From: Nitzschia sp. pyKryTriq1
Lineage: Eukaryota; Bacillariophyta; Bacillariophyceae; Bacillariales; Bacillariaceae
Direction of reading: 5' to 3'
DNA: 64,000 nucleotides
Assembly (NCBI GenBank): GCA_956465555.1
Contig: OY101121.1
Span: 830,722 to 894,721, forward strand
A program made the translations under genes and the position numbers. Under the pieces are notes generated by a model. It was not told the DNA's origin. It ran no database searches and saw only the letters and a list, made by a program, of their open reading frames with translations. This document shows positions 1 to 64,000 of this stretch, piece by piece; the stretch's first letter is position 1, and every line of letters starts with the position of its first letter.

Positions 1-235
1 AAAATAGCGTATCGCCTTTTTTGGTCTTTCCAAAACGGGTTAACACGATTCCTTCCTGTTGTGTCCATTGTCCAATAGTGAACTGCTGATGACTGATGAT
101 AACACTATTACCTCTTCGTCTTCTCGGACTCAGACCTTGGTCACATATCAATGATGAATGATAATCAACTTGCAAGTTGATTTTAGCAAAGGCGAAGCTT
201 TTCAATTTGTATCTCGTAACCGAAAAGAAATTACA

Positions 236-1177
236 ATGAGGCGTTTACTGACTTCCTTTGGGATGCCCGCCGCCGTCTTGGTGGCTCAACTCTCGGTTGT
301 CCGGGCACAGGGGACTTACTGCGAGCCCTGCGACGGAGAAACACCATCCGAGGATGATGATTGTCGAGATTTGATAGATGATGCTCAGAAGATGATTGCA
401 AGGACACCACAGTGTGCTGCGCTTCAATTAGAACTCTTTCAAACAGGCTGTTGCACCAAACCGCCGAGGGATCGGTGCACCCTCTGTCCGGATGGAAGGT
501 CGTTTAGTGGGAGTTCTGTGGTACCCAATTTCAACCCAGGCGATGGAGACGTTTCGTGTGCGGACCTGAATGCTGACGAGTCCTTTCTCGACTACCTCTT
601 CGAGTCGGGAACTTGCGACGATACCTTGCTCAGGAGAAGCGCTGCATGGTGCGGTTGCCCTGGTGTGGAGAGACAGTGTTCGCTTTGTCCCAATGGAGAA
701 CGTCCACCCAATCCTGGTCTGGTGGATCCTGTGTATTACGGATGGGACTGTGATACCTTCGATTTTGTTTCGAGTTATTTTTCGGAGGGCGAATGTAGGG
801 GGTTGGTGGATTCCATCTTTGAATTCGACGCTTCCAGTTTCTGTGGCTGCTCCGATTCACCCATCCCGGGCGTTTGCGACCTGTGCCCGCGTGGTCAAAT
901 TCTAGTCAACCCCGACATGTACTTGGGGCATAACGATCGATTTACTTGTCGCGAGCTTGCATTATCAACACGATATATCCCCGCCGATGAACCTTGCGAC
1001 CGAGTTTTGTCGACTCACAGATCGAATGGATACATTCGGGCATGTTGCGCTCCGATTGAGACTGTACCAAAGAAATATGGAGGCACTGCTGGGGGGAGGG
1101 CAATGAAGGTCGGTATCCAATGGCTATCCTTGGCTATGCTGGTGTCGTCGAGTCTGTTGCTACTTTGGGGTTATTAA
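236..1177 (+). CDS. Secreted/surface Cys-rich four-module protein, C-terminal anchor
   Basis: The function is unknown. The protein is 313 aa from the ATG at 236; an in-frame upstream start at 158 would bury the signal peptide. Residues 1-25 look like a signal peptide (Arg-Arg, hydrophobic core, VRAQ cleavage region). The mature part has four related Cys-rich modules of about 65-75 residues. Each opens with a C-x2-C pair (YCEPCDG, CTLCPDG, CSLCPNG, CDLCPRG), and later has a C-x2-L segment, a lone Cys and a closing CC or CGC. The last 25 residues are hydrophobic (WLSLAMLVSSSLLLLWGY) and reach the C-terminus, so a membrane or GPI-type anchor is likely. Paired cysteines imply an extracellular or lumenal disulfide-rich protein. 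The gene is tail-to-tail with the lipase gene downstream. The coding call is firm; the role is open. Confidence 0.8.
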   Translation: MRRLLTSFGMPAAVLVAQLSVVRAQGTYCEPCDGETPSEDDDCRDLIDDAQKMIARTPQCAALQLELFQTGCCTKPPRDRCTLCPDGRSFSGSSVVPNFNPGDGDVSCADLNADESFLDYLFESGTCDDTLLRRSAAWCGCPGVERQCSLCPNGERPPNPGLVDPVYYGWDCDTFDFVSSYFSEGECRGLVDSIFEFDASSFCGCSDSPIPGVCDLCPRGQILVNPDMYLGHNDRFTCRELALSTRYIPADEPCDRVLSTHRSNGYIRACCAPIETVPKKYGGTAGGRAMKVGIQWLSLAMLVSSSLLLLWGY

Positions 1178-1268
1178 AATTTTTGGCAAACCTAGCCATG
1201 CTGGTACTATATCAAATTCCACAACTCGACGACTATAAGGAATAGAATCTGATGATATCGTCCATGTG

Positions 1269-2801
1269 CTATCTATGTCGGCTGCTGACTTCCTTTAAGA
1301 AGGACACTGTATGCTCGTGTATCTCCCGTGCAGTTTCGAGTGGATTGCGTGCGCCCGTAATCCCTGTCGCTCGTGCCAACCAAGTGGGGGTGAGCATACA
1401 AGTATCGGAAAACTCGTTGTGGTGAGCTCCTGGAATCACAGCCACTTTGCTTGCCCCTCCCGTAGGTCCGAAGACTCCTCTTTCGTACATATCTCCCAGA
1501 ACTTTGACTCCGCCCCATTTCTTCATTGCCCACTCGTGGCTGAATAATACCAGCATTTCATGATCATGGACGGACGCGGAAAAGTTATCAGTCGCGTTAG
1601 TATTGACTTGCCAAAAGGTGTAGTTGACTCTACTTCCCTCTAATCGCTTGAGATCGAAGAGGCTGGCTCGAGTGGCATCCGGGATCCAATCTGAGGCTGG
1701 CTCGTGCGCAATGATCGAGGCTGGAGATCGTTTGCGGGCCGCATGAAAAGACGTTGCACCACCAAAGGAGTGCCCCATGTAATGGATTTCGTCCACTTTG
1801 AGCTTGTCCACGAACGAAATATTGTGACGTGCCAATTCGGCAATATTTTCTTGATCAAGACCCACCATGGCTTCTACCGCAGCCAGTAGTTCCTCTGCCC
1901 GGTATTCCGTCATGGCACGACGACTGCGTCTGGACAGCTCGTCACGACCCTCAGTGTTGTGAAGTTCGACATGGCTATCATTTCGCCGCAACAGTGATCC
2001 ATCTCTTCGTGGGACAACGGGGGCGGATCCGTCAGAGTGATCGATGACAATGACTGCGTATCCATGCGCCGCCAAGGCTCTGGTTTGATATGTATACAAA
2101 TCAGCATTCCCTCCAAGACCATGTGAAAAGGCTATGATTGGCAAACCGGATTCAAGGTCAAGTGGCTGAGCATGACGTTTTGCCTCCGTCTGAGTAAGTC
2201 TCCACGTATGAAGGATCCAACTAAAGGGTTTGAGTGGTGGAGGTGCACCTGCAATCATTGTCTCCTCGCAGAAAGTCTCACTGGTGTGCGGTCGTAGATA
2301 GGGAATTGAGCTGCGTTGTTCATCCAAAGTTGGATAAAAAATTCTGACCGAAATGTGATCTTGTTGTGATGGACACACGTCCTGAGCATCTGGAATGGAC
2401 GTCGAATGCTCGAACGAAACGGGCAAAAATACGTCAATGACTCCAACGTTGTAGGGGGCATCCAGAACTGGTGGCAGCTCCACCGCCGGAAAAAGAACAG
2501 ACAATAGACCCGCGAGCATTATGAAGAAGAAACTGAACACAAATATGATACCACCCATCCACTTGTTGGAGAACATTCGTCGCAGCCCCTGTAGGAACAA
2601 AAGTGGAACCATCGGAAATACAATGGTCCAACGATTCGACAGATTTCCCGACAGGAGCACAGTTAACAGACCAGTCACGACGAGAATGGCACCATTGCGT
2701 TTGGTGGGGGGCGTCATGGCCGAAAAAGACAATCCCAGGAGTGCCAGCATATCCACCAAAACCTGACCCACGATGGGGCGAAGACCTCCCCAGACAACCA
2801 T
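1269..2801 (-). CDS. Platelet-activating-factor acetylhydrolase-type lipase, membrane-anchored
   Basis: This is a 510-aa alpha/beta hydrolase of the PAF-acetylhydrolase (group VII PLA2) family, which releases short or oxidised sn-2 acyl chains from phospholipids. Three hydrophobic segments occupy about residues 10-30, 38-55 and 80-108, so the enzyme is probably membrane-bound. An FSHGLGG oxyanion-side motif lies near residue 226, followed by a VIDHSDGSA stretch typical of the family. The nucleophile elbow GHSFGGA puts the Ser near 345, the acid is probably the Asp of ASDW near 371, and the His lies in GAHHNEFSD near 460. The full triad is therefore present. The longer open frame to 2837 begins with TTG, so the ATG at 2801 is preferred. 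Human enzymes are about 390-440 aa; the excess here is the N-terminal membrane region. Confidence 0.85.
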   Translation of the reverse strand: MVVWGGLRPIVGQVLVDMLALLGLSFSAMTPPTKRNGAILVVTGLLTVLLSGNLSNRWTIVFPMVPLLFLQGLRRMFSNKWMGGIIFVFSFFFIMLAGLLSVLFPAVELPPVLDAPYNVGVIDVFLPVSFEHSTSIPDAQDVCPSQQDHISVRIFYPTLDEQRSSIPYLRPHTSETFCEETMIAGAPPPLKPFSWILHTWRLTQTEAKRHAQPLDLESGLPIIAFSHGLGGNADLYTYQTRALAAHGYAVIVIDHSDGSAPVVPRRDGSLLRRNDSHVELHNTEGRDELSRRSRRAMTEYRAEELLAAVEAMVGLDQENIAELARHNISFVDKLKVDEIHYMGHSFGGATSFHAARKRSPASIIAHEPASDWIPDATRASLFDLKRLEGSRVNYTFWQVNTNATDNFSASVHDHEMLVLFSHEWAMKKWGGVKVLGDMYERGVFGPTGGASKVAVIPGAHHNEFSDTCMLTPTWLARATGITGARNPLETAREIHEHTVSFLKEVSSRHR

Positions 2802-3181
2802 GTTGTGCTGCTTTCTCGTTCCTGTTTGCTTTGCCAAAGTATTTGTAAATTTGTACAGCAGATAGATATGTGATAGTTCGTGGTAGTGTAGCTGGGCTTA
2901 CGGAGTACCCAGAGTACCGTACTGTAATATCTATATTGATGAACAAGCATGATGATCCCTTCGTCATCGTTCATCTCATCTTTCGTCGAAAATCGAAATC
3001 GAGAACGAAAGCTTCGAGCAATAAAGAAGCAAAAGACGAAAAATAAACCCAGGAGGGCGCCCTACATACCCGCGGGTACTGTGTACATACATACGAGTAC
3101 TACCGGTACAAACCCCGCCCCCTTTATGCATACGGTATGAGTACAGTACCGTACCGGTGGTAGTACAGTACAGAGGGCAGA

Positions 3182-3189
3182 GTATATAG
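3182..3189 (+). promoter_or_regulatory. TATA-like element upstream of SET gene
   Basis: GTATATAG lies about 400 bp before the SET-gene ATG and 5 bp before a TGACGTCA site. A leader of that length would be needed for it to serve that gene. The call is positional only. Confidence 0.3.
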
Positions 3190-3193
3190 GGAA

Positions 3194-3201
3194 TGACGTC
3201 A
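3194..3201. promoter_or_regulatory. TGACGTCA CRE/bZIP palindrome
   Basis: This is a perfect 8-bp cAMP-response-element palindrome beside a TATA-like element. In Phaeodactylum, TGACGT/ACGTCA elements mediate CO2/cAMP responses through bZIP factors. Use here is inferred. Confidence 0.4.
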
Positions 3202-3590
3202 TCTTCGGACGGTCAAACTAGTCGACCCTAACAATAACAATAACAGCTATCAGTTGCTATATCCTCTTACTTCTCCATCTCTCTACTACCCTACCTCCTT
3301 TGATCTTTCCCATTGATTGCTGTAAGTGTTTTATTACCACTATTTTTTTTTTTTATATGCTAGTACCTCGCGGGCACAAAAATCGATGGAAGCTGCGCGT
3401 AATGGTACGAGTACTGTACCGGTACCGGTACTGTTAAGGGGCGGTTGGGCCGTCTGTGCGGCTCACGGCTTGATCGGCCGCGGGCGCTTTTTTGTTTTGT
3501 TTTTTGTTGTGTTTTGAAAGACGATCTCGATGCATGGAGGACTTCACAAACAGTAGTAGTAGAACAGAAACAAAGTGATTCACTACAACT

Positions 3591-5189
3591 ATGGGAAAGG
3601 GGAAAAGTCGAAGGAGCAAGGAAGGTGACAGTCTCTCGGCAGTGGCTGGTAAACGCGCGGATGATCAATCTGGCGCAGCAGGAGCTCCAGCAGCTTTCGC
3701 CTCGTCGGAAGGATTTTCGTTATTGTCATCGCCATTATTAGCCCGTCGAGGTATTTTTCACTGGTGTCTGCAAGAGCATCAGGGGATCCTCTGGGTTGTG
3801 GTCTGCTGCCTGATTGGATCATTCTTGGGTTTTGGAATAGGTTCTGGTTTGTTTACTGGTGAATTCGGGAAAGAACCAAATACATGGCGGATGACGCTGG
3901 GTAGCAGGGTTCGAGTTTCGTCTCTCTATCAAGTGCTAACGTTGGAGCAAAAGCCTTGGGAGCCTATTTTCGGAATTTTTGATGGCAGAGGACAAAACAA
4001 GAAGGAAGATCTTTCGATCAAGAGTCCTGGTGGCGTTTCAAAGAGCGCTGGTAGAGCGGTAGTTACGGTGGATCCTCAAGTACTGCGAAGTGATCCTTCT
4101 CATCCCACCGTATATGCAGTATTAAGAGAGGCTGTGGTGAGAGAAAAAGGCGGTTTCGTACATCCCGATTTGGGAATTTTGCAGCCAGCTCCTTCGGGGG
4201 CTGCAAGGGGAATCGGCATGGTCCGTGATAGCTGGCATCAGTGTCAGAGCAAGTGCTTCCCTGGGATCCGTAGCGAAAAGCTCGCATTGAAACGAAACGA
4301 GACCGATTCCGATTCCGACATGAACAGCAAAAAAAACTACAAGCAAGAAGAAGTGCTCATTAAGGTACCTCTCAGTTTTCAAATGACTCGGGCAGTCGCA
4401 TTGCAGACGCTGCTCCCCCGAATATCTGCAGAAGTTCAGCGGAAAGCTGGTATCCATGAGCTTGACGATGCAGCTTTACTGACATTACTTCTAGCCCACG
4501 AGCGAGGAGTGGGTAAATACAGCCGATGGTTGCCTTATATTGCAAGTCTACCCTTGGAGCCAAGTTGTGGATATTCGAAAGCGCTGCGGCCGTACTTCCT
4601 GGACAGTATCCTAGCTCTGAAAGAAGAATTGGGTCTCGATGTCAACGGTTGGTCGGGAGAGTTACTCAAGGCAACAAAATATGCTGAAAAGATTGCTGCT
4701 AGCCTGGCGCGTGATTATGGAAGCTTCTTACAGCACCCTAAGGGAATGGGTGCTACAGATAATATCCAATGGGCACTGTGTCAGGTTGCCTCACGAGCCA
4801 CAGCTGGAAGCCACGCGCACGGCACTTTGCGAATGGTACCTCTGGCAGATATGATCAACCATGACGCCAACGCAGGAGGGTTTGTGGAGGTGGTAGGGGA
4901 GGAAAAACTAGAGTTCACCAATGACTTTCTCGATGCTACCTTTGAAGATTCGGGCGCTTTTGTCGTGAGAAGTTTACGGCACGGACGGCGCAAGGCACTA
5001 AAGGTGGGACAAGAGCTGCTCGTCAACTATAATGTGCCCCATTTTTCAGCACTGGATTGGTTCATTTCCCAGGGATTTGTTCCACCAGAACGATGGATTA
5101 AATGGCAAAAGATGGACGCTGCCTTACCACGCGTCCGACGCGATGGTCCCTTTGGAACTCCTGAAGCCGGTAGACGAAATGCCCCGTAG
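3591..5189 (+). CDS. SET-domain protein methyltransferase, SETD3/Rubisco-LSMT type, with membrane segment
   Basis: The protein is 532 aa. A basic, disordered N-terminus leads to one strong transmembrane segment near residues 63-88 (hydrophobic, with GxxxG-like glycines). The second half is a split SET domain of the SETD3/Rubisco large-subunit methyltransferase class. It shows GKYSRWLPYIASLP near residue 305, the S-adenosylmethionine-binding ADMINHD near 419-425 and the catalytic-tyrosine region NYNVPHFSALDWFISQGFV near 479. The enzyme should transfer methyl groups from AdoMet to lysine or histidine of a protein substrate. The membrane anchor is not typical of SETD3 and suggests an organelle- or ER-bound enzyme. 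The Rubisco-binding C-terminal domain is short or absent. The start ATG follows a CT-rich leader. The substrate cannot be predicted. Confidence 0.85.
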   Translation: MGKGKSRRSKEGDSLSAVAGKRADDQSGAAGAPAAFASSEGFSLLSSPLLARRGIFHWCLQEHQGILWVVVCCLIGSFLGFGIGSGLFTGEFGKEPNTWRMTLGSRVRVSSLYQVLTLEQKPWEPIFGIFDGRGQNKKEDLSIKSPGGVSKSAGRAVVTVDPQVLRSDPSHPTVYAVLREAVVREKGGFVHPDLGILQPAPSGAARGIGMVRDSWHQCQSKCFPGIRSEKLALKRNETDSDSDMNSKKNYKQEEVLIKVPLSFQMTRAVALQTLLPRISAEVQRKAGIHELDDAALLTLLLAHERGVGKYSRWLPYIASLPLEPSCGYSKALRPYFLDSILALKEELGLDVNGWSGELLKATKYAEKIAASLARDYGSFLQHPKGMGATDNIQWALCQVASRATAGSHAHGTLRMVPLADMINHDANAGGFVEVVGEEKLEFTNDFLDATFEDSGAFVVRSLRHGRRKALKVGQELLVNYNVPHFSALDWFISQGFVPPERWIKWQKMDAALPRVRRDGPFGTPEAGRRNAP

Positions 5190-5566
5190 GCTCGTTTGGT
5201 AAGTCAAGCAAGCCTATCGCGGGATATTGTATTATTTATTAGGAGTAGTGCAAGCAAGAGTTGTCGGGATTGCCTATTTCGTGAAATTGTCTCAGTAGAC
5301 GACTAATTCCGTACCAAGGATACTCTCGACTTGTGCGTACACTACTACCATTTCTCGCCTTGCCTCGTCTCGTGTGATCCCGTGTTGTCTGTGCACTGTA
5401 CTATAAGTACAGGTGTGATTCATCGTGTCATCGAATCCTCCTTAGGGTTCGGTTGCCGATTGCAAACACAGGGGGCTCCTGTGGACTTCAGTATCAGAAT
5501 ATTGTGATGAGGACATCATACCGCCGTAGATTTCGGACACCAATCCCGGTTTTTGGTCGGAGCAGC
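5190..5566. other. Convergent 3' flanks of SET and ArfGAP genes
   Basis: I see nothing gene-like here. It is the shared 3' region of two converging genes. Confidence 0.5.
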
Positions 5567-6925
5567 TCATGACGCACTAGTAGAGTTGCTAGTTGACGTT
5601 CCAATCGGTAGCCATGAGCGCCAAGTCGACGAGGAGTCGTTGTTGTCCGCAGGCGGTGCGCACTCGCTATTGGTACCCAGCGGTATGCTTGTCTGTGACC
5701 CGCGACCCGAAGAAGATCTGAATTTAAGAAACTCATCCGTCAAAGTATCATCTGGGGTAGGCGGTGGGCTCTGATAGATTATGGAGCGTGGCGTTATGGG
5801 TCGAATGGCACCTTTCCGCAGAACCCGAAGCTCCCCATTCAAATCGTCGTCAACGCTTTCATTCTGGTTAGCACCGACAGCATTCAGTCCAGTCATGCTG
5901 GATCCTCTCGAAGTGGGTGGTGATTGAGAACGTACCGGTATAGACTGCCCACCTGTTACTTGACTCGACCGGAATTCCTCAAAATGTCGCTTCAAATCCA
6001 GTTCGTCGTCGTCGTCATCATCACTACATATTGCTCCCTTTTGCTTGAGCGTCTGTGCGAGCCTCTCAGCCTGCTCTTTTTTTAGTTTTTGGTCAGAAGA
6101 TGCAGAAAATAAGTCATTGACATCTCGCATCCAGCCGTCGAGTGGTGAAGAGGGCATAGAGAGACGTCTGGTTTCTGGTTTCGTTTCCGTCCTGTAAATC
6201 GTTGTTGTGGAACTTCTCCGAGGCAGCGTGACATTAGCAACAGCACTTGGACCCCATGGGGCTGTCGGTTCCACTGATACAGCACCAGAAACGGCGGATG
6301 CAATGTTTCGATTTTCAATACGACAAGTACAAGTACTATCCTCCATATCGTTATCGTCCACATCGTTGTTCCGAGATTCCATGTCCTGCAGTTCCTGTAA
6401 ATTTCGTTGCGATAATATTTTGGGCGGTTGATATTGCAATTTCGTCCTGTTGGATTCGGTGTACCTTTGTTCTACATATTTCTCGGTGATGAATTGCTTT
6501 CGTCGTTCCATATCTTCTTTCGGCGCAATCTTGTGATACAGGTTGGCTTCCAGAATTTCGTTCACGAGCAGGTTGCCACTTTCTTCCAAAGCTGTGATAT
6601 CTTCCTCTCGCCATTGGTCTAGATGCACACTACGAACGAAGCAAATATGTGTCCCCAAGCTGCGGTGGACACCCGAACACAAAATGCAACAAAATACGCC
6701 GATAGTTTTGGCCGTAGTACTTGTATTGCTCGTCCCCTCAGTCGTCGTCGCTGTCGTCGCCGAAACAATACTCATTAAAGATACCCAACTAGGTCGAGGT
6801 CGTGAGCAGTCACAACATATTCGATTCTCAGGCCGTTGAAGTAGGTCGAGTAATCGCGAGTTAGTGCTCCCATTATTGTCTGCTGGAGGCGAAGCAGCAG
6901 AAGACTGCTTCTCGGCATTCACCAT
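5567..6925 (-). CDS. ArfGAP zinc-finger GTPase-activating protein
   Basis: The protein is 452 aa. The N-terminal 150 residues are an ArfGAP domain closest in pattern to SMAP/AGFG types. It stimulates GTP hydrolysis on Arf GTPases and so controls coated-vesicle budding at Golgi and endosomes. It shows the first zinc pair C-x2-C near 37-40, the second near 80-83 (GVFCCILCSGVHRSLG), the catalytic arginine finger in HRSLG (Arg88), and the family segment VHLDQW. It is odd in that about 39 residues separate the two Cys pairs instead of the usual 16. The extra 23 or so are Ser/Thr-rich and sit inside the zinc finger. The rest is a low-complexity Ser/Asp-rich tail with an ENES/DDD acidic patch. No intron is needed to read the domain through, so the insertion is probably translated. 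Confidence 0.88.
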   Translation of the reverse strand: MVNAEKQSSAASPPADNNGSTNSRLLDLLQRPENRICCDCSRPRPSWVSLMSIVSATTATTTEGTSNTSTTAKTIGVFCCILCSGVHRSLGTHICFVRSVHLDQWREEDITALEESGNLLVNEILEANLYHKIAPKEDMERRKQFITEKYVEQRYTESNRTKLQYQPPKILSQRNLQELQDMESRNNDVDDNDMEDSTCTCRIENRNIASAVSGAVSVEPTAPWGPSAVANVTLPRRSSTTTIYRTETKPETRRLSMPSSPLDGWMRDVNDLFSASSDQKLKKEQAERLAQTLKQKGAICSDDDDDDELDLKRHFEEFRSSQVTGGQSIPVRSQSPPTSRGSSMTGLNAVGANQNESVDDDLNGELRVLRKGAIRPITPRSIIYQSPPPTPDDTLTDEFLKFRSSSGRGSQTSIPLGTNSECAPPADNNDSSSTWRSWLPIGTSTSNSTSAS

Positions 6926-7540
6926 GATTCTCTACTCGCAGCCCGCCTGCTAGCTGGTCCTGTGTAGCAGTGCGTCTGAAAACTCACTCTCGGCCTCCGT
7001 TGATGGATGGAGTAGGTTATGGTTCAATAATTAATCAAGACAGGCCAAGAATGATAATCGACAATACCGGTAGCATCGATATCCCCAGCTACAGTAGCTT
7101 GCATCCTGCACGACAAGTGAGAAATGCAGCATGCAGAAATTATTTTTTGAGTAAAATAAGGAGTGCAGGATTTTGAGATTGTTTTGTTTTCATCCGTTTC
7201 TGACGCGTGTTTCACTTACATGTTCTAGAAGCGTTCCATTGTAAATGTCTGTAAGTTGTCCGTATGGTGTCCGCTAACGCGTTAAAAGCCGATATTTTCG
7301 AAACAAAATGTACTGTATTTCTGTTACCGGTACAAGTACATACGTCCCCGCGTCGGGAAGCTGTACTTGTAATAACCAATAGCACGTGGCTTCGCTCAGC
7401 TAGCTTAATCTACTACTGTACTTGTACCGGTTTGTCTCTACAAGTACGGTACTGGTACCGTATTATGCAGAAGTACAGTACTTGTACTGGTGCTGCACCA
7501 GTATATCCCACCGAATGCGTTTCGCAAGGATACAATACTC

Positions 7541-7690
7541 TCTATCTCTGGTAGAGTAGCGATTCTTCTATTATGAGTAAGGTCATGTGTAAAAAACCCT
7601 CTCCTGTAGCATCTGTGTTCTCTCTACCAGGGGTCCGCCCTCTGTCCGCCCATAATAGAATCGCTACTACTAGCTAGAGTAGAGACAGCG
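7541..7690. repeat. Imperfect inverted repeat, fold-back or MITE-like
   Basis: The left arm contains GTAGAGTAGCGATTC...ATTATG (about 7551-7575). The right arm is its reverse complement (CATAATAGAATCGCTACTAC, about 7650-7670). CTCTGGTAGAG and CTCTACCAG/CTAGAGTAGAG add further pairing around a loop of about 75 bases. It could be a miniature transposon footprint or a hairpin transcript. Confidence 0.5.
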
Positions 7691-7706
7691 TACACCACCG
7701 GGCACC

Positions 7707-7734
7707 GAGTATGTACCGCTGAGTATGTACCGCT
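7707..7734. repeat. 14-bp tandem duplication
   Basis: GAGTATGTACCGCT occurs twice head-to-tail in GTAC-rich intergenic DNA. Confidence 0.8.
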
Positions 7735-7914
7735 GCGCGGTACCAGGTACCGTATCCTCTGTCCACTGCTCTATTAAAACCGGTACAGAATAATGAATAC
7801 CCTCTAAAATACCGACCGCAGTGCATCTCTATGAATTAGCTACTCTATAGTAGTAGAGATATACAACTTGTGTCTTTCATTCAGAATATAATCGTCATCA
7901 AGGAACCAGAAAAT

Positions 7915-9717
7915 ATGCCAAAACATCGGCGAAGATCCGATGATGATGACGATGACGACGACGACTCATCGGAGGACGACCGCAACCTCGACAGTCGGAG
8001 CGACAGTGATGACGACGACGAGTCTCGAGATCGGCACAGCAGCAGGCACTCCAAACGCAAAAAGAAGCACAAAAAGGAACAAAGCAGCAGCAAACGAAAG
8101 CCTAAGAAAAAACACCGCAAGAAAGATTCCAAACGCAGTCATAGAGACAGGGACGAGGAAGATGATGATGATTCTTCGTCTTCCCGGATGAGCGACGACG
8201 ACAATGAGCATTCTCGATCGCGGCACAAGAAGCAAAAGAAGGAGAAAAAGAAGAAGAAGGACAAGAAACGCCGAAAACGTCAAAGACGAGAAACAGAGGA
8301 TGATGACGTGGAATCAGAATCTTCATTGCCGACGAGGGGTCAAACGAAAGATCATCATCAGAATGCCTCTCCTCAAAGTCACATTTTGACGCAGGCACTA
8401 TGTAATTTATTTTCGGTCCGCCCCGTTTTTGCACAGGAGCTTCCCATTTTACTGATTCGATTGGCAGGGGGGTCGACGTTTGATTTGAGGCAAATGAATG
8501 ACAACGTAGCATCCACTGCTTTGGAAGGGGTCTTGGAGTGTCTCCAGGAATTCGGGGTACAATGCAAAAATGGCGAGTGGCTCTTCCAAGCTCCACCGGG
8601 ACTTCGAGATGAAAGGGCATTGCTTCGAGCCATTCGGTCCTTATTGGATGAAGTTGGAGTGACCATGCAAGCGGTGAGGGCTCAGGATGAGAAAGTAGAA
8701 GAGGAGAAAAAGATTCTCGACAGCAAACCTGCTGCCGAAGACTTGCATTCCAATACCAACGCTCCAGACCCCGAAATCGATCGCATCAAGGACTTAACAA
8801 GCGACATCATTTTGAAATATCAGAGCAAAGATGCTGAACTTGGGTCTCAATTCGCTGGATTGTGTCAAACCATTGCCTCTGGTGAAAGTATTTCCATTGA
8901 TGGCATACCTGATGAAGCACTCAAAGCGTCACTCGAGGAGATTTTTGTAGCTTGTGGCTTGGAAAAGTCCGAAATGGCGGAGGATGACGATGATTCTTCC
9001 GAAGACGACGAGGATGGTCCGGCAATGGGATACTGTTTGCCCGAGGGAGCTGGTGATGCGATTCAATTTCGTTTGGCAGCCGTCATGGAGGCTTGTCGCA
9101 ATCCGAAACGACGCGTCCTCGGTCCAATGAGACCCACACAAAAAGAAGCTGCTGTCACCTATAAAAGCGAAGATGAGGAGGAAGGACCCGCCTTACCCGG
9201 GCAAGAACGTCGTCACCTTCGTGGACCCGCCTTGCCCGATCACGTCATCAAGGCACAAGCCGAATATCGTGCACTGGAACTCAAGGCTACTGCAGCTGGG
9301 GTTGAGATTCCTACGCATGTTGGAGGACGGGAAGAATGGATGGTTGTGCCTGGAAAGTACGACTTTATGAGCAATATCAAATCCGGGCAGCCGATGAAAA
9401 GTCGTGGCTTTCAAAACAAAAAGACTCGAGGAGGCGAAGGGGATGCTCCCGAGGCACCGATCCATCCAGCCATTCAAGCCGAGATGGATGCCATTCTACA
9501 GGCCCATCAAGATGCTCGGGGTCCTTCGTTAATAGATCAGCATCGATCAAAGATACAGCAAGAAAAGCTGCAAAAGGCTGGGGAGGAGAAAGGATGGAAA
9601 TGGAGTCGGGACAAAGACCTGGACGAAGGTCGGAGGGTCGACAAGGATGCCTTGCACATGGTTTTGGGAGGCGCGAAGACCAATCTCAAGACAAAATTCC
9701 ATGGCGGCTTCAACTAG
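7915..9717 (+). CDS. GPALPP1-like nuclear protein (DUF3752)
   Basis: The protein is 600 aa from the ATG at 7915 (MPKHRRR...); the upstream in-frame codon at 7870 is GTG. The N-terminal 130 residues are very acidic and Lys/Arg-rich low complexity (poly-Asp, RHKK blocks), typical of a nuclear, splicing-linked protein. A central helical region carries no motif I recognise. The C-terminal part has GPALPG and GPALPD motifs, a W-M-x-V-P-G-K-Y-D-F segment, and the ending GWKWSRDKDLDEGRR...GGFN typical of the GPALPP1/DUF3752 family. The molecular function of that family is poorly known. The gene ends 68 bp from the converging amidohydrolase gene. Confidence 0.85.
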   Translation: MPKHRRRSDDDDDDDDDSSEDDRNLDSRSDSDDDDESRDRHSSRHSKRKKKHKKEQSSSKRKPKKKHRKKDSKRSHRDRDEEDDDDSSSSRMSDDDNEHSRSRHKKQKKEKKKKKDKKRRKRQRRETEDDDVESESSLPTRGQTKDHHQNASPQSHILTQALCNLFSVRPVFAQELPILLIRLAGGSTFDLRQMNDNVASTALEGVLECLQEFGVQCKNGEWLFQAPPGLRDERALLRAIRSLLDEVGVTMQAVRAQDEKVEEEKKILDSKPAAEDLHSNTNAPDPEIDRIKDLTSDIILKYQSKDAELGSQFAGLCQTIASGESISIDGIPDEALKASLEEIFVACGLEKSEMAEDDDDSSEDDEDGPAMGYCLPEGAGDAIQFRLAAVMEACRNPKRRVLGPMRPTQKEAAVTYKSEDEEEGPALPGQERRHLRGPALPDHVIKAQAEYRALELKATAAGVEIPTHVGGREEWMVVPGKYDFMSNIKSGQPMKSRGFQNKKTRGGEGDAPEAPIHPAIQAEMDAILQAHQDARGPSLIDQHRSKIQQEKLQKAGEEKGWKWSRDKDLDEGRRVDKDALHMVLGGAKTNLKTKFHGGFN

Positions 9718-9785
9718 CTGTTGTTTATTTCCCCTCTCTACTAGACCATACTTTTACTCTCCACTTCTAGGCTTGTGTGTGGGTT

Positions 9786-10916
9786 TTAGTCTATCTTGTA
9801 GAATGATTTGGCCGTCCCACAAAAGACAGCGTGCCGGTCTTCTTCCGAATAGTCACTGAGAAAATCATTTAACAATGTCAGGAGCTGCACTGCATCCGGC
9901 CCCACGTCGGACAACCCATCGGAATCCGATAACGCCGCATTCTTCCAAAAGTTGGTAGCGACCATGCACCGCTGGGGACCGAACAAGGCGACCGTTTCTC
10001 GCACCAATTGTCTCATCAAGTCAGTTCTAGTTTGGTTCCGTATCCAGCCTGGCACGCTGTATCCTAGCATGGAAATCTTGACGTGGACATGTGGCAAGGC
10101 AGCCATGGTTTTCATTCCCTCTCTCCAGTCTTGCAATTCTTTTTTATTAGTTGTCGTGGCATCCAGATCACTATCAGGTCCCAGTAGCATCCTTGGCTTT
10201 CCCAAATGATCAATCACGACGGGGATCTTGGGGTACCTGGCAAAGAGTTTGGCAGCCGCCGGAAGCTGCACGGGAGCGCATTGCAAATCAAACGACAACC
10301 CATGGGATTCCAACAATGCAAAACCACGTTCAAATTCGGGTATTACGGACCCCTCAAATCCACCCTCACTCCCTCGCAAATAGTCGAGGATTCCATCACG
10401 ATGCCTCGAGGTAGCCACATGAGTCGCGGTGTTTCCATCTGGATCGAACTTTCCAACGCAATCCAAAATCCATCGAATGCCTCGAAGCTTGTGGGGAGAT
10501 GCCCTTTTTAGCTTTTCCAACTCTTTATTGACATTAGGTAATGTCAAATCCGCCGATCCCACAATGGCTCGCACAGTACAGGTAGTGCTTTCGTTAGAAA
10601 GCGCCTCGACCCAGGCCGTTTCGGCGACTCCATCGTCTGGCATGCACTCCATGTGAGTGCTTCCCACAACCACGACACCTGCGGCTTGAAGAGGTTTGAC
10701 GATATCATTGTAATAATGGGAGGGCAAGTAGACTTCCTTGATGGGACCGAGGAGACTTCCCAGAAACCCTTGAAAGGTGGCTCCATTTTGGGCGATATCC
10801 AGAAAGTGATGGTGCGAATCGAAGAATTCCTTCTTGGAAAGAGATGCTGATGCTGATGATGCTGATGATGCTGATGATGCTGATGATGATGATGATGATG
10901 ATGATGATGAGCTCAT
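9786..10916 (-). CDS. Amidohydrolase-2 family TIM-barrel hydrolase
   Basis: The protein is 376 aa. It is a metal-dependent hydrolase of the amidohydrolase-2 family (the group with 2-pyrone-4,6-dicarboxylate lactonase and related lactonases). The start at 10916 is the first ATG; the open frame continues to a TTG upstream. Residues 2-26 are a Ser/Ala low-complexity run encoded by a GAT/GCT-type microsatellite. The D-S-H-H-H metal motif follows near 33-37. Later barrel landmarks include RGIRWILD, the VIDHLGKPR strand and the ending VATNFW. The substrate is probably a lactone or cyclic carboxylate, but it is not defined by sequence. The microsatellite just after the start codon may vary in length between alleles. 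The gene is convergent with the GPALPP1-like gene. Confidence 0.85.
   Translation of the reverse strand: MSSSSSSSSSSSASSASSASSASASLSKKEFFDSHHHFLDIAQNGATFQGFLGSLLGPIKEVYLPSHYYNDIVKPLQAAGVVVVGSTHMECMPDDGVAETAWVEALSNESTTCTVRAIVGSADLTLPNVNKELEKLKRASPHKLRGIRWILDCVGKFDPDGNTATHVATSRHRDGILDYLRGSEGGFEGSVIPEFERGFALLESHGLSFDLQCAPVQLPAAAKLFARYPKIPVVIDHLGKPRMLLGPDSDLDATTTNKKELQDWREGMKTMAALPHVHVKISMLGYSVPGWIRNQTRTDLMRQLVRETVALFGPQRCMVATNFWKNAALSDSDGLSDVGPDAVQLLTLLNDFLSDYSEEDRHAVFCGTAKSFYKID
10844..10911. repeat. GCTGAT/GAT microsatellite inside coding sequence
   Basis: GATGCT units grade into a pure GAT run. On the minus strand the tract encodes the Ser/Ala run at the N-terminus of the amidohydrolase. Confidence 0.9.
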
Positions 10917-11624
10917 AATAGCAGTTGGTGTCTTTTGCGACAAATTCAGTTGCTAGATAGAGTCCAGGTATTAGGAAGAGTACAAATAATGTTCGCAGCA
11001 GTTAGTGAGCAGAGTGACTTTCCTTTGTATTTTGGATTTTCATTTTGCGATCTTCGAGTTTTGTGGAGTGTGGAAGAAACACATCCCCATTTTATGGTGG
11101 AATTCCCCTAATTATTCTCCCCGACGTACCGGGTACATACACGTACTGGTACAACCGCGCGTGGGGTGGGTGGCGCTCGTTATGCTGCAAAGCGCGCGGG
11201 AGGAGTGCGCTGATGGAAGGTCGCTATGTAGCCTTGAGCGCCGAGAGAGAGCGCCGCCGCATCCCAAAAATCCCGAAACCCGCCGATCTACTCTACCGTC
11301 TACCGTACCTCCTACAGGGACCCTCTGAGCTATCTGACAACAACATTGTCTGTTTGGATCCACGCTAGCGGGGGTTGCTGGGGTTCCAAGAAGAACAGCA
11401 CACCGTCTCTACTCGTAGTAGAGAGAGGCTGGTGTCGCACAGTATTGTCTTGGAATTGAATAATCAATCTGCGGGTCTCGAGCGTGTGGCAGGGAACGAT
11501 TATTTGAGGACGGGCGGTGGGAGATCACATCTCATCTTCTTATCTCACCTTGGTGCCTTCAGCTCTTTTTCTCAACACACCAATATACGCAGTACTGACC
11601 GACCAACTGGCTTGTTAGACAACC
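10917..11624. other. Divergent promoter region, amidohydrolase and TAF1
   Basis: No gene is seen. The region contains GTAC motifs near 11127-11150 and a palindrome TCTCTAC-TCGTA-GTAGAGA at 11406-11424. Confidence 0.55.
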
Positions 11625-14600
11625 ATGGCGGCAGCAACTCCCACGAAAACAGGAGGAGCGGCTCCCCCCTTGGACTTTGCCGCTTTGTTGTCGAGAGAAT
11701 ATCGTCCTGCACGTGTTTCTCAGTTAGTTCCCAAGGAGCGATTATCCGGCGAGGCACTTCGAAATCGAAGACCGCGGGGAGCTTCCTTTGATACTTCGGC
11801 AGTGGCGGCAGTGATGAATAGTGACGACGACGACGATGATGATGACGACGAGAAAAAGAAGAACGACGAAAATATGAAACGAAAAGACAAGCATCATCAG
11901 CACAGGTTATGGAGCGACTGGACCGAGGCCGAGCCCTTGTCGGATGGTACGGGCCGGTTGCGTAGTGCATCATCAGTTCGAAAATCCAAGGAAGAGGTCG
12001 AGGAAGAAACGGCGCGACTCGTCCTCCAATTGGTTTCCAAGACACCCACGTATACTCGCCACTTGCAGCAAGATGAAGCCACCAAGGTGGTGGATGATTC
12101 TGAGTTGCAAACGTATATTCGGCGACACAACCAGAACAAACATTCCAACGTAGAGGATCATCGTGCCTTTGCGCCTTCGTTTCATCAAGTCGAGCTAGGG
12201 GACTGGGAAAACAAAATCCAATGGAAGGGATATCAAGACCCCACTTCTACTGTAGACTTCAAAAATTCTACCAACACTGGCGGAAGTGCCGATGACGCAA
12301 ACAAACGCGAAGCAAAACTAGTTCGCTCCGAATCGCCCAATGCGGTGGATGCGGCATCCTTGTTGCAGAAACGCCGAAATCCCTTTTTGGAAGACTTGGA
12401 CTTTGGAAACACGATTTCATGGTCCGGTTCCAAGGAAGATACGACCTCCAAGGCGAATAACTTGCCACTGATTTTGGAATTGGGCGTCGCGGGACAGTCG
12501 ATTGCACGTCATGTGCTTCCCTCGCACCGTCCCGTCCCTTGTATCAAATCAGATGAATATCAAGAGCGCATGGAAAACGAATGGAACGCTGGAGATAACA
12601 TTCAATCCACGGCGGAGATTTCCAGGGGAACTCTACATGCTGATAAGGATAAGATGGAGCGATTGATCAAACAACGACAAGAAAAACGAAGACAAATGGC
12701 CAAGGACAAGACCAATCGTGTCACGGAAGCCATGTCAGCGCTGAATGTTTTGGGCAGCGGACGAGGGCGGACCATTACTTCTTCGTTGATGGGCCCGGGT
12801 GGTACTGAACGAACGGGTCGGCCCTCTCGCCATGTGGGTGCAAATGCTTCCCATGATACGGAATATATTGAGCAATTGGATATGGTTACGAATCATGTGC
12901 TGGTCAGAGACTTGGGGAAAGTCGCTTTACGTGAATATCATCGGCCCAAATTACCATTGGCTGTCGTTCGAACTGCACTCTTCTGGCAATTTGCTATCCG
13001 ATACCTCCCGACGAGTAAAAAGGGAGGACCACCCGTGGCGGGTACGGGTGCGGGGGACAACTCCTCCAGTTACCAAGCCATGATGATGGGAACGCATGCA
13101 GGCGCAGTTAGTAAGGCGAAGATTCGGAGTGAATCCGATCTAAGTCCTACGGAAGGCAAGTTGGTAATGTTTGAATATTCCGACGAGCGCCCTCCTATTC
13201 AATTGACCAAGGGTATGGCCAGCAAGATTGTGACCTATTACAGAGGCGACAAGACTCGCTGTCCTGTATCAGCCGGAGGCGGCGATCGACCTACTCGCCG
13301 CAAGCGAGCAGGTGAGAAGGGATCGGAAGCCAAAGAGGCTCGTGCCAATCAAAACAAGCTTGAAAAGCCGCCTCGATTGGTGGGACCCAATCAAGCATTA
13401 TCTTCCTCCTTGACCGATTGGGTCGGCAAGCCGCCAAAGAAGACGAGAGAGGACCGGAGTAACGAGCGAGAAAAGATCAATATCTTGCCGGAAGGTGTCA
13501 CGGAAATTCTGCATCCAAAGGTCCATGGACCATTTATTGGTGAGATCGAAGACGGACAATCGGTCACTGGTTTGATAAGTAATCTCTTTGTGGCTCCGGT
13601 GTTCCACCACGAGCCCGAGCAAACGGACTTTTTGATGATTTTGGGTCGTAATTCTGGAGCTTCCATTCCAGGCCGTCACGAAGTCTTGAATGTCGTCTTG
13701 AGAGAGCTGCCGTCGAGTCTCTTTACAGTCGGTCAGTGCGAGCCTCGGACTCGAGTATATGCTCCCAATACGCAAGGCGAAAAGAACTTTATCGGTCCAT
13801 TTGTCTCCTATCAAATTGCCAGAGCCCTATCCCGAGCGGAAAATAGGGACGGGCATGGTCTGCGATTCGATGAAATTCAAGACCGCGTCTTGCCAAACCT
13901 GGGTTTAGCTGGGAACAACCTTCGTCAACGTCTCAAATACGTTGCCAATTACGACAAGAACTCTCAAATCTGGACGACAAAGTCGATCGGGTTTGAGGAT
14001 TATCCTGGAGTTGATACGCTTGGGAAGGAAATTCCTGCCGAGGGCGTGGCTGCCTGGGAAACCGCCTGTGCGGCAGTTCGGCGTTTGAGTGATTTGGGTA
14101 TTCATCAACTATTTTCAGGCTCTCATGCTGTTAGTAGTGTGGGTGTGACGATGATTTATTTGGCTGGTCAGGTCAATGCCACCCGTGAGCTCGCTCGAAA
14201 AATGAAAAAGCTTGTGGATGTCAGTCGATCCAACAGAAGTCTCCAACCACTGCAACTCCAATACTATGAAGAAGCGTCTGCGGAGCTCGAGGCGATGTCA
14301 AAAGCCATGCGTCAAAGGCACGAAGTCGCGAAATTTATCTACGAAGAGCTTCAGCTAGCTCCGTGGCACCTAACGGGGGAATTCATTGATGTGCACAAGA
14401 AAGGTGAAGGAACCGGTATGATGAAGCTGACCGGTTTGGGAGATCCTAGTGGGGTCGGAGAAGGATATAGCTTCATACGGGAAGCGGATAGCAAACCCAG
14501 CAAGTCCGTTGGTCCGTCTGCAATGCAGCAAAGTGCCCAAATGAAGAAAATCACCGGGACGGAAGATGACTTGCGAAAGCTTACTATGAAACAAATGGCT

Positions 14601-16187
14601 CGAATCCTTCGTTCCTATGGTATGGCTCAAAAGCAAATTGATACCTTGAAGCGTTGGGATCGTGTGCACGTTATTCGTGATCTGTCGACCAAGGCTGCCT
14701 CAGACGGTATCGGAGACGGACTCGAAAGATTTGCTCGTGGCGAAAAACTGAAGCTCTCTGAGCAGAAGCAAATGTATCGTGACCGTATTCAGGTTATTTG
14801 GAAACGTCAACTGGCCGCGCTTTCGATTGACCCTGCTGATGGTCGTGCCGCGGGAATCGATTCTGGTAATGGTGGCACTGAAGCTGGCGATGGGACTGCA
14901 GCTCGTGATGACCAACAGAAGAAGAAAGATGACGCGGACAAGGAGGACTCTGACTCGGAATCAGAAGACGATGATTTTGCCGCAGCAATGGAGGAAGAAA
15001 TGATGGATCGTCCGGAGACCAACATGCTTGTTGCAGCTCAAGCACGCGAGGCGGGGGGAGCGGGAGGTGACGGGTCCTTAGGACAACTACGCAATGCGGC
15101 GCAAGATCAAGATTTGAGCAAAGATGCTCGAGAATTGGCGGCTCTAAAGCGCCAAAGGGAAGAAGAACGCCTGGCCCGTGAAGGCCTTTCCACTTTGCCC
15201 CCATCCGAAAAAGCAGGCAATCGAAATTTGTCCCTCATCAACCGCAAGATTATCCGAAAGCGCATCACGAAAACCCATCCCGATGGGCGTCAAGAAACAA
15301 CTTTCAAGTTTATTGTACACCCCGAAGAAGTTGGTAAGATCATGGCTCGTCTCCAAGAAAACGACGACGATCGACCCAGAATGCGGGATCGAATAGAGTA
15401 TCCGCCCGACGAGAAGCAAATTGGCCACTCCATCTTTGAAGACGAGGATGATTTTGAATTCTCGAATCGTGGCCGCGGGCACGGTATAAAACGACGAGGA
15501 GGTCGCAGAGGCAGAGGTGGAGGCGCCGGCGCTAGAGCAATGCCAAGAAAAACACAATTTGGCCAACTGAAGAGTAGAGTCTCGAAAGAGCAACGGCTGA
15601 AAAAGAGAAAGCGCGAGGAAGATGAGTTGGAGCTTTATGCATCGGTCGCCCGCCGCAAAGGTACCAGTAATCGGAAGGAGCGAGGCTCTATTCGAGACAG
15701 AAGGCCACATGTCATCCTGGCAGACAAATTGGAAGCCATTCGCGCGGCGATAGAGTCTCGCCCTAGCAGTGGTCCGTTCCACAAACCAGTCAATCGACGT
15801 CAGTGGCCACAGTACTACGAGAAAATCAGCAATCCCATTGACCTTTCTACCATTCGTGACAAAAACCAGAAGTATGAGTATCGAACTGCTGACGCCTTTT
15901 TGAAAGACTTTGAGTTGATGAAGTCAAATGCGATCAAATTCAATGGAGTTGGTGCCATCATCTCCGAGGAAGGAGCTGCGATATACCAGATCGTGAAGGA
16001 TAAAATCGAAGAGAGCAGGGCGGAATTAACCCATTTGGAGGAAGCGGTACAAGAGCAAATGAGTGGGAAGCCAAAGAAAAGGAAAAAGAGAGGCTCTCCC
16101 AAAGGAGGGTCGTCTGGAGGCTATGGCTCGGAGATCATGGACTTTGACTTGAACTTTGATGGCATTAGTGATAGTGATAGTGACTAG
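11625..16187 (+). CDS. TAF1: TAF1, TFIID subunit 1 with single bromodomain
   Basis: The protein is 1520 aa and intronless. It is the largest TFIID subunit, the scaffold that contacts TBP, TAF7 and core promoters. The N-terminus has a poly-Asp tract near residues 67-75. The central TAF1 (DUF3591) domain spans about 640-1010, with SNLFVAPVFHHEP, TDFLMILGR, a winged-helix stretch (GPFVSYQIARALSRA) and LAPWHLTGEF. A second conserved block (RILRSYGMAQKQIDTLKRWDRVHVIRDLS) follows. After acidic and Lys-rich linkers comes an RGG-like basic patch near 1285-1305 and one C-terminal bromodomain at about 1365-1465. The bromodomain shows WPQYYEKISNPIDL and the acetyl-lysine Asn in SNAIKFNG. Human TAF1 has two bromodomains and a kinase tail; one bromodomain is usual outside animals. 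The protein ends in a short acidic SDSDSD tail. Confidence 0.95.
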   Translation: MAAATPTKTGGAAPPLDFAALLSREYRPARVSQLVPKERLSGEALRNRRPRGASFDTSAVAAVMNSDDDDDDDDDEKKKNDENMKRKDKHHQHRLWSDWTEAEPLSDGTGRLRSASSVRKSKEEVEEETARLVLQLVSKTPTYTRHLQQDEATKVVDDSELQTYIRRHNQNKHSNVEDHRAFAPSFHQVELGDWENKIQWKGYQDPTSTVDFKNSTNTGGSADDANKREAKLVRSESPNAVDAASLLQKRRNPFLEDLDFGNTISWSGSKEDTTSKANNLPLILELGVAGQSIARHVLPSHRPVPCIKSDEYQERMENEWNAGDNIQSTAEISRGTLHADKDKMERLIKQRQEKRRQMAKDKTNRVTEAMSALNVLGSGRGRTITSSLMGPGGTERTGRPSRHVGANASHDTEYIEQLDMVTNHVLVRDLGKVALREYHRPKLPLAVVRTALFWQFAIRYLPTSKKGGPPVAGTGAGDNSSSYQAMMMGTHAGAVSKAKIRSESDLSPTEGKLVMFEYSDERPPIQLTKGMASKIVTYYRGDKTRCPVSAGGGDRPTRRKRAGEKGSEAKEARANQNKLEKPPRLVGPNQALSSSLTDWVGKPPKKTREDRSNEREKINILPEGVTEILHPKVHGPFIGEIEDGQSVTGLISNLFVAPVFHHEPEQTDFLMILGRNSGASIPGRHEVLNVVLRELPSSLFTVGQCEPRTRVYAPNTQGEKNFIGPFVSYQIARALSRAENRDGHGLRFDEIQDRVLPNLGLAGNNLRQRLKYVANYDKNSQIWTTKSIGFEDYPGVDTLGKEIPAEGVAAWETACAAVRRLSDLGIHQLFSGSHAVSSVGVTMIYLAGQVNATRELARKMKKLVDVSRSNRSLQPLQLQYYEEASAELEAMSKAMRQRHEVAKFIYEELQLAPWHLTGEFIDVHKKGEGTGMMKLTGLGDPSGVGEGYSFIREADSKPSKSVGPSAMQQSAQMKKITGTEDDLRKLTMKQMARILRSYGMAQKQIDTLKRWDRVHVIRDLSTKAASDGIGDGLERFARGEKLKLSEQKQMYRDRIQVIWKRQLAALSIDPADGRAAGIDSGNGGTEAGDGTAARDDQQKKKDDADKEDSDSESEDDDFAAAMEEEMMDRPETNMLVAAQAREAGGAGGDGSLGQLRNAAQDQDLSKDARELAALKRQREEERLAREGLSTLPPSEKAGNRNLSLINRKIIRKRITKTHPDGRQETTFKFIVHPEEVGKIMARLQENDDDRPRMRDRIEYPPDEKQIGHSIFEDEDDFEFSNRGRGHGIKRRGGRRGRGGGAGARAMPRKTQFGQLKSRVSKEQRLKKRKREEDELELYASVARRKGTSNRKERGSIRDRRPHVILADKLEAIRAAIESRPSSGPFHKPVNRRQWPQYYEKISNPIDLSTIRDKNQKYEYRTADAFLKDFELMKSNAIKFNGVGAIISEEGAAIYQIVKDKIEESRAELTHLEEAVQEQMSGKPKKRKKRGSPKGGSSGGYGSEIMDFDLNFDGISDSDSD

Positions 16188-16555
16188 TAGACAAAGCGAT
16201 CACAGGCGACAGCCATGGTTTGAAACCTGCCAAAGATTTCGGGAGATTTGGATTTTATTCTAGCCGACCCAAAAAGAATGTCGCTGTGATGCTGTACATT
16301 AGTTTTTGTTCGAATATCGGCGCATGTGCTCCTTGCATTACGAGGTCCCTTGCGCTCTGCGCATCACGCAATCAATCGCTCGATGAACGACGATGATATT
16401 ATGACCGAATTCCAACACCCCCAAAAGAAAAGAGCATTCGTTATTGTCTCGTCCTCTCGGTCCTCGAGTCTGATCCCAAACATCATATCCATAGTTGCAA
16501 TAAAGGTAGTTTGCGTCTACCGGTATCAACAAGACGTCTACTAGTACTACTAAAC
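16188..16555. other. Intergenic region TAF1 to fucosyltransferase-like gene
   Basis: It holds the 3' flank of TAF1 and the promoter of the next gene. I see no clear element beyond one ACCGGTA motif near 16519. Confidence 0.5.
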
Positions 16556-18368
16556 ATGACGAAAGGAATTGTCAATCTGTTGTTGTTGGCTCTGTTATGC
16601 GGTTGCCTTGCTTTCCTTGTTGCAAATAACAATCAAGGGAGAGAGAGAAGTCGTCGCCATCTCCTGGATGCACCTAATACGGATATCACTGCGGATGCTG
16701 CAGGTGCTGCAGATGCCGCGAAACGCGATATTACCAACGATGAGAGCCCCGCTGGAGAACATGAAGGTGTAGCAGGATTATCTTGCCGCGACCACGGCGG
16801 TCCTTCTGATGAGATTGCCGAAGATATGGTGTACTGGCGGGACATTCCATCCGATTCCGAGTACGTGAGTCCCTACGCAAACTACGGCCCCGAAGTCAAG
16901 TACTTGACGGTAGAGCCCGACGAGGGCAACTGGAACAATAAACGCATGGCGATAGAATCGGCGATCGCCTTGGCAGTGGCGACAGGTCGTATTCTTGTGC
17001 TGCCGCCGAAACAAGACTTGGTGTACGACGACATCTTCAACTTTGGATCGGTGGTTGAAGAGCATCCTTCTCTGAAAGTCATCACAACCGAGGAATTCTT
17101 GACACGAGAAGCTCTCACTGGAAACCTCAAGGATAAAGATGGGAAGGTGGTGTACCCCCCAGAAAATAGAAGAGTCAACTGGGATGGTGATATGAGGTTG
17201 TGGTGGACCGACAATCAGTTGTGGCCGTACTTGCGCTCGGTGACGACACATATTAAATGGGACAAGGATCGCTGCGTGGCTGTCATTCCTGACCAACCAG
17301 GCCCGGGCAACGAAGCACGCATTCAAGAGTATGTGCATCAAATCATCAACGTAGGACGAATGCATTCGCTCGTCCGGATTGAAGGCTATACGAACAATCC
17401 AACACCCGTCGACGCTCCTCCCTTGGCAAGACTACGGGAAATGATGGGGACGCGGAAAGAGGTGTGCATCTATGATGTGGAAATGCAGAACGCCAAATAC
17501 CTTCACGCCATGGGCAATAATCTGTCAAACGCCCGCTTTTTCGCGCACTTTTACACGTTGCTGTTCTTTGAAGATTGGAGACTCGACCTGTTCGTCAAAC
17601 GATTTATTCGAGATCACTTTCGCTACGCGGATGACCTCCAGTGTGCGGCTGCACGAGTGGTCAATGAGATACGAGAAACAGCCAGGGTAAACGGACAGAT
17701 TGGAGAGGGTGGTGAAACTAGTAACCCTAAGGGCGAATACGATTCCTTCCATGTTCGTCGAGGTGATTTTCTCGAATTTCAAGAGGGCTCTAAAGTCGAT
17801 GCTCTCCAGATCTACAAGAACACACGGTCAGTCCTGCAGGAGGGTGGCACAATTTTTATCGCTACGGATGAACGCGACAAGAAATTTTTCGACTCCATGC
17901 GTGAGCATTACAGGATTTATTTCCTCGACGACTTTGAACACCTGCTAGGTGGGTTGCCGATGCACAAATTCGGTATGCTGGATCAGGTATGTATAATTGA
18001 CAAACATGGGCTACCGGTATGATGAAGCATCCCAGCGGGGCTCTTTGGTCGACTACAGTATTTCTGACATTGTTTTCTACTGTAATCGATATGCACAGCT
18101 TATTGCATCGAAGGGTCGAACTTTTGTGGGACTCTACTACTCCACTTTTACCGGCTACATCAATAGAATGAGAGCCTACCATGCCCAGAAACAGAAGCTA
18201 CCGGGCTACATGGATGGTGCCGTTCCAAGCTACTTTTACGCCGAGCGACGTTTCAAGTACGCATTGCGGCAATATCGATCCTTGAGCTGGCCATATTGGA
18301 AAACAGAATTCCCTGTTGCATGGCGTGATATTGAGCATGATCTCTTGCCGTCAGATGTGGTATCATGA
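16556..18368 (+). CDS. O-fucosyltransferase-like type II membrane protein (2 exons)
   Basis: Exons are 16556-17986 and 18036-18368 (587 aa), joined in phase 0 (CAG/GTATGT ... CCCAG/CGG). Without splicing the frame stops after 12 more codons and loses a conserved-looking C-terminus. A signal-anchor helix lies at residues 5-23 (LLLLALLCGCLAFLVA), so the protein is probably a Golgi or ER-lumen type II protein. The GDP-fucose protein O-fucosyltransferase (GT65/GT68-like) pattern is visible. It includes MAIESAIALAVATGRILVLPP near residue 130 and the HVRRGDF motif near 399, whose arginines contact GDP-fucose. TIFIATDERD follows near 438. A Ser/Thr acceptor protein is expected, but the exact subfamily is uncertain. 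The stop lies 20 bp from the stop of the converging IleRS gene, so their 3' UTRs must overlap. Confidence 0.75.
17987..18035 (+). other. 49-bp GT-AG intron
   Basis: This is the shortest intron in the window. The donor is GTATGT and the acceptor ATCCCAG. It contains an ACCGGTA motif. Confidence 0.85.
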
Positions 18369-18388
18369 TGAAATTCTAATATTATACA

Positions 18389-21300
18389 TTATACGGGCTG
18401 TTCCTCCTCTACTGCAGGACGTGTAAACGGTTGTCCTGTTTTGCGTTCCCAAACTTCGATGGCATCATTACATCGCTGGCAGGCATCATCTTGTGGAAGT
18501 CCAAGCTTGCCGACTTGCGTATCGAAGAACCAACATCGACCACATTTCGTTCCTGCTGCCTTGGACACTCCGACGATACATCCACTTGCCGTATCCGATC
18601 CAGAAACGTACTTTTCATCACAAGCGGACGAAATCTCATCTTGGCTCTGTACTACGTGAACCTGCGACAACATCAACACCGTTCGCAACTCATCTACGCC
18701 ATTTGTTTTCACTGGAGGAACAATCAAGTGTTCGTCTCCTACCAAGTCTTCCAAAATCTTGCGCTTCTCTTCATCTGGGGCATACACGTACGCTGCAGCG
18801 TCCAAAGAAGCACCGACAAGCTTATCAGTTCGGGCCCCCTCGAGCATTTTGTTCACGTCATCGCGAACCAGCCGAATGAATTCCCATTTGTCGTTCTCGT
18901 GTTCTGGAAATGCAGCTAATTTCGTTGGCCATCCTCCTTCAAATACACTCTCGGTAGACTTGGTGTAGGGAAGATTTTGCCAAATATCCTCAGCCATGTG
19001 TGGGAGAGTAGGTGCGATAGCTTTCGCGAGTCCTTCTAAAAGTGCATGAATTACCGTCTGACAACTTCTTCGACGAATATCGTCCACTGCCGAAATGTAA
19101 AGGCGATCCTTCGCCACATCTAGATAAAAATTGGACATGTCCGCAGTAGTAAATCTCACGATTTCTTGAATCGCTCGTTGGAACTGATAGAGGTCCATGG
19201 CTTCATCGGCTTCCCTCAAGACTGCACCGAGTTTGCCCAGCATCCATTTATCCAAAGAAGGTAGGTCATCGTACGGGACAGCTGTGCTTCCCTCTTGCCC
19301 TTCTGGAACAAAATCCACCAGGTTTCCAATCAAATATCGAGCAGTGTTTCTCAGCTTTCTGTAGCTTTCGAAAGTTTGCTTGATAATGTTTGGGCCGATA
19401 TTCACATCTCCTGAATAGTCCACAGACGCAACCCATAAACGTAGAACATCTGCGCCATAAGCGGGTTCCAGTTTCTTGTTGATACCACCTTCGATTACTT
19501 GAAGAGGATTAATGACATTTCCCAGTGATTTGGACATTTTGAAACCCTTCTCGTCCAACACGAACCCATGGGTAAGGACTGCCTTGTACGGAGCCTGGTC
19601 ATTGACCGCTACACTTGTCAACAACGAGCTCTGGAACCATCCACGATGCTGGTCACTGCCCTCCAGGTACAAGTCAGCTGGGTACTGCAATTCGTCACGG
19701 GCACTAGCAACTCCCGCCCAACTAGATCCCGAATCAAACCAAACATCCATCGTATCTGTACCCTTCTTCCACTTGTCTGCCTCGCCCTTGTAGCAATCAG
19801 GTAGAAGATCCTTCTCATCAAGTTTCCACCATGCATCAGTACCTTGTTCCGCGAAAAGCTTTTCGATGTGATCCAAAGTGTTGTCGTCCAGCAAAACTTC
19901 ATTTCCGGTTTCCTTGTCATAAAATACAGGAATAGGAACCCCCCAGGACCGTTGGCGCGAGATGCACCAGTCGCCACGTCCAGAAACAAAAGAAGTGATG
20001 CGATTTTTGCCGACATCTGGGAACCATTGCACCTGAACAGAAATTTGAAAAACAAACAACACATATTAGAATAGAGCCGCTAGAAACACAAGTCAAAAGC
20101 TTACTTTCGATTCACGCGTCAGGGTTAAAAAGCTCGGTTTCAATGTATCGCATCAGGCAACCGTAATTGCGTTCAGACCCTCAGGATTGAAATGCTCTTC
20201 ATTCGCGAAAGATACGACTTCCTCAAGTATGTTTTCGAACTTACAGTATCAATAGCCTTCAAAGCGGACTCTCTGAATCCTTCGACACTAGCGAACCATT
20301 GATCGGTTGCTCGGAAGATCGTTGGTTTCTTGGTTCGCCAGTCATAGGGGTACTTATGTCCGTAGTCCTCCACCTTTAGCAAGGCTCCTACTTCCGTCAG
20401 AGCGTCAATGATCGCCTGGTTTCCGTCGCCCAAAACACTCATTCCAACAAATCGCTCTCCAGCCTCGATGGTGAACTTTCCAACATCATCAACGGGACTC
20501 AGCAAGTCCAAACCATACTTCAATCCAGTCTGGTAATCTTCTTGACCGTGTCCTGGAGCAGTGTGGACCAAGCCTGTACCCGATTCGGTAGTGATATAAT
20601 CGCCTCCAGCCAATACCGGCGATTCTCGATCGTACAAGGGATGCGTGTAGGTAGTTCCGATAACATCTTCGCCCGTAAGTGTGCACAGAACATTGAATGA
20701 TTCCCCCTCTGCGAAACCCATTTTTTTCTTTAAAGACACGCGTGAATAATAATAATAATAAGTTGACTCAAAGAACACACCCAACTACCCTGCGTTTTGA
20801 ATATTTGCGAACTTACCTCAATCGCTTGGATTAGGTCCGTTGCAACGATTAGCTTTCCAGTCTTTGGATGCTCCACTACGGAATAAGACAACTCGGTATT
20901 TACAGCAACGGCCATATTTGCAGGCATAGTCCAAGGAGTTGTTGTCCAAACTGCCACCTTGACAGGGTCCGAGTTGCTGTGGTACTCCTTGATAGCCTCC
21001 GATGGACTTGTGACCTCGAATGCCACGTAAATACTCTTGGAAATATGTCCTTCAGGATATTCCAACTCAGCTTCAGCCAAGGCCGTCTTGGACGATGGGG
21101 ACCAGTGCACTGGCTTTCTCCCGCGGAAGATGAAACCCTTCTTGAACATTTCTCCAAAAACACGAATCTGTGCGGCTTCAAATTCAGGCTGAAGGGTCAG
21201 ATAGGGATGATCAAAATCGCCATAAATTCCATATCGTTGAAAGCTGACCGACTGCTTTTCGACAGTCTCCTTTGCAAAGCTTGCGGCCTTTTCGCGGAGT

Positions 21301-21944
21301 GTGATGGGAGTCAGCGCTTGCCGTTCCTTGGACTTCATATTTTGAAGGACTTTCAATTCGATGGGAAGACCATGACAATCCCAACCAGGTACATAATGTA
21401 CTTGTTTTCCATTGAGAGCCTGCTTTCGATTTATGAAGTCCTTCAATATTTTATTCAACGCATGCCCGCAGTGGAGATCACCGTTGGCATATGGTGGCCC
21501 ATCATGCAATATAAATCGCTCTCCTGGCGCCGATTCGGACAATTTGTTGTATATATCATAATCCTTCCAAAACGCTTGAATTTCAGGCTCGCGGACAACA
21601 GCGTTGGCCCTCTGACTAAAGCCGGTCTCGGGAAGAATGATCGTGGAAGCAAATGCATTCTTTGGTTTCTTTTCGCCCTCTTTGCCTGTGAATATACGTT
21701 CAACGAATTAGGGTAAGCATGTCGGTGTCTTGGGTGTGCAATACGTACGTACTGGAACGAACTGACTGTATCATCAAGGCCAAGAATCTTCTACCGTCTT
21801 ACCTTTAGCTTTCAGTGCCGTTGAGAACGCAGACCGTTTGACTGCTGACGTGTGTTGGAGCTGAAATGACCGTACCAGTGCTTGCTGCCTTCTCAGCGTC
21901 AACGCCGAGAGGAAAAGGAACATGATTTTCACAGAACTACCCAT
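18389..21944 (-). CDS. ileS: Organellar isoleucyl-tRNA synthetase (4 exons)
   Basis: Exons on the minus strand are 21803-21944, 20817-21685, 20245-20727 and 18389-20032 (1045 aa). All introns are GT-AG and phases are consistent. The enzyme charges tRNA-Ile in an organelle and is bacterial type. It shows PYANGDLHCGH (HIGH motif, about residue 115), the CP1 editing region with TTPWTMPAN, DWCISRQRSWGVP, KMSKSLGN near 664 and a C-terminal zinc ribbon (CGRCW...CQRC) near 998. The N-terminal 45 residues (hydrophobic MFLFLSALTL then Arg/Gln/Ser-rich) look like an organelle-targeting extension. In diatoms many bacterial-type aaRSs serve both plastid and mitochondrion, so dual use is plausible. The joins were fixed by family continuity, for example ALKAIDT joined to VQWFPDVG. 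The stop is 20 bp from the neighbour's stop. Confidence 0.93.
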
Positions 21945-22899
21945 TCTAGAGGGCTCGTCGCAACTTCCTGGATAGAATTATTGTATTCTTCCCAGGGCAC
22001 TCGCTCACGGATCACTTGAATACTAAATTGGACCGTTAATCCACAGAAAGGATATACTTCCCCTTTTCAATTGCAGAATCTTGGAAGTGATGGGATGCAA
22101 TTAGACGGTCGACGATGATGTTTCGTGGCTGATGATGAAGCAACACCAAACACCAAACACCGCCAACCAAAACGCAAGCCAAGAAAAAAGCAAGCTACTT
22201 TTGCGTTGTGCGGTCGGTGCGGGAGACGATAATGTGCGTCAGAAAACAAGCCTTCGCGCGATCCTGATCGTGCGGTTGGAGTTGGAATGAACCATGGGGA
22301 AATAGCACACACGCCAAATAATGCACGTGATCCGGCATCGCGTGCGCACGATAAAAAGTGCCGCCAGCACAAACAAAGCGAGGACATCCTTCTTTTTCGT
22401 CGTGTTGGCGACAGCATCGCTGCAAATTTTCTTGAAACAACAAAGGCTTTGCGGTTGATTTTGTAAGAAGCGTAAGTGGCCGTCAATTGCTGCTTGGATT
22501 GCAAAGCAGAAGAAGAATGATCGTATGTTCTTGCTGGCAATGTCATCAAAAAATTCATTGTCGTCGTTCGTTGACGGAGCGAACGTCTTGCGTGTGTGCG
22601 CATCGCGACTGTCGGGATAAGTAGAGCTTTATCGGACGTCCGTTTGTCCGTTACAGGATGGTACGTGGCAGATAATTTTTTTTGGGCAGAGCAAAAAATG
22701 AACTACAGTACAGTACCGACCGGTAGATGATGATTCTTCCGAACAAGATCGGAAGTTGGAAGTTCTGTTTCTGTTTTCTCGACGACAAGGTTTCTTCTTG
22801 CACGATATGGAATTCTTTTCTTGGCCTCCTTTCACCATAATGTTGTGTATGAAGCAAACGGGTGGGAGATGAAGACTTGCTTTCTATAATATCATTATT
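21945..22899. other. Divergent region upstream of IleRS and carrier genes
   Basis: This long divergent intergenic stretch has two overlapping minus-strand open frames at 22067-22603 (178 codons) and 22195-22443 (82 codons). Neither shows a recognisable family, and I do not call them genes. GTAC motifs occur near 22706-22720. Nothing else is seen. Confidence 0.45.
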
Positions 22900-24186
22900 A
22901 TGATGGAGACTCACCGATACGTTCGCAAAAATCTCGTTCAATCTGCAAGTGAAGATAGGTATGGTTTGAATCTCAAGAAAGCCGCACATCCTCGATCGGC
23001 TTCAAACCAAGCAAGCGCCGAAAATTGGAGCACCGAGTATTGGACGAATGGTACTACCACCTTGTTGAGCGTCCCTTCATCAAAACCGTTGCAGAATCCC
23101 ATCCCCATAAGGCAAAGCCCAGTTGTTACCAGCAGTGCCGCTCGATACACGTACCCTATATCGAACCTCAGCGATATGACATCCGAGACGGCGCAACAGA
23201 AGCTAACGACGCCCACTGGTTCCAGTTCATCAAGCAGTCTGATTCGAAATTCTCTCATGGCTGGGAGCGTCGCAGGAATGGCTTCAACAATGGCGTGCCA
23301 TCCTTTTGATGTACTTCGAGTTAAGATGCAATCAACAGCGTTGGCTTCGACCCACCTAGGGCTTTCAGGGACGGTTCGTCACACTGTACAATTCGGTGGC
23401 TTTCGGGCTCTGTACACTGGTCTTACTCTACCGCTCGCTGCTCAAGCTATTTACAAGGGAACTGTATTCACTGTCAATAACATCACCGAGCAAGCAATCA
23501 AGGAATGGAAAACCCAAGAGAACTACAAATTGGGAAATTTCACTCCGTACAAGCTGACGTTGTTTGATAGATTTCTCTCTGGATTCATGGGCGGCGCAGT
23601 GAATGCCGCTCTTTTTGTCACCCCGGTCGAGTTTGTGCGCAACCAACAAATCGCTCAAGCCAACGGAAACAACAACAGTACGTTGAAGACAAGTAGCTTC
23701 AGTAGTCGATACTCGACGAGAACATTACAAGGTCCTCTGTCAGTTGTTCGTGCTACTCTTCGGTCGGAAGGTCCAGCAGGACTTTGGCGCGGTATGGCGT
23801 CAACTATTCTGAGGGATTCGCTTGGTTGTGGTTGTTTCTTTGCAGTCATGGCCTATTCCCAGCAGCTGCTTTCGGCTCAGCAAGAAGTAGAAAGCGGTGG
23901 CCCGCCCAGCAAGTCTGTCCTCATTACCTCTGGAGCCGCCGCAGGCGTTGCGTTTTGGGTATTCGGTTTGCCACTCGACACAATGAAAACCTGGATTCAG
24001 AACGGGAGCGCCCGAAACTTGCGGCACGCTTGGGAAATGTCTCAACGAGACGGCTTTCTCAGAAGCATCGTCTCCTTGAATCGAGGATGGCAAGTTGCCT
24101 ACGGCCGCGGAGCTCCCTCAGCGGCGATCACAGTGACCACCTACTCGTTGGTTTACACATTTTTGAACCATAAGTTGCAACATTAG
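22900..24186 (+). CDS. Mitochondrial carrier family protein
   Basis: The protein is 428 aa. It is a six-helix transporter of the SLC25 family, normally in the inner mitochondrial membrane. Three tandem repeats each carry the P-x-[DE]-x-x-[RK] signature: PFDVLRVK near residue 137, PVEFVRNQ near 245 and PLDTMKTW near 362. Helix glycines (AGSVAGMAST, SGFMGGAVNA, GAAAGVAFW) are in place. The pattern recalls carnitine/acylcarnitine or ornithine carriers, but substrate residues were not assigned. The first ATG gives about 92 residues of Ser/Thr-rich extension ahead of the carrier core; an internal Met at 23176 is an alternative start that yields an ordinary-length carrier. The gene converges with the helicase-associated-domain gene 176 bp away. 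Confidence 0.9.
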   Translation: MMETHRYVRKNLVQSASEDRYGLNLKKAAHPRSASNQASAENWSTEYWTNGTTTLLSVPSSKPLQNPIPIRQSPVVTSSAARYTYPISNLSDMTSETAQQKLTTPTGSSSSSSLIRNSLMAGSVAGMASTMACHPFDVLRVKMQSTALASTHLGLSGTVRHTVQFGGFRALYTGLTLPLAAQAIYKGTVFTVNNITEQAIKEWKTQENYKLGNFTPYKLTLFDRFLSGFMGGAVNAALFVTPVEFVRNQQIAQANGNNNSTLKTSSFSSRYSTRTLQGPLSVVRATLRSEGPAGLWRGMASTILRDSLGCGCFFAVMAYSQQLLSAQQEVESGGPPSKSVLITSGAAAGVAFWVFGLPLDTMKTWIQNGSARNLRHAWEMSQRDGFLRSIVSLNRGWQVAYGRGAPSAAITVTTYSLVYTFLNHKLQH

Positions 24187-24362
24187 TCTGTGGAAAGAGT
24201 CGTCTGATTTGGCAGGGCGCGATCCCATCTACCTCGCGCCCTAGTGGAGTAGAATGTACGTGAAACTTTCGTCAAGTGCGCATCATCTAGTCTTCACCTC
24301 GACCGGGTGTGGTACCGATACCATACTGTATAGGCAAAGGAGGTATTCTATTGCTTATGGCT

Positions 24363-25814
24363 CTATCGTCGTTCATCTTCGTCGTCTTCGCCGCGCTTTC
24401 GCAGGTCCCATTCAAAGCCAATCGATTCTAGACGGTGGATTCGCTCCGGGGTCATACTCGACGGCTTGCCTTCAGTGTAGAACTTGTGTTGACGACGCTG
24501 TCTCTTCACCCAGACAGCAAGTTGGCGATTGGCCGCGTATCGACTGGGAATATTGCAGTGTCCAGTCGCTTGCTTGTATTCAATAAGTTCATGCAGACGT
24601 TCATCCCAGATGGCTCGGTGCGAGTCCCAGATGAAGCCGATTTCACCTAGCGCTTGGACTCGCTCGTCTGACATGGTGGATCGCTTATTTTCAATCTTTA
24701 GCTTGTATTGATAGCGCTGTCGCTTGACCCATTGGGCAAGGGGCGAATTATGAGCGAAGTTGTTTGGTACGAGACAGTGACCATACTGTTGTCTGAACTC
24801 CAGAAGCTCTTCGAACTTTTCTGTCCAATTCTCGGCTAGCAGAACAAACATCAATCGGGGTGAGTGGAAGTTCGTATCGTCTTTCAAAAACTAAAATACT
24901 CGGGGGTTCTCACCTTGATAAGCCCGGAAGTTGAGCCCACCGGACTCTCCCGATGTAGAAGCTGCATCATTCGAGGCATCGTCATTGATGATTCGGCTTG
25001 GGTGCTGCTGCTGCTGCTGCTGCTGCTCTGGCATCCTCATGGTGTGACTGGCAGCTTGGCCCTGCAGCATTGTCAAGATCGGTGAAATCATCGTTGCGTT
25101 ACTATTATTTCCGAATGAAGACGAGAGTGATCTAAGATGGGATGCAACGTCCAAGTTCTGAACCGAAGTTTGAGAGACTTGTAACTGCTGTTTTCCAGCA
25201 TTTGCCCGTCGCACAAAGCTAGCGATGTCGGTGGAGCTACTAGAGAACATCCCAACAGGGTTGTTATTGTTGCTGGTGGTCACCACCATGGTAGCGTTCT
25301 GCTTGCTTGAATGACGACTCCCATCGTGTTGTGCCGGAGTGCCAGTGCGGTTGCAATTCGAAAGTGAATCAAAGCTGACAAAGGCTGTACTTTGAGGTTG
25401 CTCTCCAGCTGTGGTACCGTTAGATGTCGTGAACGGTGTTGATTCCTTCATCAATGTCTTTGGCAAATCTGCTCCAGTTTTCCACCAGCTCGCTTTCTTG
25501 AGTGGGATGGATTGGCCAAAACCACGAGGGATGACATTATTTGAGACTTTCCTTCTCTTTTCAGGTGGCGGGGCAGTAGTGATAGAGACTTCGAGTGGAA
25601 CTTGCATGTGGTTGTTCACCACTGAGAGCAGTGCCCGTTTGCGCTGATCAATCTGATGCGCCAAAACTTGGTCCTGCACCCCCGGTGCCATGGCCGCACT
25701 AAAGCTCCTGTTTTGGGTGGGATTGGATTCTAAACCACTGTTTCGGAAACGAAAAGACTCTTCTGGGCTAAACTTGGGTTGGTTGGTTTGGTTTTGGAAC
25801 ATTGTAGTCATCAT
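24363..25814 (-). CDS. Helicase-associated (HA) domain protein with Gln-rich N-terminus (2 exons)
   Basis: Exons are 24914-25814 and 24363-24835 (457 aa). The intron is 24836-24913 (GTGAGA...TGCTAG, phase 1), and the join gives YQ-A-ENWTEKFEELLEF. The N-terminal 300 residues are disordered and rich in Asn, Ser and Gln, with a CAG-encoded polyglutamine run near residue 275. The C-terminus holds two tandem helicase-associated (HA, PF03457-type) domains of about 65 residues. Each has the W-x-E-x-x-x-E-L-x-x-[FY] start, a YGHC or TGHC centre and an LAxWVKRQRxQ[YH]K end. HA domains are tri-helical and probably bind nucleic acid; in diatoms they occur in many proteins without any helicase. A regulatory or DNA-binding role is inferred. 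Confidence 0.82.
25005..25027. repeat. CTG/CAG microsatellite encoding polyglutamine
   Basis: CTG units on the plus strand form a pure trinucleotide run inside exon 1 of the HA-domain gene. Confidence 0.9.
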
Positions 25815-26636
25815 TAAACTCTTCCTCCTCCTACAGTAATTCTAGCAAGTCTCTAGTAGAAGCTGTTGGGATCGATTGATTTTATGGGCACTACAGTACA
25901 TAATACGAAAGACTCTCTTCTGCCACGAGTAGAGTAGAGTAGAGTAGAGTACATAGCTACGAATTCTCATCTCAAATCCTACGGAAACGTTTCGGAGAAA
26001 CTTGTTCTGCGAACCCACAGAATAATAACCCCCCCCCGGCGGGATTTTTTTTGAAACACGCCTCTCAATGTTTCGTCGTCTACGCACACACCGTTACTGT
26101 ACTTGTACAGGTTCTGTAGTAGTACATAGGGCGAAGGACCAACGGGACCAACCGACCGAACAGTCATCTCGAAAGGGAGCATTCTCACTCACGAGAGCTT
26201 TTAGATTTTACCGAGTTTTCCAATAATTTTCTATGGTCAAATCGCATGTTCGCTCCACAGAATGTTTCTTCTTCTCTACCGGCGACCGGTATGATTTTTA
26301 TTTATTTTGGGACATCATGTTGAACATTGAAGGTTCGCGCTCCCGAAGAAGAACCGCGGACTGGTCCTCGCGTGATCGTCGCTCGGTACATACATACCTG
26401 TCGGTGGGTACCAGTACCTGGCCCTCTGTGGGCCCTGCAAGTACTGTACCGGTACAGTACCAGGTACGACGTACCAGGAACATCCAAGGATCGAGCAATC
26501 ACGCGCGCTCCACCTTCCTCCACTGAACTCAAAAGCGCGTTAAATTGAAACCGCGGTGTCTGCTTCGCAGCGTGGCCCACGGTTCTTGGCCTAGAGCCCC
26601 CCTTTCTCTGTGCTTCCCCCCCCATTTTAAAAAAAA

Positions 26637-26661
26637 TCTGTTGGTCATTCGGACCAACAGA
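26637..26661. repeat. Perfect 10-bp-stem hairpin
   Basis: TCTGTTGGTC, loop ATTCG, GACCAACAGA, directly after an A-tract. It may be a structured RNA or a protein-binding dyad; no flanking gene explains it. Confidence 0.6.
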
Positions 26662-26860
26662 GCATACGTCGTGAAGACCCCAAACACGTCAGGAAAAGCT
26701 CCAATGAGTCGTCGGTTCGGGGAGAAAGGACACGGTCGGAGGTTGAACGAGTTCGCCATTTTTAGCGAATTCCCGAAGGTCCCTGTTTGCAGTGCCCTGT
26801 GCCCTGTCATGTCGACGTCACGCTCGGACGTTATCTGTCTGTCCGCCTCCGCTCGCGCTT

Positions 26861-26868
26861 TGACGTCA
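26861..26868. promoter_or_regulatory. TGACGTCA palindrome (CRE/bZIP site)
   Basis: The second perfect TGACGTCA in the window lies about 580 bp upstream of the membrane-protein gene at 27451. GACGTCA near 26815 and TGACGT near 27015 flank it, forming a loose cluster. Confidence 0.4.
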
Positions 26869-27450
26869 TCCGTCTGTCTGTCTCCGCTCCACTCTGCCGG
26901 ACTTCCGGCAACTGTACGGCTCTACTGGAAGCAGTAAGTCCATCCTACTACTATTGTAAGTCATAAACACACGTCATAAACGACCGATCCGTGATTCGAA
27001 TTCGGACTCGATGATGACGTCCTCTTCATTACTCCCTACATACCGGTACAGCCTACCGGTACAGTACTCCCGCCCTTCGCGCGCGCGCACTTCGCACAGC
27101 AGACTCGATCGATTGGATTTCCATTTGGGACTGTTTCTGTACAAGAAGCGAGAAGCTCTCCCCGCCAAGCATGAGGAATGAGGAAGGTGGAACCTTGATG
27201 GAACCCGGAGGAAAGATCGCCAGCTCCTTTGGCGCGCCAGCATGAAAATTTCAATCTACAAATATGTATACGTATATACATCAATGATCCGAACAACACA
27301 CAAAAATTCCATCCGAACGCGCCACTTTTTGTTACATCCATCGATTTTTTCCCTGGCCCTTTTGGCGGAATGAAGAATCCTTCTCCTCGGCCCATTGCCA
27401 TTGCTGGTAGTCAACTTTCGCTGGCCTCATTCTATTGATTGACCAGTGCC

Positions 27451-28491
27451 ATGGCGGTTCCGGCTACAAAGCCAATCCTGGCTGCAAGACAGGGCTCAGC
27501 CCATCAGTTTATTTTGGCAACTTTGCCCTTGTTGGGAGTGTTGGTCTACTTTCTATATCAAGCAGCGAGACGGCCCTATCTACCCATCTACCAGTTGGGG
27601 CAGAATTACTCCGAGGAACAATGGGAAGCAGCCGTGGAGGAGAGTGGCTTCGTGATTGGGTTGATGGATATACTGACTGTGTTTCTGGCATTTCACGTTG
27701 TGTCGACGGCATTTACTGTGTACACCATTAGTTTCATCGCCAAAAGGCGCCATTTGATCGGTCGCTACCTGGCAGAAGGAGAACTGTGCCTGGGCGACGT
27801 TATTTACGACAAGGGCTCCCGCCTTTGTCGGGGATTCAACGAGTATGGATTCGCTGTCTACCGACACCCTAATCAGCAGCAATTGGTTCGCAAACGAGTT
27901 CGAGTTTTTCAGCCGTACACACGAGAGCGAATTGCGATTCTGAGACTTCCCAATCGGCCACTGTCCGGCCAGTGCAAGATTGACCTGGAGATTGACCTGA
28001 GTGCAGCAGCTAAAGAGCGAGACACTTCCAACAAGTACATTATCCGTTGGGCTATGTTCTGGGTTTGTTTCACCTTGTTTGGAGCAATCTATGTCCTTTT
28101 CGTGATGACACTAGTGGACGATCCTGCCAGTCACGATGTTACGAGTGCGTTTAAGGTGTTTTTGCTCGTTGTAGGATTAAATGTGCCTTTTGCCTTTGCA
28201 ATCAACTGGACCCGGTTTCTCATTTACCGTAACTGGATGATCAATCGTGGAGCCCTCATCAATGACGAGGGCAGCGCGCGTAAGGTCGATCATTGCATTA
28301 AGATTGCACAATCGGAGGATGGATCGGAGGAAATCATTCCCTATAGTATCATGAACGACGAAGAAATGTCCTACCAAGGCTCGCTACCAAGTCACTCACA
28401 CACTATTGCGGCTTACGCAGCACACAGTCCGATCGATAATACCACTGAGAACAACGCTAAACGTGGCCCAAGTTGGGTCACACTCCCGTGA
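27451..28491 (+). CDS. Conserved-type four-helix membrane protein, unknown function
   Basis: The protein is 346 aa. The ATG at 27451 is used because the longer frame begins at TTG. Four hydrophobic segments lie near residues 20-38, 68-96, 195-220 and 235-260. They are arranged as two pairs separated by a soluble loop of about 95 residues containing a Cys/Gly/Arg-rich stretch (GSRLCRGFNEYGFAVYR) and a possible beta-rich domain. The C-terminal 80 residues are polar and Ser/His-rich. I do not recognise the family. A tandem duplication of 25 bp sits in the likely 3' UTR. The coding call rests on length, codon regularity and the membrane layout. Confidence 0.7.
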   Translation: MAVPATKPILAARQGSAHQFILATLPLLGVLVYFLYQAARRPYLPIYQLGQNYSEEQWEAAVEESGFVIGLMDILTVFLAFHVVSTAFTVYTISFIAKRRHLIGRYLAEGELCLGDVIYDKGSRLCRGFNEYGFAVYRHPNQQQLVRKRVRVFQPYTRERIAILRLPNRPLSGQCKIDLEIDLSAAAKERDTSNKYIIRWAMFWVCFTLFGAIYVLFVMTLVDDPASHDVTSAFKVFLLVVGLNVPFAFAINWTRFLIYRNWMINRGALINDEGSARKVDHCIKIAQSEDGSEEIIPYSIMNDEEMSYQGSLPSHSHTIAAYAAHSPIDNTTENNAKRGPSWVTLP

Positions 28492-28587
28492 GCAGGCATG
28501 CAGTTATATCAATCGGGGAGCGACAGTCAGAACATTCCTTGGGGACAAAAATGGGAATATACTGTTGTTGCATGAATTGCGCCCGCA

Positions 28588-28637
28588 CCAAATCATAGCT
28601 TATAATTGTACTCCAAATCATAGCTTATAATCGTACT
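28588..28637. repeat. 25-bp tandem duplication in 3' flank
   Basis: Two adjacent copies begin CCAAATCATAGC and end GTACT, differing at one T/C position. Confidence 0.85.
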
Positions 28638-28732
28638 CTTACCACGCAACATCACTATAGTTCAATGCACACCGAAAAGCCGCCAGTGCTTGCTTCTCTG
28701 TAGCTCCTGCTGCGCGTACGCAGAAAGTCAAA

Positions 28733-28752
28733 TCTCTCTAGTAGTAGAGAGA
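28733..28752. repeat. TCTCTCTA/TAGAGAGA palindrome
   Basis: An 8-bp perfect stem with a GTAG loop, one of a family of similar palindromes seen in several intergenic regions. Confidence 0.8.
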
Positions 28753-29220
28753 ACTGAGCGGCAGTTTCTAGTCTCTGGTGGTCGTGTGGGGTACCGAACC
28801 ACCAGAGAAGATGCTCAAATGCTGCAGTTGGAGATCGAGAGGGTACCGGTATCGCATTGAAGTAGCAAGCGAAGAAAATCAAGTATTCATACGCTAAAAA
28901 TGAACTTCGAATAGTATACGAGTGAGTAGTCTATAGCCTACTGTACTCGTAATCATCGTCGAACTGGATCAAAGACGCAACGCGTGGAACTTGGAAGTCA
29001 AACACGCTCGGGTCTCACATCCATATCACAAACGGCAGAACGCCAAACCCGCAAGTTCAAAAATAAAATGACCAACGATGATGAAGAATGACGATGACGA
29101 GAAAGAGACCATTATCTCTTATTTGGCAGCTTACGACCCATCCTTTTAAATTTGACAGGAAGTGAAAAGTGAAGTACTGTCCCATATCACCCGATCAGTG
29201 CATAAACCTCTGACGCAACA

Positions 29221-30351
29221 ATGACATTTCAGGCGCAAGCCAAGAAGAAGATGAAGAAGCGCAGACTGATGCCGAGGTTCTCCTTCCTACTGTTGGCCGT
29301 TTTCGCGTTCTCGATGCAACCCTGCAAAGCCTGGGAATGGGAAGATTATTTGGGTTCGAATAAAGACATTGCTGCCTTTCACACTGAGACACTTTCCATG
29401 GACGAAATTCGCGAGATGAGAGTCCGGGATATCAAGCGAAGATTATCGCGGACCCATGGTTACTCTGCTGATGAACTTGGTCGGATGCTTGACAAGAAAG
29501 AACTCATTCAAGCGCTTTCCTTTGAGGAGCACAAGGAGCGAGAAAAGGAGCTGGAGAAAGTCAAACGATACGTGATTATCCGAGGAATAATCTTTGCTTT
29601 GCTGGCAGTCGTTGCTGTCGTGGGGTGGCCCATGTGGGTACACATATACGAAGTAGCAAGTGTCAATTTGGTCGTTTACACGGATAAGAAGCGTCATGAA
29701 GCAAGCCGGTGTATTGAACTGAGATCCATAGAGGGAATGATCGGGGTACTTTTGATGGGGATTGTGGATACGCTACGAATATGGCTGTCCCTTTCAGTGA
29801 TTCTTTCTTGGTTCATGTCCTCAGAGTACTTCTTTCCGACACCCAATTTGTCGGTTCGACCTGCTCAGTTCATGGGCGACAAGGTCTCCAAAGGTCCCCT
29901 GGCCAAATATGGTCTCAACGTCGGGCCGATGGCTCTTACTTGGGGCTTTCGGTTTCTACAGGGGCAACTAGAAGCGTACACAGGTCGCGCACTCTCTCGA
30001 GCCTATCAGAAACAAAAGAAGGCGGCAAGAGAATGGGAATCTCCAGAAGAACGGGCCGCACGGAAAGCAGCAAGAAAGGCAGCCAAACAGGCAGCACGGG
30101 AAGAAGCCGAAAATCAAAAGCGAGAGGCAGAGATGGAAGAGGCCAAACGGAGAAAAGAGGCTGCTGCTAAAGCAACTGCTGCACTTTTCTCAACCCCGAT
30201 GCACGAGAGCAAGGAAAGGCAGGACGAGGATGAAGTGGCCGCCGCAGTCTTTCCTCACATGGCGCAGACTGACAGTAGCGAGCAACACAATGAATTGGAG
30301 CGAGAATTTGAACAAGAGATGGAGACCGTGGATATGGATGATCTCGACTAG
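29221..30351 (+). CDS. ER/secretory membrane protein with SAP-like motif and coiled coil
   Basis: The protein is 376 aa. A signal peptide or first membrane helix covers about residues 18-38 (FSFLLLAVFAFSMQPCKAWEW). A lumenal segment then contains a SAP-like helix-turn-helix (MRVRDIKRRLSRTHGYSADELGRML, KKELIQAL) near residues 60-98. Two hydrophobic segments follow near 118-140 and 178-202. A strongly charged Ala/Lys/Glu/Arg coiled coil spans about 265-320, and the C-terminus is acidic. The SAP-like element beside a signal peptide recalls ARMET/MANF-type or DnaJ-like ER proteins, but I cannot assign a family. The stop lies 68 bp from the stop of the converging PRMT1 gene. Confidence 0.72.
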   Translation: MTFQAQAKKKMKKRRLMPRFSFLLLAVFAFSMQPCKAWEWEDYLGSNKDIAAFHTETLSMDEIREMRVRDIKRRLSRTHGYSADELGRMLDKKELIQALSFEEHKEREKELEKVKRYVIIRGIIFALLAVVAVVGWPMWVHIYEVASVNLVVYTDKKRHEASRCIELRSIEGMIGVLLMGIVDTLRIWLSLSVILSWFMSSEYFFPTPNLSVRPAQFMGDKVSKGPLAKYGLNVGPMALTWGFRFLQGQLEAYTGRALSRAYQKQKKAAREWESPEERAARKAARKAAKQAAREEAENQKREAEMEEAKRRKEAAAKATAALFSTPMHESKERQDEDEVAAAVFPHMAQTDSSEQHNELEREFEQEMETVDMDDLD

Positions 30352-30419
30352 AACTCAAATCGAGCCATTTCCAGAATTTGGGCAGTTTCCTTTTCGTTGT
30401 CTTTTTAAAAAGTAAAAAG

Positions 30420-31889
30420 TTATCGCAATCTATATTCCATATGTTTGTCGATCTTGGAGTGTCTCCCTTGGAATGTCAAAGATATGCCAATATCCAGGTC
30501 CCGAGGATTGTTCTTGTTTGGTTTGCAATCGATCTCTCCACGGACTCTTTCCCCGTTACAAATAGTAAGGGTATCCTCAAAATAGAAGATTGTCTGCTTC
30601 CAGTGAGTGTACCTACAGAAGGGCGAAGTTGAGAAGCCAATAGGCTTATGCACTTGGGTAAATGCACATTCAAAGTATGCGACGAGTCCATGGATGTAAT
30701 CGTTCCGGCCTGCACGCAGTTCGAAAGGTGCTACAAACTGCAAATCTTCCTTGGTGCAAGTCAAAATATCGAGATGAAGAATCGGTACGCAGTCCGTGAC
30801 CACGGCTTTGGCGGCGATGACGTCGACCACTGGCTCTTTGATGGCAATATCTTTCAATGGACTCATGTCGAAGCCATACACATCTTTCCAAAAGTCGAGT
30901 CGGTCTCGCTTGACGGCCCCATCCTCTACGGCACCAACATACATCACGGCCTTGTCCGGGAAAATGATGCCATCTTTAACAAGCCACTTGTCGCGAGCAT
31001 AAAGCACAGTATCCAACATTGACTCGTACAAAAGAAAGTAGCCCATCCATTCGCTCACAATGACATCCACCTGAGGCACTGGCAAGTCGATTTCTTCCAC
31101 CTTTCCTTTGATTATTGTGATCTTGTCTGAGAAGCCATTCAAATCCACAATCTGCCTCGCTTGGTCAACAATCGAAGAGCAGTCTACACCATAAACATGT
31201 TTCGCACCAGCTTGAGCAGCGAACATTGAAAGAATCCCTGTCCCGCAACCAACATCGAGCACGACCTTAACAAAAAGAAGTCGGGGGAGGAGAGTGTGAA
31301 ATGTGAGCACAACGACAGTATACTGGGATTGAAATCATACGCGTGTCCCAGCAAATGACTCACCTTATCTTTGAACACGTGTTTGTTTTGCATGATTGCC
31401 ATTTCATAGGTGCGAGTGCGGACTTCATCCTTTAGCATTTCTTCGTCTGCAGCAACAAGAGAAAGTCAGCGACATGGATCAAAATTTCGACCCATTCTGA
31501 AATCTACAGACAGTCCACCGGAAGAATAACTTACGAATGGCATGATGGGAGTATGAGTCAAAGTAATAATCTTTGCTTGTCCTGTCGCTTCTTTCTTCCG
31601 AAGTCTCGGGTTGCGTAGCCGCAGATACAGACGCAGGAGAAGATGACGGAACGGGGCTGGATTCGGTCGATCCGACATTTGGCTCCTCGACGACGGCAAC
31701 ACCTGGCGCGACGCCTAGCTCCAACGAAATGTGACGCCTCTTCTTACAAGGAGATCCGATGTCTTCGGGGTCGGGCCCATCTAAGGGGTGGTTCTTCGTT
31801 GTGGCGGAGGACATCGGTGGGAGGAAATCTAAACAGATGTTGCTGGTTCGAGAAGTTCTTTCGGAAGACAACTCTGGACTCTCTTTCAT
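30420..31889 (-). CDS. PRMT1: Protein arginine N-methyltransferase 1 (3 exons)
   Basis: Exons are 31535-31889, 31364-31446 and 30420-31265 (427 aa). Introns of 88 and 98 bp have GTAAGT...CTGCAG and GTGAGT...GTTAAG. Joins give HHAI-H-EEMLKDEVRT and FKDK-VVLDVGCGTG, exactly as in PRMT1 orthologues. This type I enzyme makes asymmetric dimethylarginine on histone H4R3 and RNA-binding proteins. Visible motifs are the YYFDSY start, motif I VLDVGCGTG near 148, the double-E loop SEWMGYFLLYESML, YGFDMS and the THW loop (YTHWKQTIFY). The C-terminal beta barrel ends in MEYRLR. The 100-residue N-terminal extension is Ser/Pro-rich and absent from animal PRMT1. The start is the first ATG after a TTG-initiated open frame. 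Confidence 0.96.
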
Positions 31890-33094
31890 TTCAATGTTCT
31901 TAGCACAATACAACAAATCCCCTTAACAAGACGTATGATGAATCAACGCATGTACCAATTGTTTATCGTTGGAATAGGAGTCTGCGTGATTCTTGGCCGC
32001 ACAACCCGCACAACCAAGTCCTGAACAATGGATGACTTCGTATCAGTGGGAATAAATGGAGAATGGGGCAGTCGACAGTCGAGGTACATACAGGTACACG
32101 AAGTGCAAGCCCCAACACTTCCTTCTCGACAGACATACACACAACATGTTTTTGGCGCCAAAGTCGGTCGTCCTTTTCGTCGATGGCGACGCACCACGAG
32201 CGATGATCGGTCGGTGAGTGGTGGCAGAAGAAAAATTTCACCGTCGGGCGGCGCGGCGGCTCGCGCAATTTTTCACCAATTATCGGAATTCCTCCATCTG
32301 AAACGGACCAAGGACAGTCGTTATATCTGGGCCTTTACGCCAAAGCCGAATTTTTCATTGCCAAGACTCGACCTCCAACAAAACAGTACGGTATATGCCA
32401 TACGGTAATAGCGTAGACTAGCTAGATTATCATCGCACAGTTGCTTATGCTTGTCTCTACGAGAGGCGATTTTTGGCCAACGCTTTGTCGAGAGAACATA
32501 TTCCAAATTCCAATACTCATGCTCTTCTCTCTCTAGTAGAGAGAAGATTAGTACGTGTAGAGTACAGAGAACGCAAACTAGTACGCACTGGTAGCAAATC
32601 CGAAGCGTACTACTACTAGAGTGCAGTTTTTGGCCAAGCAAGACATTGGGGTGTCAGCGGTGTCAACAAACATTGTAACTAAAGTCATGCATGCTGGCTC
32701 TCTCTTTCTCTCTCTCTACAAGTACGTCCTAGCTAGTACTGTACCGGGAGTGCTTTACGATATACTGTAGTCCTCGACTAGCAGTAGTAGACTCTACTTT
32801 TTTTCGCTGCTTTACGATAGTAGTAGAGTACAACTATCTTTTCTCTTGCTAATTCTTCGAAGTCTAAACAACTACTCCGAAGGCTAAACAGGAGACAAAA
32901 GTCAAAGTAATAGTGCTACGAGCCACAACTTGGAACTGACACTGGTTCAAACAAGACATCTATCACATTTATCACATGTCACAAACGGAGCTGGGACTAC
33001 TGTAGAAATCGAACCATAAACTCCGCCCCGATCAGGATAAAGCAACGGAAGCAAGCCAATTTCAGCCAACCGCAAAGAGCTTTTGCGGAAGTCG
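31890..33094. other. Intergenic region, PRMT1 promoter and GT4 3' flank
   Basis: It contains a CT-rich microsatellite near 32698-32718, the palindrome TCTCTCTA-G-TAGAGAGA at 32528-32544 and GTAC motifs near 32388 and 32738. An open frame at 32028-32408 is not convincing as a gene. Confidence 0.5.
32528..32544. repeat. 17-bp palindrome TCTCTCTA-G-TAGAGAGA
   Basis: It is the same palindrome core as at 28733 and related to sites at 11406 and 39621. It is intergenic. Confidence 0.8.
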
Positions 33095-35168
33095 TCATAC
33101 CTCTAGCGCAGGAGATAAGACGCTGTTTGACCTTCTCATGCTTAGTCGGTCTTCTCGGGTAGAATTCACCATGTAGTCCATATCCTCCGATATACTGTCG
33201 TCTTCTGAGGACTTCTTTTCAATATCAAACAGATCACCTCCAATACTAGAGTTCTTCCGTTTTCGTTTCACAATACTCCAACTTGACGGAGATAACGTAT
33301 CACTGGTCATGTTGCGGACTCGGCTCTCAATACGGAACTGAAGCTGCATGAGTTTGACAAACCCAATAGCCATCACATGCGACACTTTGAAGTTCTGCTG
33401 GACGGGAGTAGCACAGCAAGGCTTAGAGCCCGACCGCCGAACTTCGTTTGACGAATCGTCGCTAAGACTAGTCGTCGAGTCTGTTTCGTCGTCCTCCTTC
33501 ATGGAAACCACGATTACTTTCTTGATTCTGCTATCTTGTGTTTCGGTATCCGAATCGCTGCCCTCCTCCATCTCTTCAATACAGCGGAGATGAGCGTCCA
33601 GAGACACTTGTCGGGGGAATGTGTGTTGCGATTTAGGTGCCACTCTAGCGAGGGGACGTGCGTTGGCCACTGGTTGTTCCGCAGCGGGTGGAGAGCGCGA
33701 CAGCTTTTGACGGATAAAGGACATAACAGTAGCCACATGGGACAAGAAAAGGAACAAGAAAATAAAGATAAGCTCCACCACCACGAGCAGCGTTGGCCGT
33801 GGGTGGTTCCCTCCGAGGAAGGAATGTTCATTTTGGTACTCCCGATCACGATTCGCATGGTGGCCCCCGTACTTGCAATAGAAATCGTCGGTAACGGTAG
33901 AGTAGTTATCCAACATCTTCCGACAAACTTCACGCTTTTCAAACTGAAGGCTGAACACTCGCCCTTCTTGAGACATCGACTTCCGTCGCGTACCGTCCAC
34001 GACTAGACAAAGGGTTGCATCAAAGTACGCATCAACATCGTTGTCCTGGCACGCAAACCCATTCACACCATGGTTCACCAAGTGTCCAGAACATCCAGCC
34101 TCAACCACCAGCGGTAAGCCAGATGCAGCAGCTTCCAGTGTCACGTTTCCAAAGGTTTCCACCGCTGACGGGAACAAGAACACATCACAGGATGCGTACG
34201 CCACAGATAGCTCTTCACCACTCATCCATCCCGCGAAGACAGTGTTGGGTAGGCCCTTAACCTCTTCTTCCACGGGACCTTGACCTACAACCAAAGCTTT
34301 GAATGAAATCTTGCGTTCGTGAAGCTTTCGGACAACTTTACAAAAGATGTCTGGCCTTTTCTCGGGTACCAGACGTCCGCACCACATAATAACAACATCG
34401 TGCTCATCAAAGCCCATCTTCTGACGGAACTGCAGTGACCGATGCTTCGGTGAAAATTGCTCGAGATCGATTCCACGCCCCCAGATTCCAAGTTGGGTCA
34501 CTTTGTCCATCTGAAAGGTATCCGTTAGGTACCTGTGAATGTAGGGTGTAGGCACGTAGAGAGAATGAAGGAAGTTGTACTGATGTCGGAAGAAGGCAGC
34601 AAGAATGTGTTTCAGCCACCCAAGACCCGGATAGTGACTCATGTACTCGGGGATGTTGCTGTGATAGGTTCCCATCAGGGGAATCTCCTTCTCTCTCGCG
34701 TACTGGATCAAATGAAGGCAGGTACAATCTGGAACTGTGATGTGAACCAGCGATGGTTCAAACTCAGCTATTTGTTCCTTCACCGACTTGCTCAGCGCAA
34801 AACCCAAGTGATAAGAGGCATCGGGGTTGTTCGAATCGTGCAAGAAGGGTATCGGAATGCTGTTGTCTAAGAAAATCACCGATCGATTGGGGTGCTCCCC
34901 GTCCATGTGGGTGTTCTTCAGATCGCCCGATTTTGTGGTAAGGATGCAGACATGGTGGCCTGCTGCAAGAATCTCTTGCTCTATTTTTCGAATAGTCAAC
35001 ACAACTCTGTGCAACGAAAGCGCAAGTGTCAGCCACGAGAACTCCAAAGCGGCTTGCAGCATGCCGCGACTACCATTCGGAACCAGATATAACGCCTCCT
35101 GGCACTTACCCGTCCAACACATTATAACAGGTGGTATAGATCAAAACGCGATGCTGTAAACACGCCAT
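33095..35168 (-). CDS. GT4-family glycosyltransferase with C-terminal membrane segment (2 exons)
   Basis: Exons are 35110-35168 and 33095-35006 (656 aa). The intron of 103 bp (GTAAGT...GCACAG) joins LIYTTCYNVLDG to VVLTIRKIEQEI. Residues 1-410 are a GT-B fold GT4 glycosyltransferase. Landmarks are the N-terminal GVVLTIRKIE loop, GTYHSNIPEY, a GRGIDLEQFSP motif and the donor-binding GRLVPEKRPD. The E-x7-E pair follows in SAVETFGNVTLEAA. The overall pattern resembles sulfoquinovosyltransferase (SQD2) and related lipid glycosyltransferases. A transmembrane segment lies near 420-445, followed by 200 Ser/Asp-rich disordered residues, so the enzyme is probably membrane-anchored with the catalytic part upstream. 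SQD2 proper would carry a plastid transit peptide, which is not visible, so the acceptor remains undecided. Confidence 0.85.
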
Positions 35169-36245
35169 TGTCTTTTTCGGCTTTTCCTCTATTGATATAT
35201 TAGGTGAAACCATCTTGGATCAATCAAGTATAATGGAGGTTGAGAACTCGAATCAATGGTATGCTTATTTCGCCCGATCGACTTTGAACTTGAAATGCAA
35301 GTTGCAAGATCAACTCCTCCTTCTCATCGATCGCGAAGTGGTGGTTCGTGAGAACGAGCAGGAACGCTTTGTACAAGCCATCGCATTGCGCGTGCTCATA
35401 CGGTCAGTGTGTTTCAGCTCCTCCGTTTGGTACTCAAATCTTCGTCCAAAATCCGTAAGCCAATGGTCGTGCGTTAGTATTGGATGCAAGAAATTTCGAT
35501 AGCTGTTATATTTTCAAATGTTGCCGCGCATGTCGATAATAGCTTATACGTATCCGAAGTATATTATCTTCGATGCGTTTTCTAAGTAACCATAAGTTTA
35601 CTTAGAGTCTTGGAGAGATGGACCTAACGGCATCGCTCAATGAGAGGCATCATGACGAGACGCGACGGCTGACGATTGATGATGTCAGACGACGACTCCG
35701 ACTACAACATGCCTGACGCGCGAAAAAACCACGTAGAAACTGCAGTATCATACTATTGCAAGTAGAGACAGTACCAGTACCGGTAGGTCCCTACAAAAGC
35801 TCCGAAAAAAGATTCTTCGACGCCGAAGCCCATTCTGTGATGAGCTTCGCTATTTCGATTTGATGGACTACAGTACAGGTACCGGTAAAAGTATTGCTAT
35901 TGCATGCTGTCTGCATGCTCCTTTTCTACCGGTACGATTACAGTAGTAGTAGGGACCCTATTCGTACTGTAGAGGGGGGAGTAGTGGAACAGTACAGTAC
36001 CGGTAGCTACCTACTACCGGTACTACCCGTCAATCTCCAAATCTACTAATAACCCGAGAATGATGATGATAACTTTAAAAAAACTGATTGAGACAAAAAG
36101 GTTGCTGTCCTCGTTTTGTCAACATAGCATTGTATAGTTCGTACTTCGTACGAGTTATACAGAATCATAATTCGTGGTGAATGAACAGTTTGCTCTCTTT
36201 AAAATAGTACTCAGGGTAGTAGACTAGTAGATGTAGTAGAAGAAG
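35169..36245. other. GTAC-rich intergenic region
   Basis: GTAC clusters lie at 35770-35785, 35875-35890 and 35990-36025, the last a perfect hairpin. A 90-codon plus-strand frame near 35215-35502 has no recognisable product. No gene is called. Confidence 0.5.
35997..36023. repeat. GTACCGGTAG/CTACCGGTAC hairpin
   Basis: A perfect 10-bp inverted repeat with a 7-base loop, the longest arm pair built on the genome's GTACCGGTAC motif seen here. Confidence 0.85.
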
Positions 36246-36632
36246 ATGTCGTCTCTTCTACCAGCTCTACGCTCAAAAGACCCTGCGTACGGAAACCCGA
36301 AACAGGTCGTCATCTTCGGATTGTTGGAGGTAGTATGGAAAGTAATTTCCACTATCCTCACCATCCGCTTGAATGACGCGATAGAGTGGCATGACAGCAT
36401 CCACGGTTTCCGGGCCCACAGGGGAACGGGAACAGCCATCATCGAGGCCAAGCTGTTTCAACAACTGGCCAACGTACACCTTCGAGAATGTGAACGTGCC
36501 GAGCGACAGACCGGGTCAGCACCCAGTAGAGTCTACTGGTGGTCACAACAAACGCTAGCGCTAGACGAGGAGGCGCCAGCCCGCGTTGTGTCAGACTCTG
36601 AACCGGACTCGGACGGTGATAGTGATAGTTAA
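36246..36632 (+). mobile_element. Reverse-transcriptase fragment of a retroelement (fossil)
   Basis: About 125 codons match the N-terminal palm/finger part of a retroelement reverse transcriptase, with LLEVVWKVIS and HGFRAHRGTGTAIIEAKL as the recognisable blocks. Only this piece is present, so the element is broken and incomplete. No terminal repeats were seen. The family is not settled (LINE-like or another RT lineage). The motif is well preserved, so it need not be very old. Confidence 0.6.
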
Positions 36633-36725
36633 AGTACGCATATTAGTGGTCAGCCTAGGTGCCCGCGAGCCTCTGCCGGGATTGGAATCCCATGCTGGGC
36701 AAGCTCAACGTCACCGGAGGTAGTT

Positions 36726-36746
36726 AACAACAACAACAACAACAAC
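36726..36746. repeat. (AAC)7 microsatellite
   Basis: A pure AAC run about 100 bp after the reverse-transcriptase fossil and 185 bp beyond the stop of the ATPase-alpha-like gene. Confidence 0.9.
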
Positions 36747-36930
36747 TGTACTCGTACCGGAAGTGAGAAATCGGTCTACCGGTCGTACGGTCATCGGAGA
36801 TCAACGTCATGTCTAAATGGCAGCCAAATTTAAATTGCATGGTAGAATGAAGCTCACCACTACCGTCAAGTCGTCCAATTAACACAAGTTGAGGAAGAGG
36901 CCTAATTAGCAATAAAATCCCCGTCATAAA

Positions 36931-39076
36931 CTATGAGAAGAAAGTCTGGATTGCCTTTTGGATGGCTTCTCGACTATCCTGGGTCAAATCGAGGGTAGAG
37001 TCAATAGCCTCCATCGCTTCAGCGGCGTTGGTTTTGACATGTTCCAACAGTTCCGACATCAAAGTTTCTCCTTCACTCGTTCCGGCCAGAACACCATTGT
37101 CTATACTGTCACCAAGGTAACCTTTGGACGCAGCCAAAAGAGCGGCACAAGATTCTGACAGGCTCCTTGCCCCACTCGCACCAGAAGGTTGATGCATGGC
37201 AAGGAGCCACGCAAGAGCATTCCTGGCTTGCTTCTTGGAAGCGCCGGAGGCGCTATCGGTCCCGCCCATATCGCCTGCCTGGGACAGGTCGAGACGTAGT
37301 CCCTCGACAACTCCACGCATGGCAGGAGCGTCGGCGCGCGATTCGGTATCGGCACCGATGCCAATTCGAGTAACGCTACGTTGGAAGTCCATAGCAGGAC
37401 GGCGCCCCTTAGCTTCAAGCTCCTCGTCGAGCCAAATCTGACCGTCTGACATACTAATCAAGTCATCAATGTGCTGTAAGGCTAGACGTCTCGTGCCTTC
37501 GTTGACTGTTGGGACTGGGATCTGGATCTTTCGCAAAGTCGCCGCTGTTAGAGGGACATTTCGTTTGACAAGAAGATCAATTCGTTCTCTGACTTTGAGT
37601 GGGCTTTCGGCGAAATCATCGGGAGAGAAGACGGTATCTTCGTCTGTCCTGACCATCTTTGGGATGGTTGCTAGGAGAAGCAAGGTGACCGAGCCTCCTC
37701 CCTTTTTCTCCTTGTACTTGGCCGAGCGTTGGATCAACGACGAGAAAAAGGCACGCATTTCAGATGAAGCGCCACCATCACGATCTCCCTTGACAACTGC
37801 GTCCACTCCAAACAAATCAACAAGAACACGCGTGGTTGCATCCCAAAGACTTTTAAGCTGGTCGATGTTATCGACAATAACGAGCGTGTCCATCCCCTTT
37901 TCGAGAGCCAAAGCCTCTGCAATCGCGCACGCTGTCGCCGCCGTAACTGTCGCTTCAGCGGCCATGGACGTCTGATCGATCCCCGCTGACTCTCTACTAG
38001 AAACCAAGACCACATCGTCGCTCAACCCAGAGTCTCCCAGAATTTTAACCACTGCCTTGTTGTCGGAAGTCGACGCGTAGATGCACTTCGTTTGTTTCGC
38101 CTGTACTGAAAGAATATCACAAACATACTGCCGCATATCCTTGATATCGTGTCCAACTAGAAGCATGTTTTGACCTTTTCCGATGGGAGCCAAAGCGTCA
38201 AACATGGTGACTCCCGTCAAGAGAGGAGAATTAATGAGCGAAATATCAGAGATTTTGGGGATGGGAGCAAAAATCGGTCTGAGAATGTTCTTCTGACTGG
38301 TAGTAATGTCACCCGGGGTCAACAATGATCGACCGAAGCAGTCAACAGCTTTCCGGCTCTCGTCCACATCAACTTTTGCCAGGCTATCCAAAACCTTCAC
38401 CCCGCCTTGAATATCTGCTACAGGTACGTCCGCCATATCTGTGTATACAAAGGCGATTGGTGGTCGATGTGTCACCACCACGCCTGTATGCCCATTTTCA
38501 AAGACCACTTGTCGTCCCATCAAGTCACCGCCTGAACAAGAGAATATAGATATGGTAAGATCCATTCAGAATGCGAAGACCTTTAAGATCTTCCATAGTG
38601 ACTGAATTTGAACTACTGCACTCACCTAGACTGGATTTCGTGGAATCTTTTGGCAAGAGGTTGGTAGTGTCAACAACTTCCGGGGTGGCTGCGAGAATTT
38701 CGGCAATATCATCGTCTACCCTGATTGCGACGAAACCTCCTTTGAAAGATGCAACAACATGACCATCTGCAATCGGTTTTCCTCGCGGAGAAAGGGCGGG
38801 AGATGTTACTTCTTCAGCTTCGGGGGCTACAGTCGATTTGAGAGAGAAATCGCTGTATCTTCTTGATGGAGGGAAGCTCAATGAAGGAGATTGGCAAGGT
38901 GTGGTGGTAGAGACGATGGTCTTGGATGTCGGGATCCAAGCGGAGCTGGTAGCCAGCACCGACACGAAAGTGGAAAATCGAAGATTCATGGATGCAAGTC
39001 GGAATGGGGGGATCTCGATAAGACGAAGGTTGGAATACTTGCTCCTTTGTAGCAGTCGAGAGACGGCGAGGCTCAT
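36931..39076 (-). CDS. Degenerate F1-ATPase alpha-subunit paralogue, organelle-targeted (2 exons)
   Basis: Exons are 38626-39076 and 36931-38531 (683 aa). The 94-bp intron (GTGAGT...TTCAG) joins SSL-G-GDLMGRQVVFENG. The order of features follows ATP synthase alpha: N-terminal barrel with GHTGVVV, then GVTMFDALAPIGKGQ, nucleotide-binding domain and C-terminal helices. The Walker A loop GDRQTGKT is replaced by GHDIKDMR near residue 270, so P-loop nucleotide binding is probably lost. Nearby TVTAATACAIAEAL and VDNIDQLKSLWDA correspond to the family's conserved helix and Walker B region. Two starts matter. The first ATG gives an Arg-rich mitochondrial-type presequence. The second (38989) gives a signal peptide ending ATSSA-W, which fits the diatom plastid import motif. 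A structural or regulatory F1 partner is inferred. Confidence 0.78.
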
Positions 39077-40150
39077 TCAGTTACCACAGAAGTCCTGTGG
39101 TTGTTTCAGTTTCAGCTTTTTAAGACTCGTGACTGTAATCCCAATGGTATAATCTCGTTTTGTATAAAAACAAAAACGATGGTGGTGAAAACGAAAAAGA
39201 AAAGAATGCAAAGAATTATCACCACCATCAATCAACGGCTCTCCACGTCTCCACACCAAAAAGAGATATTCTTCCATGTTGGAGGCTTTTTACGACTGCT
39301 TCCAACGACCATCCAGAAAAACGTCAGCCGGTCACGGTCGACGCAGGTACCAGGTACCTGGTACCGGTATGGGTACCGAGACGCACGGTGCCAGTACCAG
39401 TACAGTACACACAAGTACCGGGGTACACAGTACAGTACGTATCGGATAAGGGGACAGAAAATGGGGAAATCAAAAAATGCCCACCACGGCGCTATCCAGC
39501 ACGTCCCCCTCTCTGGATAACGCGACTGTCGAGGATGCCTCTCGGCGAGAGGGGGCGGCGATACCATAGAATAGGATTTCACTTTTGCACTTGGGCACTG
39601 GTACCTCTTCTAGCTGTAGCCCTCTAGTAGAGTAGAGGAGAGGAGAGGGCACAGCATTTCAGCGTTGCTTCAGCTACTACGTAATCCGGGGATGATGAAA
39701 AACAAGAGGTGCTGGTGCTCATGGTCGTGAACAACAATGATGGTTGTGTCCTGATGATGATGATTCATTCGACCCCTTCTCAATCGCACCGACCACCGAC
39801 CACGAGCAAAAAGCAACCACCACGCACGCGTTGACGCGTGTGCTTCCGTTTAATTTTGGGAACCAATCGTAGCGGACAAAGGACAGACACAAGGCTCAGT
39901 GTCCGCCCGAAATAGTATTAGTCTAGTCTACTGTACGAGTATTTTTTAGCGATAAAAACAGATCTAACATAGTCCCTTGTGTTCATGTCGTAGGAATAGT
40001 ACCTTATTTCCTGGTAGGAGGTAGTACTGGTACTGTACAGCACCAGGTACAGGACCCACTAACTCTACGACCAGGTGCGTAAAACAAGCGCTCGGCCAGA
40101 AGCGTCGTGAGCAGGCGAAGCAGGGCGGTCTCTCGATCTCGCTTGCGTTG

Positions 40151-40178
40151 GATCGATCGATCGATCGATCGATCGATC
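40151..40178. repeat. (GATC)7 microsatellite
   Basis: Seven perfect GATC units, self-complementary, about 275 bp upstream of the PP1 start codon. Confidence 0.9.
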
Positions 40179-40203
40179 GCTCGGGCTGCGCTAGCTGTGC
40201 ACG

Positions 40204-40231
40204 GCCAAAGCTGTGCAGCCAAAGCTGTGCA
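40204..40231. repeat. 14-bp tandem duplication
   Basis: GCCAAAGCTGTGCA twice in tandem; a further GCTGTGCA lies just upstream. The copies could be promoter-proximal binding sites for PP1. Confidence 0.75.
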
Positions 40232-40386
40232 GCGGCGCTCGCATCGATCGGCGGACTTCCCGGAGAATGACCGGCAGCCAACCAGGCCGAAAGACCGCAA
40301 ATGAGATACAACACTCCGGTTGCACATCGGAAAGTTACAGTTACCCACATAATACGATTATCTCCTTCGAGCTTTGGTGTTTACAT

Positions 40387-40392
40387 ATAAAG
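40387..40392 (+). promoter_or_regulatory. TATAAA box of PP1 gene
   Basis: TATAAA lies 62-67 bases before the PP1 start codon, a reasonable distance for a short leader. Confidence 0.5.
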
Positions 40393-40453
40393 GCATCATA
40401 TCTATTGACGATCATCACACAGTGTTTTTATTGAGACCGTAGAAAGTTAGAAA

Positions 40454-41748
40454 ATGGCTGAAGACGGAGATAACAACGCAGGGGGCCCTGCTTTGCTGAG
40501 CGATCCTGTGGACGTGATCATCGATAAACTCCTCAGGTAAGACGAGAGTAGCAGTACGGAATACGACGGGAGCTGATACCTGGTAGCAAGTTGGTCCGAG
40601 TTTGTTTTGAAGACCGTGGTCTTGGTCGCCCCATACACGTGGTGTTACCTGGGCAAATCTTGTCCTCGTACGAAACCTACGTAGAACCTACGTAGAGAGC
40701 CGGATGCACATTTTCGTCTTGCATCTATGGATTTTGATGTGGCCATCATCGAAACGACGTCGCTGCCTATTGCTTGTTCCATCCACAACGTCCCTCATTC
40801 TTACTCTCTTCCAATTGTAGTGTTCGAGGTGCCAGACCAGGAAAGCAAGTCGACCTTTCGGAGGCCGAGATCAAGATGATCTGCCTCCGCTCTCGTGATT
40901 TGTTGATCGGGCAGCCGATGCTTCTTGAACTAGAGGCTCCTATCAAGATCTGCGGTGATGTGCATGGGCAGTACTATGACTTGCTGCGCTTGTTCGAATA
41001 CGGAGGCTTCCCACCGGAGTCCAATTACATCTTCTTGGGCGACTACGTCGACCGTGGCAAGCAGAGTTTGGAGACGATCTGCTTGTTGCTGGCATACAAG
41101 ATTAAGTACCCGGAGAACTTCTTTGTTCTCCGTGGTAACCACGAATGTGCATCCATCAACCGTATTTACGGATTCTACGACGAGTGCAAGCGACGATTTG
41201 GAATCAAGCTTTGGAAGACTTTTACCGATTGCTTCAACTGCCTTCCCTGCGCAGCCGTCATTGATGAGAAGATCTTCTGTATGCATGGTGGACTCAGTCC
41301 GGAACTCACCAGTTTGGATCAAGTAAAACGTATTGTTCGACCCACAGATGTCCCCGATACTGGTCTTTTGTGCGACCTCCTCTGGTCTGACCCTGATAAG
41401 GAGATTGATGGCTGGGGTGAGAACGATCGGGGTGTCTCTTTTACCTTCGGGGAGGATATCGTGGCTCAGTTTTTGCACAAGCATGATCTCGACTTGATCT
41501 GCCGTGCGCATCAAGTCGTCGAGGACGGATATGAGTTCTTTGCTCGAAGACAACTTGTCACACTTTTCTCCGCTCCTAACTACTGCGGAGAGTTCGATAA
41601 CGCTGGTGCGATGATGAGTGTCGATGAAACCCTCATGTGCTCGTTCCAGATTTTGAAGCCGGCCGAAAAGCGACAGCGCTTCTCATACCAAGGAGGTGGC
41701 CAGGGAAGACCAGGAACTCCTCAACAGGCTGCCGGAGGACGAAGTTAA
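40454..41748 (+). CDS. PP1: Serine/threonine protein phosphatase PP1 catalytic subunit (2 exons)
   Basis: Exons are 40454-40536 and 40821-41748 (336 aa). The 284-bp intron (GTAAGA...TTGTAG) joins DKLLR... to SVRGARPGK. This is the near-universal PP1 catalytic subunit, a two-metal phosphatase acting with regulatory subunits in the cytosol and nucleus. All PPP motifs are intact: GDVHGQ, GDYVDRG, GNHE, the HGG of [10 protein letters not shown] and [13 protein letters not shown]. The RVxF-docking and SAPNYC loop regions look normal. Length matches PP1 (about 330 aa), and the tail [15 protein letters not shown] is short and Gly/Pro-rich, with a TP site like the inhibitory phospho-Thr of animal PP1. 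This is the best-conserved gene in the window. A TATA box sits upstream. Confidence 0.97.
40537..40820 (+). other. PP1 intron (284 bp)
   Basis: The longest intron found here, between codons of the conserved DKLLSVRG segment. It contains a TACGTAGAACCTACGTAGA direct repeat near 40677-40696. Confidence 0.85.
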
Positions 41749-42541
41749 TTGACCAACTTAGCTTTTCTTCGTCTATGTTGATGTTAACTTGCTGGGAGCA
41801 TATAAAGAATGGAGGAGTCTCGTCAATGTTTGTGTGTGCATGTGTTCAATTCACCCGTGGCTCTTTGAACATATGCGTCGCTTGGGCATAATCAAACAGG
41901 TCTCCCTTCACTTTGATATAGGATTTCAAGACCCAAGCTAAAGTAAAGGATACGAATAAATATACTGGGTTGTACCTAATTTACACTTACCTGGTAGGTC
42001 TACTTTTCATCGTAGGAGTACTGTCACTGTACAAAGTTTGCAGGTATTTCAGGTCTACTGTAGGACCTTCCAAGGGTATGGTAGTCTAGGACCTACTGGC
42101 AACAGCCGATTGCTCTGCTAGCTTAGAGGTGAGATACCAATCCCTTTGAGAACATTTGCACATTATATTTTGTGCTGTGTACGAAGTAGAGACAGTTTCC
42201 GTGCGGCAGCACATCACTTTACTCGATAACAACTTGTTAAGTTAACGTTGCTTGACGTTGTGACCGTTTCGTGAAACCACAAATAATGTATGACAGAAAT
42301 GCCCTCGTTCACTGAGCGACAGGCACGGATGCGAAATCAACTGGGTCCTTGTACTGCGCTGCCGCTCGCCATCGTTGTTTCTATGTATTTAGTTTCCCCC
42401 CCCGAAATTTCGCACTCAAACACATTGATAATCGTCGTCAATGGTCCAACTGGCATTTTGTCTTGACGGTATGTCGTCTTGCAGTGCTTTCTTCACACAA
42501 GTAGCTTCAATAGAGCATCATAGATGTCCTGTTTTCGGACA
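41749..42541. other. Convergent intergenic region PP1 to NR2C2AP
   Basis: No gene is seen in about 790 bp. A few ACCTGGTAG/CTACTGTAGGACC motifs lie near 41990-42090, and a poly-C tract near 42397. Confidence 0.5.
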
Positions 42542-43136
42542 TCAAGACTCTTGGTCTTGCGTTTCAGCTAAAACCTCGAAACCCCAAATCTGTAGCTGAT
42601 AGACTGTTACCCGACCGTAAAAGTCTGTGCATTCATCAAAAACCAATTTCAATGCCCGTGTTCGTATGCTGTATCCAGTTTCAAGCAAAGAGAATATCTG
42701 AACATCATGATCATCGTCTGCTTCAACCTCGATAAGGTGCTTCCATGTAGATCCGTCCTGCCATAATACTCGAAGTTCCTCTCCAATGAATCCAGCTTGA
42801 AATTGGATCCGTAACTCTGTCGGCTCCACCAACCGTGCAAAATCCAGGGTGTAGTGACTGCTTTGCTTTCCAGAAGGACTTCCATCAGAGTTCCAACAGG
42901 TGGTTGGATTTTCCAAATCCAGTGCGTTCATTGGCCCATATAACTTACTATTCTTCTGCAGTATAGACGAAGCCCTTAAAAAGAGACTTGTGAGGACGGA
43001 CGAAATTCCAACTGCTGCGAAAGTTAACGTCATGCCCGGATAGCGACAGCGAAAAAACAATCGGCAAACGAACTCACTTGGCGGTCACCCCTGACGATGG
43101 AGCACTAAGCAGAACTGGACCTCCATTCTTTCCCAT
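42542..43136 (-). CDS. NR2C2AP: NR2C2AP/TRA16-like galactose-binding-fold protein (2 exons)
   Basis: Exons are 43078-43136 and 42542-42974 (163 aa). The intron (GTGAGT...TTTAAG, 103 bp) joins APSSGVTA-K-ASSILQKNSKLYG, which lines up with the start of human NR2C2AP. Reading straight through instead would add a spurious hydrophobic N-terminus. The protein is one F5/8-type C (galactose-binding-like) domain. It shows TCWNSDGSPSGKQ, HYTLDF near 70, the IQFQAGF strand and the highly conserved FDECTDFYGRVTVYQLQIWG near 140. NR2C2AP was described in animals as a nuclear-receptor-associated repressor, yet it occurs in many protists, so an older general role is likely. Its biochemistry is unknown. Confidence 0.85.
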
Positions 43137-43455
43137 TATTCTAAAGGCCGACGACAAATTGATTCCGGCGGGTAGTCTTCTTCCTATTGTGATCCTCTTT
43201 CAGCTCCCTTGGTTTCAAGCTTGGGATTGCAACACCAGCATTACAGTTTACAATAATAGCCATTATTGCCAATCGCCAATCACCGCAATCACCGCAATCA
43301 CCATACCATCAATTTTTCGTTTTTCACTACGCCGGTGTATGTCCGTCGTCGTCCGTTTCCAGTCCGACAACACTGTACCGGTACATACTAACTGTAGTAG
43401 TCTGTACGGTAAAGTAGCCGGGTTGTTGTAGACTTTTCTCGAGTGGTACCTGGAA

Positions 43456-43499
43456 CCGGTACTGTACCAGTGCCAGTACCCCGGTACTGTACCAGTGCC
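43456..43499. repeat. 19-bp direct repeat with GTAC core
   Basis: CCGGTACTGTACCAGTGCC at 43456-43474 and again at 43481-43499. Each copy contains the dyad GGTACTGTACC. Confidence 0.85.
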
Positions 43500-43524
43500 G
43501 GTAGACAATGCCACGTACCGTAGA

Positions 43525-43545
43525 GAGGAGGAGGAGGAGGAGGAG
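43525..43545. repeat. (GAG)7 microsatellite
   Basis: A pure GAG trinucleotide run in non-coding DNA. Confidence 0.85.
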
Positions 43546-44260
43546 TCTACTCCTTCTACTACTCCTACAAACTGTTCCTAACGAGGAAGCGAAAAAGTGC
43601 ACCGTCTAATTTACCAAGAACGAACACACAGAACTGTGAAGTAACTACTCTACGGTGGTACCTACTGCTTCGATACTACCAACATTCGCTCGTCCCCACT
43701 CTCTCTACTCTCTCTCTCTCTCGAGCTAGAGAGTAGTACTCTACTCTACTCTACTAGACAGGCTAGTAGTACTACGAAGACCTTACTTTCGAACTCTACT
43801 TCTAGTACATGAGAGTGGAAGACGACCTGTTTCTCTTGAAGGTCCACCAATGGATAAAGACGAGCAAGAGTGAGTCGACACTCTTGTGGAGTCCTCGTCG
43901 ATGGGTAATAGCAGGAGTACAGCAGTCAGTGGTTGGTAGTATGGAGTTGCTTTTTGCGTGTGCTGCAGCAGTGGTACCCTACACGCATTGCACTCAAAGA
44001 TGATAATGTCGCATTACTCGTATGTATACAGGAGGAGTACTTATTATTTTCTCACCCCTTTTTACTTTCTTATGAAAGTCAGTGACTATTTGAACATGGT
44101 CGAACGAAAACTATTACTACTTGTGACCACTGAGCGTGTCGAGAGGGACCACGGGAGAATGGGCGGATTTACCAATAGTACTCGCAATAAAACTTGCGAA
44201 CTAACTCAAAATGGTTTTATTTCTATAGCAGCAAGTTCAATTCGTTGCAGCTCATTCCGT

Positions 44261-45790
44261 CTACTTCCCTAATCCTGTGCGGAATGCTGGAGGAATATCC
44301 ATTGCGCTCACGGACTTGGCTTTCGACGGCATCTTTATCTTGCCTGGCCTTATCCGTGTCGACGACTCTGTTGTTTTTTGTTGAAAAGCTGGAGGCACCG
44401 CTATCGCAGCAATAGAGGCGCTCTTCGTTGGGGTTGACTTGGGCCTAGCTGCTGGCCTTGCCTGCATGTTCCTCAACAAGTCTGCCGGCGAAGCACTGCC
44501 ATTCTTGAATCTATCCATTGCTGCACTGAATGTGGATCCGCTGTCACTGTTTATGGCTTTATCATCTGGTGCTCCGTCGTCCCATACTAACTTTCCATTT
44601 TTAAAAACCCGCTTCCTCTCTTTTTGTGGTGAATCTGTTGCTTTCTCTGGCACCTTGTTCGTGACGACTTTACTTGTCTTTGAGGGACTCTTTGAGTGGC
44701 TTGTCGTGACCCCTGCCTTTTTCTTTATGGGACTCTTTGGGACATCTTCATCGGTATCCAGTGATACTTCTGATTCAACGTCCGAATCTGAGCCGCCAAA
44801 TTCGCTAAACGAGTCTTCATCGGATGTGTCAGATTGGATCTTGCGGTCAGACTTCTTTTTCTTCAGCGCGTGGTTACTTCCTTTGATCAGGGATCCTTGC
44901 AATGATCCATCGGAACTGCGTCTGGATGAACCCACTGCAGAGTTCCGCTTAGGAGCTATGGGGGAAGAATCATTGCTATCTGCGGCAGCGGTCTTTGCTT
45001 TTGCTGCAGCTGCACGCATACCATGAAGGGTGCCAGACTTGGTGACCACAAGTTTGCTTCTTCTAAAGGGAGACTTGGAGGGAGATTCGGGAGTATCGTC
45101 CTCGGCTTTTGCCTTTTCGGCGGCTTTTCGCATTCCATGGAGTGCCCCAGACTTTGTGACCACCAACCTGCTTCGCCGCGGTTCTCTTCCAGCAGGTGAT
45201 GATGGTGCACCGCCGATAGGGAGGTCCTTGTTCAACTCTTGAGTTTTTCTGGCAGCTTCCCGCAGGCCATGCAAGGATCCTGATTTCGCTTTCATCATTT
45301 TTTTCGGGTTTCTAGAGACAGGTGCAGCCCTCCTGGCAGGCGCATCAGCGTGGCCGTTTTCTTCAATACTATCCGCAGAATGAGACTTTTCGACCGCCTT
45401 CCTCATACCATGTAAAGTTCCGGACTTGGCGACAACCAGTTTCCGCCGCGGTTCCGGCCGTTTGGGCGATACTCCTAGCTCACTTTCTAATTCATCGATA
45501 TCATCCATTGATGCTGTTCGTAGGGGGTGTCGTTTCGGAGGAGGAGGCCCTTCGCATAGGCTGCCTGGTGCCTCGGCAGGTGTTGAGCCCGGAGAGAATT
45601 TCCACTGAATAGGCGGAACATCTGGACCATCCGGCGGATCCTCTTCCAAGCCACATTCAATCATAAACGCCGTATGACGCATCTCACCAATCTCATCTTC
45701 TTGGTAAAATAAGTCATCAATTTGGTGATCCTCCAGCCGAGGCACCTCATATACTCTTGGTGGGTCATCCGTAAACGTCAACATTCCCAT
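44261..45790 (-). CDS. Protein with four KSGxLHGMR repeats, unknown function
   Basis: The protein is 509 aa from the ATG at 45790; the open frame extends upstream only from a TTG. The N-terminus has an acidic block with FYQEDEIGEMRHTAF and IECGLEEDPPDGPD near residues 27-60, which looks like a conserved short domain. Four copies of a roughly 19-residue basic motif follow near 117-135, 164-182, 208-226 and 246-264. The consensus is [RK]LVV-x-KSG-[TSA]-LHG-[ML]-R-x-A-x-x-K. A long Ser/Asp/Lys-rich disordered region comes next. The C-terminus has two copies of a short motif ending IPPAF or VPPAF, the second almost at the end. I know no family of this form. The basic, evenly spaced repeats suggest binding of a repeated ligand such as filaments, RNA or membrane. 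Possible phosphosites abound (SPSK, SPIK). Confidence 0.75.
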   Translation of the reverse strand: MGMLTFTDDPPRVYEVPRLEDHQIDDLFYQEDEIGEMRHTAFMIECGLEEDPPDGPDVPPIQWKFSPGSTPAEAPGSLCEGPPPPKRHPLRTASMDDIDELESELGVSPKRPEPRRKLVVAKSGTLHGMRKAVEKSHSADSIEENGHADAPARRAAPVSRNPKKMMKAKSGSLHGLREAARKTQELNKDLPIGGAPSSPAGREPRRSRLVVTKSGALHGMRKAAEKAKAEDDTPESPSKSPFRRSKLVVTKSGTLHGMRAAAAKAKTAAADSNDSSPIAPKRNSAVGSSRRSSDGSLQGSLIKGSNHALKKKKSDRKIQSDTSDEDSFSEFGGSDSDVESEVSLDTDEDVPKSPIKKKAGVTTSHSKSPSKTSKVVTNKVPEKATDSPQKERKRVFKNGKLVWDDGAPDDKAINSDSGSTFSAAMDRFKNGSASPADLLRNMQARPAARPKSTPTKSASIAAIAVPPAFQQKTTESSTRIRPGKIKMPSKAKSVSAMDIPPAFRTGLGK

Positions 45791-47609
45791 GCTCTGCTGC
45801 TTGTCGGCAGTTTTCTGTACAGTGGTGTACCCTACTAGCAAAACTTTTTGCGAGCTAATGTAGCTCACCGGAATCAAACAGAAATGTTGTGAATTGTTTG
45901 CAGCGAGCAGAGATGGAATAAAGTCCAGCGGGATTTGTAACAGCAAAGGGTCGCAGTGTAGCGTTTGCTTTGGAACTAGGATACCGAACCGATACTGATG
46001 AAGCCGCGGCTATTATGCTGGCTGAAGAGAGTCTGCAGACTGCAGTGCCCAGTGCCCGGCATAGATCAAAGGCGAAACTGAAAACGCTGCCGGATGGAGA
46101 GGCGACGTTTGTGAAACGACGCGCGGCTAAATAGTAGCTATCTACAGGCACAGTACCTGGTAGCGAAGGTATGAAAATGTCGTTTGCTTGGTGTTGTGAC
46201 CCAAAAAGGGTGGCGGGGAAACTTTGGGCATAAATAAAGCACGGGAGTACTTGTGTCGACGTCACAAGTGGCATATATCGAGAAACTTTCCCGAGCGAGA
46301 CGCGCTCGCTTGGGAAACCTTTTTTACGACTACCGGTACGCGTACAGGTACAAACATACGTATAGACGGACAGTTCCCGTAACGACCGTTCAACCCTTGA
46401 AATCAGATGTACAGTAAATCACGTACCTTGTACGTACTGTATGTACCTGTATGATAAGCGCAAGACGGTACTGACTGATATCCCCCAAACACGCCGGCCA
46501 TCCCTCTCCCGCCAAGCCCCATCGTTACATTTTATTAGCAATCGACTTTGGCACTCGAATGTCATTTCGACCCACTCAAATGCTTTCCTTCCTCAACCCT
46601 AAGCATGGCATGGCTGCTTAAAAGTACTTGTGAAGGCTTCGGAACCTTAGGGTCAAGAAAGGAAAGGACTTGGCAATGCAAAAATTAGGACTGAAATTAC
46701 TACTGTAGTACTAGCTAGTACGTAAAGACAACCTGCAAATCTACGTAAAGACAACCTGCAAATCGTCAGCCAATATTCCATATGATTAGTCTATGATATC
46801 ATTCTAGTATAAATAGTATTTCTACCTCAATAGTTCCTCTGATCATTCCTGGAGTCAGGATTGTGGTTCCTGTAGAATCGTGTCTCGCCCAGTGTTCTCC
46901 CAGATATTTTGCCAAGGTAGTAGTCTAGTAGTCTAGTTGACGGTAGATTCCGCTGAAGTAGTCTTCCTATGTTCGAACAGTGTTGGGTGAATCTCTGTTT
47001 GATAAATATTCAACTTGGGTGTACTCACGAACTCTTGGAGAACTGTAGTCCCATAGACTAGTACTACCGTTATGTTCCTGGTATCTGGGCATCGCGCGTC
47101 TGCGAAAAAGCAATACCAAGTCCCCACGCACGTTGAACGTGGATCTCGAGAGAAGGGCCTACCTCTGCACCTTCAATCAAACGGAACCCTCAATAAAGTT
47201 GACACTCGCAAATGGATTTCCCACACCAGCCGCGCAGTTCGCGGTATTGTACTGTAGCTACGCTGCGTTCCAATTCCGTGAGAAACCCACAGTAGCCCTC
47301 TGCCCTTTGTAGTACCGTTAGTACAACATCGACATCACTCCAACTCTCAATGACTGACCCTTGTTGTGTGGGTCCTTGGAAAGGTTTTTCTTCATTCAAT
47401 CTTGATTCAAGCTATCCACAGTCATCTGACCAATACTTTCCTCGCGAAGCTTCTTATACATGCATGACTAAGGCGAGGAGGAGTCATCACCGTCCAAGAA
47501 TCATTCCATCCACATTTCCATCCCAAAGATTTTTCTGTGCTGCTTTTGAGTGCATTGCGTGATTCATTCGATCAGATTGGGTAGACTGTACATCGATAGT
47601 GCGAGCATC
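45791..47609. other. Long divergent intergenic region
   Basis: No convincing gene in 1.8 kb. There are GTAC motifs near 46333-46350 and 46425-46450, a 23-bp tandem duplication at 46719-46764 and a TAGTCTAG repeat near 46921. Open frames such as 45855-46274 are mostly promoter-side shadows of the repeat-protein gene. Confidence 0.5.
46719..46764. repeat. 23-bp perfect tandem duplication
   Basis: Two adjacent identical copies beginning TACGTAAAGACAACC and ending GCAAATC. Confidence 0.9.
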
Positions 47610-50578
47610 ATGGCGGGTCAACGACGGCCGCGAACGCCGCATTATGTCACTGAAGTCAAGGTCGACCGAGAAAGCGAGAAACGAGAAGACGACAAGCGGA
47701 GGAAGAAGAGTCTCCGGGCTGCTGCTTCCAACAATGATGACCCTTCCTTTGTCGACAAAAAGAATCTCGACTCCTCGAAAGATTTGGGACACGCCATGGA
47801 CCAAGGGTACATCCGTCTACGGAATGAGCGCCTGGAAAGAATGGAACAACCTCTGATAGCCGGCGAACACTGGCGGGATGTGTTCAGTGGAGATCCAACT
47901 CTTGGAAAGCCCGCGTCGACGATATCTGGGCCGTGGCAGGTCTCTGCCTTTGCACTTCTCGGCTTGGTGGTAGTGCTCAGCGCAATATTTCTCCATATGG
48001 TGGCGGAAAACAATTCAGACAATCACCAAAACACACCCTATAACACATATAGACGGCGGCAGCGGCATGCACGCCGTATGTACAAGAAGAAAAAGAAGAC
48101 CGACGAATGGAGCGACGATGAAGAAAATTTGATTCTGCAAAACGGGGCCGGACTTCCCGATCACGCTGCATCGGGAGCAGGTGGTGTGAATCCACCACAG
48201 GGGGAGGATGTACAATTTTATCCTTACTATTACGATCAAGGGGCTTCGGCCGTGCCTGCGGTTGTGGTCGCACCTGGTTTTACAGCGCAGGAACACCGAC
48301 AGCGGCGGACCAGTTTCAAGGAACCAAACACACCACCACATGCTAGCGCTTCTGGAAGTCGAGGCACTTATTACATGCCAGTGAATCCAAGCTACAAGAG
48401 TCATGATATGGGTGGAGTCCACCGTCGTGGAATCAGTCCTGGGAATTCTTTTAGTAGTAACAAAAGCGGAGGCAAATCACCTGGCCCGACGCTCCGAACG
48501 ACAACATCCATTGGCGCAGCAGGATACTCGTCAGGTAGTAGCCATCATGCAGCTTCACCGTCCCATATCATGCGTGCCACTGCTCCACTATCGGGAAGAT
48601 TACGTGTGCCTTCAACACCGGAAGGCAAAGACTTGTTCCCGCAAATTGCTCACAGCCATAGTATGCAGTCCAGTGGCAGCCACGGTCTGCATGCCATGCA
48701 ATCAACATTACCGACACCGCCAGAGGAAGCTCAACTACCCGCAGATGAGGCTCAAATATATGGCCATGGAACTCTGTCAACTCATGGTGGAACTCAGGAG
48801 TTAAGAGCTCGGCCTCTCAATTCTTCCAATTTTTCATCATTTGCATCCATGGAAGGGTCGTCACACAATAGTAATAATAACCGCGCGAGAGGTGGATCAC
48901 ACGACACGCCGCTCTCGGCTTCTCTTCATATGGATGAATTATTGCATCATATCCCTTCCGAAGGAATGAATTCACAGAATTCCCATCCTACAGCTATGTG
49001 TGCAAGCCATCACCAAAGCTTGTTGCTTTCGCCAGGGAATTACGAAGCGGAAACTCCGCAAATTGGAAACGTCCGCAGAAAGGTGTTTAGCCCTGAAAGG
49101 GTGGACTTTGGTATGCCAGATATGGATACAGCTCTCATGCTACCAGGAGGTAGTCCTCCGAAGATGCCGTTCATCCCTGCTCTGAATCTTTCGGTACACA
49201 CTTCGTCGTATCGATCGGATTCGCCCCCACTCCATTATGCCGCGGCTCGACCTCCTCGATCTATTTTACTTGATGAACTTCGAATTGTTCAAATGGAAAC
49301 TGGGAGTTCGACGCACTGGGCTGTCCAAGAGATAAGCGATTCTCAGGACCCGAGCGAGTCTCAGGCATCCTTTGAAGATGACGATTTGGTAGCGGATCTT
49401 CAGGGTGGAACCATTGCAACTTTTGGAGAAGAGAGCGAATCGGAGGAGGGGTCTGATATTCCTATCCCTAGTGGTGATCCACGAGGAGGCATCAAGCACA
49501 AACGCGACGACTTGACCACGGACACGAATGCATACAAGTCTTTACAGTCCAACATTGAATTCGAAGAGCTTAAGCTCGAGGAGGTGATTGGAGGTGGTGG
49601 CTTCGGGCAAGTCTGGAAAGCAACTTGGTTCGGAACTCCAGTCGCGGTAAAAGTTCTCACTGGGTCTGCTCAAAATCAACATATTGCCAAGGCGATTTTG
49701 GAGGAATTCAAGGCGGAAATCAATCTTCTAAAGGTAAGGGCGCTTCCCAAAAGCAGAAAGGGCCCGAGGCCACTTTCTCATCCATCTTGGCTCACTTTAA
49801 CCTTATCCAAACTATTTGTCCCTAGGGCATGCGACACCCGAATATTTGCCTCTATATGGGAGCGTGTGTGCGGCCTCCCAACCGAGCCATCGTCACGGAA
49901 CTTGCGGCTAATGGGTCCGTTTGGGATGCTTTGCGACTGCCACTCTCTCCGCCATACGTACCGGCAGATGGCACGGCCAGAGGGTCTTGGCCCCTTGTTT
50001 TGTACGTTCCGGGCCAGCATGGTGCCCCGCCGAGCGATGCGGGTTCTCCTAGAGTCTCTGCTCCAATTCCTCCCAAGGGGGCCTGGCCATGGCAACTAGT
50101 GAAACGAGTGGCTAGTGGCGCAGCTCGTGGAATGGCATACCTGCATCATGGAAACCCGCCAGTTCTACACCGTGATCTCAAGTCAGCGAATCTTCTACTG
50201 GACGATTCGTATACGGCAAAAGTATGTGATTTTGGTCTCAGCCGTCTGAAGGCCCATCAGCGAAGTATGACAGGTAATTGTGGTACGGTTCAGTGGATGG
50301 CTCCAGAAGTACTGGCCAATATGAGCTACGATGAAAAGGCGGATGTGTTCAGCTACGGAATCATTCTTTGGGAGTTATTGTCGAGGGAATGTCCCTACGA
50401 AGGAATGACTGCGATACAATGTGCGTTGGCAGTTTTGAATCGAGAGAAGCGCCCCGAGATCCCCAAATGGTGTCCTCCAGGCTTTCACGCACTGATCAAG
50501 GCTTGTGTCAAGAAGGACCCAACCCTCAGGCCGTCCTTTTCGGAAGTCATTTTGGCGCTGGATGCTATGGAAGCATAA
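47610..50578 (+). CDS. Membrane-anchored TKL-type (Raf/MLK-like) protein kinase (2 exons)
   Basis: Exons are 47610-49733 and 49826-50578 (958 aa). The 92-bp intron (GTAAGG...CCCTAG, phase 0) joins EINLLK to GMRHPNICLYMG inside the kinase. A single transmembrane helix lies near residues 112-133, preceded by a charged 110-residue N-terminus. A disordered Ser/Pro/His-rich linker of about 500 residues follows. The C-terminal kinase (about 655-955) is of the tyrosine-kinase-like group. It shows GGGGFGQVWKA, the catalytic Lys in VAVKVL, HRDLKSANLLL, DFGLSR, GTVQWMAPEVL and DVFSYGIILWELLS. Every catalytic residue is present, so the kinase should be active on Ser/Thr. Between helices D and E sits an insert of about 50 Pro/Gly/Ala-rich residues absent from typical TKLs. 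A receptor-like or membrane signalling role is inferred; no extracellular domain is recognisable. Confidence 0.9.
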
Positions 50579-51313
50579 CTATTGTCACGGGGTGTTGCGA
50601 TGATATTTATTTTTACAGTCAGAGCCAGAAGTTATTCCTACTCAAGAGTAGTTGCTACTGCTACCTCTCTCCTACTGGTAGTAGACTGTCTTGGCTACGA
50701 AATAGACTAGCTCCTAGCTAGTAGTAGTATATACGGTAGCTCGAGAGTAGAGTGGTTGGGGAGGAGAGGAGTAGTCGTCGTCATCGTCTTCAGATTCAGT
50801 CGTCCCCTTTATCTCTTCCTTGACGTCTGGCCGCCGCACGCACACGCCTGCACATCCTGCGAACCAGCTGCGAACCCCAGGGGCCGGCTAAAAAGACCGA
50901 AAAGGCCCAACGAGTTTCATGTTCTTTTCTATCGTCTGTCCTCTTGCTTGCACAAAAAGCGTGACGATGATGCGAGATGCGTTACCGGTACCGGTACTGT
51001 ACCTGGCAGAGGGTGGAGGCAACTAAAATCTCAGCCAAATTTCCAACTACAGTAATATAGTCCTCCTTATTCGGACTCCACGCAAGAGTCGTTCTGACAG
51101 TACGAGTACTTGTACCTGGTATTCTAAAGAAAACACACCAACGTCGATCGGTTCGAAGTTTGCCATTTTGAAATATACTGTACTCGTCAAGCCTCACATA
51201 CCACACATCGCAGATTGTTGGTAGGAGGCTTCGCACTCAATTCATTGACGCTGGTCCTCTGAATTCCCTCTTCACGGATCGCTTATCGGCTCGATAATTT
51301 GAAATTGTTGAAC
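50579..51313. other. Intergenic region kinase to MORN gene
   Basis: GTAC motifs lie at 50984-51005 (ACCGGTACCGGTACTGTACC) and 51098-51118. TAGCT/CTAG-rich stretches lie near 50700. No gene is seen. Confidence 0.5.
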
Positions 51314-53329
51314 ATGGCAAGTCTATCTTACTTGATATATCAAGAAAACACAGCGGGTGAAGATGACACTCGTGGAGCCCAGAAACCTGAGACTTTATCG
51401 TCCGCAGGTGATCGATCCCATACTGTATTCTCCTCGTTTCAGAAAAAGTCTGTCATCGTTAACCCAAAGGATGATTCAGGAAGAATTAGAATTTCTGTTG
51501 GGACAATAGCCCCAAGGCCACCAAGACTGCGTGATTTGATCAAAGAGTCGGGCATCCTGGAGGAACTCGAACGAGACGAAGATTTACGATCTATTCTTGA
51601 CGAAGAGGTGGATGGATTTTCGACAACTTGGAGTAGCACGGACAAAGGCACGTCCAGTTCAGTCGATAGCGCCTTGAGAGATGTAATGGATGAGGTCTTG
51701 ACTATGGACGACCAGCAACCATTACCGTGCACCTGCTCTGATGGCCAGTGCATCTACCACCCGGCTTTGGATGGAGAATCATCTTTCAGCCAAGAAGTTT
51801 ATGAAACGGTGTCAATACCATCTCGGCAGTCAAAAGCCAGTTCTTTCGAGGAAATTCCTCACTATTGCACACCACAGTTCGAGCCACAATACTTGACTCC
51901 GATGAAAATTGCGAGCTCGCATTCAAAGTTTGCGGAGACCAGTCCTCCCAAAGTGGAGGCGTCGCAGCCATCTCGCTCCATTGTAGAGGAACGGACCCGA
52001 GCGTCGGGAAGACCGCCATTGTCAGTAGAAGCATCAAAGAGAAGACCGAATCATCCGATGAAGAGGCAACAATTCTCTCCAGAAGAAGCAGACGATATCA
52101 TGAACAGCAGTCATATTCCTCACCATATCTCACGGCAAGACTCGACTGTTACTTATCACACCATGGTCAGTGAAATCACTTTGCCCTACGAAATGGCATC
52201 GCCATTCAGGCCGTTGCATTTTATGAGACTCGACCCACGAGCGCCCCAATTCCAAATGGCGCGAGAACAAGAAAAGCAGACAAGAGATGTCACCGTGAGA
52301 ACAAAGAATCATTCTGTAATGGATGAAAGCGATCTAATGCCACCAGCTCGTCGCCCAACTCCTGAGGGCGAAACTCCCGACCCTCCCATACGGAAGCGCA
52401 GTACACATGAAGGAGGTCCAAAGGAGATGCATGCATGGTCCGAGCATTCAGGTGACTTTTCTTCGGATGACGAAGAAGATCCTCCTTTGGTTGACCATCC
52501 CATTGGCCGAAGGGGTACTATTGGGGGTGCATCAGCTGTTCAACCCTCCTCAAAGAGTTGTCCACATGGTCCTTTCACCAGCCCAGTCAGCAATGGTCCA
52601 AAAACCTTCGAGATGCCAAGCACCCCTTGTCAAGATTCCAATCCTCTCTTGTTCCCTGGTAACCTACTTTCCCCTTACGAGGAACCTGCTGATGACACTT
52701 CTGTCAATTGCGAGTCGATTGTCGGTCCGTTCGTCAGCCCCAGTGCCGTACCGCGAAGATATCGCCCGATGCCTGATACACCACAGCATGATTCCAATCC
52801 CCTGCTCTTTCCGCAAGGGATCGGATATTATCCACCTTCCCCAGCAAAATTGCCGAAGCCCCCAAATCGTGCTGCTTCACCCGCAAGTGGTCCACAGGAG
52901 AATGGTTCGAACAGGCTAATGCCCCCATTGTTATTGCCACTGGAAACAGATTGTGATACGAAGACTAGTTCCATATCCAAGTCCCAGTCCTCCGGTCAAA
53001 GTTCGGGGGAATCTGCACGCAGCGAGGAAAGAATGATCCGGGTCAAATTGAGTCCTCGTGTGATAACATACTTTGTGGACGGCCAGGAGCGGATCCACAC
53101 TGGGTTCTACAGTGGCGCCATCGACATGTTCCACCGTTTGCACGGAAATGGAGCGTTTTGGTTCACCACCGGCGACATATATCTGGGCCAATTCGTGGAG
53201 GGCCAGATGCACGGGATCGGAGTCATGGCTATCCGCACTTCGGATGGCTCGCGACAGATTCTGCGAGGATTCTTTCGCCAGAATGAATTTGTGGGGCCAA
53301 GCGACGATACCAGTGATGATGTAGCCTAA
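51314..53329 (+). CDS. MORN-repeat protein with long disordered N-terminus
   Basis: The protein is 671 aa from the ATG at 51314. The first 580 residues are Ser/Pro/Glu-rich and predicted disordered. They include a short Cys/His patch (PCTCSDGQCIYHP) near 138 and two copies of a linear motif, TPCQDSNPLLFP and TPQHDSNPLLFP, about 45 residues apart, each preceded by a GPF-x-SP element. The C-terminal 80 residues carry two to three MORN repeats (GNGAFWFTTGDIYLGQFVEGQMHG and a degenerate unit each side), which usually bind membranes or act as scaffolds. The protein may be a membrane-associated adaptor with the repeated motif as docking peptide. The gene ends 54 bp from the converging PPPDE gene. 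Confidence 0.75.
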   Translation: MASLSYLIYQENTAGEDDTRGAQKPETLSSAGDRSHTVFSSFQKKSVIVNPKDDSGRIRISVGTIAPRPPRLRDLIKESGILEELERDEDLRSILDEEVDGFSTTWSSTDKGTSSSVDSALRDVMDEVLTMDDQQPLPCTCSDGQCIYHPALDGESSFSQEVYETVSIPSRQSKASSFEEIPHYCTPQFEPQYLTPMKIASSHSKFAETSPPKVEASQPSRSIVEERTRASGRPPLSVEASKRRPNHPMKRQQFSPEEADDIMNSSHIPHHISRQDSTVTYHTMVSEITLPYEMASPFRPLHFMRLDPRAPQFQMAREQEKQTRDVTVRTKNHSVMDESDLMPPARRPTPEGETPDPPIRKRSTHEGGPKEMHAWSEHSGDFSSDDEEDPPLVDHPIGRRGTIGGASAVQPSSKSCPHGPFTSPVSNGPKTFEMPSTPCQDSNPLLFPGNLLSPYEEPADDTSVNCESIVGPFVSPSAVPRRYRPMPDTPQHDSNPLLFPQGIGYYPPSPAKLPKPPNRAASPASGPQENGSNRLMPPLLLPLETDCDTKTSSISKSQSSGQSSGESARSEERMIRVKLSPRVITYFVDGQERIHTGFYSGAIDMFHRLHGNGAFWFTTGDIYLGQFVEGQMHGIGVMAIRTSDGSRQILRGFFRQNEFVGPSDDTSDDVA

Positions 53330-53383
53330 AACCAGTGCAAATGCCAAGTAAATTCTAAAAAAATCCCCGCTTTATTCATTATG

Positions 53384-55269
53384 CTATTGTTTTCCGGAGC
53401 AACTTTGTGTTTCAATGATTTTTTCCGAGCGCCCGGATTGTTCGTTGCTGATAACTTCAAATCCAGTGCCTTGGACTAACTCCGCAAAACCCTCCATGTC
53501 GCACGACGCGAAGGCTTTCGAGAGGGGCTCCATGGTCGAGTTGGCTGCATCTTGCGCCGCCGCACCCGCCAAGCAAAGGTTACGGAACCATTCGGGGACT
53601 TCGCTGTCGTTCACACCTAGCCGTAGGCATGCATCATGAGCAAAAGTAACACAGTTCTTTCGCAAAAGATCATAATCCAACCCCATGTATTCAACCGCCA
53701 TTTCACGGACCACTTCTCGCCCATCCACATATCGTTTGTTGGGCTGTGTGTTATCACCGCGACGCGAGTAAGGGTTACTTCGAATCAGTGCCCTGTCACC
53801 AAAGTCGATGGTGGTACGGTATTGGTACCCAGGAGATTTCATTGGCACACACGTAAATACCCCAGTCATTCCTTTCAAGTTATTGGCTCCAAAGGCGTAT
53901 TCAATTCCATTGATCTATGATGAAACGATAATCAAAATGTGAGATATATTATTTGGCATCCACACAAAGCTCTCTCATCTCGTGTGTTAGTCTGATGGAG
54001 TCGATGCTTTGTACGTACCTCAATGCCAACATGGTAGGCTCCAGTACCTAGGGTATGCAGGCCGGAATTCACAACATTGAAACATGTTCCAATAGGAAAG
54101 TTGCAACCCCATGGGAGCTGCATCATCACCTCCTCGGCAATCAAATCGTATACATGCAGTTTGATACGGTTAGTTCTTCCCGTGATAGTATCACCATATG
54201 AGGAGGGATGTTGCTGTCGGTTGTCTGACGATACAGCTTGCTCAGTTTGTCGGCTAGTAGTCTTTGTGTCCACTTTTTCACGTTCCTCATCGGAATCTTG
54301 AATGGAACGATGATGCTGGCCTTTCGACATGCTGCTGCTGCTGCTGCTGCGTCGTGAACGAGAATGTTGGCTTACTTTCGCATCCGTTGCCACAGGCGAT
54401 CGAACCACACACGATGTATCCCAGTCGTCGGCAGCAGATGATGACCTCCTAGGGGGAGGGGGAGGAGGCGCACGATTCTGGGTGACGATTCTCAATTCGG
54501 AGTAGCTGCTTCTCGACTTGGGTGATTCATTATTCGTTGCCTTGGAACTTCTTGACACGGGTGAAGCTGGTGAAGAAGGCTGCGAGGCATTGTGATTGCT
54601 GGGAGACGCCATAGTTCTGGGTGAACTGGACGGCATGCTAATCAACGATTCATGACCACTGGGGGAGAATGAATCATTGAGTGTCAATCCCGACATGGTG
54701 TTCCGAAGAGAAGAGGACTTGGTCGAAAAAGACCGGGTCGAGGCCGCCGTGGAAGGCGTAATGTTGCCGCTGTACTCCTTCTCGTTATCATTTGACATGT
54801 TGTTTCCAAAGTTGACCACGTGCTCGGAGGTATCGATTTTTGGCAGCGACGAGTTCGAGGAAGATTCCCGAGCATCACCACAGGCATCACCATTCTTTCG
54901 CTCCTGACGAATAAGTTGATCCATTTTTGCCTTCTGCTTGAGGCGCATCAAACGCTTCGCCCGATTAGAGGTGCCTTCCGACCGACTCCGCGTAGCGTCG
55001 ACATGCTCAAAGGATGTGGAAGGCAAGGCATCGCCCAGTAAGACCCCCGGATCACTGAGCTGGGTCTTGTACTTTGGCCTCTCACCAGAACGTGGACTTT
55101 GCTTCGGTACGACTGGAGACGACGACCATTGCTCCAAAGCTGCTTCAGAGTCATGGCGTCCTTCAAAGTCTTTATTATCAGCATTTCCAGATTCGGGTTC
55201 TCGCTTCGTCATGCTACGACGACGAGAATTTATGCTTCGCCGGAGTGAATTCGACGACGGCAATACCAT
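53384..55269 (-). CDS. PPPDE/DeSI-type cysteine isopeptidase with long N-terminal tail (2 exons)
   Basis: Exons are 54019-55269 and 53384-53914 (593 aa). The 104-bp intron (GTACGT...TCATAG, phase 0) joins YHVGIE to INGIEYAFGANN. The PPPDE domain begins near residue 365 (IKLHVYDLI) and covers about 160 residues. It has the catalytic His in AYHVGIE (about 413) and Cys in NCVTFAHDAC (about 505), the layout of DeSI deSUMOylating/deubiquitinating peptidases. The first 360 residues are basic and Ser-rich disordered sequence with PPPPPP and SPRS-type sites and a poly-Ser run. The C-terminal 70 residues are helical and lack a recognised PUL domain. The substrate is probably SUMO or ubiquitin; specificity cannot be read from sequence. 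Confidence 0.87.
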
Positions 55270-56067
55270 GGTTTTTTATTATTGGTGACTACAGGTAGTA
55301 TACCACTCTCCTTCAATGACAAGCAAGAGGAAGAGTCAAAAATCAAACAGTGCAAGAGAAACAAGGTTATGTTCTGTTCTGATCTAGCTAGATCGGCCTC
55401 CTTGTGGGCTATCCGAGCTCGATGTGAAAGAATGGAAATTGTGATGCCAAAAGGGGAGTTTTGGCTAAAACGGACGATACTCCTCTCCAACCCCCAACGG
55501 TCCGAATGCCTTAAGAAACTTTATCTATCCTAAGTGACGCATTATTTTGAACGGCGGTTGGATCAGTGGAACGGACCTGCCCGTGAGCAGACGCCCCATA
55601 GTATTTCGTAATGACCACACAAGGCGCACATTCAAAATGGATACAAATTATATTTGATATACATATATTAATACGTTCATTTAAATTAATATGTGTGTTG
55701 CCTTTTGCGCCAAACCATACCACCGACGCACGCACCAATTTTCAAGATACCAGGTAGCACACCGGTACAGCACGGTACCTGGTACCTGGTACCTGGTACC
55801 TGGTACCTGGTACCTGGTAGGTACGAGTACAGTACGTGCACAGGTACTACTGGTACGACGGACTGTCTACTGGCACCCCCTGCGGGGCGAGAGAGAGAGC
55901 GCGCCGACGCCTGTCTCTACTGCTACCGTATGATACACTCTACACCGACCATGGGATCTTTCTGTTCTCAGTCTGATGTCTGATTTATTTTCTACCGAGC
56001 CAAATACGATACGTACCAGATACAGGGATATAGCAAAACAACTTTTAAAAATTATTATCTGTGTGGG
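55270..56067. other. Intergenic region with GGTACCT array
   Basis: It contains the heptamer array at 55774-55815, flanked by further GTAC motifs to 55860. A short AT-rich tract (ATATTTGATATACATATATTA) lies near 55650. No gene is seen. Confidence 0.55.
55774..55815. repeat. (GGTACCT)6 heptamer array
   Basis: Six perfect head-to-tail GGTACCT units plus a partial one. Each unit contains the palindrome GGTACC. Confidence 0.92.
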
Positions 56068-57186
56068 ATGCAACTGTATTTCATTCCAAGTTTTGTGGCA
56101 GCGATTTCGGTGGCTCGACAAACACCTTGCAGAGACGCTGATTATGGCCCACCAACGGCTCGACGCCCATCATCCTCGCCAAGAACAACCTCGTGGTCCA
56201 TACAAAATGGACGCGCAGTTTCCAGCTCTACTACTGCAGGTAGAGCAGTGGCATTAAAAGCTACCGACGGTGTTGGTGAGGGTAATGATGATTCTTCTTC
56301 TTTGGAAGGATCGGCATCAGCAGACGGGCCCAGCGGCGGCAGCGAATCATCACCCGAGTTCAGTCCAACGTCCATTTTTGAGAATATGATCCATAGCATC
56401 ACAGGGGATGCAAACTATAAATTTGGGGACCTGTCCAAAAACGCTCTCTCCGAAATTACCGGAAAAGATCTCGAAAAGGAGGCCTACCAGTTCGGTGACA
56501 TTTCCAAGAGTTTAGTAGATCGAGCGGGAAAGGCATTGACGGGCGACGACAAGTATCAATTTGGAGACATTACGAAAAGCAAACTTCAACAACTCGAAAA
56601 GGAGCTAGACGTATGGAGAGAAGATAGCCTCTTTGCATTACCCAACACTTTCTTTCAACAAACCTTCAAGAATCTATCCCCTCAACAAAGGCGGGAACTG
56701 ATCCTTGCCATCATTCGACTCGGTGCGATTGCGTTACTTTCTTGGGGGCTGATAACCAACGTTTTGAGTGCAGGGTTGTTATCCATGGCGTGGACGCGTA
56801 CAGTACTGATATCGCAGGCAGCTGCTACTAGTAGTACTGGGGCTCACTTGCCGTTACTACCCTTGAATGTAGCGGAGCCAGTTTGGCGCACTTTCTTGGC
56901 TTCCCATGCCACCCTCCGCTTGCTCTTGGATCCAATCTTACTCGTCATGAAGGGTCTTGGTACATTGTTCATCTTCCAACCCTATGCGCGATTCATCACA
57001 ACGATCGAGAGAGGATGGATGCCTCCCGGGTTGCGGCAACGATATCCTCTGCTCTTTCGAGCATTTGCACTCGTCACTGCCTTTACTTTGAACAACGTGC
57101 TGATCCCTACAGCTTTGGCATCTATTGGACTTGGATTCGGCTCTTCTTTGGCTCGCTTTTTTTGCTATTGGTTTCCTCTGACGTGA
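56068..57186 (+). CDS. Membrane protein with three YxFGD[IL][ST]K repeats
   Basis: The protein is 372 aa. The N-terminus (MQLYFIPSFVAAISVA) can act as a signal peptide, followed by a Ser/Pro/Arg-rich stretch that would suit a plastid-type bipartite presequence. Near residues 117-190 are three copies of a motif YKFGDLSK / YQFGDISK / YQFGDITK. They are spaced exactly 23 residues apart with Lys/Glu/Asp-rich helical spacers (TGKD, TGDD). The C-terminal half is hydrophobic, with segments near 215-250, 280-305 and 335-365. I cannot name the family. Regular 23-residue periodicity next to a membrane domain suggests a repeated amphipathic helix lying on a membrane. The coding call is good; the function is unknown. 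Confidence 0.72.
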   Translation: MQLYFIPSFVAAISVARQTPCRDADYGPPTARRPSSSPRTTSWSIQNGRAVSSSTTAGRAVALKATDGVGEGNDDSSSLEGSASADGPSGGSESSPEFSPTSIFENMIHSITGDANYKFGDLSKNALSEITGKDLEKEAYQFGDISKSLVDRAGKALTGDDKYQFGDITKSKLQQLEKELDVWREDSLFALPNTFFQQTFKNLSPQQRRELILAIIRLGAIALLSWGLITNVLSAGLLSMAWTRTVLISQAAATSSTGAHLPLLPLNVAEPVWRTFLASHATLRLLLDPILLVMKGLGTLFIFQPYARFITTIERGWMPPGLRQRYPLLFRAFALVTAFTLNNVLIPTALASIGLGFGSSLARFFCYWFPLT

Positions 57187-57674
57187 CGGAAAACAATCAG
57201 CACTGCTATCTAGCAAGGGAGAAAAGGGTACCGGTACTCATTCTGTAGGGCCGACATGGTGCTCCCCGCCTCCATTAGAAGGCATTGGATGCACCGGTAC
57301 TAAAACCCTGTTTTCCAACCAATTACTATTAGCGCAGCTTTAGCTTCTCTGCTACAAGTACCGTAGTACTCGTAGCACGCTCTGATGGCTGATACTGTGG
57401 CAGCTTCGAACAGTAGTTCGAATATTAAAGTCACGGATTGTAAGTCACGACCGGGACACATTCGTGAATGAGTAAAGAAGACCGCACTTCTGCATGCGGC
57501 TTCTTTTGGTTCGTGGCTCTTTTTTCTGTCGCATTTTCGAATTATTTGCTTGTTGCGGTTTGCGATAGTACTCGTAGACTGCGAGTACTCATACTCTCTC
57601 GATACATGGTACCAGTACTACTCTAGAGCTAGTAGAATGGCAACACTGTCGAGTGGGAACGGTCGATAGCTTGG
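57187..57674. other. Intergenic region before RING gene
   Basis: GGTACCGGTACT lies at 57228-57239, an ACCGGTACT motif near 57294 and GTACCAGTACTAC near 57608. No gene is seen. Confidence 0.5.
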
Positions 57675-58839
57675 ATGTGTCTACGTTGTCTGTGGTGCCG
57701 AGCGCGGCAGGCTTCCAACGACCGTGGTGGTGACGATGATGATGATGATGATTCGTCGGAAGACAGTGAAATGCACATGATCCGTCGAAGGCGAGAAGAG
57801 CGCAAGCGCCAGCGGGACGAATTCTTGGAAAATGCCGTCATGAAAAAGGTATGATTGTGTATGTCATCTCGTATACCGGTACGTTGTGACTGTGGCCATT
57901 TTATTCTTTCAATGCTGAAAAAATGCTTCTCTCCGCGAACAGAAAATCGTGTTGTCCACAGACACAGCAGAAAACCAAGAAACAGAACTGGACCATCATC
58001 AATTGGACGAAATCATTGTCATCGAGAAAGATGGTGGCATGAGTTGTGCAATATGTTTGATCGACTACGAAGAGGGTGATATTATCTCATGTTCACATAA
58101 TCCTGCATGTCAACATTTCTTTCATCGTGCCTGCATTCTCTCGTGGCTGAGGAGCCATGATTTATGTCCGTGCTGTCGCCAAGACTACCTTTCTTTTGGT
58201 GATGATAATGGTGGCAAAGAAGATCCAAAAGGCACCCGAAACGAGCAAATAACAAGAGATGAAAGTGCTAACATTCGTCCAAATGATGACGAAACACGCA
58301 ATCCGCAGCTTGATAGGCTGTATGGGATGGAAGATCTGGAGAGCAATACGCCTACTATTGGACTAGAACTAGAGTCGTCGGCAGAGCCATGGGATGTTCG
58401 GCTGGAGCGCAACATGGAGAGATTGCGTCGGCAAGTGGAAGATCGAGTCCAAGCAGCCCGCAATCAGATACGAGAGCGTCGTGAGAACCATCGTCGTAAT
58501 AGAGAAGAACAAGACGACGATGACGACGACGAAGAAGGAAGACTAGAACAATCGATTCAGCTTCTGAGGAGTCAACTCGCACGTGTACGAGAAGCTGCAA
58601 ATCGGGAGATTCAAAATCGACGAAATCGTGATAGCAATAATGGTAGCAGGACTGCTCCCTCCAGGTCCAGAATCAATCGAACAAGGGGTCACGAAGATCA
58701 TCGTTTTGACGACGCGATTCAAGTTGTTCGGTCGCGGCTTGAGGACATTGCAAATTCAGGAACTGCAAATCGACTTCGTGAACAATCAACTCGCACGGTG
58801 CAGAACTTGATGAAACACGCTTCGAAACTTCGGAAGTAG
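57675..58839 (+). CDS. RING-H2 finger protein, probable E3 ubiquitin ligase (2 exons)
   Basis: Exons are 57675-57848 and 57943-58839 (356 aa), both phase 0, with a 94-bp intron (GTATGA...AACAG). Exon 1 gives a short Cys-containing start, a poly-Asp run and a charged helix. Near residues 95-140 is a C3H2C3 RING-H2 finger: CAICLIDYEEGD, an SCSHNPACQHFFHRACI core and CPCCRQDY. It should bind two zinc ions and recruit an E2 enzyme. The remainder is charged coiled-coil-like sequence (ERLRRQVEDRVQAAR, NREIQNRRNRDSNN) with an acidic DDDDDEE patch. No membrane segment is evident apart from a weak hydrophobic start. The substrate is unknown. The gene is convergent with the fusion gene downstream. Confidence 0.87.
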
Positions 58840-59544
58840 CCTTCGCACTACAGACATTCAAGCAACTGTAGGAGTACATCTTGTAAATAGCTATACAAGT
58901 ATCGTATGACACGGCAGTATGGTAACAGCTTTGATGTCTCTTCCGAGCGAGGCCAAGAGCTCTTTTCCATGTTTGAGGATTTTACAGACGACGACGCCTC
59001 GTTCATCATATTATACAACTCCTCTCTAGTAGCAGAGAAGATGGATCGCTCCATACTCTCTCCGCTCTCTACTATCACAGAGTGAGCGAGTACCAGGTAC
59101 ATCACAACATGGAAAACGGAGGCCCCAAGACGCTCGTTCAAGCATCTTCCGCTGACGGCAAACCCAAATATCATCGACGCGAGATAACAAGACGAGATCG
59201 AAAAACGAATGAGGCTTGGTTGATTACGTGGATACAAGGCAACATAGGCCTTCTCTTGCAGTTGGACCACAGTGTACCGGTTCGAAGTACAAGTACACAA
59301 TGCCTACCCTTAGCATGGAGTTCCTGTAATTCATCAAGCGACCAAAACTTATTCCAGACAAGGATTCTTTGATACTCTACATTTCCCTCTTCAACTGATT
59401 CCAAATTCCAATTACAAGATATGCACAGTGTTTCAAATTGAATAGATACCGTGTAATTATATATGATTGTTCTTTTTCCACAAATCGTTCATATCATAGG
59501 AGGCAGGGCATCACAGACCCTTGAAATATGCATCGACGCACCAC
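58840..59544. other. Convergent intergenic region
   Basis: It contains CTCTCTAGTAGCAGAGA near 59022, GTACCAGGTACAT near 59091 and CGAAGTACAAGTAC near 59283. No gene is seen; open frames at 59082-59404 overlap each other on both strands. Confidence 0.5.
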
Positions 59545-62500
59545 TTAGTAGTATCGCCACCAGCCACTCGCGCCACGAGGAATCATTTCAGGAACCTCTT
59601 CAATTAGACGCTCCCACATGACTGCATCTACATTTCGGTAGACAATAGCGCCAATCTGTTGAGCGCGCTCTGGTAGAGACCAAAACAAAACCTTGAGGTA
59701 TCGCACACGTTGCATGTGTCGCGGAAGATTCGAAATGACATAAGGGATGATGATCTCCCAGCGGTCGGCGGCAGTGATTTCCCAAACTTTACGGGAAATT
59801 TCCTTTTGGACTTCGAGAGGAAGGTACTTCTTTCCGATAGGTTGCAAGTTATCTTCTTCGCCCTTGAGATGTTCCTCGAAGTGTGCAAAAAAGGGAGGAA
59901 GAATCTTGTTGAGTACATCAAGCGCTTGTTGGCGTTGGGCGACGGGGAGAGAACTGTCGAGCAGGTAGTTGGCATTCTTTTCGACATCATCCATGACAAC
60001 GTGGAACTCATCGTGGTCATCGTTGAATTGCTTAGCGTGGTCGTGGAACCAGTCGTTGAAGACCTTGAAAATGACTTCGTCTTCATGCTTGGAGTGCTCT
60101 TCGTGCAAAATGCTGAATCGGTTCAAGTGAACGGCGAACATGCTGAGATTCTGGTTCATTTCCTCCGTGTTGGTCAAGTCGAGGCTTCGCAGCGCCTCTC
60201 GCATGGTACTCATGTTTCCGCGGAAGGCTTCATGCGTGAGTTTCATGAATGAGAGAGGGCCCCACTTGTTCTCGGGGACAAAAATACCGCGCCGACGAAT
60301 CAGAGCAACGCCCGTGTGAAGCAAGTTGGCAAGGTTAGCGACCGACGCCATGACCAACCCAATGGTTGCAAGAGTCTGGGCGGCGCGGAAGTCTGTGACT
60401 GCATAAAAGAGGCAAGCAGCAGCAGCTAATGCACCCAGCGCGAAACAGCCAATCCAGTATTCCATCCCCCACTTGTCCTTTCCGATGAATCCTATGTTAG
60501 GCATCGCCGAGTAGACGATTCCCAAAAACATGAAAATCGAAATGAAGTAGTAGTTTGAGAAGGAATTGACACACTCATTCTTGTCAATTGGACTCTTTGA
60601 GTAGAAGCACACCGAAAAGTCTGACATCCCCAGTACAGCCGGCGCAGCCAACCACGTGAAGATACCAAATCGAAGACGGGTGTCGCTGTTGTGTGTAGTG
60701 ACAACCTTGAAGAAGGTAATGGTGAAAAGGACCAAAAACATGAACACTGCGAATGCCTGGAAGAAGCGAGCAATAAAGACAGTTCCTTCGGCGCTGTCGC
60801 TGTCGGTGGCGAAAAGAGGAATCACAGGGGCAACCAATGCGGCAACGCTCAATCCAACAGGTAGGATGAGCCAGTGTGGATGGACGTGCTCTATCTCCAG
60901 TCGCCGAGCAATCCATTCACCCATTTTGGCGACGGTCAGGAAGACCTGGGCGATGGCTCCGATCCAGAAGAATATACGGGAGACGATCTGGGGTGGCTCT
61001 TCATTACCGGCCATCGCTTCATCTTGATCATAATCAATCTGATCATAGAACAAAAACGCAAAGCACATGAAACAGAGTGGAATCATCGAGAAGGAATTTC
61101 CACGGAGAGGGCAGTGCCACTCAGTGACGCACTTGTGGGGATACATTACTAGCCGAATCATGTAGAGACAAAACATGAGGAAGAAGATCAGAAAGCCAAC
61201 GGCTGAAATAGCCTGGAAGGCTCCTTCGTGTACAATGAAGCCTCGCTCTTCCACACCGAGGGCGGTGCTGATACCGTTGGTCCAGTCAGAGGCAACTTTG
61301 AAAGCAATGGCAAGGGCAGCAATCGAAAGTGGAAGAGCGAAGTACCCCACCTGCATGTGACGGATAAAGTCAAAGTCATCCTTGCTGTATTCATCAGTCT
61401 TCTTCTTGTATTTCAGGGAAATGGCAGAGGTCGGATCACTGTCATGCACGGAAGCAATAGCAACCATGAAAATTCGTTAGAAAATAGCTCGATTGCTTCT
61501 TTAGTAGAAACAACAAAGCGCGTTACTCACGTGTCAACTTTCTCCGGGATGGGCGCTTTCTGATCCAAAAACATGTAGTTCCAGCTCTCTTCGGTCTCCT
61601 CACGAGACGAAGTATAGATGCGATAGGCGTACTGTCGTATATGGAACAAGAAGCAATAACAAGCATGGAAATTAGTTAGAAAATGGCTCGTTCGCTTCAG
61701 AAAAAACCATAAAGCACGGTACTTACGTCGGGAATCAGTCCCAGGTATATTCCGATCTGGAAGAATTTACACCCGAGGCAGAAATCCAAGGCCCACTCCA
61801 TACCCGAAGCACCAGCCAGTCCAGCCATAAAGGCCATGCCGACCCACTCATGGTATTCGAAATCAAGGAAATAAAAGAGGGTTCCCAGCCCAGAAAACAT
61901 GACCCCGCAAAACGAGGCGAACTGTTTCGGGGGCCCGGGACGGAATTGCGGGCGGAAGGGCGAGACCAAAAAGGTGGCAATCATGCCCAAGGGCGAGGCC
62001 GAAGCACCGGCCATCATGCGCAAGCAAAAGTCGAGCAAGACAAAGACGGTGAGCCAGTGGGCCCAAAGCTCGTCCTTGAATACCGCGCAAACGACACTGA
62101 GGGCGCACACTTGAAAGCCGACTACACGGATGACGTAGTTGTTGACCACGTTGGGGAACCAGAAAAGAGGGTTCATGGCCACGCCGCGGTCGGCAGGAAT
62201 CAAGCGGGCAGTTTCTAGCCTGTCAGTACCGACGGCGCGAGATTTGTTGACCAAGCCCTTGAGCAAGGTGTCGAGCTTGCCCTTGTGGTGAAGGGCCTTG
62301 ACATCATCGCATCCTCCAATGAACGCGCCCTTGACGAATACCAACGGGACAGTGGACCTTCCAGTCTTAGACTTGGCGTATGCAAAAATCTTGCCGCCCT
62401 CGGGGTGCAAGTTCACTTCGACGGAGTGAACGGTGACGCCAATCTTGTTGATCAAGAGGTCCTTGACATCTCGGCAAAAGGGACAGGTGGACTTGCTTAT

Positions 62501-62692
62501 CACCAAAATGGCATGGAGGTCAATCATAGCATCAATCTTCTCCGCAAGATCAGCCCCAGGATAAGATTGAATGTCGTTGATGACAATCGAACCACCAGCG
62601 GGGTCACTTTCCTTGGAAGCCCCAGCGGCGACTTCAATGTCCTCGAAGACCAGGGGAACGCCTTCGCTTGAGGCTTTCGTGTTGGGGGGCAT
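59545..62692 (-). CDS. Glutaredoxin-DUF4395-TDT/SLAC1 channel-hemerythrin fusion protein (3 exons)
   Basis: Exons are 61727-62692, 61531-61631 and 59545-61438 (986 aa). Introns are GT-AG with matching phases (0, then 2/1). Residues 40-150 are a glutaredoxin with the dithiol site CPFC (70-73), TVP cis-proline loop (about 115) and IGGCDD glutathione-binding end. Residues 173-322 are a DUF4395-type membrane domain (NPLFWFPN start, CLGC pair at 305-308). Residues about 384-736 are a ten-helix TDT/SLAC1/TehA-like anion channel (HMQVGYFALPLSIAAL). Residues about 793-893 are a hemerythrin-like four-helix bundle (HLNRFSILHEEHSKHEDE, HDHAKQF, DDHDEF, HFEEHLKGEED) with enough His/Glu for a di-iron site. 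A 90-residue tail ends IPRGASGWWRYY. I infer a redox-, iron- or oxygen-gated anion channel. If intron 1 is kept, translation stops 10 codons later, leaving glutaredoxin-DUF4395 alone. Confidence 0.87.
61439..61530 (-). other. Fusion-gene intron 2 (92 bp), homologous to intron 1
   Basis: The donor is GTGAGT and the acceptor ATGACAG, with branch-site-like TTTTCTAAC. Over most of its length it aligns with intron 1, including the segment ATTTTCTAAC-x-AATTT. Confidence 0.88.
61632..61726 (-). other. Fusion-gene intron 1 (95 bp), homologous to intron 2
   Basis: The donor is GTAAGT and the acceptor ACGACAG. It shares with intron 2 the order GT-AGTA-CG-GCTTT, GAAGC, CGAGC, ATTTTCTAAC, CATG-x-TTG and TATTGCTTC. 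Confidence 0.88.
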
Positions 62693-63796
62693 GGTGCGAG
62701 TGAGTGGTAGAAACAAGAAATGAAGTGGGGAGACGCAAGCGGTTTGTCTGCTGCTCTCTTTTCAAGTTTATTAATATGAACAGAACGATGAACGCGTTTC
62801 TGGCGTCGCCTTCGTTGCGGTCGTTGGTTCTTTCGAAAGCCGCGCGCTGTAGCTACTTGTACGAACTGTACGAAAAGTAGTGTTGCTGCCGTTGGTGCAG
62901 TTTTCGGGGTCAAACCGGTTCGTCGAATGATGAAGAGAATCCTGCATGCACTACCACCAAGCTATGTACCATTACTGTATGGAGCATTCTGGCGCCCATT
63001 ACCTGGTACTGCATTTGGAGCATTATTGCGCCGGCTGGCTGGGGTGTCTTAAAAACGTTTGTTTATTGAGAGAGTGATTCCAGATTCCGTATTCCTATAG
63101 ACCTTCCGACCGTGCGTCCGATAATGTGTGTGATTATAATTTCTTGGTTACGCTACTTTCTCATGTGTTTCCCGGTTGCTGCTTTGGAGCCACTGGGTGT
63201 AGTGTGCTGCAGATGTTACCCGGATTTGTGGATTATGTTATGATCAGATTTTTGGGCAACCCTCCAGCCACGTAGTCTGCAGTCCAGTAAGCTTCTGACG
63301 AAAAGAGGACTTTTCTGCCCATAATCGCTTGTTTTTCACGTTTTGTACCGTTCAAAAATCCAAATAAAACAGTAAGCGCCCTTCTAAAACTCAAATAAAA
63401 CAGTAAGCGCTTCCCAGAAAGGATGGAAATATCACGATAATGACATATATAATCATCAAAAATAGCAAGTAATGAATGATTCTGAGGCGCGTAAAATCCA
63501 AAACCATGCCATCAAATGCGAAAGTGTCATCGGTCATTGGTCATCGTCGCCTGCGCAATTCGAGATTTTAAAGTTTTGGATGCGAAATTTTCAATGGCTC
63601 ATAAGGATCCCGGAGGTTCAAAGGCGCGTTAAAATACGAGGTGCGGAGGATTGTTTTCTTTATTTAACGCATGTGACACCAATCTTCTTCTTTTTCCTTT
63701 CTTTTCCCCTCCTTTTTCTTTTATAAAATCCGAGCAAACTACGTGGGGGGTGGCTAGCTGATTTTCGGTTGATGTGAAGGGTGGGCTGATTTCCGA
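62693..63796. other. Intergenic region at right side
   Basis: It includes the promoter of the fusion gene, an imperfect repeat of GGAGCATT-x-TGGCGCC type near 62981-63030 and a 19-bp direct repeat at 63361-63410. A T/C-rich tract lies near 63685-63720. No confident gene is seen. Confidence 0.5.
63361..63410. repeat. 19-bp direct repeat
   Basis: CAAATAAAACAGTAAGCGC at 63361-63379 and again at 63392-63410, separated by 12 bases. Confidence 0.88.
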
Positions 63797-64000
63797 TCAC
63801 GCCAACTCTTTTGTCAATGCGTTCAAAATGTACTTTGTTGGCCGGAAGATAGGCCAGTGCTTCCCACATATCGCTATGAAATTCAAAGACCAAAGCTTCC
63901 CAAATCCCTTGATGGGTTGTTTGACAAGGTTCAAAATCTTCTTGTAGATGTTTGCGGCCTCAATGGTTGACTTGGGCTGTTCGGAATACTTTTCGGCGGT
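63797..64000 (-). CDS. Possible C-terminal end of a gene running off the window
   Basis: The minus-strand frame is open from the window edge to a TGA at 63797-63799 (67 codons). It reads as a Lys/Ile-rich stretch with EAANIYKKILNLVKQPI and FRPTKYILNAL. No family is recognised. A second frame overlaps at 63660-63893. It could be a real 3' exon or chance. Confidence 0.25.
   Translation of the reverse strand, partial: TAEKYSEQPKSTIEAANIYKKILNLVKQPIKGFGKLWSLNFIAICGKHWPIFRPTKYILNALTKELA

Follow-up and report, generated by a model that had tools for sequence, protein, structure and literature searches.

The locus described here, on the minus strand of a 64,000-nucleotide stretch of DNA from Nitzschia sp. 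pyKryTriq1 (the whole stretch analysed, hereafter the window), raises the question of whether a glutaredoxin, a DUF4395 membrane domain, a SLAC1/TDT anion channel and a hemerythrin-like domain are joined in one protein and, if so, whether the added domains might regulate the channel that they flank.

Three exons form a single reading frame

A preliminary description of the locus had proposed three exons with GT-AG borders that keep one frame through 986 codons, and the coordinates, strand, borders and frame all proved to be as claimed (Table 1). The three exons, when joined, comprise 2961 nt, corresponding to 986 codons and one terminal stop, and the reading frame remains intact across both joins despite the differing phases of the two introns. 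Codon usage was scored against a reference of 22 long frames elsewhere in the window, with a fixed penalty per stop. Exon 1 gave codon log-odds of +56.4 bits in frame, compared with -74.5 and -55.6 bits in the other two frames, and for both introns the score was negative in every frame. The short exon 2 scored +6.1 bits in the joined frame and -3.0 and -7.5 bits in the others, which is modest evidence by itself, 33 codons being a short stretch.

Table 1. Positions in the window of the exons, introns, domains and key residues of the four-domain gene.
Feature	Coordinates	Strand	Description
Exon 1	61727..62692	-	Residues 1-322; glutaredoxin and DUF4395
Intron 1	61632..61726	-	95 nt, phase 0; GTAAGT...CTAAC...GACAG
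Exon 2	61531..61631	-	101 nt, residues 323-356; linker between DUF4395 and channel; last codon split with exon 3
Intron 2	61439..61530	-	92 nt, phase 2; donor GTGAGT, acceptor GACAG; homologous to intron 1
Exon 3	59545..61438	-	Residues 356-986 and stop; SLAC1/TDT channel and hemerythrin
Glutaredoxin domain	62318..62509	-	Residues 62-125; Pfam (PF00462) E 3.9e-12
CPFC active site	62474..62485	-	Residues 70-73
DUF4395 domain	61757..62146	-	Residues 183-312; Pfam (PF14340) E 1.2e-21
CLGC (CxGC) motif of DUF4395	61769..61780	-	Residues 305-308, within FCLGC
SLAC1/TDT channel domain	60313..61359	-	Residues 383-731; Pfam (PF03595) E 2.8e-26
Phe688	60442..60444	-	Aligned with gate Phe262 of H. influenzae TehA, TM9
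Hemerythrin-like domain	59839..60255	-	Residues 751-889; Pfam (PF01814) E 2.7e-4, whole protein

Introns 1 and 2 are mutually homologous

A feature overlooked in the preliminary description is the mutual homology of introns 1 and 2. Their global alignment scored 113, compared with 53 for the best of 300 shuffles, and blastn aligned them with 79% identity over 80 nt. The likeness spans the introns from GT to AG, with TTTTCTAAC common to both, and the two introns sit in the linker that connects DUF4395 to the channel, which is the joint of the fusion. Introns copied from one another represent an introner-like trait, observed here for introns 1 and 2 only; there was no convincing third copy within the 64 kb window and the intron core gave 0 matches against viral contigs. 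Duplication of an exon together with its intron was considered as the origin of the pair and rejected, as the phases differ (0 vs 2) and the printed exon ends are unlike by eye.

Chief among the alternatives to a single protein is a pair of genes, in which a glutaredoxin-DUF4395 protein would end within intron 1 and a TDT-hemerythrin protein would start at an ATG in intron 2. The reading frames do allow for this arrangement, since the exon-1 frame, if unspliced, continues to a stop at 61697-61699 (331 codons, inside intron 1), and upstream of exon 3 its frame stays open as far as 61476 and includes an ATG at about 61467, within intron 2. However, the frame is maintained through both joins, the coding bias of exon 2 lies in the joined frame, and the introns are alike from GT to AG, with exon ends that look unlike by eye. 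A unit copied between splice sites is hard to explain unless both introns are spliced. In view of the intron homology and the exon 2 bias we rank the two-gene arrangement lower and consider it very unlikely, and separate proteins could also arise from unspliced or partly spliced message. Because the introns are mutual copies and exon 2 is biased in the joined frame, the evidence from splice sites, codon usage and domain matches taken together supports one spliced gene for a four-part protein. The proposed fusion is thus upheld, the hemerythrin being the weakest of its four parts.

A glutaredoxin precedes a DUF4395 membrane domain

The CPFC site reported for the N-terminal domain is present, in a glutaredoxin Pfam match clearly over cut-off, and is accompanied by TVP (114-116) and GGCDD (126-130). 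We take CPFC, the TVP loop and GG-DD to be the active-site and glutathione-binding motifs of glutaredoxin, and the CPYC/CPFC type presumably denotes a class I dithiol glutaredoxin. At E <= 0.001, this part of the protein matches 58 distinct solved sequences, the best of which is a glutaredoxin 2 (E 1.2e-15), and the names among them are glutaredoxins, thioredoxin or thioredoxin-glutathione reductases and a few others. The window protein has the same CPFC, TVP and GGCDD as class I dithiol glutaredoxins, from which it differs in that the domain is fused to a membrane protein.

The second domain was rightly named as a CLGC-containing DUF4395, given its Pfam match and the presence of Cys305 and Cys308. 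Both cysteines of the CxGC motif are found in 12 of the 13 rows of alignment A3, the exception being L009; in a second set of 17 rows, from which L009 is absent, the first cysteine is present throughout (17/17) and the second is missing in L086 and L089. Bacterial DUF4395 membrane proteins have the Pfam match and the CxGC motif in common with the window protein. They differ in that no second family was over cut-off in the four that were scanned, whereas the window version is fused, and in that thioredoxin, where it is near, is encoded by a separate gene. A search of viral contigs with the Nocardia DUF4395 gave 59 pattern matches, none confirmed.

According to the preliminary description, DUF4395 has no set function. 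The bacterial gene neighbourhoods provide more context than this, as some neighbours are thioredoxin-fold or rhodanese proteins and, once, a TauE/SafE protein. We read the neighbourhoods of eight loci in seven named records (L072-L076 and L087-L089), a set that leaves out H24, which was too weak, and H28. A thioredoxin-fold gene is located near DUF4395 in three of these eight loci (L074, L087 and L089) and is absent in the other five. The Nocardia locus, whose genes are frames read from an unannotated record, encodes a thioredoxin (Pfam Thioredoxin, 8.9e-9), DUF4395 and a double-rhodanese protein, and the Thiothrix locus contains a Thioredox_DsbH match (1.1e-68). At the Microbacterium locus, thioredoxin (Pfam Thioredoxin, 7.8e-22) is separated from DUF4395 by two genes in a run that proceeds in one direction through thioredoxin, a metallo-beta-lactamase and rhodanese fusion, a TauE/SafE sulfite exporter, DUF4395 and rhodanese. 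Rhodanese genes hence lie beside DUF4395 in two of the eight loci (identified by Pfam in Nocardia and by annotation in Microbacterium), and TauE/SafE is nearby in one. In Tsukamurella, which has the DUF4395 closest to that of the window in A3 (33% identity), a flavodoxin-domain gene adjoins DUF4395, and four of the named loci have neither a thioredoxin-fold, rhodanese, TauE/SafE nor flavodoxin neighbour. Seventeen further loci were reached through two Clostridia-type records (DUF4395 being present in 17 of 398 genomes), and a scan of their flanks of ~1.5 kb for CxxC returned two short-frame matches, which were dismissed by eye, and no clear thioredoxin. The link of DUF4395 to thiol or sulfur functions is accordingly true for a subset of loci only, and its neighbours carry no information on gating.

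The central domain belongs to the SLAC1/TDT family

The SLAC1 Pfam match covers profile positions 1-330 of 331, and NCBIfam TIGR00816 (tdt) matches exon 3 with E 9.7e-23 and 81 bits, which is under its own cut-off of 237. Hydropathy, the only property used for this count, shows ten peaks between residues 383 and 736, in agreement with the TehA-like ten-helix channel first proposed. Phe688 is the only invariant column among the 20 rows of alignment A1, and the TehA residue with which it aligns (numbering counted along the aligned TehA chain) is named as a gating residue (PMC11050165) and has been matched to F450 of SLAC1 (PMC10645844). The pore phenylalanine of TM3 in TehA (Phe82) is not at the aligned column, which is occupied by Ser471 with Phe472 adjacent, a result that a one-residue shift in the alignment would alter and that concerns a residue not required by the Pfam family. 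The window protein thus has a near-full Pfam match, ten hydrophobic segments and the TM9 gate phenylalanine in common with SLAC1, TehA, Mae1 and Ssu1, and differs from TehA at the aligned TM3 position.

The SLAC1 Pfam family takes in the yeast sulfite pump Ssu1 (PMC6765260) and also spans the malate carrier Mae1 and nitrate/chloride channels (PMC6765260, PMC10645844). The protein is best read as a SLAC1-family anion channel, with sulfite or nitrate as a candidate substrate, and sulfite is favoured because of the DUF4395 neighbours, for that reason only. The N- and C-terminal intracellular domains of SLAC1 plug and release the pore, and in the plant channel phosphorylation of the cytosolic tails acts as the switch (PMC10645844). 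Plant SLAC1 has extra domains on both cytosolic ends, as predicted for the window protein, in which a glutaredoxin-DUF4395 region and a hemerythrin-like domain take the place of the phosphorylated tails.

A hemerythrin-like domain at the C-terminus

The C-terminal domain had been described as an HHE-type bundle, and here the evidence falls on both sides. In the whole protein the hemerythrin Pfam score is 21.8 bits against a cut-off of 25.3, unlike the glutaredoxin, DUF4395 and SLAC1 matches, which are well over their curated cut-offs, whereas the C-terminal 247 aa scanned alone score 25.7 bits (E 1.8e-5). The putative ligands H758, H804xxxE808, H831xxxH835 and H879xxxE883 make up a complete H-HxxxE-H-HxxxE motif, which is the motif of diiron hemerythrin-like domains in BTS proteins (PMC12022348). 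In composition shuffles of residues 741-900, the motif with HxxxH in the third helix occurred in 88 of 20,000, and a looser pattern in 409; the stretch is rich in His and Glu, and the motif alone is not overwhelming. FBXL5 and YtfE are presumably also hemerythrin-like diiron proteins. The window domain has the ligand motif in common with the BTS/HRZ hemerythrin-like diiron domains, from which it differs in its weak overall score and in its attachment to a channel.

Residues 737-986 scored 16.2 bits, in an alignment with shifted register, against a profile of 22 bacterial hemerythrins, while the reversed stretch scored 0.9 bits and the best shuffle 9.6 bits (3748 scored of 4000 made). NCBIfam gave no hemerythrin match for exon 3 at E <= 1. 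AlphaFold2, applied to the C-terminal piece alone without relatives, returned a helical model with a mean pLDDT of 39.6. The C-terminal half had three weak matches in 149 genomes (E 0.0077-0.0079), one of which (L040, E 0.0078) overlaps a listed hemerythrin.

The C-terminal bundle might instead hold no iron and be a helical domain that is degenerate or has a structural role, as would be in keeping with the whole-protein Pfam score below cut-off, with the poor profile-profile alignment to the 22 bacterial hemerythrins (hhalign probability 19, E 0.0012, only 28 columns, out of register) and with the lack of any hemerythrin among the 11 solved sequences matched by exon 3 at E <= 10. We regard this as unlikely, given that the full ligand motif is rare in shuffles, that the profile score exceeds those of all 3748 scored shuffles and that the Pfam cut-off is passed when the C-terminus is scanned alone. 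The C-terminal domain is probably a hemerythrin, with a complete ligand motif and a weak overall sequence score.

Predicted topology and a possible sensor-channel

Topology was derived from hand-placed segments, with about four hydropathy peaks in the DUF4395 region (182-320). According to the positive-inside rule, positively charged loops face the cytosol. Loop 232-257 of DUF4395 contains three lysine or arginine residues and none that is acidic, and IRRRG opens the C-terminal tail. In the channel, loops 407-429, 491-505 and 566-582 are acidic, and the short loops carry 7 lysine and arginine residues inside vs 5 outside. From these loop charges, which provide modest evidence, both the glutaredoxin and the hemerythrin parts are predicted to face the cytosol, and CLGC is predicted to be close to where the last DUF4395 segment meets the cytosol. 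The earlier placement of the regulators at one end of the channel and at the other consequently applies to the sequence but not to the predicted topology, in which they share the cytosolic side.

These features raise the possibility, to which we give about an even chance, that the protein is a SLAC1/TDT anion channel with its own regulators, a glutathione thiol relay and a diiron site that would gate the pore. The glutaredoxin and the DUF4395 membrane domain would form a glutathione-linked thiol relay, in which thiol exchange may link Cys70/Cys73 to the DUF4395 CxGC motif close to the cytosolic face of the membrane; we infer this exchange from the topological proximity of the two motifs and from the neighbourhoods that bring thioredoxin and DUF4395 together. 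The C-terminal hemerythrin-like bundle would bind a diiron site, with both regulators on the cytosolic side of the channel, as with the intracellular domains of plant SLAC1. Thiol redox and diiron occupancy or oxidation would then bias the pore around Phe688 towards its open or closed state, anion export would follow the glutathione, iron or oxygen state, and the exported anion would most probably be sulfite or another small oxyanion, for example nitrate. Gating by thiol redox and by iron or oxygen is plausible, if conjectural, as the protein has the active-site and ligand residues and its two soluble domains are each predicted to be cytosolic. A stricter version, in which the redox signal passed from glutaredoxin to DUF4395 and the state of the diiron hemerythrin together open or close the SLAC1-type pore, is a more doubtful proposition, which we hold as tentative.

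Alternatively, the protein might be no gated sensor but a unit that handles sulfur, with thiol or persulfide chemistry performed at the membrane by the glutaredoxin and DUF4395, the product, a sulfite-like anion, exported by the TDT domain, and iron, O2 or NO handled by the hemerythrin. Both the Microbacterium gene run and the Nocardia trio of thioredoxin, DUF4395 and double-rhodanese protein would suit such a function, as would the membership of fungal Ssu1 in the SLAC1 family (PMC6765260). However, rhodanese neighbours are confined to the above two of eight named loci (the other 17 loci having been scanned for CxxC only) and the window protein has no rhodanese Pfam match, and we consider a sulfur-handling unit rather improbable.

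If the channel is doubly gated, algal sulfite or nitrate efflux would be coupled directly to the thiol and iron/oxygen status, no kinases being needed, and DUF4395 would acquire a role at the membrane, relaying thiols in partnership with thioredoxin-fold proteins. With a glutaredoxin and a likely diiron domain built in, such a SLAC1 member would represent a direct chemical sensor-channel. It would also offer a concrete handle on DUF4395, which is rarely mentioned in the literature searched, and on a possible coupling in microalgae of iron or redox stress to the loss of anions or sulfur.

Relatives of the fusion protein

Searches of viral contigs gave 8 pattern matches for exon 1 and 3 for exon 3, none of which was confirmed, and there was no match for exon 3 in phages. 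Among plasmids, exon 1 had partial matches in 172 records, 0 of them covering 80% of the query, and neither exon 3 nor the C-terminus had a match. Exon 1 matched 2 loci in genome contigs with its glutaredoxin part only, and exon 3 had 4 weak matches in 398 genomes, all within the channel part. Of 149 genomes, 27 had a SLAC1 match, which was over cut-off in 26 of them, and 100 a hemerythrin match, with no SLAC1-hemerythrin fusion seen; the longest frame among the SLAC1 matches listed is 393 aa. The collections searched are not described as holding eukaryote genomes, and absence from them is therefore uninformative on algae.

In line with the preliminary description, no protein with this domain order was found in the literature searched, and the fusion of the four domains may already stand in protein databases without a paper. 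Literature on SLAC1 in combination with diatom or Phaeodactylum contained no such fusion by title or abstract opening, among the matches listed. Green algae have two groups of TDT proteins, in an account whose main text does not contain the word glutaredoxin (PMC3509319). Each part of the window protein belongs to a known family, and their combination appears to be a new variant of SLAC1-family channel. The window, for which Rfam at gathering score and ARAGORN each gave 0 matches, also encodes a PRMT-type methyltransferase as well as a mitochondrial carrier, which fits a eukaryote.

Twin introns and predicted products of the fusion gene

The two introns of the fusion gene are copies of each other, with 79% identity over 80 nt; they differ in phase, and the exons flanking them show no obvious likeness. 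They may be members of an introner-like family or may have arisen by duplication of an intron alone. The 64-kb window contains no further copy that is convincing. Intron 1 carries an in-frame stop near its start and intron 2 an in-frame ATG. Judging from the sequence, intron retention would let the gene yield two proteins, glutaredoxin-DUF4395 and channel-hemerythrin, via this stop and this ATG.

Coordinates of features in the window and in L089, a Microbacterium plasmid locus
Feature	Location	Strand	Match
Intron 2	61439-61530	-	
Intron 2, ATG	about 61467	-	
Intron 1	61632-61726	-	
Intron 1, stop	61697-61699	-	
31-nt tandem repeat upstream of fusion gene, 2 units	63348-63409		units 87% identical
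544-codon frame, ATP synthase alpha/beta nucleotide-binding domain	36931-38565	-	Pfam, E 1.3e-14
Co-directional thioredoxin, metallo-beta-lactamase+rhodanese, TauE/SafE exporter, DUF4395, rhodanese	L089, 498-4344		

DUF4395 neighbourhood and other features

The L089 gene set is likely a sulfur-handling operon, and it is from this likely reading that a function for DUF4395 could come. The DUF4395 gene of this locus seems to contain a frame shift close to the end of its frame. Elsewhere in the window, the ATP synthase domain is the sole Pfam match at E <= 0.001 within its frame.
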